From positions 788,478 through 852,477 of the forward strand of contig NZ_JOKH01000001.1 of NCBI RefSeq assembly GCF_000722635.1: DNA of 64,000 bases, written 5' to 3'. Source of the DNA: Endozoicomonas numazuensis. GTDB taxonomy: Bacteria; Pseudomonadota; Gammaproteobacteria; Pseudomonadales; Endozoicomonadaceae. A model generated the notes under the pieces. The model saw only the letters and a list, made by a program, of their open reading frames with translations. It made no database searches and was not told the origin of the DNA. Position 1 is the stretch's first letter, and every line of letters starts with the position of its first letter. Both the position numbers and the translations under genes were made by a program. Positions 1 to 64,000 of the stretch are shown piece by piece.

Positions 1-20
1 TTGTAACTGTTCTCATAGTA

Positions 21-437
21 TTGACTATAAGGTTAGTTGCTGCTGATGACCAAATTGAAATTTGTATATCTAGGCAGCAGTTGAATACAAATATTATTCA
101 ACAGCAACAGAACCCAATACAAGCAGAACAAGTAGCGGTATTTTTAGGACAGCAGGCAGCTAATCACGTTATTCCTGTTCTTATTCACGGAACTAATATG
201 CCGAATAACCAGCGAACAAATTATTTGGGCAAAATTTTTGTAGGGACAGTGCTTGTAGCCTCTACCATAATCATATTAGTTGGTGTAGGTCCTCTTGTGT
301 GGGGGGCAGTAGATATAGGTGATGGTTTAGAAGAAAAAGACGACACTGGCCTGATTACAATTGGCAGTAGCGGATTGATTATTGGCATATTAGGTATTAC
401 AGGAAGCGTCATTTATTTGATTTGTAAGTGTCGTTAA
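21..437 (+). CDS. Small predicted membrane protein, unknown function
   Basis: A 138-residue reading frame that opens with TTG at the very edge of the window, so the true start may lie upstream. The first 65 residues are polar and rich in Gln/Asn. Two hydrophobic segments follow, at about residues 72-96 and 112-134, separated by a short acidic loop, and the chain ends in a basic CKCR tail. That suggests a two-pass inner-membrane protein. I do not recognise the family. The stop codon is followed within 5 bases by an attC-like element, the arrangement expected of a gene in an integron cassette. Confidence 0.45.
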   Translation: MTIRLVAADDQIEICISRQQLNTNIIQQQQNPIQAEQVAVFLGQQAANHVIPVLIHGTNMPNNQRTNYLGKIFVGTVLVASTIIILVGVGPLVWGAVDIGDGLEEKDDTGLITIGSSGLIIGILGITGSVIYLICKCR

Positions 438-439
438 GA

Positions 440-536
440 GGCATAACGCTTGCATCAGGTGCGCCTCCGGCGTCACCTGGATTTACTTGATACTTATTGA
501 GCCTTCTCCCCAGCTTACTGCCAAAACAGTAAGCTG
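440..536 (+). repeat. attC-like element plus hairpin, copy A
   Basis: Directly after the upstream stop codon comes GGCATAACGC, which resembles the inverse core of an integron attC site. It is followed by an imperfect hairpin, CAGGTGCGCC facing GGCGTCACCTG with one unpaired base, a typical attC trait. Then comes a ~57-base sequence shared with copy B (about 1899-1956, one difference seen), which ends in a perfect 11-bp stem, CCAGCTTACTG/CAGTAAGCTGG. No intact right-hand core (GTTRRRY) was found at this copy, so it would be a degenerate site. Confidence 0.45.
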
Positions 537-540
537 GAAG

Positions 541-1153
541 GCGACGAAACCAAAAAGGAGAAGACCCAGAGCCGCTTATTACATGTTAAAAACAGGGAGC
601 GTTTTCGATGAAGCACGACTCTTAAACGGGTAAGTCGCCACAGGCAGTAAGCTCGACGCCTAACTGGTCATTATCGCGAAAATTATGGCTACAACCGTCC
701 CAACAGATGAATGGTCCGCGAGGCCGAGAGTGTTGCAGGTATTTCAACAGCGCGAACCCGGTTTTTTGATTAGATGCTGCCTGTGTGCGCAACAAGAGAA
801 CTTAGCAAGATCGTTTACACCTGAGCTGAGCCTGAAACTAACTGGACGACACGAAGCATCTTATTTGAATAGTGCCAACAAGGGTTAACCGATAAATGTC
901 TCGGCTTTGGCATCCTGCGTCGCTCTATCGACTATGTCCATATAGTCGTAGTGCCCCTGAGGTTAACAGGAGTAAACCATCAGGCAGTGGTGAGACCACA
1001 GTAAGAGAGCCTCAATATGTGTTTGCTGTAAACGATTGATTTAACAGCGGATCATGACAGAACGAAGTTAATGGCTCTTGCTAAGTTATTTTTTATTGGC
1101 TCCTGCTGCCAAGGGTACTGTTTTTACTCTTGACACCGAGTTGGCTCATATGT
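541..1153. other. Stretch with no convincing gene
   Basis: The only frame of note (685-888, 67 codons) has no recognisable domain, no clear ribosome binding site and an unusual composition, so I do not call it. A GCCTAAC heptamer at 658-664 matches the integron inverse-core pattern, but no hairpin was found beside it. The stretch may be a decayed cassette or intron. Confidence 0.4.
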
Positions 1154-1162
1154 GTTAGGTGC
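1154..1162 (+). other. Integron-type core site (GTTAGGTGC) upstream of the toxin-antitoxin pair
   Basis: GTTAGGT fits the attC/attI core consensus GTTRRRY. The nine bases GTTAGGTGC are the exact reverse complement of GCACCTAAC at 1858-1866, just after the toxin stop codon. This is how the two ends of one gene cassette should look, with the toxin-antitoxin pair between them. Confidence 0.5.
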
Positions 1163-1216
1163 GTTGTTTGACCGGATGGCATTTAGCAACCATTATGAAA
1201 TTTTGGGAGGCACATA

Positions 1217-1459
1217 ATGCCAGCAATTACGGTTAAAAACATACCTGAAACTCTTTATAACAGGCTCAAAGAAGCAGCCTCTGTCCACCACAGAAGCATA
1301 AATAGTGAGCTAATTCATTGCCTTGAGCAAATGCTCTTGCCTAAACGGGTAAACCCCCATGAGCACTTGCAGCGTGCCAGGGAACTACGCAAAGGAATTG
1401 ATACCAACTTGGTTGATATTGAAAGTATCCAAGATGCAATTAATGAAGGCAGAGCATGA
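1217..1459 (+). CDS. Ribbon-helix-helix antitoxin (FitA/VapB type)
   Basis: An 80-residue protein beginning with the pattern of Arc/FitA-type ribbon-helix-helix proteins: a beta strand (ITVKNIPETLYNRL) and then two helices. This domain binds the operon promoter as a dimer, and the variable C-terminal part (about residues 50-80) normally wraps the partner PIN toxin. GGGAGG lies 7 bases before the ATG. The stop codon overlaps the toxin start (ATGA at 1456-1459), so the pair is a translationally coupled operon. Because the toxin is interrupted, the antitoxin may now be an orphan DNA-binding protein. Flanking attC-like motifs suggest it arrived as a cassette. Confidence 0.8.
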   Translation: MPAITVKNIPETLYNRLKEAASVHHRSINSELIHCLEQMLLPKRVNPHEHLQRARELRKGIDTNLVDIESIQDAINEGRA

Positions 1460-1857
1460 TTATTGTCGACACTAACGTACTTGTTTATCTGTACTTGCCA
1501 ACGAAATATACCCCACATGCGTAAAAACTTCTTGAGATTGATCCGGTATGGGTTGCTCCTCACCTCTGGCGTAGCGAATTTAGAAATGTTTTAGCTCTGT
1601 ATTTGAGAAAAAAACTCATTACCTACGACAAGTCTCTTCAGATACAGAATGAAGCTGAAACATTAATGGCTGGCAATGAATACGATATTAAGTCTCTGAA
1701 TGTATTATCACTTGTAAATCAGAGTAACTGCTCAGCATACGACTGTGAATATGTGTCGTTAGCTATGAATCTTGGAACAAAACTGTTCACCATGGATAAA
1801 AAAGTGATTTCTGAATTTCCTCTCGTCGCAGAACCATTACGTGATGTAGAGTTGTGA
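1456..1857 (+). pseudogene. PIN-domain ribonuclease toxin (VapC/FitB type) with an in-frame stop
   Basis: Starting at the ATG that overlaps the antitoxin stop, the frame reads MIIVDTNVLVYLYL, the classic PIN N-terminus with its first metal-binding Asp. It then hits TAA at 1522-1524 (codon 23). The same frame continues without shift through KLLEIDPVWVAPHLWRSEF (second acidic site) and a C-terminal part with DCEYVSLAMNLGTKLFTMDK (third acidic cluster) to TGA at 1855. A single G-to-T change of a GAA codon would explain the stop. All catalytic regions are still readable, so the inactivation looks recent. An alternative start (TTG 1603) would lack the catalytic N-terminus. Confidence 0.8.
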
Positions 1858-1956
1858 GCACCTAACGCCTAAATCAGCCGCGCCGTAGGCGTCACATGGA
1901 TTTACTTGATACTTATTGAGCCTTCTCCCCAGCTTACTACCAAAACAGTAAGCTGG
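1858..1956 (+). repeat. attC-like element plus hairpin, copy B
   Basis: GCACCTAACGCCT follows the toxin stop codon. ACCTAAC matches the RYYYAAC inverse core, and the next bases (AAATCAGCCGCGCC) resemble the left arm of common attC sites. From about 1899 the sequence repeats copy A, including the 11-bp hairpin arms. The similarity to copy A ends at the left edge of the insertion sequence that starts at about 1955, so that element landed at the hairpin. Confidence 0.5.
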
Positions 1957-2927
1957 GGCTAAGTTGCCTTTATCTGTTGTTTGAACCAATGTTCTGCGAT
2001 TTTTTCAAAAAGCCGTTCACCCGTTAATTCGGCAGCCTCTGTCAAGAGCCGCCGCCAGCCCAGATAATGTTTCAAATATTTGGTTGCAATTCCGTGAAAA
2101 GCACCATAAATCCCCCTTTTCAAGTGGCTGTGGTAAGCATTCACATGCTGGATATGGAAAACACCTTCGATCACGTGTTGTCCAGCCGATGTTACTAACT
2201 CTTTCAACGGCAGTTCCATATCTCTGGCCGGCTTTTCATGAGCCAGACTGACGTCAGCGCATAAAATAGCTTTTGAAGACAGATGACCTTTGAGGTGCTT
2301 TTGCATCTTCGAGGCACTTTCATCGCAGAGAATACCGTCAACGGTATGTGAGGAGCGGTCTCTTGCAACCAAAACGGGGATATTACGGCAATCCGTTTTT
2401 TTATCATTACCTCTTTATCTGGCGGGTCTTGGCAGTCCCGATCTCTGCCCTTTGAAAGACTCACGCAAAAAGGTTTCATCCAGTTCAACAATATCACCCA
2501 AATCATTTCCCTGGTCATTCTCCAGCACAGCAAGGAAGCGGTGTCGCCAGCGGAAAGATGTGTGTAGGGTGACGTAGTCGAGCTATGGGGGTTCCTGTTA
2601 ATGCATTAAATGTCTTATGGCATGACTTGCAACGGTAGCGTTGTCTTCCATCACTACAGCCCCAGCGCTTTATTTGATCACTTTTACAATGAGGGCAACT
2701 GGGTTGTTCAGAGAATTTCTGTTCAATGGCGGTACTCAGGTTCGGCTGATGAGTGGCTGCCTTAAGCTCTGGAGAAAGGGCTTTATTGAGAGTATTTTTC
2801 TGATGGCTGGTCAATGTCGAATAGCATCAAGAAATGCTTTGAAGAGAGCATATTGCATAACAGCATCCCTAAAAGTAGGAGGCTGCTGCATTATAGTTCA
2901 AACAACGGGTAAGGCGAACTTAGCCAC
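1955..2927 (-). mobile_element. Decayed insertion sequence, IS1595 family
   Basis: The ends are imperfect inverted repeats. The right side of the window reads (reverse complement) GTGGCTAAGTTCGCCTTA, the left side GGGGCTAAGTTGCCTTTA, and both run on into GTTGTTTGAAC. AGTAA flanks both outer edges, which may be what remains of the 8-bp duplication usual for this family. The element is about 970 bp and carries one disrupted transposase gene on the minus strand whose stop codon lies inside the inverted repeat. The internal damage suggests it can no longer move by itself. Confidence 0.75.
1959..2814 (-). pseudogene. IS1595-type DDE transposase, disrupted
   Basis: Read leftward from 2814, the N-terminus has a zinc ribbon with two Cys pairs (CPHCKSDQIKRWG then YRCKSCHKTFNALTGT), as in ISXO2-like transposases. 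After RLRHP the reading frame changes and about 30 residues expected in the family are missing, so there was an internal deletion with a frameshift near 2550-2570. The chain resumes as FRWRHRFL and the DDE core (VELDETFLRES). It then meets an in-frame TAA at 2415-2417 and continues through PVLVARDRS and a His/Asn-rich segment (QHVNAYHSHLK) to the end. With one deletion and one nonsense codon it is not functional. Confidence 0.85.
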
Positions 2928-3035
2928 AGTAATGGTTGGAACCGAAGAAAAGAGGCCCTTTGAACAACGAAGAAGAATCCGACATCTTCTGCTTGTGGTA
3001 TTCTTCCCCCATACTTCCCTATTGCTTACTTTCCC

Positions 3036-4214
3036 ATGACAAATTCCATTCTTGGTACGCTTTCACCCAGTGTTTTTCTGCAAAACTACTGGCAAAAGAA
3101 GCCCCTGCTGATTCGAAATGCCATCCCTGACTTTCAGTCTCCCCTTTCTGCTAACGAGCTGGCAGGACTGGCTCTGGAAGAAGACGTTGAATCCCGTATC
3201 GTTCTGGAAAAAGGTCAGAAACAAGAAGAAGGGCCGTGGCAACTGAAAAGAGGCCCATTCAATGAAGCTGATTTTTCCCGCCTTCCTCCCAGTCACTGGA
3301 CACTGCTGGTACAGGCTGTAGACCACTGGGTTCCTGATGTTCACTCGCTGCTGGAACACTTCGATTTTTTGCCTTCCTGGCGGCTGGAAGACATTATGAT
3401 CAGCTATGCAACAGATGGTGGATCAGTGGGCCCTCATTACGATCATTTTGATGTTTTCCTGATTCAGGCTGAAGGCAAAAGACGTTGGCAGGTTGGCGCG
3501 GTCTATGACGCCTCTTCACCCAAACTGGAAGACACTGAGCTTCACATTCTGTCAGAGTTTGAAGTTCTGGAAGATTATGTCCTTGAACCAGGCGACATGC
3601 TCTACCTGCCACCGGGTGTGGGTCATCATGGTGCTGCCGAAGGCGAATGCATGACTATTTCCGTAGGCTTCCGGGCTCCCAGTCATCGCGAGATTCTGAT
3701 GCAGTTTACCGACTTCATTGCGGATCAGTTACCAGAAAGCCTCCGCTACTCAGACCCTGATCAGGCTTTACCCAAACAAAAGGGAGAGATTGATGAAAAA
3801 GCTCTGGATCGACTCCAGCAAATCCTGAAGGAGCATATAGAAGATCGCTCAATGCTAGCGGAATGGTTTGGTGAGATGATGACTCAACCCAAACATGAGC
3901 AGCCTGTAGAAGAGTCCTGGCAAAGCTGGGAAAACCTGACGGAAGAAGCTGAAGGCGTTGAACTGGTGCTTAATGAAGGCTCAAGGCTGGCATTCAGGGA
4001 AGAAAAAGACACGTTAATGCTCTTTGCCGATGGAGATTCTTTTGAGTGTTACTCAGCCACGTCTCGACAGTTAGCTCAAGAGTTATGCCAGACTTCACAA
4101 CTGGACTCTGCCCAGTGGAGCTCAATTGAGGATGAAGAAGGTAAAGAGCTATTGCTCAAGTTGATTAACGCAGGCTGTATTTATCCGTTTTTCGATGAAG
4201 AAAATGACCTGTAG
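3036..4214 (+). CDS. roxA: Ribosomal protein uL16 arginine hydroxylase (cupin/JmjC)
   Basis: A 392-residue member of the YcfD/RoxA family, Fe(II)- and 2-oxoglutarate-dependent oxygenases that hydroxylate an arginine of ribosomal protein L16. The JmjC-type fold spans about residues 95-215. The metal triad is visible as HYD (His134, Asp136) in GPHYDHFDVF and His197 in PPGVGHHGA. The C-terminal half (about 220-392) corresponds to the dimerisation and winged-helix regions of the family, and the length matches. No strong Shine-Dalgarno precedes the ATG, but the protein aligns naturally from it (MTNSILG). It stands alone between IS remnants. Confidence 0.9.
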   Translation: MTNSILGTLSPSVFLQNYWQKKPLLIRNAIPDFQSPLSANELAGLALEEDVESRIVLEKGQKQEEGPWQLKRGPFNEADFSRLPPSHWTLLVQAVDHWVPDVHSLLEHFDFLPSWRLEDIMISYATDGGSVGPHYDHFDVFLIQAEGKRRWQVGAVYDASSPKLEDTELHILSEFEVLEDYVLEPGDMLYLPPGVGHHGAAEGECMTISVGFRAPSHREILMQFTDFIADQLPESLRYSDPDQALPKQKGEIDEKALDRLQQILKEHIEDRSMLAEWFGEMMTQPKHEQPVEESWQSWENLTEEAEGVELVLNEGSRLAFREEKDTLMLFADGDSFECYSATSRQLAQELCQTSQLDSAQWSSIEDEEGKELLLKLINAGCIYPFFDEENDL

Positions 4215-4252
4215 ATAAGAGGAAGCAATAGCTTCCCTTGTTCAACCTAAAT

Positions 4253-4708
4253 TCAGCAGTTGACCGCTTTCACTTTTCTGTAAGCCTTGGCATTCAAGCC
4301 ATAGCACATCAATGACCACTCACCTTTTGAGTGAACGGATGTACGGTCTGCGACATACCCGCATTCACACGTCCATAACCGGATATTTAGAAGCATTTCC
4401 TCTTGCTTGCGGCCACAGCAGGAACAGGTTTACGAGGAAGCAAACCACTGGTCGATCTTCACCAGATGGTTACCCGTCTGTTTCGCTTTGTAGTCGAGCT
4501 TTGCTACAAGGGAGTGCCACCCTGCATCAGCTATGGATCGGGAAAAACAATGATTCTTGAACATGTTTTTGACCTTCAGCGTCTCTACAATCAACGCTTT
4601 GTTTTCGTCAATGAGTTGTCTGGAAAGTTTGTGCTGAAAGTCATTGCGGGCAAAGGCTATACGCTCATGCGCCTTTGTTACGAGTAATCGGGCTTTGACT
4701 CTAGCTTT
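4253..4708 (-). pseudogene. TnpB (IS200/IS605 family) C-terminal remnant
   Basis: On the minus strand the translation reads KARLLVTKAHERIAFARNDF, then HKLSRQLIDENKALIVETL, then SIADAGWHSLVAKLDYKAK and IDQWFASS. These are hallmark blocks of RuvC-like TnpB proteins. The zinc-finger block (TCSCCGRKQEE ... WTCECGYVADR) follows, but it is separated by an in-frame TAA at 4430-4432, and a TGA at 4709-4711 closes the frame upstream. The N-terminal half is missing and the end differs from the usual DVNAA motif. This is a dead fragment about 150 codons long. No partner tnpA or clear element end was found. Confidence 0.8.
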
Positions 4709-4711
4709 TCA

Positions 4712-5044
4712 AGGTTCATTCCAACATCCAGTTGTTGAAAAGCATTCTGACCAACATGGCTGCACCCTACAGCCAATACAATTATTCTCTTCATCCTGCT
4801 CACTCTTTAATCACACTGACTTTCAGTCCAGGAGCCTGTCGGACTTAAGACACTTTCGACCTGAAATCCAGAAAGAGCAGCCAAGCGTTATACCCCATAC
4901 CGCTCGTACTGAGTCTGACGGCAACTACTCGTCCCACCCGAAGGGCAAAACAAAAAGGTGGCACCTCAGCAACTGGAAATCTTTTCAATATCCACTACTT
5001 TGAGGTATCACTCAGAATTATATTTATAAGGAAGATATTTACTT
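4712..5044. other. Intergenic stretch with dispersed-repeat fragments
   Basis: No gene is supported here. AGGAGCCTGTCGGACTTA at 4830-4847 recurs with small changes at 13041 and 13952. AAGCGTTATACCCCATACCG, followed by CTCGTACTGAG, near 4885-4915 recurs beside the palindromic repeat at 56295-56325. The last 15 bases carry the ribosome binding site (AAGGAAG) of the next gene. Confidence 0.5.
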
Positions 5045-5722
5045 ATGTTTCAGGACTCCCTCCATACATTGTGCTGTCAGTTATCTCAGCAGTACTCCAG
5101 GGAATTAACCGAAGATGAAATAATAAGATCGATTCACATTTATAAATTTCCAACCATTTTAGGCAGCATCTGGTCTTTTACCGGTCACTTTTATAAGTGG
5201 CCACAGACTTTATTAACCCGTGATGATCTTCCGGAATCGACCAGAACCTCTTTGGAAGAAAATTTACAGGATGAATTAGGTCGTTGCGGAACAGCGCCTC
5301 ATACCCAAATGTTTATGGATATGGCTAAAAGCATGGGTGTCACTTTGGATGGCTCTCAGCCGCCAGGCCCCTTGATGGCGCAAACACTGAAGAATGCGAA
5401 AGAATTACCGGTCAATAGAGCCATTGGTGCTTTTTTTGCCAATGAGTCACAATCCAAGTGGGGGGGCTTTATCAACGTTTTTTCGAATCAGCCCGGTATC
5501 AATATGGAGTTTTTCAACATTCACGCCCGTGAAACCCAACACACTCAATCACTGCTCAACGGGGTTATTGAAGACGACATCACCGACTTGCTCAGTGGTG
5601 TCATAGCGTTTTCAAAATCCAGAGCTACTTTTATGAATTCAATACGGAGCCTGATCACAAAGCCTGTAGCTCCCTTAAAAGAGAGCAACATCCCACTTTA
5701 TACAGAACAACTCAATTATTGA
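5045..5722 (+). CDS. Haem-oxygenase-like di-iron oxidase (iron-containing redox enzyme family), candidate
   Basis: A 225-residue, apparently all-helical protein. The segment EENLQDELGR...HTQMF (residues 71-90) resembles the conserved ENL-x-DE-x-G...H pattern of the iron-containing redox enzyme group (haem-oxygenase-like di-iron oxidases/oxygenases, relatives of UndA, BesC and SznF). Further possible ligands are Glu134 and the His160/Glu163/His166 cluster in FNIHARETQHT. These enzymes use two irons and O2 for oxidative C-C cleavage or N-oxygenation; the substrate cannot be read from this sequence. No signal peptide or membrane segment is seen. It has a good ribosome binding site (AAGGAAG, 11 bases before ATG) and is not in an obvious operon. 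A TenA/PqqC-like fold is the main alternative. Confidence 0.6.
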   Translation: MFQDSLHTLCCQLSQQYSRELTEDEIIRSIHIYKFPTILGSIWSFTGHFYKWPQTLLTRDDLPESTRTSLEENLQDELGRCGTAPHTQMFMDMAKSMGVTLDGSQPPGPLMAQTLKNAKELPVNRAIGAFFANESQSKWGGFINVFSNQPGINMEFFNIHARETQHTQSLLNGVIEDDITDLLSGVIAFSKSRATFMNSIRSLITKPVAPLKESNIPLYTEQLNY

Positions 5723-5782
5723 TGAAATCTACCTGCTCTTCTCAGTTTCTGGCGTAACAGATGAGCCTTGAGGTCGCGATGT

Positions 5783-6778
5783 TCACTGCTGTTTTTGCTT
5801 TTGCAGTTGCTCTGAATTTAACGCACTATCCTCATCTTCATTTTCTCCGGGCCTGGTGACATTTTCAGGATGGGTTTCTGTTGCACCAGGCTCTGACTCG
5901 CTACCCTTGGCTTTCTTCATTTTTTCCTGAGCGGATTCAGGCAGAGCATCGACGACGACCCTGGTGCGGTCAGACCGGTTCAAACCTTCATATGCTTCAA
6001 GCCTTACGGGTTTATGTCGAACCTCTTTCCACTGTTTTTCCCACTCGTTATCATGATCTCTCTCGCCTTCCTCATATTTATTGTCGCCCAACTTATCGGC
6101 TATCTGCTTAATGGTGCCTTTTAGCTCCGACAACTTATTAAAATCGTCCTCGGCCTTATAGTTTTCAAAGTTGGCTACCTCATGTTCTGCCAGCACCTTT
6201 TTAGCGGTATCCCATAACTCCTGAAAATCATCCCTCTCCATGAGTTTGTCGTCCCATGGAATAAGAGTGACAGGATCCTTACCAGGCAAGGCAATGGTCA
6301 CCTTTAGATCTTTAGGCGCATTTTTTGGATTATCCAGCGCTCCTTTAGCTCGCCCTAGCAGAGAGAACTCCTCATAACGATCGGAGACCTTTGCAGCTTC
6401 ATCCAGCTTCTCTTTCTGCTTGGCCTTAAGCTCATCCTCAGACATCGTTTCAATCTCTCTGGCTTCTCTGATCGCTTTGGCTTCAGCTGTCTCTTCTTCT
6501 TTTTCCTTCTTTACAGGGTTTTCAGACGATGCTTCTTGAGTGCGTTTGAGTCCGGGTGTTGTAGAGGGTGGAGTGGAATTCGTTTGCCTGTCAGTAATAG
6601 GAACATCAGGCGTCTGCTTTTTCTGAAGCTGACTCAGCTGTGGGTCAGGCGTCACTGGACCGGTGACTTTATGAATGGGTGTCTTCCCATCTGATGATAC
6701 CGGAGCATTGCCGCCAGAATCGCCTGCCGGCACCTGAATATGACTGTTTCTCCCTGTAACTTCCATACCACCGCTCAT
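5783..6778 (-). CDS. Disordered, highly charged protein; effector-like, unknown function
   Basis: 331 residues without Cys and with few hydrophobic runs. Residues 1-75 are Pro/Thr/Ser/Gly-rich, residues 85-135 are Lys/Glu-rich and likely coiled coil, a more folded part lies at about 140-230, and the tail is acidic and Gln-rich. Residues 78-93 hold KR, ten residues, then KKEK, which fits a bipartite nuclear localisation signal. No classical signal peptide or membrane segment is present. Such composition is common in type III/IV secreted effectors of host-associated bacteria, but no domain is recognised and secretion is only an inference. The gene stands alone. Confidence 0.55.
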   Translation of the reverse strand: MSGGMEVTGRNSHIQVPAGDSGGNAPVSSDGKTPIHKVTGPVTPDPQLSQLQKKQTPDVPITDRQTNSTPPSTTPGLKRTQEASSENPVKKEKEEETAEAKAIREAREIETMSEDELKAKQKEKLDEAAKVSDRYEEFSLLGRAKGALDNPKNAPKDLKVTIALPGKDPVTLIPWDDKLMERDDFQELWDTAKKVLAEHEVANFENYKAEDDFNKLSELKGTIKQIADKLGDNKYEEGERDHDNEWEKQWKEVRHKPVRLEAYEGLNRSDRTRVVVDALPESAQEKMKKAKGSESEPGATETHPENVTRPGENEDEDSALNSEQLQKQKQQ

Positions 6779-7474
6779 ATCTAGCTCCAGTACTGTGAAT
6801 AACCATGACTCGGATCATCGGCAGAGATCACCCTGAAATGAGTGGCCCCAGAAATTTTCTACTCATTGGCTGGCACTGACTGTCTTGGAGTTAGCTCAAC
6901 CACAGTTATGTTTTTCAACCTTTTTAACTGTGTTCCTGACCCAGTAATATCAGTTATTAGAGTCGTTACAGAACCAGAAAGGCTATTGCATTTTACAAGA
7001 TCGAGTAGGAGGCGGGGTTGCCCCCGCCGTCCTCTCACACCACCGGGCATACGGTTCCGTACCACGGCGGTTCCTGTAAATTCAGCTTTTGATGTAACAC
7101 GTCGCCTGCTGCCTAATAAACACCTAACCCAAGCTTCAGATTCTGTCTTCCACTCTTTCGGATTTAAAGGCCTCTTTCGAGCATCTGTTCTAAACAATCA
7201 GAGATCGCTTACTTCACTTTATTTACAAGTTGAACCCTTCAGCTTGCGGTAACAAACCTACTATGGCCTCTGCTGACTTCTGCCTCCCCATCTCAACACC
7301 TCACGATGTTGATAGCCAGTGGCAGGGATACAGATCTCCCGAGGTAATGCGCGTGACCTTCCCACTTATACCCGCCGCATCTACGTCCGCAGTTTCCGTG
7401 CAAGTATTGGGCTCTTGTGCCCTTTGGGTATTGAAGATATTGGCCTTCTTACTGTTAACTCCGCTTTGAAATGA

Positions 7475-7945
7475 CCTTCTTCCACCGGTTTGAGATGACC
7501 CATTTTCAGCAATACTTTTGACCCGCTTTCAACGGTTAAGTTCACTGTGTGTTTCAGGTTTATTTCTTGGCAGGAGTGCCTTTGAGTAACCCAGCTTTGC
7601 GCTTCTCTTTCAAGCGGTAACTTTCACCTTTGATATTGAGAGTCGTCGCGTGATGCAACAACCGATCAAGTATCGCTGTAGCTATAGCTTGACCACCAAA
7701 GATTTCACCCCAATCAACAAAGCTTTTATTCGAGGTCAGGATGATGCTTGCCTTTTCGTAACGGCGAGTCACGAGCCGGAAGAACAGGCTGGCCTCATCC
7801 TGATCCATGGGAAGGTAGCCAATTTCATCCAGTACCAGTAGCTTTGGATACATCAGTTGCTGCATCTGCCTTTCAAGCCGGTTTTCCTGTTGCGCTTTTT
7901 TTTAGTGTCGTCATCAGCTTGTCCAGACTCATAAATGTTCGTCGG
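7475..7945 (-). mobile_element. IS21-family fragment inside the intron relic
   Basis: This segment holds the 3' part of istB plus ~85 bases resembling an IS21 right end (GGGTCAAAAGTATTGC and GGTCATCTCAAACC-like text on the minus strand). Intron sequence resumes on both sides. istA and the first half of istB are absent. The boundaries are approximate. Confidence 0.6.
7560..7945 (-). pseudogene. istB-like ATPase, truncated and frameshifted
   Basis: The C-terminal half of an IS21 helper ATPase is readable: [20 protein letters not shown] (Walker B), then [20 protein letters not shown] and LDRLLHHATTLNIKGESYRL. Upstream on the minus strand, [11 protein letters not shown] is in another frame. The two frames meet at a run of eight A (7898-7905), and one more A would join them, so a homopolymer slip broke the gene. 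The Walker A region is missing altogether. Confidence 0.75.
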
Positions 7946-8150
7946 GCCAGTGTTTTGCCTTCAGCTTTCTTCAGATTCCACCTCACGATGGACACCCTTG
8001 CCGTTCGGCTAATCGTTCCCCTCGCCTAAAGCGCCTACTGTTGGTGCCGGGTCGATAGAGGACTTTCACCTCCAAGTCATCCAGCCGCCACCATGCGCAC
8101 TGGAACAGCGCCAGTTGGCGCTACGCGCCATACTCGGCGCACCAATAAGA

Positions 8151-8182
8151 AAGGCCACCTCTGAAATCAGAGGTGGCCTTTT
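8151..8182 (-). terminator. Rho-independent terminator of groEL
   Basis: A 13-bp perfect stem (AAGGCCACCTCTG/CAGAGGTGGCCTT) with a 4-base loop lies 28 bases past the groEL stop codon and is followed on the minus strand by TTTCTTATT. Confidence 0.85.
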
Positions 8183-8209
8183 AGAAGAAGCTGAGCTTCC
8201 GGGGGATGA

Positions 8210-9877
<1,668 letters not shown>

Positions 9878-9911
9878 TTAAAACAGTTGTTATGAAATCG
9901 GGGTTCCGGGA

Positions 9912-10205
9912 TCAGTCTTCCAGAACGGCGTAGATTTCGCTTTCGGAAACGATGATCAGCTCTTCACCGTCAATCTTTACGGTGTCAGAACCAGCGTACT
10001 TACCAAAGATCACTCTGTCGCCAACACTTACGCTGACAGGACGCTTTTCACCGTTGTCCAGAAATACGCCATCACCGATAGCCACTACCACACCCTGGTT
10101 TGGCTTTTCAGTAGCAGAACCTGGCAACACGATACCGCCAGCAGAAGTGGTTTCTTCTTCTTCACGACGAACGACCACGCGATCACGCAACGGACGGATT
10201 TTCAT
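9912..10205 (-). CDS. groES: Co-chaperonin GroES (Hsp10)
   Basis: A 97-residue co-chaperonin ([18 protein letters not shown]...), with the mobile loop region at about residues 17-32 ([12 protein letters not shown]) that contacts GroEL. GGAGAGAT lies upstream of the ATG. It is the first gene of the groESL operon, driven by the heat-shock-like promoter at 10300-10327. Confidence 0.98.
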
Positions 10206-10299
10206 CGATGTATCTCTCCAACTGTTTATGCCGAAAATTCAGCAATCAACTCTTATAAAATGGTCCGTCAGGACCGAACCCAATTATCGGTAATTCAGT

Positions 10300-10327
10300 A
10301 AGTAAGGGTGGTTATTTCATTTTCAAG
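10300..10327 (-). promoter_or_regulatory. Sigma-32-like heat-shock promoter of groESL
   Basis: Minus strand: CTTGAA (10327-10322), 13 bases, then CCCTTACTT (10308-10300). This compares well with the RpoH consensus CTTGAA and CCCCATNT. It lies ~95 bases before groES and just past the fxsA stop codon. The -10 part deviates at two to three positions. Confidence 0.55.
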
Positions 10328-10331
10328 GGGG

Positions 10332-10808
10332 TTATTGAGATTTTTTTTCATTTTCCCGCTTGAACTCACCCTCTAAAGCTTGGTGATTACCCTGATTTCT
10401 GCCGACATCCTCTCGATAGTACTCACCTTCAAAGGTGGCTGAGGACTGCTGTGCCTGCCAGCGACCACTCTTGATCATCCTGCCCAAAATCAGTTTTCTG
10501 AAGGGCGGAATCAGCAGGGTAATACCTAATAAATCAGTAATAAATCCGGGAATCATCAGGAACACCCCACCCAGAGCGATCATGAAACCTTCCAGTATTT
10601 CAAGAGCTGGCAGCTCACCATGAGTCATTCTCTCCCGGGCTTTTAGCATGGTCCGGAAGCCTTGACGACGGATGACCGCCATTCCGGCCACCATACCGAG
10701 AATAACCAGAGCCAGAGTATTCAAAGCACCAATATAACCCCCTACCTTGATCAGAACGACCAGTTCCAGGGCAGGGAGCAGTAAAAAAATCCAAGCAGGG
10801 AAGCGCAT
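10332..10808 (-). CDS. fxsA: FxsA family membrane protein
   Basis: 158 residues with four hydrophobic segments in the first ~125 (two at about 4-50, two at about 73-108) and a polar, charged C-terminal tail. It matches FxsA, the inner-membrane protein whose overproduction relieves F-plasmid exclusion of phage T7. fxsA directly upstream of groESL is a conserved order in gammaproteobacteria. GGAGG lies 6 bases before the ATG. Confidence 0.88.
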   Translation of the reverse strand: MRFPAWIFLLLPALELVVLIKVGGYIGALNTLALVILGMVAGMAVIRRQGFRTMLKARERMTHGELPALEILEGFMIALGGVFLMIPGFITDLLGITLLIPPFRKLILGRMIKSGRWQAQQSSATFEGEYYREDVGRNQGNHQALEGEFKRENEKKSQ

Positions 10809-10911
10809 GGAAGCCTCCTAAAACGACAGTGCCTTTTATATGGTGGTGCTTAAAAAAACTTCAAGGGCAAACGAGCTCACTTTACAGGATTAATACGTTC
10901 TGAGATTCAGA

Positions 10912-12555
10912 TCAGTGATTCTGAAGCTCATGAATATGTTCAGGTGAAAGCTGCCTTTTGAGTTGTTTCTGAGCCTGTTGAAGCAATCCCAAAAGCCCCA
11001 GACCATTACCAAAAACGACTCGACTATGTACAAGTGCAGTTTCGACCTTGAGATTACGCAACTCTCTCAGGAAAAACTCCTGACTTGTTACCACACTGCA
11101 TACCCAGAAAATGCCGAGACTCTTCAGATCTGAAGCAAAACCCAACTCTTGAAAGCGTGTTTTTCTTAATAATTCTGCACTCTCAGAAACATCAGCCATC
11201 GAGGACATCAACAAATCCGGCCTGAGCATTGGAATATCCATCAACGAGTCTCCAAAGGCAAACAACAAAGGGGGCTTTTTACCTTCAGCCACTAGCTCAC
11301 GCCGCAAAATATTGAGTACCATCAACAGTGTGCTGCCCTTATTGGCTGTGACATCGCTGAAATAAGCCTGCTTCAAGATATTGTTTGCATCTGTTAAGGG
11401 CGTTACAACCACGTGGTTACCACGCCAATCAAAGGCCTCCTGGCTATACACAGATGAAGCCTCCGACGCATAAGCTTTTACTGTTAAACCTTTTGAACTG
11501 AATGCAGACTTAAAAGAATACGTTTGTTTAACCCCCGCCAGAAGAACGCGTGCTTCTTCCCAGTCTTTCGTCACCCAGCCATCTAGCTCACTGTTAATAT
11601 CCACCCTGGCTCTTTGATGAGATTCTTCGAGCGTTGGATCAAACTGAATCACTTTCCCAGAGCCGAGAATTAGAATGTCCGGGGCAGGTATTAAAATTTT
11701 CTTCCTTTCTGAATTATTGACTCTGAACTCATGGGCACGCAGCTGTTCGGTAAAGGTCGATTCTTCAAGAAAGCGTACATTGGTCATATCAAGAGAGATA
11801 CTCTGGGGTCCAGGATCATTTACAGGAACGTCTCCCTCTCTATAGTTTGTCAGAACCCTTGCTGTATTCTGAACTAACAAAACCCTGCCTTTATTTTTGT
11901 GATGGAAACGGGCAAATTTCGCATACCATTTCTGCTGGAGTTTAATAAGTAACTCATTTGTCCACACCAGACCTTCATCTCTCAACCCTTTCTCAACAGC
12001 AAAGTCTTCCAGACCATCCATTTCAACCCGCATCTGAAACCAGGTGCCATCCAGATCGAATGAAAATATCAGCTTAAGCTCTTCATCTTTATCCAGTTCA
12101 ACCTGAAAGGCCGAAATAACATCATCCATGGCGCTTAATAATTCAGTAAATACCGACCTTGTCTTTTTAACTGTGACGCCTTCTCTTCCTTCAGGCGGCT
12201 TTTTCCCTCCAGAGCCCGAGCTCAAACCCGATTGACCGGGTTGACCGGGTTGACTGATTTGCCACCCTACACTCCATTTGTTCTGAGTCCTCTTGCTCCT
12301 GGACTGGCTCTCCTGACCACTGTTTCTTAAAGAACTCGTCCCTCCACCCACCTGCAAAGGGTTGCCAGACAGAATACTCTCTTCTGACCCACCACTACTG
12401 AGCCAAACTACTGATGCTGCAAGCAATGAAAGAACCTGATATTGGGCACCAGATTCCAGACTCAGTGACCCAGCCCAGGATGATGAAAGAGACAGCGCCA
12501 GTAGAAGGGACAGAGCTTGTACACGCAAGAAAACCACCATATATTCATATTTCAT
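10912..12555 (-). CDS. Secreted HAD-superfamily hydrolase, unknown substrate
   Basis: 547 residues. Residues 1-28 look like a signal peptide (hydrophobic core LSLLLALSLSSSWAG), followed by a Ser/Gly/Gln-rich low-complexity stretch to about 125. The HAD core begins with FSFDLDGT (Asp167 and Asp169, nucleophile and acid/base) and ends with GDSLMDIPM (435-443), the motif IV pattern of Cof-type phosphatases. The long insert between them would be the cap. A secreted HAD phosphatase with a disordered N-terminal linker is unusual. A decayed relative lies just upstream (12728-13036). The true start could also be Met6 (MVVFLRV). Confidence 0.7.
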   Translation of the reverse strand: MKYEYMVVFLRVQALSLLLALSLSSSWAGSLSLESGAQYQVLSLLAASVVWLSSGGSEESILSGNPLQVGGGTSSLRNSGQESQSRSKRTQNKWSVGWQISQPGQPGQSGLSSGSGGKKPPEGREGVTVKKTRSVFTELLSAMDDVISAFQVELDKDEELKLIFSFDLDGTWFQMRVEMDGLEDFAVEKGLRDEGLVWTNELLIKLQQKWYAKFARFHHKNKGRVLLVQNTARVLTNYREGDVPVNDPGPQSISLDMTNVRFLEESTFTEQLRAHEFRVNNSERKKILIPAPDILILGSGKVIQFDPTLEESHQRARVDINSELDGWVTKDWEEARVLLAGVKQTYSFKSAFSSKGLTVKAYASEASSVYSQEAFDWRGNHVVVTPLTDANNILKQAYFSDVTANKGSTLLMVLNILRRELVAEGKKPPLLFAFGDSLMDIPMLRPDLLMSSMADVSESAELLRKTRFQELGFASDLKSLGIFWVCSVVTSQEFFLRELRNLKVETALVHSRVVFGNGLGLLGLLQQAQKQLKRQLSPEHIHELQNH

Positions 12556-12703
12556 TTTTCATTTTCACACCAAAGATAGACCTGATTCAAAATAATGCTG
12601 CACTGGAAAATGTCTATTGCACCTTAATTGCTGCAATTTACTCAATTGAGAGAGTGTCGGGGATTCAACTTCTGAACCCAATTGAAAGGAACCCAATAGA
12701 AAG

Positions 12704-12736
12704 CGTCGCTGGAACGTCGCTGGAACGTCACTGGAA
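12704..12736 (+). repeat. 11-bp tandem repeat, three copies
   Basis: CGTCGCTGGAA is repeated three times, the last copy with one change (CGTCACTGGAA). It lies between the HAD gene and the decayed paralogue fragment and ends inside the latter. Confidence 0.8.
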
Positions 12737-13036
12737 CAATGTGTCGCCCAGGTCGAACACCAGCAGGAATAGAATACTTCTTTCCCTGATAAAATTTTCG
12801 AGCCTGCTTAAAACCAGAGCCATCTCATTGACCAGCCGGGTCACGACTTTTTCAGCGTTTTCAGAACTCTGTTTAGGTGGTGGGGGGGGTGTTCTGGCTC
12901 TTTCGTTATGAAGTGGCTTTTGTCGGAACATCAACAATAGTACTTTGCTTACACACTCCCCCTGTCTGAAACGGAGGAGCCTGTACCTGTGGATAACTTG
13001 ATGACCGACTGACCAGTCAATACGGCAAGAATCCAA
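12728..13036 (-). pseudogene. Truncated paralogue fragment of the neighbouring HAD protein
   Basis: A 102-codon frame whose end, RLVNEMALVLSRLEN then FLLVFDLGDTLFQ, parallels the neighbour's region ELLSAMDDVISAFQVEL then LIFSFDLDGTWFQ, and both have a Pro/Lys-rich linker before it. The DxDGT motif has become DLGDT and the frame stops right after it, so nothing of the catalytic domain remains. The likeliest reading is a tandem duplication that decayed. The first ~45 codons have no counterpart and may not be coding. The similarity was judged by eye. Confidence 0.4.
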
Positions 13037-13058
13037 TCCCAGGAGCCTGTCGGACCAT

Positions 13059-13076
13059 AAAGTTAATATTAACTTT
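13059..13076. repeat. 18-bp perfect palindrome
   Basis: AAAGTTAATATTAACTTT lies in the intergenic space left of the hugZ terminator, next to a copy of the AGGAGCCTGTCGGAC repeat (13041). Its role is unknown; it is AT-rich enough to be chance. Confidence 0.3.
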
Positions 13077-13105
13077 TATGCATTCATTTAAACGTCTCAA
13101 AACGC

Positions 13106-13133
13106 AAAAAACCCCGAACAAATCGGGGTTTTC
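13106..13133 (-). terminator. Rho-independent terminator of hugZ
   Basis: Minus strand: CCCCGATTTGTTCGGGG followed by six T, 22 bases past the hugZ stop codon. Confidence 0.9.
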
Positions 13134-13154
13134 TATGTTTCCAGGCACTCAGTA

Positions 13155-13877
13155 TCAAGCTACTTTAGCCATTTCTACCAGCGTTTTGCGGACGGCCATG
13201 GGTTCTTCCACTTCGACTGGGAAAGGAATACGGACCAGTTTGTCGTTCAACAACAGGTGCATACCAGTAGCATCAACGCCTGCCATCTTGGGCTCAACGC
13301 CTTCGGGAATTTCGATATCTGCCGCTTTGCAGTACTTCACCATAGCGTCGACATGATCTTCATTCATGTGTTTAACCATGCCGTTTTCTGCACTACCGTA
13401 AAAAGGATTTTCACGGGTCATCAGTTCATTTTTAACCCAGAAAATTTTACCAAAACCACCAATGAAACGGGCACGTTTCAGATGAATACGGTAGAAGTCA
13501 AAACCATGTGTTTTGTGGTAATTAGCCGCAGGTGGGAAGAACGCATAGTAGCGCTGTTCGATTTCTTTAGCATCGTCGCTGTCTGCTTCAACTTTTTCAG
13601 CATCACCAATCCAGGTCAAACGTCCTGCCTTGTGGATATCGTCAACACCACTCTGGGTGATAATCAGGGATACCTTAGGGTTGGCTTCAATGTTTTTAGT
13701 ATGCTGGGCCAGGTCACTGATCAAAATGATCGGGTTACCTTGCTTGTCCAGGCAGTATGGCATTACGGAACCAAATGGGTACCCGGGCACGTCATCTGAG
13801 TGAGTCGACAGAATACCGTGATACTCATTCAAAAGTAAGTTACGTGCGTCGTGAGCGGCTTGAACCTTGGGTTCCAT
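13155..13877 (-). CDS. hugZ: HugZ family haem utilisation protein
   Basis: 240 residues from the ATG at 13877, chosen because AAGGGG lies 6 bases before it; a longer frame starts at 13916 without a site. The N-terminal half is a split-barrel pyridoxamine-phosphate-oxidase-like flavin domain (HDARNLLLNEYHGILSTHS...). The C-terminal half (about 160-240) is the DUF2470 domain of HugZ/HutZ proteins, with HMNEDHVDAMVKYC. These proteins bind haem and release its iron. Regulation by iron is supported by a promoter overlapped by a Fur box ~185 bases upstream. A single-gene unit with its own terminator. Confidence 0.85.
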   Translation of the reverse strand: MEPKVQAAHDARNLLLNEYHGILSTHSDDVPGYPFGSVMPYCLDKQGNPIILISDLAQHTKNIEANPKVSLIITQSGVDDIHKAGRLTWIGDAEKVEADSDDAKEIEQRYYAFFPPAANYHKTHGFDFYRIHLKRARFIGGFGKIFWVKNELMTRENPFYGSAENGMVKHMNEDHVDAMVKYCKAADIEIPEGVEPKMAGVDATGMHLLLNDKLVRIPFPVEVEEPMAVRKTLVEMAKVA

Positions 13878-14047
13878 CTGTTTCCCCTTGTATATGCATA
13901 CCGTAGAACATACCACTTATTTCGGTATGTAGAATACGATTCTTCAACCTTAGGAGCCTGCCAGACTTATTAAAAAGTTCAGCGGACACCCAGACCTTAT
14001 CCGGCCATGGTCGATCATTAAGACGCCTGTTCAGGCATTTTGGAGCG

Positions 14048-14075
14048 ATTATATATTAATGAGATTGATTATCAA
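14048..14075 (-). promoter_or_regulatory. Sigma-70 promoter overlapped by a Fur box (hugZ)
   Basis: Minus strand: TTGATA (14075-14070), 16 bases, TATAAT (14053-14048). The plus-strand 15-mer TGAGATTGATTATCA (14060-14074) fits the Fur 7-1-7 pattern TGATAAT-N-ATTATCA with two mismatches and covers the -35 element. Fur-iron binding there would block the promoter. The leader to hugZ would be about 165 bases. Confidence 0.65.
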
Positions 14076-14120
14076 TAAGATCATCATGCAGTCTTATCCG
14101 CAGACTCAGCCAGCGACTCA

Positions 14121-14125
14121 CGATC
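14121..14125. repeat. Target-site duplication CGATC (left copy)
   Basis: CGATC directly precedes the prophage end TGTAGCGCG. The second copy is at 49069-49073, directly after the other end, which closes with GTTACA. Five base pairs is the Mu-type duplication length. Confidence 0.85.
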
Positions 14126-14356
14126 TGTAGCGCGCCGGATGGTTTGAGATTCGCACCTTTTAACTATGAAACGCTATGACAATAGAAAGCCCCAGCAAAA
14201 TCTGTAGAGGCTTCCAGTCTCAAACCAACCTTCTTGATTTACATTAAAACCCTTTACCATCTCATCATCTATAAGGTTTTAAGAGTCATTAAAGAGCTGT
14301 TAAGCAGATACCATCCTTTAATCGAAAGTAGGTATACCGTGATCCAGATATTCACA
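14126..14356. promoter_or_regulatory. Phage right end: non-coding, transposase-binding repeats
   Basis: No gene is seen. The terminus carries GGATGGTTTGAGAT (14137-14150). A second related block is at 14214-14233 in the opposite orientation (minus strand GAAGGTTGGTTTGAGA). Both match the motif GGAAGGTnGGTTTGAnAT found twice at the other phage end, as expected for binding sites of the MuA-like transposase. Confidence 0.6.
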
Positions 14357-15004
14357 TCAACTTTGGTCCTTGAATTGATCCATCTGATTTGCCCAAGCGT
14401 TAAACTCCACCTCAAACTCAGCTTCATTTGCCGTCTCAGGCAGTGCTTCCAGCGCGGTTTTCCCATCCATGCGCAGTGAGCGGACCGTGTCCAGAATCCC
14501 GTTGAATTTCAACTCCACTTGCCGGATCTTTTCAACAGCAGTCGTCGCATCCACTGAATAGCGCCGCATATGATCGGCCACGCCACTGGGTGGCTCCCCT
14601 TGCATACCGTTATCTATGAACTCTCTGGTCTGTTGCGCTACCCTGACGTACTCCCTTTCGACAGTCGTTCCTCCTGGTAAAAAACGCCCACGCACCGCAT
14701 CAGCAAACTGATCCAGTTTATTGCGATAAAGATCCAGTAACTCTTGATGGGTAGGGGGTGGTTCAGGAAGGTCCTGTACTGCTTTTTGCCGCTGATGCTC
14801 AAAAAGGATGGCATCGTATGACGCCAGAGTATCAATGGTTTTGTTCGGAATTTCGCCCGTATACTCCTCCTCTCCCTGTCCATCACGCCACTGTAGAGCA
14901 TGCAGCTTACCGGGTATCGAGTATTGGCTCAGGTCAATCTTCAGTGCATAGCCATCCACTATGACCATGTTATCTGCGGTTACTATAGTTACCTGGTTAC
15001 TCAT
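14357..15004 (-). CDS. Phage tail protein, probably fibre-associated or fibre assembly
   Basis: 215 residues, the last gene of the phage late operon. The start at 15004 is chosen for GAGG before the ATG; a longer frame starts at 15016. Residues 20-75 (YSIPGKLHALQWRDGQGEEEY, then a helix) resemble the N-terminal part of proteins encoded just after collar-type tail fibres in Mu-like phages. The rest is helical and likely coiled coil. It overlaps the fibre stop codon region by a few bases, so the two are probably translated together. The function is inferred mainly from position. Confidence 0.5.
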   Translation of the reverse strand: MSNQVTIVTADNMVIVDGYALKIDLSQYSIPGKLHALQWRDGQGEEEYTGEIPNKTIDTLASYDAILFEHQRQKAVQDLPEPPPTHQELLDLYRNKLDQFADAVRGRFLPGGTTVEREYVRVAQQTREFIDNGMQGEPPSGVADHMRRYSVDATTAVEKIRQVELKFNGILDTVRSLRMDGKTALEALPETANEAEFEVEFNAWANQMDQFKDQS

Positions 15005-15012
15005 GGGTATCC

Positions 15013-16203
15013 TCACAGTTTGATGATGTAGCAGAGAGCATAATAAGGAGGGCGAACATCGACGGTGTGGTTATGACTACCCGTGCTGTTACTACTGGCA
15101 CTGTGATTATGGGAACTGGAACTACCGGTATACCCCGTATACAAAGCACCCGATGAAGTCCGTGCATCACCTCCGGCAATGAGAGAGGTATAACGCCAAC
15201 CGCCAGCCAACGAACCACCGACCTTATTGCCCGTTGCCGCATGACGGTGACTGGGGATCTGGCTGATTGAAAGCGTGGTATTCCCCACACTGACAGAATG
15301 TGAGTGCGCACCGCCTGTACTGGTCGTTTTATTAGTGCTTCCACCCATATCAGCAGGGTTATAGGTATCCCCTGCCCCAACAATAAACCGGTCTCGCAAA
15401 TCAGGAATCTGAATACCACCCGTCGTTTTACCGGAACCATTACACAACTGATAACCTGCCGGAATCTGAGCGACAGTCCCTGCCCAGAGGATGATCGAGC
15501 CTGCAGGCAGCGCATTCTCTACTGCTTCCTGTACAGCCTTTGGTGTTGCTGCGCCGATATTGACTGCAGTGAGATTAATACTGCCGGTCAGCGGCTTGCC
15601 GTTGACGGTAACCGACTTGTCGACCTTGTTCTGGTTCAGGTCATACACCGCCTTGGCCGAGGCATGGAGACTGGCATTATTGGTGGTCAGACTGCTGGTG
15701 ATGCCATAGTTCTGGACATTCCCCAGACCCACATCACTTTTCGTGGTCGCCTGAGCCCTCAGCCCTGAGTAAGTCCCCGTGATCAGCACATACTGGTTGG
15801 CCAGCTTGTTACCCAGCCGGGCGCTGTCATACGCTTGGGCTGTTTTGTCCAGTTTATTGTCCTGCAATACCTTGCCCGCAGCCGCCAGCAGAACCTTGTT
15901 GGCAGAGCCATCGGAGAGACTGGAGGTCGCCGAATAATTCGGAACATTGCCCAAACCCACTTGCGACTTGGTTGGAGCCGTTTCAGCGGTAAAGATCCTG
16001 ACCCAGCCATTATTAGCCGCATTTCTCAATTTGAACTCAGGCGGGTTACTGCTGGTATCCAGCCAGACCATCCCGGAAAAGGGGCTCTGAGGCTCCGATG
16101 AGCCCGAGTTCTGCTCACTGAGTGCCGCCAGGATCTGGTTCAGCAGTGCCCTGAAGGGGCCACCGGCCAGATTGGGAATATGAAAGCTGTCGGTCTGACT
16201 CAT
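15013..16203 (-). CDS. Tail fibre protein with collar-type C-terminal domain
   Basis: 396 residues. The N-terminus (SFHIPNLAGGPFRALLNQIL) would attach to the tail, and the middle has repeats of the VGLGNVPNY/VGLGNVQNYG type common in phage fibres. From about 230 comes a phage tail collar domain (GSIILWAGTVAQIPAGYQLCNG ... PDLRDRFIVGAGD). The end is rich in HSH/HNH motifs (GGAHSHS, SSHNHSAS, GSHNHT), which often bind metal in fibre tips, and closes with PPYYALCYIIKL. It determines host attachment. The start overlaps the previous gene's stop by 4 bases. Confidence 0.85.
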   Translation of the reverse strand: MSQTDSFHIPNLAGGPFRALLNQILAALSEQNSGSSEPQSPFSGMVWLDTSSNPPEFKLRNAANNGWVRIFTAETAPTKSQVGLGNVPNYSATSSLSDGSANKVLLAAAGKVLQDNKLDKTAQAYDSARLGNKLANQYVLITGTYSGLRAQATTKSDVGLGNVQNYGITSSLTTNNASLHASAKAVYDLNQNKVDKSVTVNGKPLTGSINLTAVNIGAATPKAVQEAVENALPAGSIILWAGTVAQIPAGYQLCNGSGKTTGGIQIPDLRDRFIVGAGDTYNPADMGGSTNKTTSTGGAHSHSVSVGNTTLSISQIPSHRHAATGNKVGGSLAGGWRYTSLIAGGDARTSSGALYTGYTGSSSSHNHSASSNSTGSHNHTVDVRPPYYALCYIIKL

Positions 16204-19200
16204 GAGGCCTCTCCATAGCCGATGGATTGATAATCAAAGGCCGCCGCAAGGGCTGAACCTCCATTAAAGAATCGAATATTAAATCCTGCTCGATCCTGAC
16301 CCGTCAGCTCCCAGCGGCCATTCTCGGGCAACCCGTGAGCGGTAATAGCAATACTGGGGCTTTGATCAAGGAATGGGGTCAGATAATTAACCCTGAGACC
16401 GGCAGACGGTGCCGTCAGATTGTGTGCCCTTTCGATACGGTCCTGAACATCAGCGATCAATTTCAGACTCGCCAGGGTTGCAGCCGATCCAGCCGCATAA
16501 CCTTGTAGAGTTACCCTGAGCCTAAAACCTCTGCCTCGGAACTCACCCTTAATAAAAGGTGTCCACTCTGACCAGGTAGCCGAATTACTGGCCGGATCGT
16601 CATCCGTCTGGCTGACTTCATAACGCAGGGATACATTGTCAGGAATCGCGCCGTCAAACAGGGGCCAACTGTCCATCAGGTCGGTTCGGTCATCGATTGC
16701 GTCAGCAAAATAAACAGATGCATCCGTCTCCAGAGTTAGACGAGTTGTGGCCACAGCTCCCAGATCAAGAGGCTGTGTCATTGTATAGAAAGGCGTGCCT
16801 TCCTCCAGACCGATACTGGTCAGTTGCAAGCGCAGAAAGTTCACGCCATCCGACTCTGTATTGACCAAAAGATGGTTCTGCCCCTGTACGACATCCGCTT
16901 CATACTCATACCAAGCCGATGCTTGATTGGGTCCGGCAGGATCTGCATCCCAGACTTCTCCGTTCAAGGTAAAGCCCAAACCACCCTCGGGATCATTCAG
17001 ATACATCCTGATCCAGCAACGGCCTGAAATAGGCGAATCAAAATAGACGTTGATATCTTCTTTAAATTTATTCCCCGAGTTCACTTGCTGATCCAAAAAG
17101 AGGGTATTTTCAGCAAGCGTTAATGATCCTCCGAGGTTAACTACTGCCTTATTCTTTGCTCCTGGCCAGGTATCCGGCTCCTCCCTTTCCACCACCCGGT
17201 TATAACCGATCAGACCGGCCATATTAGAGACAACCACAGAAGCCTGCTCCGAGTAATAGCCCGTGGCATTCACGGGTTTCACCAGGTACGTTCCGGCCAG
17301 CAGAGGCACACTGGCCAGTGTCGCATTACCCGGCAGCCGGTCAGTCACCTGGGCGGCACTATCCCAGGTAGCGCCATCCCCCACCAGGTGAGTATGACGA
17401 ACATGAATGGAGCCCCCGGCCAACACATCCGGATCGGTGCTTAGATCCCAGCTGAGGCTGGCGGTATTACCAGACTGCCCGTGAAGACGCAGGTTCTGCA
17501 ATGCCTGGGGAGGGCGCTGGGTGCCTTGGACAATGAAGCTTTTAGTGACATAGCCAGAGCGACGGACCCCATTAATGGCACGTACCCGAAAGGTGTAGTT
17601 CCCTGGGGGAATCGCATTCAGTGTTGCCGAAACAGCAGGACCGGATTGGATACCGGACCAGTTCGCCTGCCCCAACTCCTGGTATTCAAACTCGTAATGC
17701 GTAGCCCCGGCGACAGGCTGGCAGCTCACCACCACCTGGTTGATGATCTGGATACCCGAACCGATCAGACTCTCTTGAGTCGTCAGACCGCCTGGCACAC
17801 TCAAACCGATCAGAGTAAACAGGGTATTGCTCCAGGCACTCAGACCCCCTTCACGCTGACTGATGGTGGCGACCTGCAATTCGTATTCAGCAGGTGTTAA
17901 CGGGGCGATTAACCAGCGATTATCGGTGGTTTTACTCTCCACCAGGAGATCACTACCCTGCAGCAGGCGTACCTGGTAACCGCTGCTTTTATCCACGGCA
18001 CTCCAGGTCACTTCACCGGCATGAGTAGCATTTTCATCAAAGGGCTTGAATGCCAGGTTGGCGGGTGCATCTGGTGCTGCCATGGTCAAGGCCAGTGTCG
18101 CCGGATCGGATTCTTCTACCCGTCCCAGGCCTACCACCTCCACCCGGTAACTACCAACCTTTAGCACCGGCACCTGGTATTGATGACCACTGACACGGGT
18201 CTGAACCGGGATACTGTTATCGGACAGACGAATAATGGTGACCCGGTACTGACTGGCATTACTTTCCCAACTCAGCAATCCCCAGAGTCCTGGATCGTCA
18301 CCGGCCACAAAAGCCAGTTCGGCGGGTGTCGTCAGGCTTTCCGTCAAGCGCTGGCTACTGGCCTGCCAGGGCGAAAATTGGTCACGCCACTGGGCCCGGA
18401 CCCGGAACTGGTAGACGGCGGGTAACATAGGTGGCAACCGGACCGGCGCCCCAGAGCAATCACCGTTGAATTCAAAATCCGGCCCGGAGACCTGAAACTC
18501 AATGCGATCAGTACGGGGATCTTGCTCAGTAAATGTCAGGGTGCCGCCACTGGTAGTCGGGTCAGCGTTTTCAGAGACAAAGACCGCTACCGGGCTGGCC
18601 AGGCTATCAATTTGCAACTGGGTTTCTTCCGACCAGGCTGACGGGGTAATCCCCAACACAGACCGAACTCTCAACCGGTAATTGCCTGCATAGAACCAAC
18701 CCAGACGCACCGGCGAGGCCGCAACCGAGGTCCGGTAAACCCCTTCGCCCCCATGGGTCAGCAGCTCCAGTTCATAGGTCTGGCCACCGGTATGTGGCCA
18801 GCTGACCTCCAGCCAATGATCGTGGGCATTCAGTTGCTCAACGGACAGATCCGGTGCTTCCAGGGTCAGGCTGATCGCCTGGCTGACCGGTGCACTACTG
18901 ACTCCAAAGGCATTTCTGGCCACGACCTGCACGGTATACACTTTTTCTGCCACAGGCATAGTTAAGGGCACAAGGGTATCGGGTACCTCAGCCTGCCAGA
19001 TCACATCCTGTCCATCCAGTAACACCACCCGGTAACGGGCAGCCTGACCTTTCCAGGACAATACACCGTGTTGATTCAGCTTGTCTGGAGTGCGTATAAA
19101 ACTAAACTCCGTCACCGGCTGCACCGTCCGAGGATCAGAGCTGTCGAGATTGCCAGGCAACAAAGCATCCACGATGCGTCCAGGCTGACCGCTCCAGATA

Positions 19201-20624
19201 TCGGGATGATCTTCCACCAATTCCACTCGAATACCACTGCCTGACGGGTCCAGCTTCCAATTCACTACCCTGAACTCTAAGCCTTCCACACCCCGAAAAT
19301 CGGTTTTGACTACCCGGCTCATCACTACATCAATCGCCGAAAGCATGAATGTACCGACGACACTGGCTCCCCGACGACGATTCTCCAATTCAATCCAACC
19401 CAAGGCCTGAGCCTGAGTGTTCGACTGAACAAAATCCAGACTCATATCTTCAACCCGCTCACGGCCATCCTCTTCGATATACTCAGGGCGTGACAGCGAC
19501 GGGAAGTCAGTCATATTAAAACCCTGACTGGGCTCCAGGTACTGCCCGGTAATCGTATTGATTCTGTCTTGTAACGGTTGGGAAACCCGGACCTGCAGAT
19601 CACCGATAGCCTCTGACTTCTTTAAGGTACGGGTTGCCGGACCGTAATAGGCACCGGCCCTAACGCCCCACAAACCACCGGAACGGATAAACTCGCCCGC
19701 CATGGTAGCTGCAATTTTACCTAAAACCTGTTGAGGATCGGTTTCCTCATCAAAGACCGCATGACAGCTATAACGAGACTCTGTGACACCATTGCGTACC
19801 ACCTGCTCATCACAGATATTAGCGGCCCGGATAAAGTAGTCCTCTAAAATATGCTTTTCCGGACTGAGCAAATGATGGCGAATATAATGACGGCCCTGCA
19901 GTACTGGATTACTGCTGAACATCGCTTGGGTCGTGCGGGGATCATGAACTTTCATGCCCCTCACCTTGGCCACCACATCCTCTATACCACTGGGCCACTT
20001 TTCCGGGTCCGAGCGCAGGCGGGCGTGTAGAAAGGTCTGGCCACGACCCACCATCTGCTGATCCCACTGGGGAACCCCGTTGAGTGAAAACGGCACACCA
20101 CTGGCCTGGAGACTGCGACTGTAGAACCAGACTTCGCCATAGAGCTTTCTGCTACCCATGGCCTGACTAAGAATGCTGTCGAACATCCCAAACAAACCCT
20201 TAAAGTTCTGGGGTTGTGGCTGTTCGCCAAAATACCAGTAACTGCCTTCCGCCGTGCTACTGCCTCGGGTGAAAACCCGGTCACCAACCCGGACACTCAG
20301 ACAGTCACTGCAGGGATGACCCGCCAGGGGAATCACCAGGTCAACAATTTCGTCCTCACCACTGTCATTGGGCTCACCCGGTTCCTGAATGAAGATCACA
20401 GGACCTGAAACTTCCACCTCACCAAAGATGACCTGCTTGGGCGCATTAGAAGCCCGAAAAGTCTGCTTGCGCTCTTGGGGATTACTGCCCTGATCAACAG
20501 CCTTGGCTTTCTGGGCAGAGTAATAGGCATAGCCTGCTGCAACAACACTCACTGCCAGGGCAATGGCACCTACCGTTCCTACCGAGGCTACGACAGCAAC
20601 AACAGCGGCAGCTACTGGCGGCAT
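16200..20624 (-). CDS. Central tail tip protein (J-like) with fibronectin-type III repeats
   Basis: 1474 residues from the ATG at 20624, which has GGAGG 5 bases upstream; a longer frame starts at 20642. The N-terminus has a hydrophobic stretch (about 1-35), then a tail-hub-like region with KQVIFGEVEVSGPVIF and a Cys pair (HPCSDC). Residues about 500-1070 hold at least five repeating ~95-residue units of fibronectin-III type, recognisable by YRVxVxG..W patterns. The C-terminal third is beta-rich. The arrangement matches the lambda J-type host specificity proteins. Its size makes it the second largest coding investment of the tail after the tape measure region. Confidence 0.8.
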   Translation of the reverse strand: MPPVAAAVVAVVASVGTVGAIALAVSVVAAGYAYYSAQKAKAVDQGSNPQERKQTFRASNAPKQVIFGEVEVSGPVIFIQEPGEPNDSGEDEIVDLVIPLAGHPCSDCLSVRVGDRVFTRGSSTAEGSYWYFGEQPQPQNFKGLFGMFDSILSQAMGSRKLYGEVWFYSRSLQASGVPFSLNGVPQWDQQMVGRGQTFLHARLRSDPEKWPSGIEDVVAKVRGMKVHDPRTTQAMFSSNPVLQGRHYIRHHLLSPEKHILEDYFIRAANICDEQVVRNGVTESRYSCHAVFDEETDPQQVLGKIAATMAGEFIRSGGLWGVRAGAYYGPATRTLKKSEAIGDLQVRVSQPLQDRINTITGQYLEPSQGFNMTDFPSLSRPEYIEEDGRERVEDMSLDFVQSNTQAQALGWIELENRRRGASVVGTFMLSAIDVVMSRVVKTDFRGVEGLEFRVVNWKLDPSGSGIRVELVEDHPDIWSGQPGRIVDALLPGNLDSSDPRTVQPVTEFSFIRTPDKLNQHGVLSWKGQAARYRVVLLDGQDVIWQAEVPDTLVPLTMPVAEKVYTVQVVARNAFGVSSAPVSQAISLTLEAPDLSVEQLNAHDHWLEVSWPHTGGQTYELELLTHGGEGVYRTSVAASPVRLGWFYAGNYRLRVRSVLGITPSAWSEETQLQIDSLASPVAVFVSENADPTTSGGTLTFTEQDPRTDRIEFQVSGPDFEFNGDCSGAPVRLPPMLPAVYQFRVRAQWRDQFSPWQASSQRLTESLTTPAELAFVAGDDPGLWGLLSWESNASQYRVTIIRLSDNSIPVQTRVSGHQYQVPVLKVGSYRVEVVGLGRVEESDPATLALTMAAPDAPANLAFKPFDENATHAGEVTWSAVDKSSGYQVRLLQGSDLLVESKTTDNRWLIAPLTPAEYELQVATISQREGGLSAWSNTLFTLIGLSVPGGLTTQESLIGSGIQIINQVVVSCQPVAGATHYEFEYQELGQANWSGIQSGPAVSATLNAIPPGNYTFRVRAINGVRRSGYVTKSFIVQGTQRPPQALQNLRLHGQSGNTASLSWDLSTDPDVLAGGSIHVRHTHLVGDGATWDSAAQVTDRLPGNATLASVPLLAGTYLVKPVNATGYYSEQASVVVSNMAGLIGYNRVVEREEPDTWPGAKNKAVVNLGGSLTLAENTLFLDQQVNSGNKFKEDINVYFDSPISGRCWIRMYLNDPEGGLGFTLNGEVWDADPAGPNQASAWYEYEADVVQGQNHLLVNTESDGVNFLRLQLTSIGLEEGTPFYTMTQPLDLGAVATTRLTLETDASVYFADAIDDRTDLMDSWPLFDGAIPDNVSLRYEVSQTDDDPASNSATWSEWTPFIKGEFRGRGFRLRVTLQGYAAGSAATLASLKLIADVQDRIERAHNLTAPSAGLRVNYLTPFLDQSPSIAITAHGLPENGRWELTGQDRAGFNIRFFNGGSALAAAFDYQSIGYGEAS

Positions 20625-21034
20625 GGTAACCTCCAACCGCATTCAACAAGACTAAGGGAATGCGCTCGTAGACCTTGAGTTTCTGGCAACCAGACTGTTT
20701 CTCCCCAGACAATGCCCAGCGTTTTACCATTAGCCAGATCGGCTCCGGCTATATCCCCTCTTTGCAATTGCTGAGGCTCAACCCTGATCGTTTGAAGTTC
20801 CCGGGCAACCACTTCGTACACATCATGACACTGACGCTTTAACAGTTGCTTTAATGCTCCGCCAGCGGTCGTATACTGACCTCGCCAACCTTTGGCAAAG
20901 TCATGCCCGGTTTGTGCCTGGAGTGCATCCGCAGCCGCCAGAGCGCAATCAAACTGCCCCCACTGAAACGGGGTATCAATCGCCTTATGCAACCAGTCAA
21001 TCAATCTGACTTCCCAGTCTTCACGCCGTTGCAT
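20612..21034 (-). CDS. Tail-tip assembly peptidase-like protein (DUF6950/NlpC-P60-like)
   Basis: 140 residues from the ATG at 21034; a longer frame overlaps the upstream gene and is not used. The conserved block FQWGQFDCALAAADALQAQTG places a Cys at the start of a helix, as in NlpC/P60 cysteine peptidases and the DUF6950 family of phage proteins encoded next to the tail tip gene. GDIAGADLANGKTLGIVWGE would be the central strand region. A clear catalytic His is not obvious, so the activity is uncertain. It overlaps the J-like gene by 13 bases. Confidence 0.6.
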   Translation of the reverse strand: MQRREDWEVRLIDWLHKAIDTPFQWGQFDCALAAADALQAQTGHDFAKGWRGQYTTAGGALKQLLKRQCHDVYEVVARELQTIRVEPQQLQRGDIAGADLANGKTLGIVWGETVWLPETQGLRAHSLSLVECGWRLPCRQ

Positions 21035-21056
21035 CTTGCTTCTATTTATAGGGCTT

Positions 21057-21635
21057 CTATTTATATGGATAGGCATCCCGCTTGCTCCCCCAATAAATGG
21101 GCCGATCCGCTGTCTTCGCAGACCACTTGTAAAACTGATCACCGGGATACTCCCGGCGATGGCTTTCATCGGTATAGCGCCCTGGTCGTTTACGACGAGG
21201 ATCAGCGGTATCGGTGGCCAGCTCCACAGAGATGGTATTGCTATCCCCCAACGTAGTGCCGACGTCACTGATATAGCCTGCAAACATCGGAGTAAACGAG
21301 GCCTCTATAGGCAACCCGCTACCGTCCCTTGCAGCGGCATACACAACCCCTTCACGCCCCACCGAATCCCGGCGAAAACTCTCTCTCAACAGATCTTCTT
21401 CAAAACCACTCAGCTCCAGTGGCAGCTCTGAACGACCCAGTTCATCGTCATCACTGATCTGGCCAATCCCCCCCAGACTGCCCATTCCCAGCCAGACTCG
21501 ACCACTGATTCTTAGCTCACCGATACCACTATGAACACGTACGACACCACCCGGCCAATCCAACTCAACCAAAAAAATGATATTGGGTTGCGGGCTTTGA
21601 AATGCACTGATCAGTTCTGGGGGTAAGGTTCTCAT
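21057..21635 (-). CDS. Phage tail baseplate/hub protein
   Basis: 192 residues opening with LPPELISAFQSPQPNIIFLVELDW, a start shared by siphovirus tail proteins encoded between the distal tail protein and the tip peptidase. The C-terminus, DSHRREYPGDQFYKWSAKTADRPIYWG, is typical of hub proteins of GTA/B3-like tails. It overlaps the upstream gene by 4 bases (ATGA). The role is inferred from position and general resemblance. Confidence 0.65.
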   Translation of the reverse strand: MRTLPPELISAFQSPQPNIIFLVELDWPGGVVRVHSGIGELRISGRVWLGMGSLGGIGQISDDDELGRSELPLELSGFEEDLLRESFRRDSVGREGVVYAAARDGSGLPIEASFTPMFAGYISDVGTTLGDSNTISVELATDTADPRRKRPGRYTDESHRREYPGDQFYKWSAKTADRPIYWGSKRDAYPYK

Positions 21636-22222
21636 CCCATCACCTCCACAAAGTTGAGCTTCATTTCTGTCAGGTAGCGTTTACCTTTGCTGATCCTACG
21701 TGGCAGAACGGCCTTAGGCTCCAGCTGCATCAGGCAGGCACAGTTACGAGTAATCACTTGAGTGCCAGCAGCAGGCAGCACTCTCAGATAAGGCGTGATG
21801 TACAAGGGGGCGTAACCACCGCCGTCTGTATCGGCATCACGGGTCAGCATGTGCATATGACTGCCTATTTGCACCAGGTCTCCCGCTTTCAACCAACCAG
21901 GCACATTGGGGGAAGCACCAATCACATTAACAATCCCTCCCTGGTTCTCTCCCAGCGTCACCGGACTGCCCCCGCCAGGCCCTTCAGGTTCAGCATGGGC
22001 GGCATCAGGAAGCAGAATCCCTGAGCGACCATGCTCAGCCAGCAACCCCAGCACTTCGCCTGCCTGAGAACGGGTCAACCAGGCCAGTTCCACTTCACAT
22101 TCCCACAAGGCACCGCCATAGTCAGCCTGTTGACCCCCTTGGTTAAAGGGATTATCAAAACCTTTGATACTGCGCTCGATGGAATAGTCACAGCGCTTGA
22201 AAGGGATATTGGGCCAGATCAT
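21632..22222 (-). CDS. Phage distal tail protein, DUF2460-like position
   Basis: 196 residues, MIWPNIPFKRCDYSIERSIKGFDNPFNQ..., beta-rich, with a Gly-rich loop near 80-95. It is encoded directly after the tape measure gene (4-base overlap) and before the hub protein, which is where siphoviruses place the distal tail protein. No catalytic motif is visible. Confidence 0.6.
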   Translation of the reverse strand: MIWPNIPFKRCDYSIERSIKGFDNPFNQGGQQADYGGALWECEVELAWLTRSQAGEVLGLLAEHGRSGILLPDAAHAEPEGPGGGSPVTLGENQGGIVNVIGASPNVPGWLKAGDLVQIGSHMHMLTRDADTDGGGYAPLYITPYLRVLPAAGTQVITRNCACLMQLEPKAVLPRRISKGKRYLTEMKLNFVEVMG

Positions 22223-25173
22223 CCTAACCCTCCTGCTGCACGACCAACGGGGCCAGAACGGGTTTTCAAATCACTCGCCACCCGACTATACGCCCTGTCT
22301 TCTGCTTGCTTGGCCGTGGCCTGAATCATGGCGACTATCTGCCCATTACTCTCAGACTGAGTCGCGGTATAACCTTCCGGCAGCCCTTCAAAACGAATCA
22401 ACATAGGCATAGCAGTACCAGCGACTGCGCCGCCTGAACCGCTTAGGGCCTGCTGCATCTTCCCCATCATGGAGACCATCCAGTTAAAGTTATCGGTTTG
22501 CTGGGGGTTCATCACCATCTCATCCCGGCGCAACATCCAGGTGCCTTCATTGGCAGCAGGCACCCGACCAATACCATCATGAGCCTGACCCTGGAACTGA
22601 GTACTCTGAATCGTTGAAACAATACTGGCGGTTTGAGCTGCCACTGTGGCCATCGCGGGAATATTGGCCGGAAAAGGCAAGGCCGCTGCATTGGCAATGC
22701 CCTGCTGAATTTTGATGATGGACTCGGCAATCGCAAAGGCTTTACTGACCGCAAACAACCCCTTAAAGATCCCGGATTGCTCACCCGCAAAAGTACCGGC
22801 AATATCCGCCATAGATCCAAACAGAGCGCTGTAGTTCTGCAGCTGCTGCAACTGCATCTGACGACGCTGCTCGGTTTGTTTTTTCTCAATATCAGTTAGC
22901 TTCAACTGGTGCTGCTGGAACAGACCCTCACGGGCCATAAAGTATTGCCGCTCCAGATCAACCATCAGTTCCTGGTTACCCAAGGCCGCTTCGTAGTGCT
23001 CTTCAAACTGTTCAGTTAGTGACGCCATGCGGTCTTCATGGTCGTATTGAGCCTGAAGCTTTGCCGCCTCAGTACCCGCTGCCTGCAAAGCTAACTTGCG
23101 CTCAGTCTGCTGAGCTATGGCCTGTGCCTCCTGTTCAAAAGCAGCCGCTTTTTGCACGGCTTGTTGCCGATCAAGCTCAGCAGCCGCTTCCAGGATCTGG
23201 CGTTGCAGGGCTGGATCAACGCCCTTCAAGTCACCGTGACCGATCTCATACTGAGCTTTCTGGGCTTCGGTCGCATCAGAACCCAGCACCGCCTGGCGTC
23301 GCATATTGGCCAGCTGCTGTTCAGCCTGTCGAGTGGCTTCAAGCGTTTCCTTCTGGGCATTGAGCAGATCCAGCTTGCGCGCTTCGCTGACAATTTGCTG
23401 CTGCAGCGCACCCTCGACGTTTTTCAGCCCGCCGAACTCAATCTCATAGAGCGCTTTGGCGGCCTGGCTGGTCTGACCAAACAGGGCATTCTGTTTCTGC
23501 AGGTTGGCCAGCATACGCTCTGCGGCTTCCTGCTGTTTTTCGTTCACAACAACAGAGCTACTGCCTTCCGATGGACCTGCGGTAGTCGTTCCGGTTCGCA
23601 GGCCTTCCAGCTTCTGTTGAAGGGCTTCAAGATCTCGTTCCGCCGGAATCAGCTGACGATTAATTTCAGTCACCTGAGCCGCGATTTTGCTGGCTTCATC
23701 GCTCTGCCTGGTACGCAGTTCACTATTCGACTCGGTCAGCTTTTGCCAGAGCGACTGGCCAGGCAAGGGCGCATAAGCCAACCGATTGTATTGCTCACGA
23801 AGTTCAGCAACATGCGCCTTCTGTTTCTCAATAGCATCGGTTAGCCGGGTTTCCTGGAGTGCATCCATGCGCCCCAGCAAGCCATCCACCTCATCTTTTA
23901 ACCCACGCGTATCGACTTTGGCGCTGGCAGCCTGGAGTGCGAAATAAGTCAGAGCTCCAGCCGCCATCATCACAATACCGGCAGGCCCACCCATCAAGGC
24001 CATAGCCCCACTGAATGCACGAGTGGCCACTGCGGCCTGAGCGGTGGCAGCAGCTAACGCTGTCCTGCTGGCAGCAAGACGGGTATCCGCAGCCTGTGCG
24101 GCCACGGTTGTCAGCGCCGCCGCTCGTTGAGACAGAGCCAGTCGCTCTTCTGCCTGAGCTTCTGCAATGGTCACGGCCAGCTTGGCACGATTTGCAGCAA
24201 TCGCCTTGACCTTGGCAGCCGTCAAAGCAGCCACTGCAGCAGCACCTCGACCCATAGCGGCGGCCAAGGTCACACCGACCACTGTACCCACCAATTCGGC
24301 ATTCTCGGCCAGTGTTTGCAGACTGGATGAAATGCCACCCAGCACCGGACTCAAACCATCACTAACAGGATCTTCAAAGGCCACCACGGCCTGCTGCCAG
24401 GCGTTCGTCATCTGGGCAAACTGGGCATTGATATTACTGGAGAGCCTTGCAGCCGCACCGTCATAATCGGCCAGCGCTTTAATTAACGTGGTCTTGAAAA
24501 AGTCGCTGGTCACTTCACCAGCCAGCATCATACGACGGAAGCCACCGGCCTGAAGGCCAGCCGCTTTATCCAGTTTGTTCAACAACCCGGGTAGAGGTTC
24601 CACTACCTGGTTCAATTCTTCAGCCCGCACCACGGGTGAGGCCAACGCCTGGGAAAGACCGTACATGGACTGACTCAACTGGACCGACGAGGCACCGGCC
24701 TGACTCTGAGCATTGCTCATGCCTTCGAAGATCTGGCGCATTTCGGTCTGATTCAACAACCCGGCTTCCTGCAAACTGGCCAGGCGAGCATAATTGCCCG
24801 CCATATCGGTCAGCACTTTATTGTGTTCCTGGGATGTTGCGATCAGGTATTGCTCTGTTTCAATCCACGCCTGCTGCCCCCCCACCAATGCAGTGATCTG
24901 GGTGCGCATGTCCTGATATTGTGCCAGTGTCCGGGTAATGTTGCGGGTCAGTTGCATGGCAGAGAAACCACCGGCCAATGCCAGCAGCTGGCCTTTCAGC
25001 AGCGAGGTTTGACGACCGACCGACTGCATCTGTCGTTCGGTGTTATTCAACTGGCTAGCCGTTGTTTGCCCACTGGCTCCCAGCTGTTTGATCGCCTGAC
25101 CGGACTGACGCACTTCGCCGACAAAGCCTTTACCATCGGCTCTCAGTCGTAATACCAGGTTAAGGTCTTTCAT
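22219..25173 (-). CDS. Phage tail tape measure protein
   Basis: 984 residues from the ATG at 25173 (the preceding GTG is in frame, and AAGGA lies 8 bases before the ATG). It begins LNLVLRLRADGKGFVGEVRQ and is followed by TERQMQSVGRQTSLLKGQLL, the tape-measure N-terminal domain. Long Ala/Gln-rich coiled-coil stretches follow, with hydrophobic helices at about 285-325 and 385-415. The C-terminus has QSTQFQGQAHDGIGRVPAANEGTWMLRRDE, common to Mu/B3-like tape measures. It sets tail length, and the size predicts a tail of roughly 150 nm by the usual 1.5 Å per residue rule. Confidence 0.9.
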   Translation of the reverse strand: MKDLNLVLRLRADGKGFVGEVRQSGQAIKQLGASGQTTASQLNNTERQMQSVGRQTSLLKGQLLALAGGFSAMQLTRNITRTLAQYQDMRTQITALVGGQQAWIETEQYLIATSQEHNKVLTDMAGNYARLASLQEAGLLNQTEMRQIFEGMSNAQSQAGASSVQLSQSMYGLSQALASPVVRAEELNQVVEPLPGLLNKLDKAAGLQAGGFRRMMLAGEVTSDFFKTTLIKALADYDGAAARLSSNINAQFAQMTNAWQQAVVAFEDPVSDGLSPVLGGISSSLQTLAENAELVGTVVGVTLAAAMGRGAAAVAALTAAKVKAIAANRAKLAVTIAEAQAEERLALSQRAAALTTVAAQAADTRLAASRTALAAATAQAAVATRAFSGAMALMGGPAGIVMMAAGALTYFALQAASAKVDTRGLKDEVDGLLGRMDALQETRLTDAIEKQKAHVAELREQYNRLAYAPLPGQSLWQKLTESNSELRTRQSDEASKIAAQVTEINRQLIPAERDLEALQQKLEGLRTGTTTAGPSEGSSSVVVNEKQQEAAERMLANLQKQNALFGQTSQAAKALYEIEFGGLKNVEGALQQQIVSEARKLDLLNAQKETLEATRQAEQQLANMRRQAVLGSDATEAQKAQYEIGHGDLKGVDPALQRQILEAAAELDRQQAVQKAAAFEQEAQAIAQQTERKLALQAAGTEAAKLQAQYDHEDRMASLTEQFEEHYEAALGNQELMVDLERQYFMAREGLFQQHQLKLTDIEKKQTEQRRQMQLQQLQNYSALFGSMADIAGTFAGEQSGIFKGLFAVSKAFAIAESIIKIQQGIANAAALPFPANIPAMATVAAQTASIVSTIQSTQFQGQAHDGIGRVPAANEGTWMLRRDEMVMNPQQTDNFNWMVSMMGKMQQALSGSGGAVAGTAMPMLIRFEGLPEGYTATQSESNGQIVAMIQATAKQAEDRAYSRVASDLKTRSGPVGRAAGGLG

Positions 25174-25178
25174 CACTC

Positions 25179-25535
25179 TTATCCTTGTACAGCGGCTCGG
25201 CTGTTGAGATGTTCCGCAACCTCGCGGGCGATTAACTGCATTCGGTGATAGTCTTCCGGCTTGACCGTGCGGCCACTGAGGTCAGCGTCGGCTTTCAGTG
25301 CCACCACATCCAGACCGGTACAGACACTGCTCGTGGAGGAACTATTGAACTTCAGCTGGGCTCCACCCTGACACCACCAGAGCAGGGCTTCCCGGTGCTC
25401 CTCCCACACGTCGAAGACTTCGGCTTTCGGTTCCGGTGACTGTTGAACGCCCCAGGCGGCCAGATCGTCTTCAAACTCGGCCTGACCTTTGGGGGTGATG
25501 GGTTGCGCGGCCAGCAGGTGGCTGACCGCCTCCAT
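25179..25535 (-). CDS. Tail assembly chaperone, downstream frame (GT-like extension, DUF1799-like)
   Basis: 118 codons, MEAVSHLLAAQPITPKGQAEFEDDL... AHLNSRAAVQG. The ATG overlaps the stop codon of the upstream chaperone (TGATG), and there is no Shine-Dalgarno before it. A -1 shift at the A AAA AAC heptamer 1 base before that stop codon would fuse both frames into one protein of about 227 residues. This is the G/GT arrangement of lambda-like tails, in which the T part recruits the tail tube protein and the G part coats the tape measure. Re-initiation at the ATG is the alternative. Confidence 0.75.
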   Translation of the reverse strand: MEAVSHLLAAQPITPKGQAEFEDDLAAWGVQQSPEPKAEVFDVWEEHREALLWWCQGGAQLKFNSSSTSSVCTGLDVVALKADADLSGRTVKPEDYHRMQLIAREVAEHLNSRAAVQG

Positions 25536-25544
25536 CAGTTTTTT
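25507..25544 (-). promoter_or_regulatory. Programmed -1 ribosomal frameshift signal in the tail chaperone genes
   Basis: Minus strand: slippery heptamer A AAA AAC (25544-25538) in the correct zero-frame phase (AGA AAA AAC TGA). An 8-base spacer TGATGGAG follows, then a 9-bp stem GCGGTCAGC/GCTGGCCGC with one G-U pair and a 5-base loop (25529-25507). Slippage gives AGA AAA AAA CTG ATG GAG, in frame with the downstream gene. All three parts fit the known rules for -1 frameshifting. Confidence 0.85.
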
Positions 25545-25864
25545 CTGCTGGCTTCCCCAGAAGATGCTTGCAGGTAGGCACGCACCACCGCTTGGTTAAA
25601 CGCGGGCAAGTCCGCCAAGGCATCACGATTTTCATCACTGAACGACAGCTCATTCCCGTCTTCATCATGAATACCGCTCCAGCCCTGGACGATCTCTTCA
25701 AACACTACTTTGTCCCCTTGAGCAGCCAGATCGCGGTACTGAGTAGCGGGCAAAATCTTCAGATCCAGCGTAATCGGGTAAGACTTTGAACGACCTTTAT
25801 CCAGGGCTACTTTGATATCAGCAGGCCAGTCCTTAACAATGCGGTCTTTGACAAACTTGAACAT
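25535..25864 (-). CDS. Tail assembly chaperone, upstream frame (G-like)
   Basis: 109 residues, MFKFVKDRIVKDWPADIKVALDKGRSK..., encoded between the tail tube and the tape measure, where siphoviruses place the tail assembly chaperone. The C-terminal half is helical (FNQAVVRAYLQASSGEASRKN). Its last codons form the slippery heptamer of the frameshift signal, so part of the product should be extended by the next frame. The short form ends at TGA 25535-25537. Confidence 0.75.
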   Translation of the reverse strand: MFKFVKDRIVKDWPADIKVALDKGRSKSYPITLDLKILPATQYRDLAAQGDKVVFEEIVQGWSGIHDEDGNELSFSDENRDALADLPAFNQAVVRAYLQASSGEASRKN

Positions 25865-25929
25865 GGTCTTTTAAGTTCCGTTGATTAAAGGGTTTACTAC
25901 GTTCTGTTTAACGGGCCATAAATATCGGT

Positions 25930-26844
25930 TTACGCCGTGATAATCTGGTCACCGTCACCAATGGGCCGCACCGGAATCGAGTAAGTCAGGGTTCCGTTCT
26001 GGTCGCCGTAGGTGGGTCGCCCCAGCTGCAGCTTGTCGGTACTCCACTGCACCTGGTTACCGGCGATTCCGTGGGTCAGGCTGAATGCGACGGTCTCACC
26101 GGTTTCGGCTTTGGCAAAAGGATCAAAGCTACCCAGACTGCCCGCCTCCAGAACCAGGGTGCCCGACGGCTGATAGTCCGAGATCATCACTTCTTCATGG
26201 CCGATGTATTCTTCATAGCTGACCTGGTTCGCCTGGTCGTATTCCAGACTGATCAGCTTGACGCTGTTGCCTGCCAGTGAAGCGCTGGTGTACTCGGCTC
26301 CGACCTTGAGGGGCGTCTGCCAGTCCGAAAAACTGGCGGCTGGGTTAGCCCCAGCCTTGGGCTTCACAAACAAACCGGTGAAGGTGTAACGCATCTGGGG
26401 AAACTGCTTAGCTACCAGACTCAAACTCATGGAGCCACGAGCACCGACCAGAGCATGGAGTACCCCGTCCATGTAGAAATAGAAGGTGTTGGATGCCGTG
26501 CTGTTATCGTCCAGGGCATAGCTCACCTGTTCCGGAGAGCTGCCCACGGTCGCGGTTCGCAAGCACGCCTCTGCCAGACCCGCCCAGGGCGCAGGCTGGT
26601 TAGCGGTCCCGGAACCGGAGAAGTCACAACCGAACTCCAGAGTGACGTAGATTTCGGTGGGCAGTTCCGGGCTGTTGCCCAGCTTGCCATCGTCGTAGTC
26701 CAGAGCCGTACTTTCACCGGCCATGGGTGTAATGGATACCTCACGACCCAGCACATAGGACGGTGAACCGCCATCAATGGCATCGGTGCCGTAGGTGCTT
26801 TCTGGCGCAAAAGCTAAAACCTTTTTAGCGAATTTACGAGCCAT
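25930..26844 (-). CDS. Phage tail tube protein
   Basis: 304 residues from the ATG at 26844, which has GGAGG 9 bases before it; an in-frame ATG also exists at 26853. Beta-rich, starting MARKFAKKVLAFAPESTYGTD and repeatedly alternating strands and Gly/Ser turns. It resembles the major tail subunits of B3-like transposable siphophages and lies directly after the gp37-like gene. It forms the hexameric tube along which the tape measure runs. No sheath gene accompanies it, so the tail should be non-contractile. Confidence 0.75.
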   Translation of the reverse strand: MARKFAKKVLAFAPESTYGTDAIDGGSPSYVLGREVSITPMAGESTALDYDDGKLGNSPELPTEIYVTLEFGCDFSGSGTANQPAPWAGLAEACLRTATVGSSPEQVSYALDDNSTASNTFYFYMDGVLHALVGARGSMSLSLVAKQFPQMRYTFTGLFVKPKAGANPAASFSDWQTPLKVGAEYTSASLAGNSVKLISLEYDQANQVSYEEYIGHEEVMISDYQPSGTLVLEAGSLGSFDPFAKAETGETVAFSLTHGIAGNQVQWSTDKLQLGRPTYGDQNGTLTYSIPVRPIGDGDQIITA

Positions 26845-27250
26845 GGTTGGCATCCTCCGTGTACTCAGTAGTAAATTTGTCGATCCAGGCCACCTGGCCC
26901 TTATGAATATTCAACAGCTGTCCGCCGTCCAGGGTCAGTGCCTCAAACCCCTGGGGAGCCCAGCCAAACAGACGACGACGTATTTCCTGTCTCAGTGGCA
27001 GCAGATCCGGCTCCCGGTTATGGGCCTTCTCGACCACCACAACCCCCAGAGTCAGGCTCACCGTTTGCAGAGCCGGGCCACTGCCCCGTACATCCGGTGC
27101 GGCCCTTTCCGCCAGGTTGATCACGAACAAGGCCGGAGTTCGATTAAGAGCTTGCTTGTCCAGATCCGACAGCGCCAGCAGACCTTTAACCTCTACCCAG
27201 GGCGGTACTCCCTGCTTCAGCTGCTCAATCACCACCGACACCGCATCCAT
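26834..27250 (-). CDS. Mu gp37-like tail completion protein (DUF1834)
   Basis: 138 residues, MDAVSVVIEQLKQGVPPWVEVKGLLALSDLDKQALNRTPALFVINLAERA... The block TPALFVINLAERAAPDVRGSGPALQTVSLTLGVVVV is typical of gp37/DUF1834 proteins of Mu-like phages, which act in head-tail joining or tail completion. It overlaps the upstream gene by one base (TAATG) and the tail tube start downstream. Confidence 0.75.
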   Translation of the reverse strand: MDAVSVVIEQLKQGVPPWVEVKGLLALSDLDKQALNRTPALFVINLAERAAPDVRGSGPALQTVSLTLGVVVVEKAHNREPDLLPLRQEIRRRLFGWAPQGFEALTLDGGQLLNIHKGQVAWIDKFTTEYTEDANHGS

Positions 27251-27678
27251 CAGATAAAGCCTTTGGAGTTGGGCCGACTGAACACCGACGGCTGACTTTC
27301 AAACTCCGCCAGATCTTCGCCGTCCCGCCGCTCTTCCTGGTCGTTAATACCCAGTTTCAGCTTGCCAGAGCCCAGCTGCTCCAGGTAACGAATGCCTTCC
27401 TTATGCCGCAGGGCAGCCGGGTGACTGTCGTCCAGTCGGTTGTCGTACAGATAGTACCGGGCCAGATCGCAGGCAATACGCTCCAGAGTGGCCGGAACCT
27501 GCAGCAGAGGCAGCAGGTAACGCCCGGCAAGATAGCCATCGATAGTGGCAGCGGCATCATCCAGGACAGGGTCAAGTACGGCATCCACCACGACACCGGC
27601 GCTGCCGTCCCGATCGGTAAGACTGATCACCTCGTCCTCACCAAACCGGAGTATCATGGCTTCTCGGGTGGCGTACAT
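27250..27678 (-). CDS. Mu gp36-like head-tail connector (DUF1320)
   Basis: 142 residues, MYATREAMILRFGEDEVISLTDRDG..., with a helical bundle DDAAATIDGYLAGRYLLPL and CDLARYYLYDN. This is the signature of DUF1320/gp36 proteins, which form the head completion ring. It overlaps both neighbours by one base, showing tight translational coupling in the head-tail operon. Confidence 0.85.
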   Translation of the reverse strand: MYATREAMILRFGEDEVISLTDRDGSAGVVVDAVLDPVLDDAAATIDGYLAGRYLLPLLQVPATLERIACDLARYYLYDNRLDDSHPAALRHKEGIRYLEQLGSGKLKLGINDQEERRDGEDLAEFESQPSVFSRPNSKGFI

Positions 27679-28130
27679 TACTCGGCGTCCTGTTCCTGCT
27701 CGGCACAGAAGATTGCCCAGACCTCATCACGCTGTTTGGCATTCACTCCCAGCACATCGGCATTGGGCTTGCCGGAACTGTTCAGTTCCAACTCACCAGA
27801 GCCATGAAGTTCGCGAAGCCGGGCCAATCCGTCAGGCAGTTCTTCCTGTACTTCTTCCGGTTTATCTTTCAGCACGACGCCAGAGTCGGTTACACCTGCA
27901 CCCACGCCACCATCGTCCACTGGCCCTTGCGTTTCGGAAGTTTCAGCCGCCGCATTCGGGGCAGCTTTAACCACCAGTCGTGGATCAGCCTGCAGAGCTG
28001 CCAGCTGATCTTCTGTAAAAAGGTTTGCAGACACTGCGTTGTCGCCTTTAGCAAACGCCATACCTGCTCGGCGATAGCCTTCACGAGCCTTATTGGTAAT
28101 GAAAAGAGTGGGAGTATCAGGCTTGTCCAT
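27678..28130 (-). CDS. HI1506-related phage protein
   Basis: 150 residues. The N-terminal ~55 residues (LFITNKAREGYRRAGMAFAKGDN...FTEDQLAALQADPRL) match the HI1506-like module of FluMu and related prophages. A Thr/Asp/Gly linker with many Glu leads to a C-terminal domain (LRELHGSGELELNSSGKPNADVLGVNAKQRDEVW) that resembles a small winged-helix or SAP-like fold. It lies between the capsid and connector genes and may be a decoration or head completion protein; its exact role is unknown. Confidence 0.7.
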   Translation of the reverse strand: MDKPDTPTLFITNKAREGYRRAGMAFAKGDNAVSANLFTEDQLAALQADPRLVVKAAPNAAAETSETQGPVDDGGVGAGVTDSGVVLKDKPEEVQEELPDGLARLRELHGSGELELNSSGKPNADVLGVNAKQRDEVWAIFCAEQEQDAE

Positions 28131-28221
28131 CTCATGAGTCCTTCCTGTTTTGTTCGGAGAATGTCCAGCGGCTTGGGGTACCGCTGGCCGGGTACGTCAC
28201 ACTGCTACAGCAGGAACAGGG

Positions 28222-29115
28222 TTAATCGAGCCAGGGCACTACAGCCACTTCCACCGCTTTGTAGTTGGTATTGCTTTCGCCCTGGGCCTTGTTCTCGGCT
28301 TCCACCACTTTTTTGGCCGCAGCACGATTCGAAGGACCAACAACCAGCAGATTCGGCATGATGCCCAGCTTGCGCCCCTTGTCGGTCTTCAGCTTCATCA
28401 TGCTTTCAATACCTGCATCAAAGTTGGTGTCATCCAGTGCCGCCTTGGAAGCAAACGCCTGTTGCCAGAACGCAAAGCCAGCATTGACACGGGCATCCAC
28501 ACCGTAGAGGTACTCGTCTTTGATAAAGACGTGATCGGACGTACCGGCATCAGTCTTGGCCTGCAGCCGATAGTCACGACGACGCTGAAGGATCAGGGGT
28601 TTGAGGGGGCGAGTGGTATCCAGCAGAAACCAGGGCGAACCCGTCCCAGCCTGCATATTGGACACCGACACTTCTGAACCGACTTCACCCACCGGGTGGT
28701 CGGTATCAAAGAAGTTCTGGCCGTCGTAGCAAGCTGTGGTAAAACCAGCGGCCAGCAAAGCAAAAATCAATTCATCCGGGTGAGTGGCTGCGGCATAGCC
28801 CATGTCGGCAAACTTGGGCATGAGCACACCGTAGGTGTCGTCTTCAATGTACTCCGCCAGAATGCCTTCAGTGGCTTCAAACTTCTTATTCTTGATGCTG
28901 TAATCGTAGATACGCATCTGGTTAACCTGACGATCACCGATCCACTCGCGCAGACGACTGAACTCACCCAACCAGGCGTAGTCTTCCTGGGCGGCAGTGG
29001 AGTTCACCAGAGTGGCTATTTTTTCCCAGTACGGGGAGTAGCTGTTCCGTCCCTGGTTGAAGTGAAGCTTGACCGCGTTATAAATGGCAGCAAGCGCCGG
29101 GGCTGAAATATTCAT
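28222..29115 (-). CDS. Major capsid protein (Mu gpT-like)
   Basis: 297 residues, MNISAPALAAIYNAVKLHFNQGRNSYSPYWEKIATLVNS..., with YAWLGEFSRLREWIGDR, FEATEGILAEYIEDDTYG and FDTDHPVGEVGSEVS, all characteristic of the Mu gpT/HK97-fold head subunit. It ends with AVEVAVVPWLD. GGAGAA lies 10 bases before the ATG. It follows the protease/scaffold gene, as in Mu. Confidence 0.92.
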   Translation of the reverse strand: MNISAPALAAIYNAVKLHFNQGRNSYSPYWEKIATLVNSTAAQEDYAWLGEFSRLREWIGDRQVNQMRIYDYSIKNKKFEATEGILAEYIEDDTYGVLMPKFADMGYAAATHPDELIFALLAAGFTTACYDGQNFFDTDHPVGEVGSEVSVSNMQAGTGSPWFLLDTTRPLKPLILQRRRDYRLQAKTDAGTSDHVFIKDEYLYGVDARVNAGFAFWQQAFASKAALDDTNFDAGIESMMKLKTDKGRKLGIMPNLLVVGPSNRAAAKKVVEAENKAQGESNTNYKAVEVAVVPWLD

Positions 29116-29171
29116 AGGTTGTCGTTCTCCTGTGACCTTTTGACGGGGAGATAGAAAGGGGTTAACAGCGG

Positions 29172-29720
29172 TTATTCAGCAGCGCGCTGCTTCAGAAACT
29201 CTTCCTTGCTGATGCCCGTAGCCTTCAGTACGGCCAGCTCGTCCGTATTCAGATCCTGATTTTTCTGTTTCTTCGGATCAGGCAACTCATCGGTCTGCTT
29301 GCCTTTCAAAGCCGCTACCGGTGCGCGACTTTCCAGCATGGCTTTCAGTGCCGCTTCACCCTGCTGATTACCAAATTGCTTGAGGTAGTCTTCTTCCCGC
29401 TTGAAAGCCCGCCCCTCTTTCAGAGCATCGCTGACCAGCTGATCAACAGTCTGCTCGGCGCTGCTTCCCTTGAGGCTGGCAATCTCAACCACGGCATCGT
29501 CGTACATCGCCTTGGGCACGTACTGGCTAAGATTCACACCTTCCGTCTTGGCACTGGCTTTCAGTGCTGCCACTTCAGTGGTGAGCGTGTCCGCGCTGTC
29601 TGCCTTGGTTTTCAGAGCTTTTACTGCACTCAGTGCAGCCTGTCCCTGCTCAGTGCTAACCGTGTCTTCGGATACTTCAATACCGATCCTGGCCAGCAGG
29701 TCTTTCAGCCATTGTTCCAT
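29172..29720 (-). CDS. Nested in-frame scaffold protein (Mu gpZ-like)
   Basis: 182 residues from an internal ATG at 29720 of the protease gene, MEQWLKDLLARIGIEVSEDTV.... AAGGAGA lies 7 bases before this ATG, a stronger site than most in the operon and unnecessary unless translation starts there. In Mu, gpZ is made exactly this way from the gpI gene. The product is Lys/Ala/Glu-rich and helical, as scaffolds are. Confidence 0.75.
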   Translation of the reverse strand: MEQWLKDLLARIGIEVSEDTVSTEQGQAALSAVKALKTKADSADTLTTEVAALKASAKTEGVNLSQYVPKAMYDDAVVEIASLKGSSAEQTVDQLVSDALKEGRAFKREEDYLKQFGNQQGEAALKAMLESRAPVAALKGKQTDELPDPKKQKNQDLNTDELAVLKATGISKEEFLKQRAAE

Positions 29721-30302
29721 GGCGGTCTCCTTGTGGTTTTTCTGGAATTGACCTTTCAGTGCGGATACTTTCTGGAGTCCATCGAGGCCGGGATAGTTGA
29801 CCAGTGCCGCCATTTTTAAAGCAACCGGGGCACCGGTGGTTTTGTCGTAAGGGAAAACAGCCGAGAGAAAACGGTACTCATCCGACTGGATGTAGTCCCT
29901 GGCCTTGTCGGTCCAGCGTGGTTTAATGTAAAGGCCCTCACCTTCACGCCACTCCATCTCGTCGGCGTTGAACCAGCCAGACGCAATGGCGGGCTGGCCG
30001 TTCTCTTCGGCTTTCAGGGTCTGGTGTTCGTAATCAATCAGACGATCATTGGTGAGCCCTCGTACCTGGTTGATCAAACGGTCTGCTATCTCACCATCCA
30101 GAAACCACTGGCCACCGGGAACATCGAAGGGTCTGCCATCGACCGCACTGAAGTGACCAGCAGGCAACAGCTGCGCCCAGCCATCGGCGTCAGGCGACAG
30201 ATTCAGCTCACCGGACAGAATGCCCAGACCGATGTCAGGATTGTCCTGTTCCTGTTGGGAAAGGACGGCCAGAGAAAAATGAGAGAGTGAGAATGTATCC
30301 AT
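29172..30302 (-). CDS. Head maturation protease with fused scaffold (Mu gpI-like)
   Basis: 376 residues. Residues 1-185 are the phage protease domain of Mu gpI (LPAGHFSAVDGRPFDVPGG, RLIDYEHQTLKAEENGQPA, YIQSDEYRFLSAVFPYD). The His in DYEHQT and the Ser in RFLSAVF are the likely catalytic residues. From residue 195 the chain is charged and coiled-coil, which is the scaffold part, and a second start with its own ribosome binding site would make that part separately (see the nested gene). It processes the procapsid and is encoded just before the capsid gene. Confidence 0.88.
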   Translation of the reverse strand: MDTFSLSHFSLAVLSQQEQDNPDIGLGILSGELNLSPDADGWAQLLPAGHFSAVDGRPFDVPGGQWFLDGEIADRLINQVRGLTNDRLIDYEHQTLKAEENGQPAIASGWFNADEMEWREGEGLYIKPRWTDKARDYIQSDEYRFLSAVFPYDKTTGAPVALKMAALVNYPGLDGLQKVSALKGQFQKNHKETAMEQWLKDLLARIGIEVSEDTVSTEQGQAALSAVKALKTKADSADTLTTEVAALKASAKTEGVNLSQYVPKAMYDDAVVEIASLKGSSAEQTVDQLVSDALKEGRAFKREEDYLKQFGNQQGEAALKAMLESRAPVAALKGKQTDELPDPKKQKNQDLNTDELAVLKATGISKEEFLKQRAAE

Positions 30303-30385
30303 AGCCTTTAAGGTTAAAGACTTGGCAGAGTGACGGGTTCTAAAGGGTTTTAGGGAATATTAGAGACGTTGCGGGGGAAAGAATC

Positions 30386-30853
30386 TTATCTTATGGCGTC
30401 CGACAGATGACGGGCAAGCACTTCCATAATCTCGTCTTTGTCGTCTTCACTGGCTCCCAGAAAAGGCCGCGCAGGAATCGCCGCATTGGCTGGGCGCATA
30501 TCCGGCAAGCCACCATGTTGATGAATGGCCGCATACACTTTGTTACTGCCCACCTGGGCAAAGTCACGACCATGATCAGACTGGATCGACGCGGCCAACT
30601 GCCCGGACATTTGCAGGATGGAACCGGTATAGCCTTTCGACTGACGATAGCCTTTGTGGGCTTCGGTTAATGGCTGCCAGGATTCGCCAGTGGTGGGATC
30701 GGCCTCATTGGCAAATGCTTGCTCGGAGGCATCGGCCAGGATACCGGAGATTTCTTTCATGACAGGGCTAAGGTCTGCGCCCGCCGCAGCCAGATCGGTC
30801 AGCGCTTTCAGGCTGCCGTTATCGTTGAGGGTGAGTTCTATGGTGGCGGGCAT
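30386..30853 (-). CDS. Phage virion morphogenesis protein (Mu gpG-like)
   Basis: 155 residues from the ATG at 30853 (GGAGA 7 bases upstream; a longer frame starts at 30892 without a site). The C-terminal half has QMSGQLAASIQSDHGRDFAQVG, SNKVYAAIHQHGG and IPARPFLGASEDD, the hallmark of the phage virion morphogenesis/gpG family of tail completion proteins. It lies after the cargo gene and before the protease, a slightly shifted position relative to Mu. Confidence 0.85.
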   Translation of the reverse strand: MPATIELTLNDNGSLKALTDLAAAGADLSPVMKEISGILADASEQAFANEADPTTGESWQPLTEAHKGYRQSKGYTGSILQMSGQLAASIQSDHGRDFAQVGSNKVYAAIHQHGGLPDMRPANAAIPARPFLGASEDDKDEIMEVLARHLSDAIR

Positions 30854-30892
30854 GGGATTCTCTCCTATTAGCGTGTCACTCTTCAAATTCAA

Positions 30893-31813
30893 TTATTGTG
30901 AAGAATTATCCCAGCTATTCATATAGATCTCGACAACCTTATAGTCGTTTAAGGATTTATCAAACTTAAAAATAACATCGACATTGGCATAAACCATATC
31001 TCTGGCTGCCAATTCATTTAAATCGATGTTTTCATCTAACTGCAATTTAACTCTTTGTTCAGCAATGCCGGGTAAAATAACTGACCAACCACGCCTATAA
31101 TTATCACGATCTGTCCCCCGAATTTTTACCAAAGTGCGATCGTATTTATCAATCTTCTCAGCAGGCTTGGGTGGCTCATATACACCAGGTGCAGACTTTA
31201 TCGTATCTTTCGTAATCACTAACTGGTCATTACCATCAATAATTATCTGGGCCTCATCATCTAACTTGCCAGGCTTCACCAACTTAACCGCATTCTCCGC
31301 CAGTTTTTTCTGGTTACGTATACTGTCACTGATCACTTTCTCAACAGTCTCTGCATCCATATCCAGATTCTGGCCTACAAAGTTAAGTACTACATTATTA
31401 TTTCCTGTAATAGTACTGGTCGCCTGACCTCCTGTCCCTGATGGCAGAGCTTTAACTACACCCAACAGTGCAACTGCAGTAATAGTTGACCCAATCAATA
31501 TTGGTACTATTTTTTTTCCGTCTTCCATGCCTGATTGCTTCCGAAGCTTATCGACCCAACCATTGAACCCTTCTTCACTCTTAAAAAAGTACCTGACCAC
31601 AAAGTCTTCAATCAAAGACCCCGCAGCGATACTTTTTATGTCAATCTCAACTCTGGTAATGACATCCGACTGAGTCAGACCATTGAGAACATAAGGAGTT
31701 TCTTCGACAACACCTTCAAGAGCTTGCAGTGATTCAATGATACTCTTAATCGGCACATACTTTCTGTTTGTATAACGTAGCTGATGACTATCCTCATAAA
31801 CAAACTCACTCAA
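30893..31813 (-). CDS. Cargo (moron) gene: membrane-anchored protein of unknown function
   Basis: 306 residues from a TTG at 31813 with GAGGG upstream; an in-frame TTG at 31858 would add 15 residues. A cytoplasmic ~110-residue N-terminal domain is followed by a transmembrane segment (about 105-130 in the short form, IVPILIGSTITAVALLGVV), then by a region with GNNNVVLNFVG and a C-terminal beta-rich domain. It is visibly AT-richer than its neighbours and separated from the upstream gene by a strong terminator. It vaguely resembles uncharacterised proteins from mobile elements (DUF7946/7947-like N-termini), but I cannot name the family. Lysogenic conversion or superinfection exclusion is a guess from its position. 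Confidence 0.65.
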   Translation of the reverse strand: MSEFVYEDSHQLRYTNRKYVPIKSIIESLQALEGVVEETPYVLNGLTQSDVITRVEIDIKSIAAGSLIEDFVVRYFFKSEEGFNGWVDKLRKQSGMEDGKKIVPILIGSTITAVALLGVVKALPSGTGGQATSTITGNNNVVLNFVGQNLDMDAETVEKVISDSIRNQKKLAENAVKLVKPGKLDDEAQIIIDGNDQLVITKDTIKSAPGVYEPPKPAEKIDKYDRTLVKIRGTDRDNYRRGWSVILPGIAEQRVKLQLDENIDLNELAARDMVYANVDVIFKFDKSLNDYKVVEIYMNSWDNSSQ

Positions 31814-31967
31814 AGCTAAACCCTCAAATATGTAAAAAATCTGAGAAAACCTTACCAAATGAAACTAAAGTACTCACCACCTTTTTACTTTTATCAACGT
31901 TAAAGGGGTATTAAAGACCCTACAAGCTCAAAAACCAAACCAAAGCAACCTTACAACCTCCACATAC

Positions 31968-32000
31968 AAAAAAGCCTCAGAGAGCTTCTGAGGCTTTTTT
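31968..32000. terminator. Strong bidirectional terminator
   Basis: A perfect 14-bp stem AAAAAAGCCTCAGA facing its complement with a short GAGC loop region, ending in six T on either strand. It separates the head operon's upstream part (through the small gene at 32022) from the cargo gene. Confidence 0.9.
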
Positions 32001-32021
32001 AATGACAGGTTGTTAATACAC

Positions 32022-32228
32022 CTACTCACCACCCTGTACGATATAACTCTCCCAGACATCGCCAAACAGTTCTTTGTCCCGGCCTTTAGCCTGTTTCTCC
32101 AAGCGTTCCAACTGATCACCTACATCCTCTGACCAGGGCTTAGCTGCCAGTAAATTAAAGGCTTTTTCCAACGGCCCCAGCTTTTCACCGGGTGGGGCTT
32201 GATAAGGCAGCTCTGTTGATTCAGTCAT
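32022..32228 (-). CDS. Small acidic protein downstream of MuF, candidate immunity protein
   Basis: 68 residues, MTESTELPYQAPPGEKLGPLEKAFNLLAAKPWSEDVGDQ..., helical, without signal or membrane segment. Its ATG lies within two bases of the MuF stop, and a terminator follows. The next gene after a toxin-bearing MuF protein is often the immunity gene, and small acidic proteins are common there. The proposal depends on the MuF C-terminal domain being a toxin. No homologue is recognised. Confidence 0.55.
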   Translation of the reverse strand: MTESTELPYQAPPGEKLGPLEKAFNLLAAKPWSEDVGDQLERLEKQAKGRDKELFGDVWESYIVQGGE

Positions 32229-32229
32229 A

Positions 32230-33864
32230 TCATCGCCCTTTTAAAGTCGGGTTACTATTCTCTATGGCTTCTTTCATTGTAGCCTCTATGAAGTCAGCCG
32301 CTTTCGGGTTCCACTTTCTAACCCCTATCGGATCAATGTACCAAGCGGTAAAGTGTTCAGCAAACCACTCGTACTTATTAGTACGGCTGTACTCGGTCAA
32401 AACAGACACCCGACTCAGCGCCGGAAAGCTGGGCGAGCCTGCCCAGTAATGCACCTGGTGGCCGACTTCGTGAATCCAGGTTGTGACTATCTGCTCTGGA
32501 CTTTTCTGACCAGCTGCATCCGATAGAGACCAGTATCGATTAATATAGTCACCTGGTGTACTGGTACGGTTTACATCCGTATCAGGGGCATAGATTCTTC
32601 GCGGCCCTGAGTTTTTAGCCGCCGCTTCCAACACCATGTTTGTAGCCTGCTTGATTTTATCTGCTTCTACTTTTGCAAGATTGGTATTAGCCGCCACTTT
32701 TACCATGACCAGATCATTACTGGCACGGGTATAACCGTTAGTACGACTCACACTCGCTCTTGTACTGTACGCATATTGCCTAAATGCTTCTTGCGGCTGC
32801 ACACTCAAGTAGTCAGCTACTCGGGTTTGCATATCTCTATTTTGCAAGGCTTTTTTGCCACTTAACTCGGTCGCCTTAGCCATCACTGACTTGATTGGGT
32901 GAGCTGCCAGAAAGTCATTAAATAGTTTCTGACTCTGACCGGTACCCAACTCATTCAAGACCCGGTTGACCTGATCACCACTCACACCCTTTACAGTAGA
33001 GAAAGGAGCCGGTGCCTTGATCGCCAAGCCTGGCATCTTTTCTCTAGGAGAATTGACCAGCCGCTTCTCTTTTTTAATCACATCCTTATTAAACTGCTTT
33101 AACTGTGGCTTCCCTGGTCGGTGATTCCACCCGGCATCCGGCGTCATACTCTGCCCCCCCTGGGTAAAGGTGGTGACCTGGTGGGTGTAGACTTCGCCAG
33201 AACGTTTATCAAAACCACTCTCGACGGTATGAGTACTTAAACGACCTTCGGACGATTCCACCTGTAACCCCAGCGATTGCAAACGACGGAGACTCAATGC
33301 CCGGACCCGGCACCGGCAGCCCCAGCCATTGGCCGGGTAGTGGGTGTTCCAGATCGGGTCGGTGTAATGAAAGACTTTATTATGGAGCGCTGCGTGGGAA
33401 GCCCGGGTATTCTCATCCATCACCGCCACATACATCCAATAGGGGCGACTTTCCGCCATAGCGGTTTGCTGTTGAATCCGCCCTGCCTGATAGGCCGTTT
33501 GGGTGTTGATGCGGTAGATGTTTTTCAAGCGCCAGGGACTGCCCAACTGCACCATCTCCGCTTCGCCCTTGCTATCTACGATGACCTGTTTGCCCCACCA
33601 TCCCAGCTTTTGCAATCGGGGGGTCAGGGTTTTAACAAACTCATGGGACGTGGTACCGGTGGCTATGGCCTTATCGAGTTCTTTACCAAGGGTTTCGAGG
33701 ATATCTACCCGGGCCGCCTTGGCCACTGTGAACGCCTGGGCGTGGGTTTCGGCGGCCACGTCTTGCCAGTTCCAGCCGATGACATAGCCCTTCGACCGAA
33801 AGAACTTAACCGCATCTTTCGGAGTCAGGGTAAAGGCATAGACCAGGTCGTCATTTTTGAGCAT
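32230..33864 (-). CDS. Phage minor head protein MuF fused to an HExxH metallopeptidase-like domain
   Basis: 544 residues. Residues about 30-200 form the phage Mu protein F-like domain (YRINTQTAYQAGRIQQQ, DENTRASHAALHNKVFHYTDP, ANGWGCRCRVRAL) that sits in the head-portal region and is injected with DNA. After a linker (about 230-310) comes a C-terminal domain with WIHEVGHQVHYW (zinc motif His465, Glu466, His469) and a third acidic ligand candidate, Glu503, in KYEWFAEHF. Mu gpF itself lacks this domain. MuF proteins with C-terminal toxin domains are known from temperate phages, so this one may be an injected or delivered metalloprotease toxin. It overlaps the portal stop codon by 14 bases. Confidence 0.85.
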   Translation of the reverse strand: MLKNDDLVYAFTLTPKDAVKFFRSKGYVIGWNWQDVAAETHAQAFTVAKAARVDILETLGKELDKAIATGTTSHEFVKTLTPRLQKLGWWGKQVIVDSKGEAEMVQLGSPWRLKNIYRINTQTAYQAGRIQQQTAMAESRPYWMYVAVMDENTRASHAALHNKVFHYTDPIWNTHYPANGWGCRCRVRALSLRRLQSLGLQVESSEGRLSTHTVESGFDKRSGEVYTHQVTTFTQGGQSMTPDAGWNHRPGKPQLKQFNKDVIKKEKRLVNSPREKMPGLAIKAPAPFSTVKGVSGDQVNRVLNELGTGQSQKLFNDFLAAHPIKSVMAKATELSGKKALQNRDMQTRVADYLSVQPQEAFRQYAYSTRASVSRTNGYTRASNDLVMVKVAANTNLAKVEADKIKQATNMVLEAAAKNSGPRRIYAPDTDVNRTSTPGDYINRYWSLSDAAGQKSPEQIVTTWIHEVGHQVHYWAGSPSFPALSRVSVLTEYSRTNKYEWFAEHFTAWYIDPIGVRKWNPKAADFIEATMKEAIENSNPTLKGR

Positions 33865-35449
33865 TCAGCCGCCCCCAGGTCTGGGCGACAAACAATACAC
33901 GGCTGAGTTGTTCGGTCAGTTCAGTGTCGTCCATGGTCGGATAGAGTTCGGCTAGCTGTTCCATAGCAGCCTCTGGCCCTTCGGTTTCTATGGCTTTAAT
34001 CAAAGGTTCCAGCATCGGCATCATTAATGCCTGCAGCGATTCTGCGGGAATGCTGCCCAGTGCATCGTCCAGATGACTCTGGGGTTGTTCGGCATCGGTT
34101 TTTAGTATCGCTAATGCACTGTTTAACGGCCCTTTAAGGGCGGTTTCGGTTTGGGATTGATCCAGTACAGGGCTTTGAGCTTTAGGACTGGTCAGAATCT
34201 CCTCATCCTCTTTGGGTTCGGGTATCTGCAGTTCCTGGTTGGCCCAGTTCAGAGGAATACGCACACCGGCATTCACCAGACCAGGGAGCGCTTTGGACAG
34301 TGCGGCAATATCACCCGGCTCGGTAAAGTCGAACTGAAACTGGGGAATACGACGGGGGTTTTGATAAGAACGGCCATTCAAAACATAGATGGGATAGACC
34401 AGATCACGGGTCACCGTTCGGGCCAGTTGCCGGGCGTCGCTTTCGGTCAGCTCTTTACGGACTTCGTTATGCACATTGCCCAGAGCGTTGGTACTGCTTT
34501 TGCCGTCGGCCTGACTCGTGAGTGTGCCACCCAGGATCGCCTTGGACTGGGTGCGCTCACACCAGTCCACCATTTTCATAAAACTGTCAGCGTTGGCGGT
34601 ACTGGAAGCCCGCTCAAAATCAATTTCCATGCCCTGGGGAATAATGCCCCCGGCGTTATGGCCAATGCTCATGACTGCCCTGAGCAGGGTAGCTTTTTCT
34701 TTCTCGGTGGCTCCCCCCGGGTATTTACCCAGACGAATCGGCAAGCCATAGATCTCCAGAAACTCGGCCAGATCCCGCACAGAGTAGTTTTTAAAGATAA
34801 AGGGCCAGGCTAATACACGCACCAGACCCTGTCGGCCCAGGTAACCAGACTTGGCCCGGGCGCAGTGATTGATCCAGCCAAAGGCTCGCAGGGCCACCCC
34901 TTCGTAACTGCCGTCTCGAAGCCTTAGCTCATTGCGGTCATGAGGATTGGTCTGGAACCAGGCGGAGTCTCGCTGTTCGGCAGAGACCGGCAGCATTTCC
35001 CCGCCGAAGTTTTCCCACTCCAGCTCCAGTGCACTAAAACCCTTTAAAATGCAGTCGGTCATATCAAACAGCGCATCTTCCAACCAGGTGCACTGGCGCA
35101 GCATGGACTCAATCATGGCTGCGTCGTCTTTCTCCGCATCGCTGGCATCGGCTGGCGGTGTAATTCGCCAGTCATACCCCAGTACCGCACGACGACGTTT
35201 GGACAGCTCAGAAAACAGGTGACCGTCTTTCTCTTCAAAGTCAGCCGCCAGTTCGCTCTGGGCAATCAGATCATTGTCTTCGGCATTCTTGAGGATGCCC
35301 GCCAGTTTGTGAGGTGTCAGACCACTGGAGGGATGATCGGAATAATGCTGGCGCAACATGGCCAATTTGGATTCGTTATCGGTTTGCTGCCCTTCCAGAT
35401 CCAGATCAAAAGGGTTGCCATTGATATCCTGTATCGTTGATTTCGCCAT
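33851..35449 (-). CDS. Portal protein (DUF935, Mu gp29-like)
   Basis: 532 residues from the ATG at 35449, which overlaps the terminase stop (TAATG). DUF935 features are clear: ELSKRRRAVLGYDWRI, GFSALELEWE, KNYSVRDLAEFLEIYGLPIRLGKYP, and SKAILGGTLTSQADGKSSTNALGNVHNEVR. It forms the dodecameric portal for DNA entry. The C-terminal ~90 residues are helical and variable, as usual in Mu-like phages. Confidence 0.9.
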   Translation of the reverse strand: MAKSTIQDINGNPFDLDLEGQQTDNESKLAMLRQHYSDHPSSGLTPHKLAGILKNAEDNDLIAQSELAADFEEKDGHLFSELSKRRRAVLGYDWRITPPADASDAEKDDAAMIESMLRQCTWLEDALFDMTDCILKGFSALELEWENFGGEMLPVSAEQRDSAWFQTNPHDRNELRLRDGSYEGVALRAFGWINHCARAKSGYLGRQGLVRVLAWPFIFKNYSVRDLAEFLEIYGLPIRLGKYPGGATEKEKATLLRAVMSIGHNAGGIIPQGMEIDFERASSTANADSFMKMVDWCERTQSKAILGGTLTSQADGKSSTNALGNVHNEVRKELTESDARQLARTVTRDLVYPIYVLNGRSYQNPRRIPQFQFDFTEPGDIAALSKALPGLVNAGVRIPLNWANQELQIPEPKEDEEILTSPKAQSPVLDQSQTETALKGPLNSALAILKTDAEQPQSHLDDALGSIPAESLQALMMPMLEPLIKAIETEGPEAAMEQLAELYPTMDDTELTEQLSRVLFVAQTWGRLNAQK

Positions 35450-37080
35450 TACCAGCATCCCTGTTCAAATTCGTTGAAGTGTTCGTCATGGTCTTCGTTG
35501 GGCTCGCTGCGCTTGTCGGGCAGTGCGGTGAATTCAATCAGGCCGCCTTCTTCAAGAGTGGCCGCATAGGCCAGCACCAACGCCGAAGCCGCATCACCAT
35601 GACGCTGCTTTCCATCTTTAGAGTCTTTGCCCCTGCCTTCAGGAATAACCGGTACACCTCTGTCGACGATAATGGTGCGAATGTCATCCACAGTATCTGC
35701 GTCTGCTGGTATCTCAATCATGTCGTCTTCAAATGCCGCTTTAAGTTTGGGCATATGAGTGAGATACCAGGCGCGGGAGGCCATTACGTCTTCAATTATG
35801 GAACCGTATTTATATCGAGCCTGTTCCGCTAGAAATTCACCGTTGCCTCTGGCATCTAGTTTGCCAGCAGAGAAGCGAGGTAGCCGATTACAAAGATAAT
35901 AGAAGATGCGCTCTTGACTGGTGAATGGCACTGTTCGCATTTCCAGAATGAACGGCGCTTTTCTTTTCAAGTTGGCTTCGACAGCTAAAGGAATCAGTAC
36001 AGAGAGATCGACCCTACGGCCAAAATCCTGCCCAACGTAATGCCTTAAACGATGATCAAGTTGGTCTAAAAGAGGCTTTAAATAATCATTACACCAGTCA
36101 TCTGTTATCTGGTGCCTCTCATGCTCTGGACGTGAGTTAAACTCAGCATCGCCAGTAAAGCGAAGGACTGGTAGTTTTCTATTGGTTCTGGCTTCAATGG
36201 TTGGCCTGGGAATGTAGGCACCACCGCCGCGTTTAGGCACACAGAAGTATTCTTCCATGGCATCTTCTTTTGTAGGCGCGTTCTTGATCAGTCCATTGCG
36301 CCACTTTTCCTGAGCCTCTTCACTCCACTCCTGACCAGTAACAAAGCAGATTCTTTTATAGAGGCCGTCGGCCAGAGCATCATCCAGGGTCACTCGATGG
36401 ACACTGTAATCTTTCTTCCCTGCCCTGGCGTCTTTGATGTACTGATTGAACAGATTCTCTTCGCTGTTGTGTGTGCTTATAATCCTGACTCTGGCACCCC
36501 ACATCGTCAGAGCCATAGCTGCCTTGAGCAACTCGTCCAGATCTTCATGAAAAGCGGCTTCATCAATTACTACATCCCCCTGCAGACCACGAAGGTTGGA
36601 AGGACGAGAAGACAGTGCCTGGATCTTAAAGCCACTATTGGGGAAGCGGATCATGTAAGTCAGGATTTCTTCTTTCTTGCCTTCATCCCAGAAACTCTGC
36701 TCATAAACATCAGCCTGGGCTAATTGATCGAATGCTTTGGCAAACAGAGCGCAGGCCGCTATATATTCCAGTGCCATCTCCTGACGACTACCGACGTAAA
36801 AGACATTTCGACCACCGCGACGTTTAGGCTTACCTGTAGTCATTACATTACTGGCTGACTCTGGCCAGGTGGCTCCACAGCGGCGAGTCTTTTCAAAAAT
36901 CTTGATCTGGGACTCATCCAGAAACCACTTTTGCTGGTAACCCAGAAAGATGGGCTCTTTATCTGGCACAACACTATCAGCAGAGTCCGGTACATCAACG
37001 CCATAAAGCTCTTTTTCTTCCTGAAGATTAATCAGTCTCGGCTGACCTATGGCTTTGAGTACTGGGGCTTCCTGACTCAT
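35449..37080 (-). CDS. Terminase large subunit (Mu gp28-like)
   Basis: 543 residues. The ATPase domain has the deviant Walker A region EKTRRCGATWPESA (about residue 63) and Walker B VVIDEAAFHED (about 173). The nuclease domain has the acidic residues of YVGQDFGRRVDLSVLIPLAVE and HGDAASALVLAYAA. It drives headful packaging from the integrated phage into host flanking DNA. It overlaps the small terminase gene by one base. Confidence 0.92.
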   Translation of the reverse strand: MSQEAPVLKAIGQPRLINLQEEKELYGVDVPDSADSVVPDKEPIFLGYQQKWFLDESQIKIFEKTRRCGATWPESASNVMTTGKPKRRGGRNVFYVGSRQEMALEYIAACALFAKAFDQLAQADVYEQSFWDEGKKEEILTYMIRFPNSGFKIQALSSRPSNLRGLQGDVVIDEAAFHEDLDELLKAAMALTMWGARVRIISTHNSEENLFNQYIKDARAGKKDYSVHRVTLDDALADGLYKRICFVTGQEWSEEAQEKWRNGLIKNAPTKEDAMEEYFCVPKRGGGAYIPRPTIEARTNRKLPVLRFTGDAEFNSRPEHERHQITDDWCNDYLKPLLDQLDHRLRHYVGQDFGRRVDLSVLIPLAVEANLKRKAPFILEMRTVPFTSQERIFYYLCNRLPRFSAGKLDARGNGEFLAEQARYKYGSIIEDVMASRAWYLTHMPKLKAAFEDDMIEIPADADTVDDIRTIIVDRGVPVIPEGRGKDSKDGKQRHGDAASALVLAYAATLEEGGLIEFTALPDKRSEPNEDHDEHFNEFEQGCW

Positions 37081-37652
37081 TAGGCTTTACCCAGCAGGAT
37101 TTCACGAATCCTGTTTTCTAACTGTTCTGACATACCATCAGAACCACGAAGTTCATCGGTAACCGTATTGGCAGCTTCTTCTGCAAACACCTTACGAATC
37201 TCGGTCTCCCGCTTATGGGAAGCCATAGCCGCCTGCTCAACCCGCTGCATCACCAGAGCTAACTGGTTCAGAGCTTTGGGCTCGATCTTGCCGCGATCCT
37301 TGCGCATTTCCATGATGACGTCGGCGGCCAGGGTTCGGACGGACTCCAGCAGCATCTTGCCCACGTCACTGGTAGGAGCTTCACCCAGCTTGGCCACCCA
37401 GACCGACGACACTTCCCGAAGCTCTCGGATCTGCTGCCCCATCTCGTCCATCTCTTTGGAATAACGACTCATGCCCGATTGACTGATCGGGTTTTCACCA
37501 TGGGCTTCACACAGTTGATTAACCTCGTCCAGTATCTGGGTCTGGGTCATACGACCCTCACGAATCAACCGGTCCAGCTCTTCTTTAATTTTTTTGGGTA
37601 GCAGCTTGATCCGGCTTTTGCGGTTGCGGGTTTGGGCTTTTTTGTCGGTCAT
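37080..37652 (-). CDS. Terminase small subunit (DUF3486, Mu gp27-like)
   Basis: 190 residues, basic N-terminus (KKAQTRNRKSRIKLLPKKIKEELDRLIREGRMTQTQILDEVN), with a helix-turn-helix and a long coiled coil thereafter. The pattern is that of DUF3486 proteins encoded before the Mu-type large terminase. It recognises the packaging start. Confidence 0.85.
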   Translation of the reverse strand: MTDKKAQTRNRKSRIKLLPKKIKEELDRLIREGRMTQTQILDEVNQLCEAHGENPISQSGMSRYSKEMDEMGQQIRELREVSSVWVAKLGEAPTSDVGKMLLESVRTLAADVIMEMRKDRGKIEPKALNQLALVMQRVEQAAMASHKRETEIRKVFAEEAANTVTDELRGSDGMSEQLENRIREILLGKA

Positions 37653-37655
37653 GGG

Positions 37656-37952
37656 TCACCTGGCCCTCGGACGTTTAACACCTGGCACCGTGGCACGACC
37701 GGCTGCCACATCTTCACCACGACTTTTGAGAGTCGCTATCAGAATCCCACTGATATCATTCAATGAGAGGAGATCCAGTTCTTCCAGATACTTCATGTGA
37801 GAAACAACCAGAACACGACTGATGTCATGTCCGTACGCTTTCAGCACTGTCTGCAGTACAGACTCATTGGCCTGAAGCCCCGCCATGTCATCAGCCAGAG
37901 TACGAAGAATGACCAGTCGCTGATCTTCATGAAAAACAGATTTCAAACTCAC
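37656..37952 (-). CDS. Small phage protein, VpaChn25_0724/gp26-like
   Basis: 98 residues, HEDQRLVILRTLADDMAGLQANESVLQTVLKAYGHDISRVLVVSHMKYLEEL..., a winged-helix-like small protein encoded between the lysis cassette and small terminase in many Mu-like phages. Role unknown; possibly DNA binding. Confidence 0.7.
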   Translation of the reverse strand: MSLKSVFHEDQRLVILRTLADDMAGLQANESVLQTVLKAYGHDISRVLVVSHMKYLEELDLLSLNDISGILIATLKSRGEDVAAGRATVPGVKRPRAR

Positions 37953-37954
37953 GG

Positions 37955-38314
37955 TTAATCTCCCTTCTTGCTGTTCAGCAGAAACTCGTGGATTAGATCA
38001 ACTTTTCGCTCCACGCCTCCGACCTGCTTGGTTAATCCACCAACATCTACCTTAATGGCAACAAGGTCTTTATGAAGCTGGCTTTGCATGGCTTCGAGCT
38101 TTTTTTGATTACTGTCAAGATTGGCTTGGGCGTCTTCCAGCCTTTGCACCCTTCGATCCATCTTTTTGTTCTGCTCTTTCAGCGCTTTAATATCGTCACT
38201 GTTGTCTTTCTGTTTGCGCTTAATTAAGGCCCATATAAAGAGAAGAAATACTCCAAGAGTGGAGATGAGATCCAGCCCGAATTTCATTGCACTCCAATCA
38301 ATACCGTCCAGCAT
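37955..38314 (-). CDS. DUF2730-like membrane-anchored coiled-coil protein
   Basis: 119 residues. One N-terminal transmembrane helix (LDLISTLGVFLLFIWALI, about 14-31) is followed by a long periplasmic or cytoplasmic coiled coil (DDIKALKEQNKKMDRRVQRL and onward). This matches the DUF2730 proteins of Mu-like phages; a spanin-like lysis function is possible given the neighbouring endolysin and holin. Confidence 0.7.
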   Translation of the reverse strand: MLDGIDWSAMKFGLDLISTLGVFLLFIWALIKRKQKDNSDDIKALKEQNKKMDRRVQRLEDAQANLDSNQKKLEAMQSQLHKDLVAIKVDVGGLTKQVGGVERKVDLIHEFLLNSKKGD

Positions 38315-38324
38315 GTTGATATCC

Positions 38325-38513
38325 CTATACGATTAACGTGATCAGCCAAACAAAGAACCAGACGACCAAGGTAACCTTCAGTGCATCCCAGTTGAGCTTT
38401 GTTAATGCAAGCCAGGCCACCGCCTCTTCCCCACGAAGGCCAAAGGTTCGGTAACTGGTCCAGATGGCAAAGCCTAAGAAAGCCAGGACCAGCATTAAAA
38501 AGAAACTATGCAT
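38325..38513 (-). CDS. Small two-pass membrane protein, possible lysis accessory
   Basis: 62 residues with two transmembrane segments (about 3-20 and 43-61) joined by a short charged loop. It lies in the lysis cluster and overlaps the zinc-finger gene by 8 bases. It could be a second holin or antiholin; no family is recognised. Confidence 0.6.
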   Translation of the reverse strand: MHSFFLMLVLAFLGFAIWTSYRTFGLRGEEAVAWLALTKLNWDALKVTLVVWFFVWLITLIV

Positions 38514-38730
38514 AGCCTTTCTCCTTATGTTCCTTGCGCTGCTGGCAATCCAGACAACGACTGGCTTCTATACCAGCTGCCAGCCGATGCTCTATAGACT
38601 CTTCACAATCCCGGCAGCAGGCTTCGCCGTTGATATAGATGGGTGACTCTTTAACACGGTTTAACTGCCGTTTAATCGCCTGTTCACGGTCAGCTATCTC
38701 CAGCTCTTTGGCGCGGTCAAGATCGTCCAT
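38506..38730 (-). CDS. TraR/DksA-type C4 zinc-finger protein
   Basis: 74 residues. The N-terminal helix, REQAIKRQLNRVKESP, and the zinc finger CRDCEESIEHRLAAGIEASRCLDC (four Cys) are those of short phage TraR/DksA proteins, which bind RNA polymerase through its secondary channel and change promoter choice. It sits inside the lysis cluster, as in many Mu-like and P2-like phages. Confidence 0.85.
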   Translation of the reverse strand: MDDLDRAKELEIADREQAIKRQLNRVKESPIYINGEACCRDCEESIEHRLAAGIEASRCLDCQQRKEHKEKGYA

Positions 38731-38732
38731 AC

Positions 38733-39068
38733 TTACTTCCCACGACCTTTCACGTAGTTGTAGATCCCACCCGGGGCGAGTGCAGCCATGGCCGCCATGG
38801 GGTCATACCCTTGATGCACCATATAAAAAGCCAACCCATAGCCGAGGTAACTCATAACCTGACGGCCCATTTTGTGCAGGGCATCGACCCAGGGCACGGT
38901 AGTGGTTTGCAGTTCCTGTCGATACGTTTCTTCCAGCATCTGGCGCAACTCGGCGCTGGCCATATCTGCTTCGTGTTTAAAGGCGTTGAGTTTGTCCTGA
39001 TCGGTAATGGCTTCCGATGCCAAGTCAATGACCTTACTGAAGGGATTGATCCAGTCGAGCAGGCTCAT
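38733..39068 (-). CDS. Holin, 3-TM superfamily (DUF3154-like)
   Basis: 111 residues. The first half is amphipathic and charged (LLDWINPFSKVIDLASEAITDQDKLNAFKHE). The C-terminal half is hydrophobic (MSYLGYGLAFYMVHQGYD, MAAMAALAPGGIYNYVKGRGK). This pattern is shared by the 3-TM holin group. It overlaps the endolysin gene by 4 bases. Confidence 0.75.
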   Translation of the reverse strand: MSLLDWINPFSKVIDLASEAITDQDKLNAFKHEADMASAELRQMLEETYRQELQTTTVPWVDALHKMGRQVMSYLGYGLAFYMVHQGYDPMAAMAALAPGGIYNYVKGRGK

Positions 39069-39592
39069 AGCAGACGTTCCTCATAGAGGTATTGTTGAAG
39101 CTCAAAGCAGCGCTTGAACCAGCCACGAATAAAACGGTTCTGGGACTCGTCCTGAGCAATCCGGTGGTAGCGTTTCGCACGGCGGCTGAGGTAGTTACTG
39201 ATATATGAAAGAGGGGTTTCCAGGTGAGCAGTTCTGAGAGTGACCGGGCCGAGAATGCCGTCGACCGTCACGTTAAGCGACTGTTGCAAAAAACGAATGG
39301 CCGCACCCTTACCCATATTGACTGCGGTATCAAAAACGACACAGGCCACCGCCGCAGGCAACAGGTCACACTGGCAGGGCTGCCAATAGTCCTGATAATA
39401 AATAGCTTTAGCCTGCTCAACCGTCAGACTCTTGATATCCAGATCGGGATAGGCACGCTGACTGATACCAAAACTCGTGGCACCACCCCGGTCTTTCGGG
39501 TCGTCCACATAACCACCTTCTTCACCCAAAACAAATGTTATGGCAATTTCAAAAGCGGCTGAGTAGTCGGGAGTTGAATATTTATTGTTCAT
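39065..39592 (-). CDS. Endolysin, glycoside hydrolase family 108 (N-acetylmuramidase)
   Basis: 175 residues. FVLGEEGGYVDDPKDRGGATSFGIS is the GH108 signature, with the catalytic Glu in EEGGY. The C-terminal ~75 residues carry the peptidoglycan-binding 3 region (LNVTVDGILGPVT), followed by YISNYLSRRAKRYHRI and GWFKR. There is no signal peptide, so it needs the neighbouring holin to reach the cell wall. The ATG lies right after a hairpin (39594-39613), so its translation start may be structured. Confidence 0.9.
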   Translation of the reverse strand: MNNKYSTPDYSAAFEIAITFVLGEEGGYVDDPKDRGGATSFGISQRAYPDLDIKSLTVEQAKAIYYQDYWQPCQCDLLPAAVACVVFDTAVNMGKGAAIRFLQQSLNVTVDGILGPVTLRTAHLETPLSYISNYLSRRAKRYHRIAQDESQNRFIRGWFKRCFELQQYLYEERLL

Positions 39593-39593
39593 G

Positions 39594-39642
39594 CTCCCAG
39601 TGTGCAGGGAGCTTTACCCTAAAGGGCTTTAAAGCCCTTTAG
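39594..39642 (-). promoter_or_regulatory. Two inverted repeats between mor and the endolysin gene
   Basis: A 24-bp perfect palindrome (CTAAAGGGCTTT and its complement, 39619-39642) is followed by a 6-bp hairpin, GCTCCC/GGGAGC (39594-39613), that ends one base before the endolysin ATG. The first could be a terminator of the early operon (no T-run) or a dimer-binding operator; the second may cover the translation start. The early-to-late switch takes place here. Confidence 0.5.
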
Positions 39643-39688
39643 TGTTATATTGATGCAGGAGGGCAGAGAAAAAAGAGAGGCGCAGGCT

Positions 39689-40117
39689 TTACGCCTGCTC
39701 ATTGGGGAAGAGATTATGCTGTATCCGGTTCTTGTGCAACTGCCTTTGCTCACGGACTACTTCATACACTTTCTGTTCACTGAGTTTGTAATGGTTGCTG
39801 AGTCCCCGTATGTTTTTACCATCAAACTCATCGTATATACGTTTATCTCTCAAGGCTTTTTTAATGCGCTCTCCCTTGGGTAGATAGTAGTTTCGGCCTC
39901 CGCACAGAAACGACATAGCCAGCAAAACCCGCTCCATTTGCAGGTAAAGCGCATCGTCTTTCACCTCTTCCCGCAGCAGTTGTGCCCGAATTACTTCAGC
40001 CAGTTCGACCAGGTCACCGGGCCACAGGTGCTTTTGATGCAGGGCTTCATCATCCAGGTGCCCCAAAATGTCATTAGTGTGATCAAGGCCGAACAGGTCG
40101 TCTTCATTCATTGACAT
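39689..40117 (-). CDS. Mor-type transcription activator
   Basis: 142 residues. The N-terminal part, ELAEVIRAQLLREEVKDDALYLQMERVLLAMS, and the C-terminal helix-turn-helix region (RIKKALRDKRIYDEFDGKNIRGLSNHYKLSEQKVYEVV) match the Mor/C activators of Mu, which bind as dimers and turn on middle and late promoters. It is the last gene of the early block, as in Mu. Confidence 0.88.
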   Translation of the reverse strand: MSMNEDDLFGLDHTNDILGHLDDEALHQKHLWPGDLVELAEVIRAQLLREEVKDDALYLQMERVLLAMSFLCGGRNYYLPKGERIKKALRDKRIYDEFDGKNIRGLSNHYKLSEQKVYEVVREQRQLHKNRIQHNLFPNEQA

Positions 40118-40611
40118 GCTTTAGCCCTCCGTTTTTTAATCTCCCGGTACTGCCAGCGCTTCAACTGCTCAATCAGACGACTGCAAGTCGCGGTATCCAG
40201 CCAATCCACTTTCTCGATACCGTGCCCGTCATTGAGACGAACACTCATCTTCTTAACCCAGTTTTCCAGGGCATTCTCTGAACCGTCCTTGATAAAGCCC
40301 TCCTTGTACATGTCGATCCAGAGCGCCCTCAACTTGTCTGTGGGCCGACCTTTACTGACCGGGCTGGCACGTTTACCACTAAGCGATTTGGCTCGCTTCG
40401 GCTTCCAACCCATAACCGTTTTCAGGTAGTGCTCAACCTTAAACAATTCAGCCAGGGACATCTTTCCACAGCTGTCTTTTTGAGTTTGAGCCTTGAGCAG
40501 GGTGCGGTATTCGGCATCATCCATACCCAGCTCGTGCTTGGCGATATGGATACGGGCAATAGCTCGGCCACGCTCACCGGGCTTGCTGTTTTTAGAAGGG
40601 TTAGATGGCAT
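40108..40611 (-). CDS. GemA-like regulator (Mu gp16, DUF1018)
   Basis: 167 residues, AIARIHIAKHELGMDDAEYRTLLKAQTQKDSCGKMSLAEL then MGWKPKR and a C-terminal domain with LNDGHGIEKVDWLDTATCSRLIEQLKRW. This is the GemA/gp16 family of Mu-like phages, early regulators that affect host gene expression and DNA supercoiling. GGAGG lies before the ATG, and it overlaps mor by 10 bases. Confidence 0.88.
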   Translation of the reverse strand: MPSNPSKNSKPGERGRAIARIHIAKHELGMDDAEYRTLLKAQTQKDSCGKMSLAELFKVEHYLKTVMGWKPKRAKSLSGKRASPVSKGRPTDKLRALWIDMYKEGFIKDGSENALENWVKKMSVRLNDGHGIEKVDWLDTATCSRLIEQLKRWQYREIKKRRAKACQ

Positions 40612-40822
40612 CGAGCACCTCCGGGTGTTCTTCTCCGATCGCCTCTAACAGATGACGACGATGGTCTTCAAAGTACTGGATCAGGGCTTTACTCTGGTCA
40701 TCGGCCTGGTCAAATACCTCGCTTTGCTTATCAAAGACATCGGGCTTGATGCAGGCAATGTCGCGGCTAACCATATGCATGGCCAGCAGCTCGGCGACTT
40801 TGCGGGCGGTGAGTTTGCTCAT
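40601..40822 (-). CDS. Small early phage protein, unknown function
   Basis: 73 residues, MSKLTARKVAELLAMHMVSRDIACIKPDV..., helical, acidic. GGGGG lies 9 bases before the ATG, and it overlaps both neighbours, so it belongs to the early operon. No family is recognised. Confidence 0.7.
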   Translation of the reverse strand: MSKLTARKVAELLAMHMVSRDIACIKPDVFDKQSEVFDQADDQSKALIQYFEDHRRHLLEAIGEEHPEVLDAI

Positions 40823-41250
40823 ACCAGATCACCCCCTACAGCAACCAGCTCAAGATCTTCCAATTTCGCGTACTGGCGCATCAACACCGTCGAATTTTTG
40901 AAACACGGCTCATACCAAACCTGTTTTTTATCGAAGTCCGGCAAGTGCTTTTTCATAGCACGAACCCCTATCTTTTTACGAAGGTTGGCTATTTTTTTCG
41001 GGCTGTATAACGCCTTGGTTCTCTTATGCCAAAGCTTCTTTGTCAGAGGATTAAACGAATCCATAGATTCAATCCCCCAAGCCGGTCTGTATACTCCATC
41101 AAAATATACAAACAAACGAGATTCAGACTCGCTTACAAAGCGTCTGGTAATTGAAACTTTGACCTCTTGATACTCAAACTCAACAGTGCCAAACACAGCT
41201 GACTGTAAGTGATCTGTGACCTGTTTTTGCTGCTCTTTACTCAAACTCAT
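40819..41250 (-). CDS. Early phage protein, unknown function
   Basis: 143 residues, basic C-terminal half (LTKKLWHKRTKALYSPKKIANLRKKI...). It starts with a coiled segment and has several aromatic residues (FVYFDGVYRPAWGIESMD). No domain recognised. It overlaps both neighbours by 4 bases and has GGGAGG before the ATG. Confidence 0.7.
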   Translation of the reverse strand: MSLSKEQQKQVTDHLQSAVFGTVEFEYQEVKVSITRRFVSESESRLFVYFDGVYRPAWGIESMDSFNPLTKKLWHKRTKALYSPKKIANLRKKIGVRAMKKHLPDFDKKQVWYEPCFKNSTVLMRQYAKLEDLELVAVGGDLV

Positions 41251-41543
41251 ACCGCCTCCCCCAACTGCAGCACCTGGTCACATTCATCCAACAACGCAGC
41301 CAAATCCGGGCGGTGATCTACTGACTGATCCAGCTCATCCTGCAACTGCTGGGCCTGACGGGAACAAAGATCTTGCAGTTCCGCGATCTGCTCGTCTTTA
41401 TGAGCAATGATCCGCGCGGCCACCAAACCTTCTGGCTCTGGCGTTTGCACCTTCACTCCAGCCAAAGGCACCACGTTCATGTATTCAGAAGGCTCCAGCT
41501 CGTTAAAGCTTTTGACCTGTTCAGGGGTCCATGTTTCTTTCAT
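41247..41543 (-). CDS. Small early phage protein with a coiled-coil tail
   Basis: 98 residues from the ATG at 41543 (AGGA 9 bases upstream; the longer frame from 41630 lacks a site). MKETWTPEQVKSFNELEPS leads to a coiled coil (AHKDEQIAELQDLCSRQAQQLQDEL). Function unknown; dimerisation likely. Confidence 0.65.
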   Translation of the reverse strand: MKETWTPEQVKSFNELEPSEYMNVVPLAGVKVQTPEPEGLVAARIIAHKDEQIAELQDLCSRQAQQLQDELDQSVDHRPDLAALLDECDQVLQLGEAV

Positions 41544-41650
41544 TGTTATTATTCCTGTTAGGTGGGGCCGATGACTATTTTGGATAGCCCCGACCCCGTT
41601 TTCTCCTTTATGGTTAATGTTCCCCAACACAACCCAAAGGTAGAAAAATA

Positions 41651-41890
41651 GTGGTCAATAAAGATCATGACTTCGAAGTCGAAGCACTTGCACAAAAAGC
41701 CTTATTGGAATCCTTACTGAACTGTCTGGTTTCCGAAAACCCTACCGTGCTTTACAAAATGCTCAGGGACCTGGACAAACAGATGCGTATCAGTCCTGAC
41801 ACTGACACCCATCTTGCTTCTGGCTTTGGTCTAAAGCGCGCACAAGGGCTTGTACTTCAGCTTCTAGAAAAGCACGATCCTCAGCCGTAA
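41651..41890 (+). CDS. Possible small gene on the opposite strand of the early operon
   Basis: 79 codons starting with GTG, preceded by AAAGGT. The translation (VEALAQKALLESLLNCLVSENPTVLYKMLRDLDKQMRI...) is protein-like and helical. Its last 100 bases overlap the minus-strand gene at 41790, so it would be an antisense gene. It fills an otherwise empty 107-base gap. It may be an accident of composition. Confidence 0.35.
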   Translation: MVNKDHDFEVEALAQKALLESLLNCLVSENPTVLYKMLRDLDKQMRISPDTDTHLASGFGLKRAQGLVLQLLEKHDPQP

Positions 41891-42005
41891 CAACGCGGTT
41901 CCCACAACCCCGTTGCACAATCTTGAAAACCCTTGCGCTGATACGGTCAGCGCAGTTTCCTACCCTGAGAGCATCTCCAAAGTTCATCGCTTTTAAATCA
42001 CTCAT
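41790..42005 (-). CDS. Small early phage protein, unknown function
   Basis: 71 residues from the ATG at 42005, chosen because GGAGG lies 7 bases before it. MSDLKAMNFGDALRVGNCADRISARVFKIVQ..., ending with a Cys-containing tail. No family is recognised. Spaced 10 bases after the DUF3164 gene. Confidence 0.65.
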   Translation of the reverse strand: MSDLKAMNFGDALRVGNCADRISARVFKIVQRGCGNRVVTAEDRAFLEAEVQALVRALDQSQKQDGCQCQD

Positions 42006-42015
42006 AGCCACCTCC

Positions 42016-42636
42016 TTATGCTGCTGGTAGTGACAGAGGTACGACCTGCCACTCATCGGTATCCCCAACACGTTCCCTGACCAGAATGTAGGTAACGGTT
42101 GTCTTGACAAAGCTGGCATCCGTTAATGCCTGCATTGCTGTTTGCCAATCTTCATCCTGTATATCCATACTTCTAAGGCCGATTATCCTGCTCTGGCTCA
42201 GGCTGCCTTTGCTGTCTTTGCGAAAAGCGTGCATCACGAGTTTTCTAAGCTCACCGCTGCTACCTTCGGTCACTCGATCCAGATAACGATCAATTAATTC
42301 CTTAGCCGCTTCTGCTTGTTCGCTGAGGCCAATCACCGGTCGGTTCTTGATTTCAATTTTGTAACGGCCATCAAAAGACAGCAGTTCGGTATTTCCCTTC
42401 TTACCGCCCAACTTTACGCCATACTGCTCAAGGGAAAGCTCAACAAACGCCCGGCAGTCCCCTATAGCCTTCCCCTTGAACTGAGCCAACATTTTGCTCA
42501 GTGGTAATGCCTGACTAATAAGCTCCATGACCAACTCATCACGGGCCCGGTCAATAGGCTTGATCTTGTCCTCAGGTACCAGCCTCCCTTCGTGATCCTG
42601 GCGGTAGCCGTCCGGAATGGTTTGTTTCTCTGTCAT
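42016..42636 (-). CDS. DUF3164 family early phage protein
   Basis: 206 residues from the ATG at 42636 (AAGGGG before it). IPDGYRQDHEGRLVPEDKIKPIDRARDELV is the clear DUF3164 opening. The remainder includes YGVKLGGKKGNTELLSFDGRYKIEI, as in proteins encoded early in Mu-like phages (for example after the B gene). The biochemical role is not known. An in-frame extension to 42759 (41 residues) has its own ATG and may be a separate start or leader peptide. Confidence 0.85.
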   Translation of the reverse strand: MTEKQTIPDGYRQDHEGRLVPEDKIKPIDRARDELVMELISQALPLSKMLAQFKGKAIGDCRAFVELSLEQYGVKLGGKKGNTELLSFDGRYKIEIKNRPVIGLSEQAEAAKELIDRYLDRVTEGSSGELRKLVMHAFRKDSKGSLSQSRIIGLRSMDIQDEDWQTAMQALTDASFVKTTVTYILVRERVGDTDEWQVVPLSLPAA

Positions 42637-42780
42637 GGGGTTCCCCTTCCTGGTTGTGGTTTTAGTCTCTGATTTCATGGCCAGTCGCAAACGACGCCAT
42701 TCTGTTTGCGAGAGGCTTTTCATGCGCTGAAGGCTCAGTCCTTGCTGTTGCATGTCCATTCCTCTCGATGGGTAAAGCGC

Positions 42781-43089
42781 TTAACGAACCGTCCAGCTGA
42801 GTTGACACCCTTCAAACTCAACCATGGCTTTTTCGTAGTGACTGCCGTTGTTACCCTTGCTGACGACGGCAGGTTCCCCAAATTCCCGGCAGCGCGGATG
42901 CCAGCTGATTTTGATCTTGGGTCGCCCCTCGCCCAGCAGAACCTTCTCAACGGTGTACCCCTCCCGCTGCAATCGGTTCACAACATGTGTCGCTTTCTGC
43001 AGTGACTGGATCATATAGCTCTGGCTCATATCCCTTTCGCCCATGTCATACCTCAGGGTCTGTTTTGATTTTCTTGTTGTGGCATTCAT
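42781..43089 (-). CDS. Early phage protein, unknown function
   Basis: 102 residues, with SYMIQSLQKATHVVNRLQREGYTVEKVLLGEGRPKIKISWHPRC in the middle, suggesting a small alpha/beta domain. No family is recognised. Met21 (MSQSYM) is an alternative start closer to the conserved-looking part. Confidence 0.6.
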   Translation of the reverse strand: MNATTRKSKQTLRYDMGERDMSQSYMIQSLQKATHVVNRLQREGYTVEKVLLGEGRPKIKISWHPRCREFGEPAVVSKGNNGSHYEKAMVEFEGCQLSWTVR

Positions 43090-43166
43090 TCTGCTCTCTT
43101 CCCTAAAAGCCGTTAATCCGTTGTTTTACCTCGCACCCATGCCCCTGCGTGGGAACGAGTTAAGCG

Positions 43167-43418
43167 TTACTGCCTTAGCTGCTGGTCACACCAGCGATAG
43201 ACACTGCGTTTTAACTGCGCCTTAGCCTGTTGTTCAAGACGTCGTTTCCAGGCCCCTGTTTCCTGAGCCTTGGCCTGCAGAGCTTTTGCCCGTTTGCGCC
43301 GAATGGCGGCATACTTCTCGCTTTTTGTGTTGACCGCATCGCACTCGCAACTCAGAGCCTCCATTGCAAACAACTGTTCAGCGTCGTGCAGCAGACTGAT
43401 CTGGTCATAAATATCCAT
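43167..43418 (-). CDS. Small basic early phage protein, unknown function
   Basis: 83 residues from the ATG at 43418 (GGAGG 8 bases upstream; stop of the previous gene overlaps as TAATG). Helical and Lys/Arg/Ala-rich (SEKYAAIRRKRAKALQAKAQ), so perhaps nucleic-acid binding. Confidence 0.65.
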   Translation of the reverse strand: MDIYDQISLLHDAEQLFAMEALSCECDAVNTKSEKYAAIRRKRAKALQAKAQETGAWKRRLEQQAKAQLKRSVYRWCDQQLRQ

Positions 43419-43675
43419 TAACCCCACCTCCTGAGCTTCTGATAAATGTCTGAACTCGGCTCACGGACAATCAACTTCTGCTTGCCGTTAAACACCCAGC
43501 CACTGAACACCGCACAAGCCAGTGCCTCAGTCTGGCAACGCTGTTTAAACGGGCAGTCATCACAAGGGCAATTGTGAGTGGTGGTGTATTGATGCTCATT
43601 GGCGCTGCGGCTTTTCTTCTTCGTGACATAAACCGTCTCATCCATGGGGATGGCGAAATATTCCAGGGCGCTCAT
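43418..43675 (-). CDS. Cys-cluster early phage protein
   Basis: 85 residues. CPCDDCPFKQRCQTEALAC holds five Cys in a compact cluster that could bind zinc or an Fe-S cluster. The flanks are beta-rich. A similar Cys-rich segment (YCVNCPVVGELARDRCLEF) appears in the next upstream gene, which suggests a shared module. Function unknown. Confidence 0.65.
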   Translation of the reverse strand: MSALEYFAIPMDETVYVTKKKSRSANEHQYTTTHNCPCDDCPFKQRCQTEALACAVFSGWVFNGKQKLIVREPSSDIYQKLRRWG

Positions 43676-44031
43676 GAGATATCCCTCACTGGAATCCGCG
43701 AATGCTCACACCCTGAACGACACCCGTGATACAGCTGCACACGGGTCGGGTTGGTGGCGCAAAAGTTACGCTCTTGGAACTCCAGACAACGGTCACGGGC
43801 CAGCTCACCCACCACCGGACAGTTGACGCAATACCCCATAAACGCCCCTTTAAACTTCTCTTTAAAGCCCCCTACCCGGTGCTCGGCATACTTGCCGTTG
43901 AGCACCTGGCTCACCATGGCTCCAGACACATCCAGCCGTTTGGCGATCTGGCTCTGGCTCAAACGCTCGGCTACTTTTTGCAGCTCCTGGTGCCAGTCTT
44001 CATTGACATAGCTTTCTTTTTCATGAGCCAT
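43672..44031 (-). CDS. Helix-turn-helix protein with Cys-rich C-terminal half
   Basis: 119 residues from the ATG at 44031, which has GGAGG 7 bases upstream and overlaps the previous stop (ATGA). Residues 15-45 form a helix-turn-helix (ERLSQSQIAKRLDVSGAMVSQVLNGKY). The C-terminal half has YCVNCPVVGELARDRC and HGCRSGCEH, likely a metal site. Probably an early transcription regulator of the prophage. Confidence 0.7.
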   Translation of the reverse strand: MAHEKESYVNEDWHQELQKVAERLSQSQIAKRLDVSGAMVSQVLNGKYAEHRVGGFKEKFKGAFMGYCVNCPVVGELARDRCLEFQERNFCATNPTRVQLYHGCRSGCEHSRIPVRDIS

Positions 44032-44693
44032 CAGCACACCTCCTCAAGTACGATGATTTCTTTGGTCTTGTAGTCGTACAGCCTGCCCAGCTGCATATTG
44101 ACGGCAGGCGGCTTTTCTCCCGTGTTGCGATACTGGGGCAGCAGGTAACTGGGCTCACCCAGACTGTCCTGGCTACGGCGCAGATAGTTAAACTGGTGCA
44201 GCTGGCTGACCTGCATTTGAATGACGGCCTTGTCCACTTCTGTGACGCCTTTTAACTCGCTCACTGTGAAATTGCGCAACATCCTCATGCCCTGCCAAAT
44301 CTTGAAAGCCTCCGATCCGGCCTCTGCAGGTGGGCCAGGCCAACGTCGGATATCTACAGGCACTTCATAGACCTGCTTTGTATTGAGGTCAGAGACTGCA
44401 TGACCGCCATGCAGTCGATAGGGAGCAACAGGGCCGGTATTATGAATCAGCCAGAACCGGGCTTTTGAGCCCTTTGGCTCTCGCCACAGATAACCAGCAC
44501 GTTCCAGAAAGCTGAGGTAATACCGAACCTTGCACTCTCGCAAACCGGTTTTCATTGACAACGCTCTTGAGGTTGCCCCTTTAAGAGTCCTGAGCAGTTG
44601 CCAGACCCGGCCTAAATCTTCCTCCAATCCCACTAAGCGAGCCCGTTTCAAGCTTCTTTTTTTAATTTCTGTTACAGGCTTTAACTCCGTCAT
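44031..44693 (-). CDS. Winged-helix-like early phage protein
   Basis: 220 residues with two helix-turn-helix-like parts: VWQLLRTLKGATSRALSMKTGLRECKVRYYLSFLERAGYLW near the N-terminus and MRMLRNFTVSELKGVTEVDKAVIQMQVSQLHQFNYL in the middle. The first is typical of winged-helix domains that read out a replication or transposition site. It is encoded directly after the AAA+ ATPase. Function unknown. Confidence 0.65.
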   Translation of the reverse strand: MTELKPVTEIKKRSLKRARLVGLEEDLGRVWQLLRTLKGATSRALSMKTGLRECKVRYYLSFLERAGYLWREPKGSKARFWLIHNTGPVAPYRLHGGHAVSDLNTKQVYEVPVDIRRWPGPPAEAGSEAFKIWQGMRMLRNFTVSELKGVTEVDKAVIQMQVSQLHQFNYLRRSQDSLGEPSYLLPQYRNTGEKPPAVNMQLGRLYDYKTKEIIVLEEVC

Positions 44694-44730
44694 GGCTATT
44701 CCCTCTTATTATTCTTCTGCCGTTAACCTG

Positions 44731-45447
44731 TTAGGCCGCCACACCCAGAAAGTAAGTGCCTCGCGCTTCCCGGAACTTCGCCAGATCCATACTGGTTACA
44801 TCTAAAGAAGCCGCCACCTGTTCTATCCGGTACAGGCCGGTGGTAATCCGCCGGGTGTTGCCTCGGGCAAACTTGTAGAGATCCGCCAGCAGGTCGTCAG
44901 AGACCTGCACCTCACACAGCTGGTCAGTGATCAAACGAGCGTCGTCCATATCCAGCGCATTGAACTCCACGTCGATCAAAAAACGGTTGTCGAACTTGTC
45001 CGACTTTTTGATCTCATTTTTAATACCCTTCATCCCCACCAGGATGATGGGCATGACAGACATGTCCTGCATATCCATGATCGTGTCCCGGATATCATCG
45101 AACCGGACCAGGTAATCCGCCTCGTCAATAAACAGTGGACGCCCCTCCATACTCAGCTTGTTAACAATGTCGTTGAGCATGTCGTCCAGATAACGGCGGC
45201 GGGGTATCTCCAACTCCCGACAAATACTGCGCAATAACGCGGAGGGCGTACGCCAAGCGGCCATGGCCCGCACGTAATAGGCACTGTGCTTGATCGCAAA
45301 CCAGGCAGTACCGGTGGTTTTGCCCAGCCCGGTATCACCATGAATCAAACCGAGACGGTGGGTCAGCCGCTGGGGAGCACTCAGTAGCGCCTGCCCTTGG
45401 GCAGCCAGTAAAGCAACGTTTTTGACAGGGACCGTAATATTTCTCAT
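44731..45447 (-). CDS. AAA+ ATPase, transposition target protein (MuB-like)
   Basis: 238 residues. Walker A in HGDTGLGKTTGTAWFA (about residues 36-43), Walker B in RPLFIDEADYLV (about 106-111), sensor region MPIILVGMKG, and arginine-finger candidate in FDNRFLIDVEF. It belongs to the MuB/TnsC-like group that binds target DNA and activates the DDE transposase encoded just upstream. Confidence 0.9.
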   Translation of the reverse strand: MRNITVPVKNVALLAAQGQALLSAPQRLTHRLGLIHGDTGLGKTTGTAWFAIKHSAYYVRAMAAWRTPSALLRSICRELEIPRRRYLDDMLNDIVNKLSMEGRPLFIDEADYLVRFDDIRDTIMDMQDMSVMPIILVGMKGIKNEIKKSDKFDNRFLIDVEFNALDMDDARLITDQLCEVQVSDDLLADLYKFARGNTRRITTGLYRIEQVAASLDVTSMDLAKFREARGTYFLGVAA

Positions 45448-45529
45448 ACTTGTGTCTCTCTATTTGTTATTGTTTTTGGGCGTTCTGCCCGATAGGGATC
45501 GAGTAAGAGCAGCTGCCACTGCTCTCTAC

Positions 45530-47773
45530 TCACTCTTCTTTCAAACCAAATGCCATCTTGCCGAACTCGTCGTACACCAGCTTTAAGCCTTGCCATTCAG
45601 GCGTTAACTCAAACCGCTCCTGCCACTTATGATCCATTTCGTTCAGAGCCTCACCCGCCAGCTTGCGTTCGTGCTGACGTATCCAGCGTTGGAAGCGATC
45701 GGTCGGTGTTTCAGCGGGGTCTGTACGTTGTTTAACCCGATCCGTTACCACCTGGTTCATGCCCTGAGCCAGTTCCTGGGTAGGTTGGCCGTGCTCGTCC
45801 ACATGGCCCGAGCCTTTTTGGTCAGCGGCATCGGCAGCTGCCAGAGCTTCAGCGGCTCCATCCAGATAGCCGGTTTCGTGGGGGAGTTGGGGTTTAGGGA
45901 ACGGTGTCACGTTGGCATTGCGCTCAGCGATCAAACGCTCTTTGCGGGCAAATATCTTTTCGATCAGCTCGCCCTGGTTGATCTTGCGGCCCTTCTTGCG
46001 CAGTGCTGCCTTCTCTTCGGCCACCTTTTTCTGCTCTTTCTTCATGGCTCTGGCCAGCTCTTCGCGGCTAATGCCGGTAATGCTCGGATTCTGAGCCACG
46101 CACACAAACTCACCCGACAGCTCAAACAGGTAGATACGACCAATATCCGCTGTGTCATAACGCACCATGAACTGGTCTCCCACCCGTGACCCCATTTCGG
46201 GAGCAACGTACCAGCCACCATCAAGCTTGACGCCTTTTTTCTGAACGGTGCGCACGCCCTTCTGTCCGGGAATCGGCTCCAGCAACAGATCAAGGGCGCG
46301 CTCATCCTCAATACGGCGGACAGGCTCCATCCAGTTCTGCACCATTTCAGCCGGAGTTTTTCCGTTCAGCCCGTTGTGAGCGTCGTGCATATAAAAGGTA
46401 TCGATCCAGCGATCGGTAAACGCCTGAAGGTCTTCGCTGCTCAGAGTGGTTTCAATGATATTTTTGCTGCTGCCCGCTTTACGCTTGAGCCGGTCCGCAA
46501 AACTGAACTGGGCTTCAATCGCCTGACGCTCGGCGACGTTATGGCCGATAAAGCCGGGCAGTAACTCCACTAACCCATGGGAAAAGGTGCGAAACAGTCT
46601 TTCTACAAAGGGCTTTTGTTCCCCGGCGTACGGGTCGGTAGACACCAGATCAATACCCAGGGAGTCCGCCACAATCTGAAAGTAATGGCTCGCATAGTCT
46701 TTGCCGTTGTCCACCCGGATTTTTTGTTCGCCCTGGCCGTCCAGTCCCCACTCCAGCATGGCCTGACGCGCCGTGAGCACCACCCCAAAGCTGTCGGAAG
46801 ACTTGCGCACTTTCATCACTGCCCGGCGGGAGTAAACATCAAGACAGGAGATCAGGGTAAAGCGGCCATCGGTGCACATAATATCGGCGGGAGAGGAGTC
46901 CATTTCCCAGAGCTGATTAAGCCGCACAATGTTTTCGGCGGCGTCACCACCGGCCACCATGTACTGGTTTTTAAAGGCGTCGGGGTTGGCTACAGCGGTG
47001 AAGAGTCGTTTGTTTTTCACTTTCCAGTTCGACAGCCAGGTGGTGAGGGCGCGTTTACTGGGCAGGCGCACATCTTGCTGATCAAACTCACCTTCCATGG
47101 CGCGCAGCATATTGGCCGGAGAGGTGTGAGGCATTCTGGCCAGCATCCCTTCTGCAAAAGCCACCAGTAAAGGCTGGGCATCCATAATGCTCTGCTTGAC
47201 CGACTTGTACTGACAGGCAAGACCGGCAGGGCCATTGTCGGCATAAGACGCTTTCCAACGGAACAGGCTGGCACGACTGACTTTAGGCACAAAGGTTTTA
47301 ACGCTCTCGGACAGACCCAGCTGATCGCGGTTGAAGGCATCAACAAACTCACGGGTAGCCGCTTCCACCGCTTCAAAGTCAGCTACAAACACTTCCCAGG
47401 CGGCCAGCACTTCAGACCGGGCACGCACACGGGCCTGTTCTTTAGGCGAGAGATTATTGAAAGCAAGGGTGCGCTTGATGTCCTGAGTTTTTTCGTCCCC
47501 TTCCAGCTTCATAGCCGCCAGGGTGCCCTTGAGCTCAGCGCCATTGATCTGTTCGGTTTGCTTATCAGCGGCCTGCTGCTTTTTGGTTTGACTGATTTTA
47601 AGGGCGCGCTGGGTTTCTTTGGGAAGGCTGGAGATGTGGTATTCTCTGCCGCCGCCCTGCGCCTGACGGGGACGTGATTGCCAATTCTCTCGAATAGCTC
47701 TTTCTCTCACCCGCCTGGCAGATGACGGTAGATCGCCCAAACTTTCAAGCTCGCTACTGGTAAACCATTCCAT
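45530..47773 (-). CDS. DDE transposase of the prophage (MuA-like)
   Basis: 747 residues. Residues 1-60 are a Mu-type DNA-binding winged helix (WFTSSELESLGDLPSSARRVRERAIREN). A second DNA-binding part precedes the retroviral-integrase-like core: catalytic Asp in WEMDSSPADIMCTDG, second Asp in IRVDNGKDY, and Glu in PFVERLFRTFSHGLVE. A beta-barrel domain (GGWYVAPEMGSRVGDQF) and a charged C-terminal tail follow. It excises, pairs and integrates the phage ends and drives replicative transposition. It should bind the repeats at both ends. Confidence 0.93.
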   Translation of the reverse strand: MEWFTSSELESLGDLPSSARRVRERAIRENWQSRPRQAQGGGREYHISSLPKETQRALKISQTKKQQAADKQTEQINGAELKGTLAAMKLEGDEKTQDIKRTLAFNNLSPKEQARVRARSEVLAAWEVFVADFEAVEAATREFVDAFNRDQLGLSESVKTFVPKVSRASLFRWKASYADNGPAGLACQYKSVKQSIMDAQPLLVAFAEGMLARMPHTSPANMLRAMEGEFDQQDVRLPSKRALTTWLSNWKVKNKRLFTAVANPDAFKNQYMVAGGDAAENIVRLNQLWEMDSSPADIMCTDGRFTLISCLDVYSRRAVMKVRKSSDSFGVVLTARQAMLEWGLDGQGEQKIRVDNGKDYASHYFQIVADSLGIDLVSTDPYAGEQKPFVERLFRTFSHGLVELLPGFIGHNVAERQAIEAQFSFADRLKRKAGSSKNIIETTLSSEDLQAFTDRWIDTFYMHDAHNGLNGKTPAEMVQNWMEPVRRIEDERALDLLLEPIPGQKGVRTVQKKGVKLDGGWYVAPEMGSRVGDQFMVRYDTADIGRIYLFELSGEFVCVAQNPSITGISREELARAMKKEQKKVAEEKAALRKKGRKINQGELIEKIFARKERLIAERNANVTPFPKPQLPHETGYLDGAAEALAAADAADQKGSGHVDEHGQPTQELAQGMNQVVTDRVKQRTDPAETPTDRFQRWIRQHERKLAGEALNEMDHKWQERFELTPEWQGLKLVYDEFGKMAFGLKEE

Positions 47774-47784
47774 ATCAAAGAGCC

Positions 47785-48036
47785 TCAGTTACTAATGCCA
47801 GAAGCTTCAATAATTTTCTGTCTTAGCGCTCTTCCTTTAGGGCCGTTCCATACACCTTTTAGACAGGACATAGCGCTATGTCGATTAACACCATTCTCAA
47901 TACACCAACGGTTTAATGATGAGTCTTGCCCTACGAAGCCTTGACGAACACGAACATACAGCTCAGGACCGGGCGCAAAGTCATTGCTGATTTTCTTTGC
48001 ATGGCTCACAATAAATTCCTCATCTTGTTTAAGCAT
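47785..48036 (-). CDS. Ner/Cro-like early regulator
   Basis: 83 residues. A single DNA-binding domain, DFAPGPELYVRVRQGFVGQDSSLNRWCIENGVNRHSAMSCLKG, with a helix-turn-helix around residues 38-60. It lies where Mu has ner: directly divergent from the repressor and first in the early operon. It probably represses both promoters after induction. Only 40 bases separate the two start codons. Confidence 0.75.
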   Translation of the reverse strand: MLKQDEEFIVSHAKKISNDFAPGPELYVRVRQGFVGQDSSLNRWCIENGVNRHSAMSCLKGVWNGPKGRALRQKIIEASGISN

Positions 48037-48075
48037 TACGTTTAAAGATATACATTACAGGTTTAATTTATACAT
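48027..48075. promoter_or_regulatory. Operator region between the Ner-like gene and the repressor
   Basis: Two direct repeats, GTTTAAAGATATACAT (48040-48055) and GTTTAATTTATACAT (48061-48075), lie 21 bases apart, two helical turns. A weaker GTTTAAGCATTAC (48027-48039) covers the Ner-like start codon. Such an array suits cooperative binding by CI or Ner. Confidence 0.6.
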
Positions 48076-48076
48076 C

Positions 48077-48640
48077 ATGAGTGAACTTTATCAAGCAAAA
48101 ATTGATGATTTTGAAGAAATCATTAAAAAGCTGAGGGAAATCACTGATGCAAAAAGCGATGCAGCCATAGCCAGAGAACTCGGAATGACACCTCAAGGCT
48201 TCTTTAACGCACGTAAAAAAGGCTCAATTCCCTTTGAAAAAATTTGTTACTTGGCAGCAAGTAAAGAAATTTCCTTGGATTACCTCTTTTTCACAAACCA
48301 CAAAGCATCAATTGATGAAGAGCTTCTAGGAGTAGTTGTCGATTGCATCCGATCTGATGAAAGTGAGTTGAGAGAAGCGAAGCTGGATTTTTTATTAGGC
48401 GAAGTCTCAGCACTCTATAACAGCGTTGTCAGTCTGAAGAGCACAGAGGAGGTACAGAAAAAGCTCTCTGAACATATCAACCTGATGAATAAAACAATAT
48501 TAAAGAGGGATTTACACCAAACTAAACAACACTATCTTGAGTACAAAGAAGACCTATCAGATCCACTCAAAGAGCAACTGATTGAACTGATCAAAAAAAT
48601 GGACATGCGCTTAGAAAAGCTGGAAAACAAGATTCACTAA
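48077..48640 (+). CDS. Phage CI-like repressor
   Basis: 187 residues from the ATG at 48077; a longer frame from 47984 would run through the divergent promoter and is not used. The N-terminal domain, IIKKLREITDAKSDAAIARELGMTPQGFFNARKKGSIPFEKI, is a CI-type helix-turn-helix (phage CI repressor family). The C-terminal ~100 residues are helical and coiled coil with no Ser/Lys peptidase motif, so it is unlikely to be cleaved through RecA. It keeps the prophage silent and is transcribed toward the phage left end, as in Mu. Confidence 0.82.
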   Translation: MSELYQAKIDDFEEIIKKLREITDAKSDAAIARELGMTPQGFFNARKKGSIPFEKICYLAASKEISLDYLFFTNHKASIDEELLGVVVDCIRSDESELREAKLDFLLGEVSALYNSVVSLKSTEEVQKKLSEHINLMNKTILKRDLHQTKQHYLEYKEDLSDPLKEQLIELIKKMDMRLEKLENKIH

Positions 48641-49068
48641 TCAGTTTTCTGCGTCCGACTTAAGATGGACGGTACGTCCATCTTAATGAAAAGAAAAATA
48701 CTATAAAAACATCACTTTACATAAAGATGGACGCGCCATATCAAACCAACCTTCCAAGTCCGACTTTTACGAACCCTTCCCACCCCAAACCAGAGCCATT
48801 AACCGGCCTGTAATGCCTGCGTTAAAGCCGTTTAACGGTGTTTTATGGAGAGGTGACCAACAAGCAGGCAAGACGGACGTTTAGACGGTTAGGGTTCAAC
48901 TTCACCCGATTTACGAGCCACCATCACCAGGCCAGATCAAACACAGCCAAGGAAGGCTGAAACCCGCATAGCTAAGGACCTAAGCACAGGTTTTAATTCA
49001 CTTAAACCCAAGCCTACCCGGATATACCCGGACAACCCTACCGATATCAAACCTACCTTCCCGTTACA
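48641..49068. promoter_or_regulatory. Phage left end: non-coding, palindrome and transposase-binding repeats
   Basis: No gene is seen. An inverted repeat with 11-bp arms (TTAAGATGGAC, 5-base centre, complement) spans 48660-48686, and AAGATGGACG recurs at 48724. Two near-identical minus-strand blocks of the form GGAAGGTnGGTTTGATAT lie at 48736-48755 and 49041-49062. The latter is part of the terminus. They are the likely left-end transposase sites. Confidence 0.6.
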
Positions 49069-49073
49069 CGATC
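49069..49073. repeat. Target-site duplication CGATC (right copy)
   Basis: CGATC follows the phage end GTTACA directly and matches 14121-14125. Removing the phage and one copy rejoins GACTCA-CGATC-TATACG. Confidence 0.85.
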
Positions 49074-49183
49074 TATACGTAGATGCAAAAAGAGTTCTGC
49101 TTTTCGGCTTTCTGAAGTGTAAAGCCCTTCTGGAAACAGACCTTTAGTCTTTGTCCCGAAATAAATCCCCTATTGAAACTTGA

Positions 49184-49252
49184 ACTCCGTTCATCCTGAA
49201 CCTGTCGAAGAGTGTTGGCATTGAACTTCGACAAACTCAGGGCGAACGGAGT
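49184..49252. repeat. Palindromic dispersed repeat, copy 1
   Basis: Arms ACTCCGTTCATCCTGAACC/TGTCGAAG and CTTCGACAAACTCAGGG/CGAACGGAGT around a 15-base centre. Related to the copies at 53549 and 56311. Widespread repeats of this type often sit at the ends of transcription units. Minus-strand frames over it are not genes. Confidence 0.85.
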
Positions 49253-49316
49253 CCGGGTGAAAATCGGGAAGTTATTTTGGGGCAAATCCTTAGCCCGGAA
49301 ATTTCATAAAGTGTTG

Positions 49317-49419
49317 AGCTTCTCGCTCTGCTATTTTTTCGGCTGACACATTTTCTCGTCATATTCATGCTTATTGCATGGATCTGACGAGAAAATGCTG
49401 TCACGGCGGAGAAAGAGCT
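49317..49419. repeat. 103-bp imperfect palindromic element
   Basis: The arms share CATTTTCTCGTCA and its complement exactly around a ~23-base centre. The outer arms (AGCTTCTCGCTCTGC and GCGGAGAAAGAGCT) pair less well. It directly abuts the TA that borders MITE copy 1. It may be a second, older miniature element; only one copy is in this window. Confidence 0.5.
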
Positions 49420-49420
49420 A

Positions 49421-49582
49421 GGAGGCTGACCGAGAATAGCGTCCGAGCATAAAATTCAGTAGAACGAGTCAGCTTTTTCACTGAATTTGTGCGAATAGTT
49501 GACCTATTTAAGCAAATTCAGTGGAAAAGATGGCCGTTCTTTCTGGATTTTAGGCCGGGCTGTCTATTCTCGGTCAGGCTCC
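49421..49582 (-). mobile_element. 162-bp MITE, copy 1
   Basis: Terminal inverted repeats GGAGGCTGACCGAGAATAG (18 of 19 paired), flanked by TA on both sides. The inside matches the reverse complement of copies 2 and 3 with very few differences. No coding capacity. Confidence 0.9.
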
Positions 49583-49793
49583 TAGGAGGCTGACGAGCGA
49601 TGTTCGTTTCTTTTCGTTCACATCAGCAAACGAATATCTCAGTAATTCCGCAGTCTATAGTCTGACTGGAGCGGCTTTATGAATTTTCCGGGTTAGTATC
49701 TTCCAGAAGCCTGACTCACCCAGCAATACATGGAGAATTCTCCAGGTTCCGTTACAATCATTGGGTGATTTTCGGTCGTAGAAGAACAAAAGA
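49583..49793. other. Upstream region of the SDR gene
   Basis: A perfect 14-bp palindrome TGGAGAATTCTCCA at 49731-49744 lies ~50 bases before the SDR start, and TACAAT (49755-49760) could be a -10 element, with the palindrome near the -35 position. This may be an operator. Nothing else is seen except a GGAGGCTGAC fragment at 49585. Confidence 0.35.
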
Positions 49794-50555
49794 ATGAATC
49801 TCAAACAAAGTAATATACTGGTTACCGGCGCAGCCCGTGGACTGGGTAAAGCCATGGCGCTCCATCTGGCAGAAAAAGGGGCAGGCGTCGGGCTGATTGA
49901 CCTTGCAGGCGAAGCTCTGGATCAGGCAGTAAAGGAATGCACTGAACTGGGAGCAAACGCCATTGCTCTACCTACCAATGTTGCCAACGAACAGGAAGTA
50001 GAAAAGTCAGTTCAGACTGCCAGAGAAAAGCTGGGACCACTGAACGGTCTCATTAACAATGCGGGCATTCTCCGTGACGGGCTACTGATCAAAGCGAAAG
50101 ATGGTCAGGTTACCGACAAACTATCCCTGGCAAAATGGCAGTCAGTCATCGACGTCAATCTCACGGGCGTCTTTCTCTGCGGTCGTGAAGTCGCTGCCAG
50201 TATGATTGAATCGGGTACAAACGGTTTGATTCTGAACATTGCCAGTATTTCTCGATCTGGCAACTTTGGACAAACCAATTACTCTGCAGCAAAAGCCGGT
50301 GTTGTCGCTATGACCGTATCCTGGGCCAAAGAACTGGCTCGATATGGCATAAGAAGTGCTGCCATTGCTCCGGGAATGATTGAGACTGAGATGACTCTGA
50401 GCATGAAACCCGAAGCTCGCGCCAAAATGAATGCGGGCATTCCATCCGGGCGCATGGGTAAACCTGAAGAGATTGCTGAAACAGTCGCTTTTATTTTTGA
50501 AAACGACTATTTCAATGGTCGAGTGCTGGAGCTGGACGGCGGACTGCGTCTCTAA
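49794..50555 (+). CDS. Short-chain dehydrogenase/reductase (FabG-like)
   Basis: 253 residues, classical SDR: cofactor motif TGAARGLG (11-18), NNAG (88-91), structural Asn122, catalytic Ser151, Tyr163 and Lys167 in [19 protein letters not shown], and PGMIETEM. Asp36 after the second strand (LIDLAG) suggests NAD(H) preference. The substrate is unknown; relatives act on 3-oxoacyl or hydroxyacyl groups. The gene stands alone, between repeats and a hairpin. Confidence 0.88.
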
Positions 50556-50561
50556 TGTCTT

Positions 50562-50587
50562 GATGCAGAGGATCAGACCTCTGCATC
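50562..50587. terminator. Hairpin between convergent genes
   Basis: A perfect 10-bp stem GATGCAGAGG/CCTCTGCATC with a 6-base loop lies between the convergent stop codons. No strong T-run is present on either side, so termination may be moderate or factor dependent. Confidence 0.6.
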
Positions 50588-50595
50588 ACCTTTCC

Positions 50596-51648
50596 CTACC
50601 AGGAATAACCAATACCCACCTTGATCTGACTGGTGGTTTTCTCAGCTCCATCGACCGGTACGCTGTCATAGTCCAGATACTGAGTCAGATTCAAAGACAG
50701 ATTATCTGACAGCCCGACCCTTAAACCATGTTCACCATCAAACAACCACTGCTGACCTGAGTTCAATCGATAAAACAGCTTGCTGTTAAAGAAATACTCA
50801 AGGTTATCAATGAGCTTTTTCCGATAAACCAGCCCGGTACTGATTGCCAGATTTTCCTGATTATCCTCTTGCTGATAATCTTCCCAAAGATGAGTCAGAC
50901 CCATTGTTGTGATAATGGTTTCATTGACGGTTTCCTTGAAACGGTAACCCGCCGCTCCACCTATTGTCAGCCTGGACCTCAGATCATCCGTTGAGTCATA
51001 TTCCTGTTCCAGAGAGCCCTGCACAAACCAGTGCTCAGTAAAATAGCGACTGTATGCGTAGCCCAGCTCCCACTCTTTGGTTGAAGTGTCTGAATCTTCT
51101 TCCTTCTCAACTTCAATGTCCCACTTCAGACTGTTTTTGTTCCATTCGTCATTGATATCAAGATTACCACTGAGAGTAAAAGTGGTTTCGCTGTCCTCAC
51201 CCTGATCACTGTCCAACCCAAAGTTGACCTTGCCTGATATGTCCCATGCAGACGCCAACACTGGTTTGTCACGACGAATTTCAGCCACAGGCCAGGCTGC
51301 TGAAAAATTTCGCTCATAACCGTCCGGGTCAACAACAACTAACTGGTCACCGTTACTCTTCAGCTGACGTTGCTGTGATTCTTTTTCTCCGATTAGCCCA
51401 ACCCAGACAGGCTTTCTGGTTTCAAGAGAACGGACGTGTCGCCAATTAATGGTGATATCACCTGCATACTTGGTAGAAATGGTCAGTTTACCTGCTTCCA
51501 GGCCCTGAATTTTGCCACTGATCACATCTCCGTTTTCCATCCAGATCTTATCCGCATGAACAACCATCGCCATGCTTGATAAAAAGAATACCCAGATTGT
51601 GCGTAATCTGAGAAAACGGCCAATGCTCCCAAAATACTGGAGCCCCAT
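50596..51648 (-). CDS. DUF481 outer-membrane protein (YdiY-like), paralogue 1
   Basis: 350 residues from the ATG at 51648 (AAGGGG 5 bases before; GTG 51654 is in frame). Signal peptide to about residue 32 (VFFLSSMAMVVHA). A small beta domain follows with MENGDVISGKIQGLEAGKLTISTKYAG (about 35-75). DUF481 beta strands follow, and the C-terminus GIGYSW ends in Trp, as outer-membrane barrels do. E. coli YdiY is salt-induced. It shares domain order with the next upstream gene, so the two arose by duplication. Confidence 0.82.
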   Translation of the reverse strand: MGLQYFGSIGRFLRLRTIWVFFLSSMAMVVHADKIWMENGDVISGKIQGLEAGKLTISTKYAGDITINWRHVRSLETRKPVWVGLIGEKESQQRQLKSNGDQLVVVDPDGYERNFSAAWPVAEIRRDKPVLASAWDISGKVNFGLDSDQGEDSETTFTLSGNLDINDEWNKNSLKWDIEVEKEEDSDTSTKEWELGYAYSRYFTEHWFVQGSLEQEYDSTDDLRSRLTIGGAAGYRFKETVNETIITTMGLTHLWEDYQQEDNQENLAISTGLVYRKKLIDNLEYFFNSKLFYRLNSGQQWLFDGEHGLRVGLSDNLSLNLTQYLDYDSVPVDGAEKTTSQIKVGIGYSW

Positions 51649-51758
51649 GTACACCCCTTGATGAATCGATTTGTTATTTCTCTAATAGGTGGGCAAGAGT
51701 TCCAAATTAATGAAAGCTTAACAAGAGTGGAAAGCCGCTATAGCAACCCGTTATATCT

Positions 51759-52766
51759 CTACCAGCTGGCGCCCAGACCAAACAATAAGGCTGAATCATC
51801 CTTTTTCTTACCAGCCTGGGGAGCATCATCGTAGTCAAACTCGTAGCGAATACTCATATGCAGAACATCGGTCAATTTATAACGAATGCCTGTGGCCGTC
51901 TGCAGTAACCAGCTGCTGCTTTTGAAACGGCGGAAAATATCTTGATCATGAAACAGGGTCATTGTCTCCCAAAACAACTGATCATAGTGAAGTGCCCAGT
52001 GTGCAGCCGGCGTTTCTTTTCTCTCACCCGGGTCTTCAAACTTTTCCCAGATTTCACTGGCCCCCAACTCTGCCCTGAGGTTCAACTCGGGCTCACCCCA
52101 GAATTGATGGCCTAATCCTAGCCCCAGGTTAACCCTGTATTCCAGACCCTTGATCTGATCTTTCTCCCAGCCTCCACTGCCACTCAAATACCACTCTGGG
52201 CTTAAAAAGCGGTTGTAGTCGTATTTCAGTTGCCAGTAATCCTTGATTCGCTTTTCGTCATCATCTTCCTGCTCTGTACGCCAGTCAAAAATGTGGCGAT
52301 TGAGACGGTTCCTGATACCAAGACGTCCATCAAGGTTGTACGCATTTTTTATAGTGTTACCTCTTTGGATATTGGCATAAGCATTGGCATGGCCACTCCA
52401 ACGCCAATCGTCGTTTTCAGGAGGCGTACTGGTTAAGCGGGCAAAGTCAGAAGGGTCTGCAGGGATCATCGTTGCTTCGTCATCACTGACCAACTGGAGT
52501 TGATGGTCAGTGGTCTGCAACTGCCATTGCTGAAAAGTGTCACTGCCCTTAAAGCGAATCCAGACAGGTTCATCGGAATCAAGATCAGTCACTTCTTTCA
52601 GCGGCACAGTCAGTTTGCCATAACCGCTGTCTATCTGAAGTTTCTCATCCTTAATACTGAGGATACGCCCCTTGATGACACTCCCATTATGAAGACTGAC
52701 AAAATCCCCCTGAACAACACATGAAATCGAACCAGCCAGTACCAGAACAGCCAAACGCATCTTCAT
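51759..52766 (-). CDS. DUF481 outer-membrane protein (YdiY-like), paralogue 2
   Basis: 335 residues. Signal peptide MKMRLAVLVLAGSISCVVQG, then LHNGSVIKGRILSIKDEKLQIDSGYGKLTVPLKEVTDLDSDEPVW, closely parallel to paralogue 1, then the DUF481 barrel ending in FGLGASW. GGAG lies 7 bases before the ATG. A ~110-base gap separates it from paralogue 1; they may share a promoter. Confidence 0.82.
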   Translation of the reverse strand: MKMRLAVLVLAGSISCVVQGDFVSLHNGSVIKGRILSIKDEKLQIDSGYGKLTVPLKEVTDLDSDEPVWIRFKGSDTFQQWQLQTTDHQLQLVSDDEATMIPADPSDFARLTSTPPENDDWRWSGHANAYANIQRGNTIKNAYNLDGRLGIRNRLNRHIFDWRTEQEDDDEKRIKDYWQLKYDYNRFLSPEWYLSGSGGWEKDQIKGLEYRVNLGLGLGHQFWGEPELNLRAELGASEIWEKFEDPGERKETPAAHWALHYDQLFWETMTLFHDQDIFRRFKSSSWLLQTATGIRYKLTDVLHMSIRYEFDYDDAPQAGKKKDDSALLFGLGASW

Positions 52767-52958
52767 TCGCTCACTCCAGATACAGTCGAACCTGTTTAAC
52801 AGGTGGAATGAATTTTTCCTTACTGAAAAATGAAAAACTTTTCACGATAAACAGCCGATAGATTAGGATATGCTTGGCAGATTCGCTGGTGACTTTTACC
52901 CGTTACTTTTATTTTACTCTGGTTTTTATTTTCATAAAGTCAGGCCTCACTCTGCTTT

Positions 52959-53297
52959 ATGGAATCAGTTTGGAGAGTTGGCTTGCACGCACCTTTCAGT
53001 CCATCCGATATCTGGTTCATTCTGGCCAAGATACCCGAGGGTAACGTAGTCACTTATGGACAGCTGGCCAACATGGCAGGTGCACCTGGCTACGCCCGGG
53101 TTGTCGGAAACATTCTGAAACAGCTACCTTCGGGCTCTGGGCTTCCGTGGCACAGAGTGATAAACAGCAAGGGACAGATTTCGTTTCCAGAAGCCAGTGC
53201 CAAGTATCAGCAACAGCAATCTTTGCTGGAGTCAGAGGGTGTTACTCTGCTCAACGGTAAAGTCAATCTGAAGCTGTATCAATGGAATGGAGAATAA
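52959..53297 (+). CDS. Alkyltransferase-like DNA repair protein (ATL)
   Basis: 112 residues covering only the DNA-binding domain of O6-alkylguanine transferases. The active-site PCHRV is replaced by PWHRV (residues 63-67), the change that defines bacterial ATL proteins such as E. coli YbaZ. YGQLANMAGAPGYARVVG holds the recognition helix and arginine finger. ATLs bind O6-alkylguanine without repairing it and hand it to nucleotide excision repair. Confidence 0.88.
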   Translation: MESVWRVGLHAPFSPSDIWFILAKIPEGNVVTYGQLANMAGAPGYARVVGNILKQLPSGSGLPWHRVINSKGQISFPEASAKYQQQQSLLESEGVTLLNGKVNLKLYQWNGE

Positions 53298-53300
53298 ATC

Positions 53301-53495
53301 TTGGACGATCTGGATCAACTCCCTGAAGACATCGCTCTGGCCATTGAAGTGATTCGCCAGTTAGAAAACCTGAACTACCCGCCTGAAACCATCCTGAAGG
53401 CCATGCTGATGGTCTGTAAGGACTCTCTGGGGAAGTTACCGGAAAGAGAACGTGAAAGCTGGAAAGCCCGGCTGACGGCCGAACTGGAAAAATAG
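53301..53495 (+). CDS. Small YbaM/RsmS-like protein
   Basis: 64 residues from TTG, starting 3 bases after the ATL stop codon, with GGAG 11 bases before. LPEDIALAIEVIRQLENLNYPPETILKAMLMVCKD resembles the short YbaM (RsmS) proteins in length and pattern. The product is helical and acidic. The assignment is by eye; the start codon is weak. Confidence 0.45.
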   Translation: MDDLDQLPEDIALAIEVIRQLENLNYPPETILKAMLMVCKDSLGKLPERERESWKARLTAELEK

Positions 53496-53548
53496 CTCAC
53501 CATGACAGAACGCCCTGTTCTCATGGCGAGCCTGGAATGATCATACAT

Positions 53549-53617
53549 ACTCCGCTCATCCTGAGCTTGTCGAATCATGCTGATGCAAATGCACTTCGAC
53601 AGGCTCATTGCGAACGA
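53549..53617. repeat. Palindromic dispersed repeat, copy 2
   Basis: ACTCCGCTCATCCTGAGCTTG...CTTCGACAGGCTCATTGCGAAC, related to copies 1 and 3, placed between convergent genes, where it may also serve in transcription termination. Confidence 0.85.
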
Positions 53618-53655
53618 CCCTTATCTGCCCTGGGGGCTGGCTGTTAAGGTATTGT

Positions 53656-55248
53656 TCAATCCGGCGCGGCCTCTTCAGGCACCGTTTTTAACTGACACTC
53701 CTCAGACTTTTCCATAAGCTTTTGCACGTAGCGGATTAACAGCAGTACTGGCAAACCCAGAATGGCCGAGCCCACAAAAAAGATGGGGTAGTTCACCGCA
53801 TCAACGACAGTACCGGAATAGCCTGCCATCAATTTGGGCACCAGAGTCATCAGAGAACTGAACACCGCATACTGCATGGCTGTGAACGCTCTGTTCGTCA
53901 GGCCTGAAAGGAACGCAATGAAGGCAGCTGAAGCAATACCCGCACTCAGATTGTCCGCAGCAATAACGACAGCCAGCATCCAGGTTTCGGGCTCCATTTG
54001 AGCCAACAGGGAAAACAACAGATTACTGACAGCCGCGAGCAATCCCCCTACCCACAGAATTTTCATGACACCGTAACGAAGAGCCAGCAACCCACCCAGA
54101 AAGCCACCGGCAATGGTCATCAACAAACCAAATGTTTTGGTGACAGCCGCTATTTGATCCTTGCTATAGCCCATATCTTTGTAAAACACATTGGCTACCG
54201 CCCCCATCACAATATCTGCAATCCGGTATGTGCCTACCAGCAGCAGGATATAGATCGCCAGTTTTCCATAGCGCTGGAAGAAATCGGTAAAAGGAGCCAC
54301 ATAGGTTTCTCTGACCATTCCCCGGGGAGCTACATTCAAATGGATCATCAACCAGGCCGCTACTCCACCCAAAGCGACACTGAATATCAACCTGAACGTT
54401 TCGGAGAAGAAACCAGCAACATGAGCCGCTACACCCACATCAACCATGAGTGATTTTAACTGGGCTGTTATCTCTGACGTTAACAGGAAACCTGCGACAA
54501 AAGCCCCGGCAGCAACCACAAATAACCCAAGGAAGCGGACATAATCACGGGTACCATACTGCTGAGAAAAAGCTGACTGATTGTTTTCAGGTTCTGAAAT
54601 CAATAACGTAGTCGCTACACCTACCAGCATAAATACCGCCATACAGCGATAGACAGAAGCCCAGGCTTCATAGTTGTAGACAGTTTCGTCCCCGCCTGAA
54701 AACCAGCTGGCCAACGCAAGACTTCCTGCCCCGGCCACCAGCATGCCTATCCTGTAGCCCGCAATATAAGCAGAAGACATCATGGCCTGCAGATCACTTT
54801 CTGCGGCTTCTATTCGGTAAGCGTCAATGACTATGTCCTGGGTAGCCGATGAGAAACCGAGCATCACAGCGCCTACTGCAACCCAGGTCAAACCATAAAC
54901 AGGATCATTACTGGCCATGAACAACAGTGCGGCCATGACAGCAAACTGAGCCAGTAAAAGCCAGGCCCGGCGGCGGCCCAGACTTTTTGTTAACCACGGC
55001 AAGGGCACCCTGTCGACCAGAGGTGCCCAGACAAACTTGAAAGAATACCCCAATGCAGCCCAGCTGAAGAATGTCACCATGCTGCGCTCAACACCGGCTT
55101 CACGCAACCAGATAGAGAGGCTGCTAAAGATCAGCAGTATGGGAAGACCTGCAGAAAAACCCAGAAACAGAACACTGATTACCCGTGGATGCTTGAAGCT
55201 CTGCCATGCTTCCCCCCAAGACCGGGAAGAAGAGTTCAGTAATTGCAT
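53656..55248 (-). CDS. ampG: AmpG-family muropeptide permease
   Basis: 530 residues, major facilitator superfamily, with about 12-14 transmembrane helices. The N-terminus, WQSFKHPRVISVLFLGFSAGLPILLIFSSLSIWL, and FVWAPLVDRVPLPWL with LGRRRAWLL, are AmpG signatures, as is SATQDIVIDAYRIE. It imports GlcNAc-anhydroMurNAc peptides for cell-wall recycling and beta-lactamase signalling. A periplasmic or cytoplasmic insert between the two halves is usual. Confidence 0.9.
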   Translation of the reverse strand: MQLLNSSSRSWGEAWQSFKHPRVISVLFLGFSAGLPILLIFSSLSIWLREAGVERSMVTFFSWAALGYSFKFVWAPLVDRVPLPWLTKSLGRRRAWLLLAQFAVMAALLFMASNDPVYGLTWVAVGAVMLGFSSATQDIVIDAYRIEAAESDLQAMMSSAYIAGYRIGMLVAGAGSLALASWFSGGDETVYNYEAWASVYRCMAVFMLVGVATTLLISEPENNQSAFSQQYGTRDYVRFLGLFVVAAGAFVAGFLLTSEITAQLKSLMVDVGVAAHVAGFFSETFRLIFSVALGGVAAWLMIHLNVAPRGMVRETYVAPFTDFFQRYGKLAIYILLLVGTYRIADIVMGAVANVFYKDMGYSKDQIAAVTKTFGLLMTIAGGFLGGLLALRYGVMKILWVGGLLAAVSNLLFSLLAQMEPETWMLAVVIAADNLSAGIASAAFIAFLSGLTNRAFTAMQYAVFSSLMTLVPKLMAGYSGTVVDAVNYPIFFVGSAILGLPVLLLIRYVQKLMEKSEECQLKTVPEEAAPD

Positions 55249-55415
55249 TCTGACTCTCCGGTTATATTGATATCCAGTATCAAAGAGCTCTTCATTGAAC
55301 CCTTAATAGGACAGTACCTTGAAAATAACATACTACTCAGACCTTCCTGCGGATGAACGTATTTTGTTCTATATTGTCGGGTTCTCAACAGAATTTAATC
55401 AAAGCACACTTGGAT

Positions 55416-56186
55416 ATGATGGGAAACAAACTTTTCGTCTTGATCATCACCTTTTCTCTGCTCAACACACTGGGCCATGCCTCCCAACAGGAAGCGGCCT
55501 CTCGGAACTGGCTGGTCAATATAGAAAACATCTATACAAAGTACTACCTCTGCTCAGGCGCACTGGTCAGCAAGCACTGGGTTCTAACCACTGCTCGCTG
55601 TGTTGATTACAACGGTGGCAGTCGACTCAGTGTGTTGCTTCAGCCATTAAGAGCCAGCGATCTTTCCATCAAGGTTTGGGCTGATATGAACAGCCTGACT
55701 TTTGATGCTGAACACAAACTGGCGATGTTCAGGCTGGAAAAACCTGTAACAGACCGAGAGCCCGTAAAACTCGGTTACAACGACGAGAAAACCGGCCAAT
55801 GTCAAACGCTGTTCTGCGCTTACCTGGAACGGATAATTCCCAAGCCGCCTTTAAAGTTTCAGCTGAAAGAGCATGTCAGTAAGGCGACATTAACCGACAG
55901 TGACCATTACAAAGCCCCTGATAAGAAGATTAACTTCTCTGAAGTTGTCTGCACTGTGGAACCTGATGGAAAACAGCTTGGTAATAAAGTCGTTATGGGG
56001 TCTGCACTGACAGACTGCCAAAATAAGTTGGTAGCATTGGGGGTTCATGTAGGCGATGCTATCTCTTTGATGGATATGCCGGAGCCTGAGATAACACCCG
56101 ACTTTAACGCTTTTCTGAAACTAGGTGCTTTCAAGCAGTTTATTGAGAGCAATAGAAAGAAACTACCACCCGGAGAAGAGTTATAA
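55416..56186 (+). CDS. Secreted trypsin-like protein lacking the catalytic residues
   Basis: 256 residues from the ATG at 55416, chosen because it starts a signal peptide (FVLIITFSLLNTLGHA, cut near residue 22); a longer frame begins at 55353. CSGALVSKHWVLTTARCVDY is the S1 pattern xxCGGSLISxxWVLTAAHC, but the catalytic His is Arg61. The Asp region reads HKLAMFRLEKPV without the expected Asp, and the Ser region (VVMGSALTDCQ) lacks GDSGG. It is therefore a serine-protease homologue, probably a binding protein rather than an enzyme. Confidence 0.7.
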   Translation: MMGNKLFVLIITFSLLNTLGHASQQEAASRNWLVNIENIYTKYYLCSGALVSKHWVLTTARCVDYNGGSRLSVLLQPLRASDLSIKVWADMNSLTFDAEHKLAMFRLEKPVTDREPVKLGYNDEKTGQCQTLFCAYLERIIPKPPLKFQLKEHVSKATLTDSDHYKAPDKKINFSEVVCTVEPDGKQLGNKVVMGSALTDCQNKLVALGVHVGDAISLMDMPEPEITPDFNAFLKLGAFKQFIESNRKKLPPGEEL

Positions 56187-56407
56187 CAGGAGCCTTTAAA
56201 GACAGTCTGCTGGCTTAAGACAATTTTGATCTTAAATCTGACGGGCTTTTGCTAGACCGGATATTGTGATTGTGTTTTGCGGCTCAGTGCAACCAAGCGT
56301 TATACCCTATACCGTTCGCACTGAGCCTGTCGAAGTGCATGACCAGCATCCTTCGACAGGCTCAGGATGAACGGGGTCTGCATGGTACTTAACGCTTGGC
56401 TGCACTA
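56187..56407. other. Intergenic stretch with dispersed repeats
   Basis: No gene. AGGAGCCTTTAAAGACAGTC (56189) resembles the AGGAGCCTGTCGGAC repeats, and AAGCGTTATACCCTATACCG (56295) repeats the block near 4885, directly followed by palindromic repeat copy 3. Confidence 0.5.
56311..56377. repeat. Palindromic dispersed repeat, copy 3
   Basis: ACCGTTCGCACTGAGCCTG/TCGAAG ... CTTCGACAGGCTCAGGATG/AACGGGGT; the inner arms CTTCGACAGGCTCAG pair fully. Confidence 0.85.
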
Positions 56408-56569
56408 GGAGGCTGACCGAGAATAGACAGCCCGGCCTAAAATCCAGAAAGAACGGCCATCTTTCCCACTGAATTTGCTTAAATAGGTCAACTATTCGCA
56501 CAAATTCAGTGAAAAAGCTGACTCGTTCTACTGAATTTTATGCTCGGACGCTATTCTCGGTCAGCCTCC
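56408..56569 (+). mobile_element. 162-bp MITE, copy 2
   Basis: Perfect 19-bp terminal inverted repeats, GGAGGCTGACCGAGAATAG and complement. TA on both sides (56406-56407 and 56570-56571). Near-identical to copy 1 (reverse orientation) and copy 3. Confidence 0.92.
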
Positions 56570-56571
56570 TA

Positions 56572-56733
56572 GAAGCCTGACCGAGAATAGACAGCCCGGC
56601 CTAAAACCCAGAAAAAACGGCCATCTTTCCCACTGAATTTGCTTAAATAGGTCAACTATTTGTACAAATCCAGTGAAAAAGCTGACTCGTTCTAATGAGT
56701 TTTATGCTCGGACGCTATTCTCGGTCAGGCTCT
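56572..56733 (+). mobile_element. 162-bp MITE, copy 3 (tandem to copy 2)
   Basis: Same length and orientation as copy 2, sharing the intervening TA; the ends are less perfect (GAAGCCTGACCGAGAATAG). It ends 7 bases before the yajQ stop codon. TA is absent on its right side. Confidence 0.88.
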
Positions 56734-56739
56734 CAGGAA

Positions 56740-57225
56740 TTAATCCCTGAAATTGTTGTACTGCAGTGGCATTTCAGTATCGGCTTCTCTCAACAAAGCG
56801 ATAGCCGACTGAAGATCATCGCGCTTCTTACCCGTCACCCGCACTTGTTCTCCCTGAATGGCCGGTTGAACCTTGAGTTTGGCATCCTTGATCATCTTGA
56901 CGATTTTCTTGGCCTGCTCTTTATCAAGTCCCTGACGGACCACGACATCCTGTTTGACCTGCTTGCCAGAACCATAATGATCTTTCACTTCCAGGCATTT
57001 CACATCAATGCCCCGTTTGACCATTTTGGTTTTCAGCATTTCAACCATCTGCACCAGTTGAAAGTCAGCATCCGTTGTCATCACTATCTGGTTTTCACCA
57101 CTCTTTTCAAAGTTGGCATCCACCCCTCTGAAATCATAACGGGTGGCCAGCTCACGATTTGCCTGATCGACCGCATTGGCCAGTTCGTGCATATCCACTT
57201 CAGAAACAATATCAAATGAAGGCAT
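56740..57225 (-). CDS. yajQ: YajQ family nucleotide-binding protein
   Basis: 161 residues from the ATG at 57225 ([26 protein letters not shown]), the canonical YajQ start; a longer frame starts at 57246. Two ferredoxin-like repeats follow, with [11 protein letters not shown] and [21 protein letters not shown]. Members bind cyclic di-GMP in Xanthomonas and Pseudomonas and nucleic acid in others. Confidence 0.92.
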
Positions 57226-57321
57226 GAGGGATTTCCCAATCAACAAATTCTAAACGTAGCCCTCTATTGTATCCGAGAATCTCTGCTAAATGGCAAGCCC
57301 CGGATAACCGGGGTATCCGAA

Positions 57322-57543
57322 TCATGAAGTTTTGTCACTGTCTTCTAGTCTGAAGCCTATTCTTACTGTTATCTGAAAATGAGCAATTTCACCATTTTCA
57401 ATATGACCACGATGCTCAACGACTTCATACCAGCCCAGGTTCTTCAACGTCACGCTGGCAGTGGCAATGGCATTGCGAATTGCATCATCACTACTGACGG
57501 TTGAACTACCCACTACTTCGAGAATTTTATATATGTGTCCCAT
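57322..57543 (-). CDS. Dodecin flavin-binding protein
   Basis: 73 residues from the ATG at 57543 (GGAGAG upstream). MGHIYKILEVVGSSTVSSDDAIRNAIATASVTLKNLGWYEVVEHRG is the dodecin pattern, including the flavin-stacking Trp in GWYEVVE. Forms a hollow 12-mer that stores riboflavin or FMN. A longer frame starts at 57696 inside the neighbouring gene and is not used. Confidence 0.9.
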   Translation of the reverse strand: MGHIYKILEVVGSSTVSSDDAIRNAIATASVTLKNLGWYEVVEHRGHIENGEIAHFQITVRIGFRLEDSDKTS

Positions 57544-57616
57544 GAATACTCTCCACGACATTGTCAGGGTAAAGCAAGTATAGACACCCTTAGCCGCAAC
57601 ATATGTGCACGACGGT

Positions 57617-58504
57617 TTAAATCCGTTTGGCAAGAATAAACATTTGATAGCCAAATTTACCCAGAAATTTTCTGAAGATTTCAAGCTCAGTTTCAATGTT
57701 CTTCAATGCTACTGAGTCAGGCATAGCAGATGATATATCATCCATTCTCTTTTTTAGCGGCTCAGAGTAATTATCCCATGCCTCCTTACTTAGAGAAAAA
57801 GTATCAACAACGTCATAACCCGCAGCATTCATTTGCTCCAGACGAGTATTAATGCTTTGAATATCAGGATAGGCTTGCTTCCAATACTCCATCAATTCCT
57901 GGTCAGGTTTATCTGTCAGCCATACCAAGTCACTTAACACCATGAAACCACCAGATTGTAAAAATGGGCTCCATTGAGCCAGTGCTTTTTGTATCCCCAT
58001 GATATAAGCACTGCCTTCTGACCAAATAAGATCAAAGCTTTCTTTCTCAAGCGGTAGTTCAGTCATGCTAACGCACACGGTAGAAAGTCTTCCGGAAATA
58101 CCCTGTTCCTCAAAACGTTCTTTTAACTCAGTCAGTGCTGACTGTTCATTGTCTATAGCTGTGACCCTTGCCTCAGTGTTTTCTATCAACACCTTTGTTG
58201 CCAGACCCTTGCCACAACCAATCTCCAGAATATTGGTGGGTGCTTCAGGCACCAGTGACAGTGCTTTCAGTGTGTCTCTTACACTGCCCGGGCCCCAACG
58301 TTCCAGCCCCTCAAAGACCTTCATAAAGTCGGCCATATAGGTTTCGTGATCATTCATGTCTTTTGATATCCACTTCAATCTCAGGGCTTCTTTCTCACTA
58401 AAACCCTGCGTCATTAACCAGCCCAGATGAGCATCAGGAGCGAGTCTGTCCAGACCTTCATGCCACACCCTGAGATCACCTTCCCCCAGCATAGCCGCCA
58501 GCAA
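57617..58504 (-). CDS. SAM-dependent methyltransferase, class I
   Basis: 295 residues. The Rossmann core begins with ILEIGCGKGLATKVL (about residues 93-107) and continues with ARVTAIDNEQSAL (motif II) and FDLIWSEGSAYIMG (post-II). The N-terminal ~85 residues are helical and could confer specificity. No upstream ATG fits; a stop codon precedes the frame by ~20 codons. The substrate is unknown. Confidence 0.8.
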   Translation of the reverse strand: MLAAMLGEGDLRVWHEGLDRLAPDAHLGWLMTQGFSEKEALRLKWISKDMNDHETYMADFMKVFEGLERWGPGSVRDTLKALSLVPEAPTNILEIGCGKGLATKVLIENTEARVTAIDNEQSALTELKERFEEQGISGRLSTVCVSMTELPLEKESFDLIWSEGSAYIMGIQKALAQWSPFLQSGGFMVLSDLVWLTDKPDQELMEYWKQAYPDIQSINTRLEQMNAAGYDVVDTFSLSKEAWDNYSEPLKKRMDDISSAMPDSVALKNIETELEIFRKFLGKFGYQMFILAKRI

Positions 58505-58621
58505 AGCTCGTGACTGCTGTTTAAGTGCAATATCTTCATCAAGCTGCCTCAGATAACCACACTATTCATTTCATTCACAAACTCCCTTTGCCTGTTTAAA
58601 CTCCCTCTTTTTGTAATCAGG

Positions 58622-59551
58622 GTGGGCAGCAAAGTGACCTGGCATATTATCGGTGCTGGCAGTATGGGCTGCCTGTGGACAGCTCAATTCCTGAAGGCAG
58701 GCATGAAGCCGACGTTGCTCTTGAGGGAACAACGGTTTCACTCTTTGGTGAGTACAAAACCCATTCTGGCAATAGATGAACTGGAAGGAATTACTCATCA
58801 TTTCACCATCAATCTGGACTCACCTGCATCACTCTCAGATTCAATAGAATACTTATTGGTCTGCACTAAAGCTCAGGATGCAGAGGCTGCAGTTCATTCA
58901 GTAGCCCATCAGTTATCCGACCACTGCCAGATAGTATTAATGCAGAATGGCATGGGTAGCCAGCAGGCTATTTCCCAGCATTTCAGTTCACAAACCGTTT
59001 GGGCGGCTTCCACAACTGAAGGCGCATGGATGAAAGATTTTCTGCATGTTTGTCACGCGGGTCATGGCTCTACCTGGATAGGTCCTATGAGCAGTACTCC
59101 CGATGAACCCTCCTGGCAACGCTTAAAGGATGCTCTGGAAAAGCTGTCATTCGACATTCAATTGACTCACCAAATAGAACAGAAGCTTTGGGATAAACTG
59201 GCCGTAAATTGTGCCATCAATGGCTTAACGGCTCTGTACGACTGCAGAAATGGCGAACTGCTGGCTACAGAAGAACGAAAGAAACGTTTGGCAGAACTGA
59301 CCGAAGAAGTCAGCCAGGTAAGGGAGGCCAAAGGCGTTCCGAACTGCGGAAACCTTTTAGAACTGGTCCATCAAGTCTGCATAGATACTGCCATGAACAA
59401 TTCTTCAACCTGCATGGATGCCCGACAGGGCCGAGCAACGGAGTTGCCCTTTATCAACGGATACCTGATTAAACAGGCTGAAAGGCTGGGTATTGAAACA
59501 CCTGCCAACCAAACACTGATGAGAGAGCTGGCAGAACGCCACATCACATAA
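58622..59551 (+). CDS. 2-dehydropantoate 2-reductase family (PanE/ApbA)
   Basis: 309 residues from GTG (a second GTG 12 bases later is also possible; both starts are weak). HIIGAGSMGCLW is the NADPH-binding glycine motif, and LVCTKAQD with NGMGSQQAI follow. The C-terminal helical domain has KLWDKLAVNCAINGLTAL, with the catalytic Lys, and SSTCMDARQGRATELPFINGYL. It makes pantoate for coenzyme A synthesis; paralogues with other 2-oxo acid substrates exist, so the symbol is left open. Confidence 0.85.
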   Translation: MGSKVTWHIIGAGSMGCLWTAQFLKAGMKPTLLLREQRFHSLVSTKPILAIDELEGITHHFTINLDSPASLSDSIEYLLVCTKAQDAEAAVHSVAHQLSDHCQIVLMQNGMGSQQAISQHFSSQTVWAASTTEGAWMKDFLHVCHAGHGSTWIGPMSSTPDEPSWQRLKDALEKLSFDIQLTHQIEQKLWDKLAVNCAINGLTALYDCRNGELLATEERKKRLAELTEEVSQVREAKGVPNCGNLLELVHQVCIDTAMNNSSTCMDARQGRATELPFINGYLIKQAERLGIETPANQTLMRELAERHIT

Positions 59552-59634
59552 CAAGAAAACAGAACTATTGTGCAAATAGAAAAAAGGGAGTAGCTTCGGC
59601 AGTAAATGGGTTCCAATGAAAAGAATAATCACCC

Positions 59635-61671
59635 ATGCGCCGACTCAACCAAGCTTTTTATCGCTATTTATCCAGCCTTTCCCTCAGTAGAAAACTGCTG
59701 GGTGGATTAATCAGTGTCGTATTGGCCATTGCCATCATTGCCACAGGAGTGGTGATGATCTCGGCTTATTTGATGTCTAAACATTATTTCCTTCCGGCCA
59801 ATGTACAGGCTGTCGTCAAGATACTGTCTGAAGATGCTGTACTGATGTCATTAACCGGCAATGTCACCCGTGCTGAACAAACCCTTTCTGCGGCCAGTGA
59901 ATATTCACAGATTCGCGCTTTGGCCGTTTACAACCCGGAGGGCGAACTCCACGCTTTTTACAATAGCCTGCCCGAAAAATTCATCATACCGCCACAGGCT
60001 CCTGAGCGCGTTGAGTCCGAATTTCAATTTATGGCTCATGTTGAAAAGATGCCCGGGCAAGAGTACACCCTGTTCATTCAGGCAGACCCTTCCCTGCCCC
60101 TGTTCTTTTTTAACTTCATGAGCCTGGCAGGCCTGCTGATTCTGTTCGTTTTTGCCTTACTGACCTTTCTGGTAACCCGTTTTATTCGCCGCTTTGTCAC
60201 ATTGCCCGTTCTTCACTTGATTCGGGTCGCTAAAAAAGTGTCTGAACAAGAAAACTATGAGATCAGGGCCAGACGATTTCATAAAGATGAAATTGGCTCT
60301 TTGGCAGAAACCTTCAATACCATGCTGCAGCGCATTGCTGTCCGCGACCAGCAGTTAACAGAAGAAAAAGACAAAGCTGAAAAAGCAGGCGCGCAAGCTC
60401 AGCAGATGGCAGCTCAGATGCGACTCAGCAACGAGGAGCTGGAACGGGAAATGGTGGTTAGACACCAGATTGAAATAAAACTGACACGCTTTCAGGACTA
60501 TCTCAACAACATCATTGACTCCATGCCGTCTGCACTGGTGGCCGTAGATAATCAGTTGAATGTTAACCAATGCAATTCTGAAGCAGCCCGATTGGCCAGA
60601 CTGCCTTTCAGCCAGATCATCGGCCAGCCTTTGGACCACGCGCTGCCCTTTCTCTACCAATGCCAGAATCAGATTAATAGAACTCTGGCTGAACAAACGG
60701 CTCAGCATGTCGAAAAGCTGCCGGTCAGACTGGAAGATTCAGAAATCTACCTGGATCTTGTGATTTACCCATTGAGTGGGGATGACACCCCCGGAGCAGT
60801 GATAAGAATTGACAACATCACTCAGCGCCTGAGACTGGAAGAAATGATGGTACAGACAGAAAAGATGATGTCAGTAGGTGGACTGGCAGCGGGTATGGCC
60901 CATGAAATCAACAACCCCTTAGGCGCTATTATCCAGAACACACAGAACATACGACGTAGACTGTCCAAAAGTTTGCCTGCCAATCAGGCAGCGGCAGAAG
61001 AAAAAGATATTTCTCTTGAAGCCATTAACCAGTATCTGGAAGAGCGAGGCATCGTTCGTTTTCTGGAGAATATTCAGGATGCCGGGGTTCGCGCCTCCAA
61101 AATCGTCTCGAACATGCTGCTTTTCAGCCGTGGCGGAGAGCGCGCATTATCTCCTACCCCACTGACCGACCTGATTGAACGCACTATTGAAATTGCTGCC
61201 AGTGATTTCAACCTTCAGAAAGGACTCGACTTCATGCAGATTCGGGTTCACAAGGAGTTGGACCCAACGCTTCAGGACGTCCCCTGTATTGCCAGCGAAA
61301 TTCAGCAGGTGCTGCTAAATCTTTTGAAAAACGCTGCCTTTGCCATCAATCATCGCAAGGATAAAACAGAAATAGGCCAGATCACCCTGCGAACAACCAA
61401 AGAAGATGACCGGGTCATGATTACTGTAGGAGACAATGGTTGTGGTATGGAAAGCCAGGTACGCAAGCGAATCTTTGAACCTTTTTACACCACCAAAGAA
61501 GTGGGTAAAGGTACCGGACTTGGCCTTTCTGTGTCCTACTTTATTATCACCACCCACCACAAAGGCAATATGAGTGTGTTTTCAGTACCGGGTAAAGGTT
61601 CCGAGTTCACCATCACCCTGCCTTTGGATAGCAAGACGATCACCAGCCCTGTCTGCGAGCTGCCCGATTAA
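59635..61671 (+). CDS. PAS-containing sensor histidine kinase
   Basis: 678 residues. Transmembrane helix at about 20-45, periplasmic sensor to about 155, second transmembrane helix at about 160-183, HAMP (about 185-238), coiled coil, PAS (about 285-390), then HisKA with the phospho-acceptor His423 in AAGMAHEINNPLG. The ATPase part has N-box NLLKNAAFAIN, G1 GDNGCGM and G2 GTGLGLSVS. No response regulator gene is adjacent, so the partner lies elsewhere. Confidence 0.92.
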   Translation: MRRLNQAFYRYLSSLSLSRKLLGGLISVVLAIAIIATGVVMISAYLMSKHYFLPANVQAVVKILSEDAVLMSLTGNVTRAEQTLSAASEYSQIRALAVYNPEGELHAFYNSLPEKFIIPPQAPERVESEFQFMAHVEKMPGQEYTLFIQADPSLPLFFFNFMSLAGLLILFVFALLTFLVTRFIRRFVTLPVLHLIRVAKKVSEQENYEIRARRFHKDEIGSLAETFNTMLQRIAVRDQQLTEEKDKAEKAGAQAQQMAAQMRLSNEELEREMVVRHQIEIKLTRFQDYLNNIIDSMPSALVAVDNQLNVNQCNSEAARLARLPFSQIIGQPLDHALPFLYQCQNQINRTLAEQTAQHVEKLPVRLEDSEIYLDLVIYPLSGDDTPGAVIRIDNITQRLRLEEMMVQTEKMMSVGGLAAGMAHEINNPLGAIIQNTQNIRRRLSKSLPANQAAAEEKDISLEAINQYLEERGIVRFLENIQDAGVRASKIVSNMLLFSRGGERALSPTPLTDLIERTIEIAASDFNLQKGLDFMQIRVHKELDPTLQDVPCIASEIQQVLLNLLKNAAFAINHRKDKTEIGQITLRTTKEDDRVMITVGDNGCGMESQVRKRIFEPFYTTKEVGKGTGLGLSVSYFIITTHHKGNMSVFSVPGKGSEFTITLPLDSKTITSPVCELPD

Positions 61672-61921
61672 ACTTAGCTTCAAAACTTTGTAGGCGTATT
61701 CACCCCAGAGTTGTTTATAATCTCAGCCAATCGTTTATCATTTCCAGCCAAACACGACTGACAGCCTCTGGTATCCATAGTAGTGCCAGTAGTAGTGCCA
61801 GTACTAGTGCCAGTACTAGTGCCAGTACTAGTGCCAGAAATTTAAACTGAACTGCCACGAGCGATAGAAATCGTCTTTCATCGCCCTGGTGATGAAAGAT
61901 ATCTCACGAAAAAGAGCCAAC
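61672..61921. other. Intergenic stretch with tandem repeat before nadC
   Basis: Contains the 12-bp tandem repeat at 61781-61837 and a short inverted repeat around 61878-61897 (TTTCATCGCCCTGGTGATGAAAG), which could be a hairpin in the nadC leader. No gene is seen. Confidence 0.5.
61781..61837 (+). repeat. 12-bp tandem repeat, almost five units
   Basis: TAGTGCCAGTAC repeated 4.75 times (first unit TAGTGCCAGTAG). Copy number could vary between strains. Confidence 0.9.
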
Positions 61922-62788
61922 ATGCAGCCCCAGGACAATCTCTCTTCTGATCTGACCGAAACCATCCAGACCAATGTACGCCACGCTCTGGAAGAAGATA
62001 TCGGCTCAGGCGACATCACTGCCTCCCTGATCCCTGCAGACCAGATCGCCAAGGGCCGCATCCTCTGCCGGGAATCTGCTATTATTGCTGGTCGCCCCTG
62101 GTTTGACGAAGTCTTCAGACAGATTGATCCTTCTGTCACTCTGAACTGGCAAGTCAAAGAAGGTGAGCAGGTTAAAGCCGATCAGGTACTGGTTTATATG
62201 GAAGGTTCAGCCCGCAGTTTATTGACGGGCGAACGTGCTGCCATGAACTTTCTTCAGACTCTTTCTGGCACCGCTACTCGTTGTTATTACTATGTTAATC
62301 TGGTCAAAGAAACCGACGTTCGGTTGCTGGACACCCGTAAAACCCTGCCCGGTCTTCGTCTTGCCCAGAAGTATGCTGTCAAAACTGGTGGATGCCATAA
62401 CCATCGAATCGGTCTTTATGATGCCTTCCTGATTAAGGAAAACCATATTGCCGCCTGCGGTGGTATTGAGCAGGCTGTAAACACTGCCCGCGAAATAGCT
62501 CCAGGCAAACCTGTGGAAATTGAGGTTGAGAATATGGAAGAGTTCCAACTGGCTCGCAGCGCGGGTGCCGACATCATCATGCTGGATAACTTCCCCTTGG
62601 AAACGCTTCGTGAAACCGTTGAGCTGAACAAAACCCTGCCTTCCCCTCAGCCAAAACTGGAAGCGTCCGGAGGCATCACTGACGAGCGCCTGCCTGTCAT
62701 CGCCGCCACCGGAGTCGACTTTATTTCCATTGGTACTCTCACCAAAGATATACAATCCATTGACCTGTCCATGAGACTGGTTGATTAA
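61922..62788 (+). CDS. nadC: Quinolinate phosphoribosyltransferase (nicotinate-nucleotide pyrophosphorylase, carboxylating)
   Basis: 288 residues from the ATG at 61922; an in-frame GTG at 61889 would extend it. [69 protein letters not shown] (active site) and [23 protein letters not shown] are NadC signatures. It converts quinolinate and PRPP to nicotinate mononucleotide in NAD synthesis. Confidence 0.95.
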
Positions 62789-62790
62789 AC

Positions 62791-62852
62791 ACAGTCCTGA
62801 ACGAATACAGTCCTGAACGAATACAGTCCTGAACAAATACAGTCCTGAACGA
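62791..62852 (+). repeat. 16-bp tandem repeat, about four units
   Basis: ACAGTCCTGAACGAAT repeated nearly four times (third unit with AACAAAT), between nadC and galE. Confidence 0.9.
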
Positions 62853-62881
62853 GTAAAAAGCTGAAAAAGGAGCGACAGACT

Positions 62882-63898
62882 ATGGGTAAAATTCTGGTCA
62901 CTGGTGGCGCAGGCTATATCGGTAGTCACACCTGCCTGGAATTATTAAACGACGACTACGAAATAGTCGTTCTGGATAACCTCAGTAACAGCAGCGAAGA
63001 GTCGCTGCGCCGGGTTCAGGACATCACCGGAAAAACACTGGAGCTGGTTAAAGGCGATATTCGAGATCGTGCCCTGCTGGATTCATTGTTTCAACAGCAC
63101 AACTTTGAGTCGGTGATTCACTTTGCTGGCCTGAAAGCGGTGGGTGAGTCCTGTGAAATTCCGCTCGACTACTACGACAACAATGTGTACGGCACGATTG
63201 TGCTGTGTCAGGCCATGCAAGCCGCCAATGTCAAAAGCATTGTATTCAGTTCTTCTGCCACGGTTTATGGCGACCCTGCCACTCTTCCCATTACGGAAGA
63301 CTTTCCCCTGAGTGCTACCAACCCTTATGGCCGCTCAAAACTGATTGTGGAAGAAGTCCTGGAAGATCTCTATAAATCAGACAATGAGTGGAGCATAGCT
63401 CTGCTTCGTTATTTCAACCCAGCCGGTGCTCACTCCTCTGGTCGTATCGGCGAAAACCCCAACGACATCCCCAACAACCTCATGCCTTATGTGACTCAGG
63501 TTGCCATCGGTAAACTGGAAAAGCTAAGAGTGTTCGGTGACGACTACCCAACCGTGGATGGCACCGGTGTCCGTGACTACATCCATGTGGTTGACCTGTC
63601 TCTGGGTCATGTCAAAACCATTAAAAAACTTCGTACGACGAAAGGCGTACATACCTGGAACCTGGGCGTTGGCAAAGGGTACAGCGTACTGGAAATGGTC
63701 GCAGCTTTTGAACAGGCTTCAGGAAAAGACGTTCCCTATGAAATCACCCCTCGCCGCTCCGGCGATATAGCCGCCTGCTACGCCAATTCCGAAAAAGCCT
63801 TGAAAGAACTGGGCTGGAAAGCCGAACGCGGGTTGGAAGAAATGGTCACAGACGCCTGGCGCTGGCAGTCAGACAATCCGAATGGATACAGTCAATAA
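62882..63898 (+). CDS. galE: UDP-glucose 4-epimerase
   Basis: 338 residues. GGAGYIGSH (NAD-binding), [10 protein letters not shown], catalytic Tyr/Lys in [11 protein letters not shown], and [18 protein letters not shown] are GalE signatures, with the usual length. AAAGGAG lies 8 bases before the ATG. Interconverts UDP-glucose and UDP-galactose for surface polysaccharides. Confidence 0.96.
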
Positions 63899-63901
63899 AA
63901 A

Positions 63902-63930
63902 AGATGGGGCGAAAGCCCCATTTTTCATTC
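63902..63930 (+). terminator. Rho-independent terminator of galE
   Basis: ATGGGGC-GAAA-GCCCCAT followed by TTTT, directly after the galE stop codon. Confidence 0.92.
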
Positions 63931-64000
63931 TGATAAGTATCTGGTCCGTTGCTTGCGCATATTCCGGCGAGTGGATTTTTTCATCCTTCAAGGCGCAACG

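What the first reader, a model, noticed from the sequence alone, without database searches (positions are those of the whole stretch)
25507..25864. Textbook -1 programmed ribosomal frameshift joins the two tail-chaperone genes
The upstream gene ends AGA AAA AAC TGA, so the heptamer A AAA AAC is in the right phase one codon before the stop. It is followed by an 8-base spacer and a 9-bp stem-loop (one G-U pair). The -1 frame leads directly into the downstream open frame, whose ATG overlaps the stop and has no Shine-Dalgarno. This is the lambda G/GT logic in a Mu/B3-type phage. The heptamer, spacer and stem were read base by base; the fusion product of about 227 residues is an inference.
Basis: partly seen in the sequence, partly recalled or inferred. 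Interest (0 to 1): 0.8.

Follow-up and report, generated by a model that had tools for sequence, protein, structure and literature searches.

The report
Conserved frameshift joining phage tail-chaperone genes
A prophage very probably makes two versions of a tail-building helper protein from one message because some ribosomes slip back by one base just before the stop codon, a known phage trick whose signal is strikingly conserved in its relatives.

Summary
G (25864-25535, 109 aa) ends AGA AAA AAC TGA. The heptamer A AAA AAC (25544-25538) is in phase and abuts the stop. An 8-nt spacer and a 9-bp hairpin follow, and the -1 frame is open for 119 codons.

Comparative evidence for a -1 frameshift is strong. 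Of 99 distinct relatives found through G, 97 carry A AAA AAC (86) or G GGA AAC (11), and 84 have the stop directly after the heptamer. All 30 loci examined after a separate search for the downstream domain (Pfam DUF1799) show the same layout; 22 are places already seen. The -1 peptide is conserved from the slip site on, mostly without a start codon, so the window's ATG looks incidental.

Corrections: the heptamer is weak in E. coli, not textbook for bacteria (PMC4066793); an upstream Shine-Dalgarno-like element was missed; B3's own chaperone does not match this family; the junction peptide is more likely SRKN-LMEAV than SRKK-LMEAV.

The mechanism is known from lambda, and the same motif was predicted in phage Loki. 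New member of a known kind; the modest novelty is the tie of DUF1799 to frameshifting.

The parts
25535..25864 (-). G: tail assembly chaperone, 109 aa, zero-frame product ending ...SRKN
   Evidence: phrog_569 E 1.6e-15 (labelled tail length tape measure protein) and phrog_313 (Tail assembly chaperone) E 6.5e-5; 20 of 31 aligned members match Phage_TAC_4, the window itself does not; model pLDDT 87
25552..25558 (-). Shine-Dalgarno-like GGGGAAG, positions -14 to -8 before the heptamer
   Evidence: anti-SD duplex -5.5 kcal/mol; a family trend, not significant for the window alone
25538..25544 (-). slippery heptamer A AAA AAC, in phase, directly before the stop
25535..25537 (-). zero-frame stop TGA ending G
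25507..25529 (-). 9-bp hairpin (25529-25521 / 25515-25507, loop 25520-25516) after an 8-nt spacer
25179..25538 (-). T: -1 frame extension from CTG to stop, 119 codons, DUF1799-like domain
   Evidence: window E 7.9e-4, 20 bits, below the 26-bit cut-off; 38 of 41 members of the alignment, window included, match; phrog_680 E 7.1e-15; model pLDDT 87
25533..25535 (-). ATG overlapping the stop; probably an incidental codon of the transframe region
   Evidence: relatives mostly have other residues (I, K, T, L, E and others) at this position and mostly no start codon
22219..25176 (-). tape measure protein, 985 aa
   Evidence: phrog_339 E 6.7e-106; TMP_3 E 5.6e-41
25930..26853 (-). tail tube protein
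   Evidence: Phage_tube_2 E 4.6e-11
26834..27250 (-). tail terminator
   Evidence: Phage_tail_terminator E 5.8e-22

Best explanation
This is a -1 programmed ribosomal frameshift of the tail-assembly-chaperone type. Most ribosomes stop at TGA and make G (109 aa). A minority, helped by a hairpin 8 nt downstream and perhaps by an upstream Shine-Dalgarno-like element, slip by tandem re-pairing on A AAA AAC and read on for 119 codons, making G-T (228 aa). By analogy with lambda gpG/gpGT, the shared G part coats the tape measure protein and the rarer T part recruits tail-tube subunits; neither would be in the virion. Shown here: the sequence elements, their conservation and the gene order. Inferred: actual slippage, its rate (expected low, since the heptamer is weak in E. 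coli), the effect of each stimulator, and the protein roles.
For: Of 100 distinct contexts found via G (the window and 99 relatives), 99 have an in-phase heptamer whose -1 frame matches the T profile (119 of 120 loci had a G hit). 58 of 59 sequences not used to build that T profile match it, E 2.3e-11 or better. Via DUF1799: 30 of 30 loci examined, 8 of them new places. 5 of 5 further named phages have A AAA AAC directly before the stop. In 11 of 100 contexts A AAA AAC is exchanged for G GGA AAC, which keeps X XXY YYZ and speaks for ribosomal tandem slippage over transcriptional slippage. The -1 frame is conserved from its first codon (mostly L-x-x-A-A), and 69 of 100 have no ATG/GTG/TTG in its first 20 codons. 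The 40 nt after the heptamer fold at -15.6 on average, against -6.9 to -10.2 in windows starting 10 nt or more before or 20 nt or more after it (56 representatives); 20 of 56 reach p<0.05 against synonymous recoding, mean z -1.05. Anti-SD pairing averages -4.5 at -14 against -0.57 background, and the family mean exceeds all 300 synonymous resamplings. Gene order is tail terminator, tail tube, G, T, tape measure.
Against: No protein or reporter data. A AAA AAC is inefficient in E. coli, and the host's tRNA modifications are unknown. The hairpin is not universal: 36 of 56 representatives are not significant, and RNAalifold found no consensus structure on 28 rows. For the SD-like element only 1 of 56 is individually significant, and the window's is not stronger than its amino acids predict (p 0.78). 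The window's ATG leaves room for reinitiation. One relative (L012) reads G and T as one frame. The host's 16S 3' end was not recovered, so the anti-SD is assumed. The heptamer nearest T was picked by the length of its -1 frame, and in a few loci it lies far from the stop (57 nt in L013; 35 codons in L157, a weak case).
Confidence: 0.95

Rival explanations
1. Two separate genes: T is translated by termination-reinitiation at the overlapping TGATG, without frameshifting.
For: In the window an ATG overlaps the stop, a common coupling arrangement.
Against: The ATG is not conserved: 86 of 100 contexts lack any ATG and 69 of 100 any ATG/GTG/TTG in the first 20 codons of the -1 frame, while that stretch is conserved as peptide. 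It does not explain the conserved heptamer.
Confidence: 0.03
2. Transcriptional slippage on the run of six A's adds or drops a base in some messages and so fuses the frames.
For: The run is A6-A7 in many members. L012 has A8 and one open frame.
Against: The run is short. 11 of 100 contexts use G GGA AAC, which holds only three A's.
Confidence: 0.02
3. Chance heptamer beside an ordinary overlapping gene pair.
For: One other frame in the window passes the same mechanical filter.
Against: Conservation in 97 of 99 relatives (plus one G GGA AAG) and in 30 of 30 DUF1799 loci from divergent phages.
Confidence: 0.005

Closest known systems
Phage lambda G / GT frameshift (review PMC5009743, passages; Xu et al. 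2004 seen only as a citation)
   Same: -1 frameshift near the end of the first chaperone gene; a short and an extended chaperone that act on the tape measure and tail-tube proteins.
Acinetobacter phage Loki gp12/gp13 and IME_AB3 (PMC5313236, passages)
   Same: [quoted passage not shown]
   Different: In the passages seen this is a prediction for two phages with no stimulator analysis. Homology of Loki gp12/13 to these genes was not tested here.
E. coli dnaX signal (PMC3711429, figure legend passage)
   Same: Three parts: SD-like element, A-rich heptamer, hairpin.
   Different: dnaX uses A AAA AAG and makes the shorter product by frameshifting (the latter recalled); here the weak A AAA AAC makes the longer one.
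Mu -2 frameshift and the D3112-group proposal T TTT TTC (PMC5009743 and PMC4378225, passages)
   Same: Same task in Mu-type transposable phages.
   Different: Mu uses -2. The B3, D3112 and JBD25 regions have no significant match to this family's G profile (best E 3.4); their in-phase candidates are C CCT TTC (B3, JBD25) or overlapping G GGT TTT / T TTT TTC (D3112), 39-43 codons before the stop.

Membership tests
Lambda G/GT-type tail chaperone frameshift | Two-part gene between tail tube and tape measure | tested here: met
Lambda G/GT-type tail chaperone frameshift | In-phase slippery heptamer near the end of G, with T in the -1 frame | tested here: met
Lambda G/GT-type tail chaperone frameshift | T frame without its own start | tested here: inconclusive
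   The window has an overlapping ATG; 69 of 100 contexts have no start codon in the first 20 codons
Lambda G/GT-type tail chaperone frameshift | G is a tail assembly chaperone by sequence or fold | tested here: inconclusive
   [not shown]
Lambda G/GT-type tail chaperone frameshift | Both products made, in a skewed ratio | not testable with these tools
   needs protein data
dnaX-type three-part -1 signal | SD-like element within the 6-17 nt upstream range searched in PMC4066793 | tested here: met
   GGGGAAG at -14 to -8; its function was not tested and its strength is not above its amino acids' expectation
dnaX-type three-part -1 signal | Heptamer A AAA AAG | tested here: not met
   A AAA AAC
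dnaX-type three-part -1 signal | Downstream hairpin | tested here: met
B3/D3112-type chaperone module | Homologous chaperone gene | tested here: not met
   no significant match of the G profile in L121-L123
Mu-type -2 frameshift | Downstream frame reached by -2 | tested here: not met
   T lies in the -1 frame of G
Pfam DUF1799 (PF08809) | Score over the Pfam cut-off | tested here: not met
   The window's T scores 20 bits against 26; 38 of 41 members of its alignment match at E<=0.01

The most novel reading that the evidence does not exclude
Probability: 0.5. Interest if true: 0.42.

Novelty: new member of a known kind. Interest (0 to 1): 0.32.

Why it matters

Tried and rejected
Consensus RNA structure: RNAalifold on 28 aligned junctions gave no pairs. 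Hairpin position and length vary, so per-sequence folding with a synonymous null was used instead.

The genome-contig scan with the single G protein found no relative.

L012 as a counterexample: against L011 it is 96.6% identical over 5.3 kb, with 179 mismatches and two single-base indels, both an extra A in an A-run, one at this heptamer and one near the start of the tail-tube gene (the tail-tube position is inferred from the L003 annotation). Homopolymer error is the likelier reading, but a real mutation is not excluded.

A slip with the stop in the A site was considered. The full X XXY YYZ pattern is kept when A changes to G, and the stop is TGA 39, TAA 32, TAG 29 of 100, which speaks against a release-factor-specific mechanism.

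Rows dropped before counts: L108 (no G match); 19 of 119 rows as copies of a 160-nt context, among them two further copies of the window; then 100 to 56 representatives, leaving out L012 and L090 (heptamer not A AAA AAC or G GGA AAC), any context shorter than 120 nt and contexts at least 75% identical to one kept. Only the best 80 of 246 confirmed viral loci were returned. Of 38 DUF1799 places listed, 30 became loci and were examined; 8 were not. Of the 66 junctions listed, alignment A6 used the window plus 27 of the other 65, and the Pfam scan A5 the window plus 40 of the other 65.

Full report
WHAT IS THERE. On the minus strand the prophage has tail terminator, tail tube, a 109-aa gene (G), a 118-aa open frame (T) and a 985-aa tape measure gene. 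G ends AGA AAA AAC TGA. The heptamer A AAA AAC is 25544-25538, the stop 25537-25535, the spacer 8 nt, the stem 25529-25521 with 25515-25507. The -1 frame runs 119 codons to the stop at 25181-25179.

CHANCE. Of 221 stop-to-stop frames of at least 80 aa in the window, 2 pass a filter of in-phase heptamer near the stop plus a -1 frame of at least 90 codons; the 40 nt behind the heptamer are as stable as the lowest 0.15% of sampled 40-mers on that strand.

RELATIVES FOUND THROUGH G. Loci came from viral contigs (best 80 of 246), from genomes of the window's relatives, class and phylum (3 of 193, 8 of 369 and 25 of 398 genomes with a match, each count including the window's own genome) and from two named phages. 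A profile found G in 119 of 120 loci (three of these are the window's own copy). After removal of identical contexts 100 remained, the window and 99 relatives: A AAA AAC in 87, G GGA AAC in 11, G GGA AAG in 1 (L090), and none in 1 (L012). The stop follows directly in 85 and one codon later in 9. The -1 frame is open for at least 100 codons in 98; the other two are L012 and L075, which runs off its contig. In 99 of 100 the -1 frame after the heptamer matches the T profile (E 2.3e-11 or better), L012 being the exception. The first residues of the -1 frame are mostly L-x-x-A-A, and 69 of 100 have no ATG, GTG or TTG in the first 20 codons.

RELATIVES FOUND THROUGH T. To lessen circularity I searched 398 genomes with Pfam DUF1799 (29 with a match, 38 places) and examined the 30 places returned as loci. 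All 30 have a G-like frame, T in its -1 frame, and an in-phase heptamer: A AAA AAC 20, G GGA AAC 9, A AAA AAG 1 (L148). By genome position 22 of them are places already seen and 8 are new. L157 is a weak case (partial T match, heptamer 35 codons before the stop). Five further named phages (Rhodovulum RhkS_P1, Pelagibaca PeaS-P1, Escherichia IME347, Synechococcus S-LBS1 and S-CBS3) all have A AAA AAC directly before the stop.

STIMULATORS. In 56 representatives (window included; contexts below 75% identity) the 40 nt after the heptamer average -15.6 kcal/mol, against -6.9 to -10.2 for windows starting 10 nt or more before or 20 nt or more after that point. Against synonymous recoding the mean z is -1.05, with 20 of 56 at p<0.05 and 7 of 56 at p<0.01; the window has p 0.043. 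Several lineages show no excess, and no consensus structure could be aligned. Upstream, pairing to the anti-Shine-Dalgarno is strongest for 8-nt stretches starting 12-15 nt before the heptamer. The Gly codon there is GGA/GGG in 21 of 35 cases against 67 of 338 elsewhere (Fisher p 1.2e-6, not corrected for kinship). The family mean exceeds all 300 synonymous resamplings, but only 1 of 56 is individually significant and the window is not (p 0.78). The host's 16S 3' end was not recovered, so a standard anti-SD is assumed. PMC4066793 (passages) searched for stimulatory SD-like sequences 6-17 nt upstream of such motifs.

PROTEINS. T matches DUF1799 in 38 of 41 members of its alignment; the window's own T is below the cut-off. 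G matches Phage_TAC_4 in 20 of 31, not in the window. The G model (pLDDT 87) matches a named viral tape measure chaperone at E 9.4e-5 and, weakly, the HK97 chaperone.

MECHANISM. Replacement of AAA by GGG at X with YYYZ unchanged is what tandem P- and A-site slippage predicts, and it is not explained by transcriptional slippage on an A-run. [quoted passage not shown] coli that insertion sequences very likely use nevertheless. A low yield fits lambda, where the molar ratio is given as 30:1 (PMC5009743, passages). PMC3711429 (passages) reports 6% and 7% for two genes of an HK97-like chaperone cluster. Slippage itself is inferred, not shown.

PLACE AMONG KNOWN SYSTEMS. The phage is Mu-type (Mu transposase C-terminal domain, Portal_Mu, Phage_Mu_F, Mu-like protease and gpT). 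Its best match by major head protein in the phage collection is Vibrio phage vB-Vv-ZX4290 (68.7% identity). B3, D3112 and JBD25 carry at this place a chaperone gene that does not match this family's profile, so this tail module is shared with other phages, a Tunavirinae coliphage and cyanophages among them, rather than with B3. Loki was already predicted to use AAAAAAC beside the stop (PMC5313236, passages). My searches for DUF1799 (one paper, PMC9658991, which lists a tail assembly chaperone and a DUF1799 protein as separate genes and holds none of the terms frameshift, frame-shift or slippage), for the Pfam names and accessions (none) and for the motif with chaperone or prophage terms found no paper tying DUF1799 to frameshifting in this library; most subscription journals are not in it.

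VERDICT. A real, well-conserved member of a known class. It is useful for annotation and as a comparative set, but it is not a surprise.

Noticed in passing
L012 about 2817 and 1540: Close relative of L011 in which two A-runs are one base longer, fusing G and T in one frame and shifting what should be the tail-tube gene near its start; probably homopolymer error.
   Followed up: yes
L121 (B3) and L123 (JBD25), 41 and 39 codons before the stop of the chaperone gene: In-phase C CCT TTC with a -1 frame open for about 90 codons: candidate frameshift sites of B3-type phages. D3112 (L122) has overlapping G GGT TTT and T TTT TTC at a similar place.
   Followed up: partly
[not shown]
   Followed up: no
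L127 1495-1875 (Synechococcus phage S-LBS1): The chaperone gene is annotated as an ABC-transporter ATPase component, apparently a mis-annotation.
   Followed up: no
window 8210-9856: GroEL-like chaperonin gene (phrog_5725) beyond the tail end of the prophage; by the length and offsets of the matching IMG/VR record (my arithmetic) that record stops near window 14400, so this is probably a host gene.
   Followed up: no
window 16200-20642: 1480-aa protein in the tail region with a fibronectin type III match; possible tail-tip or fibre protein by position.
   Followed up: no
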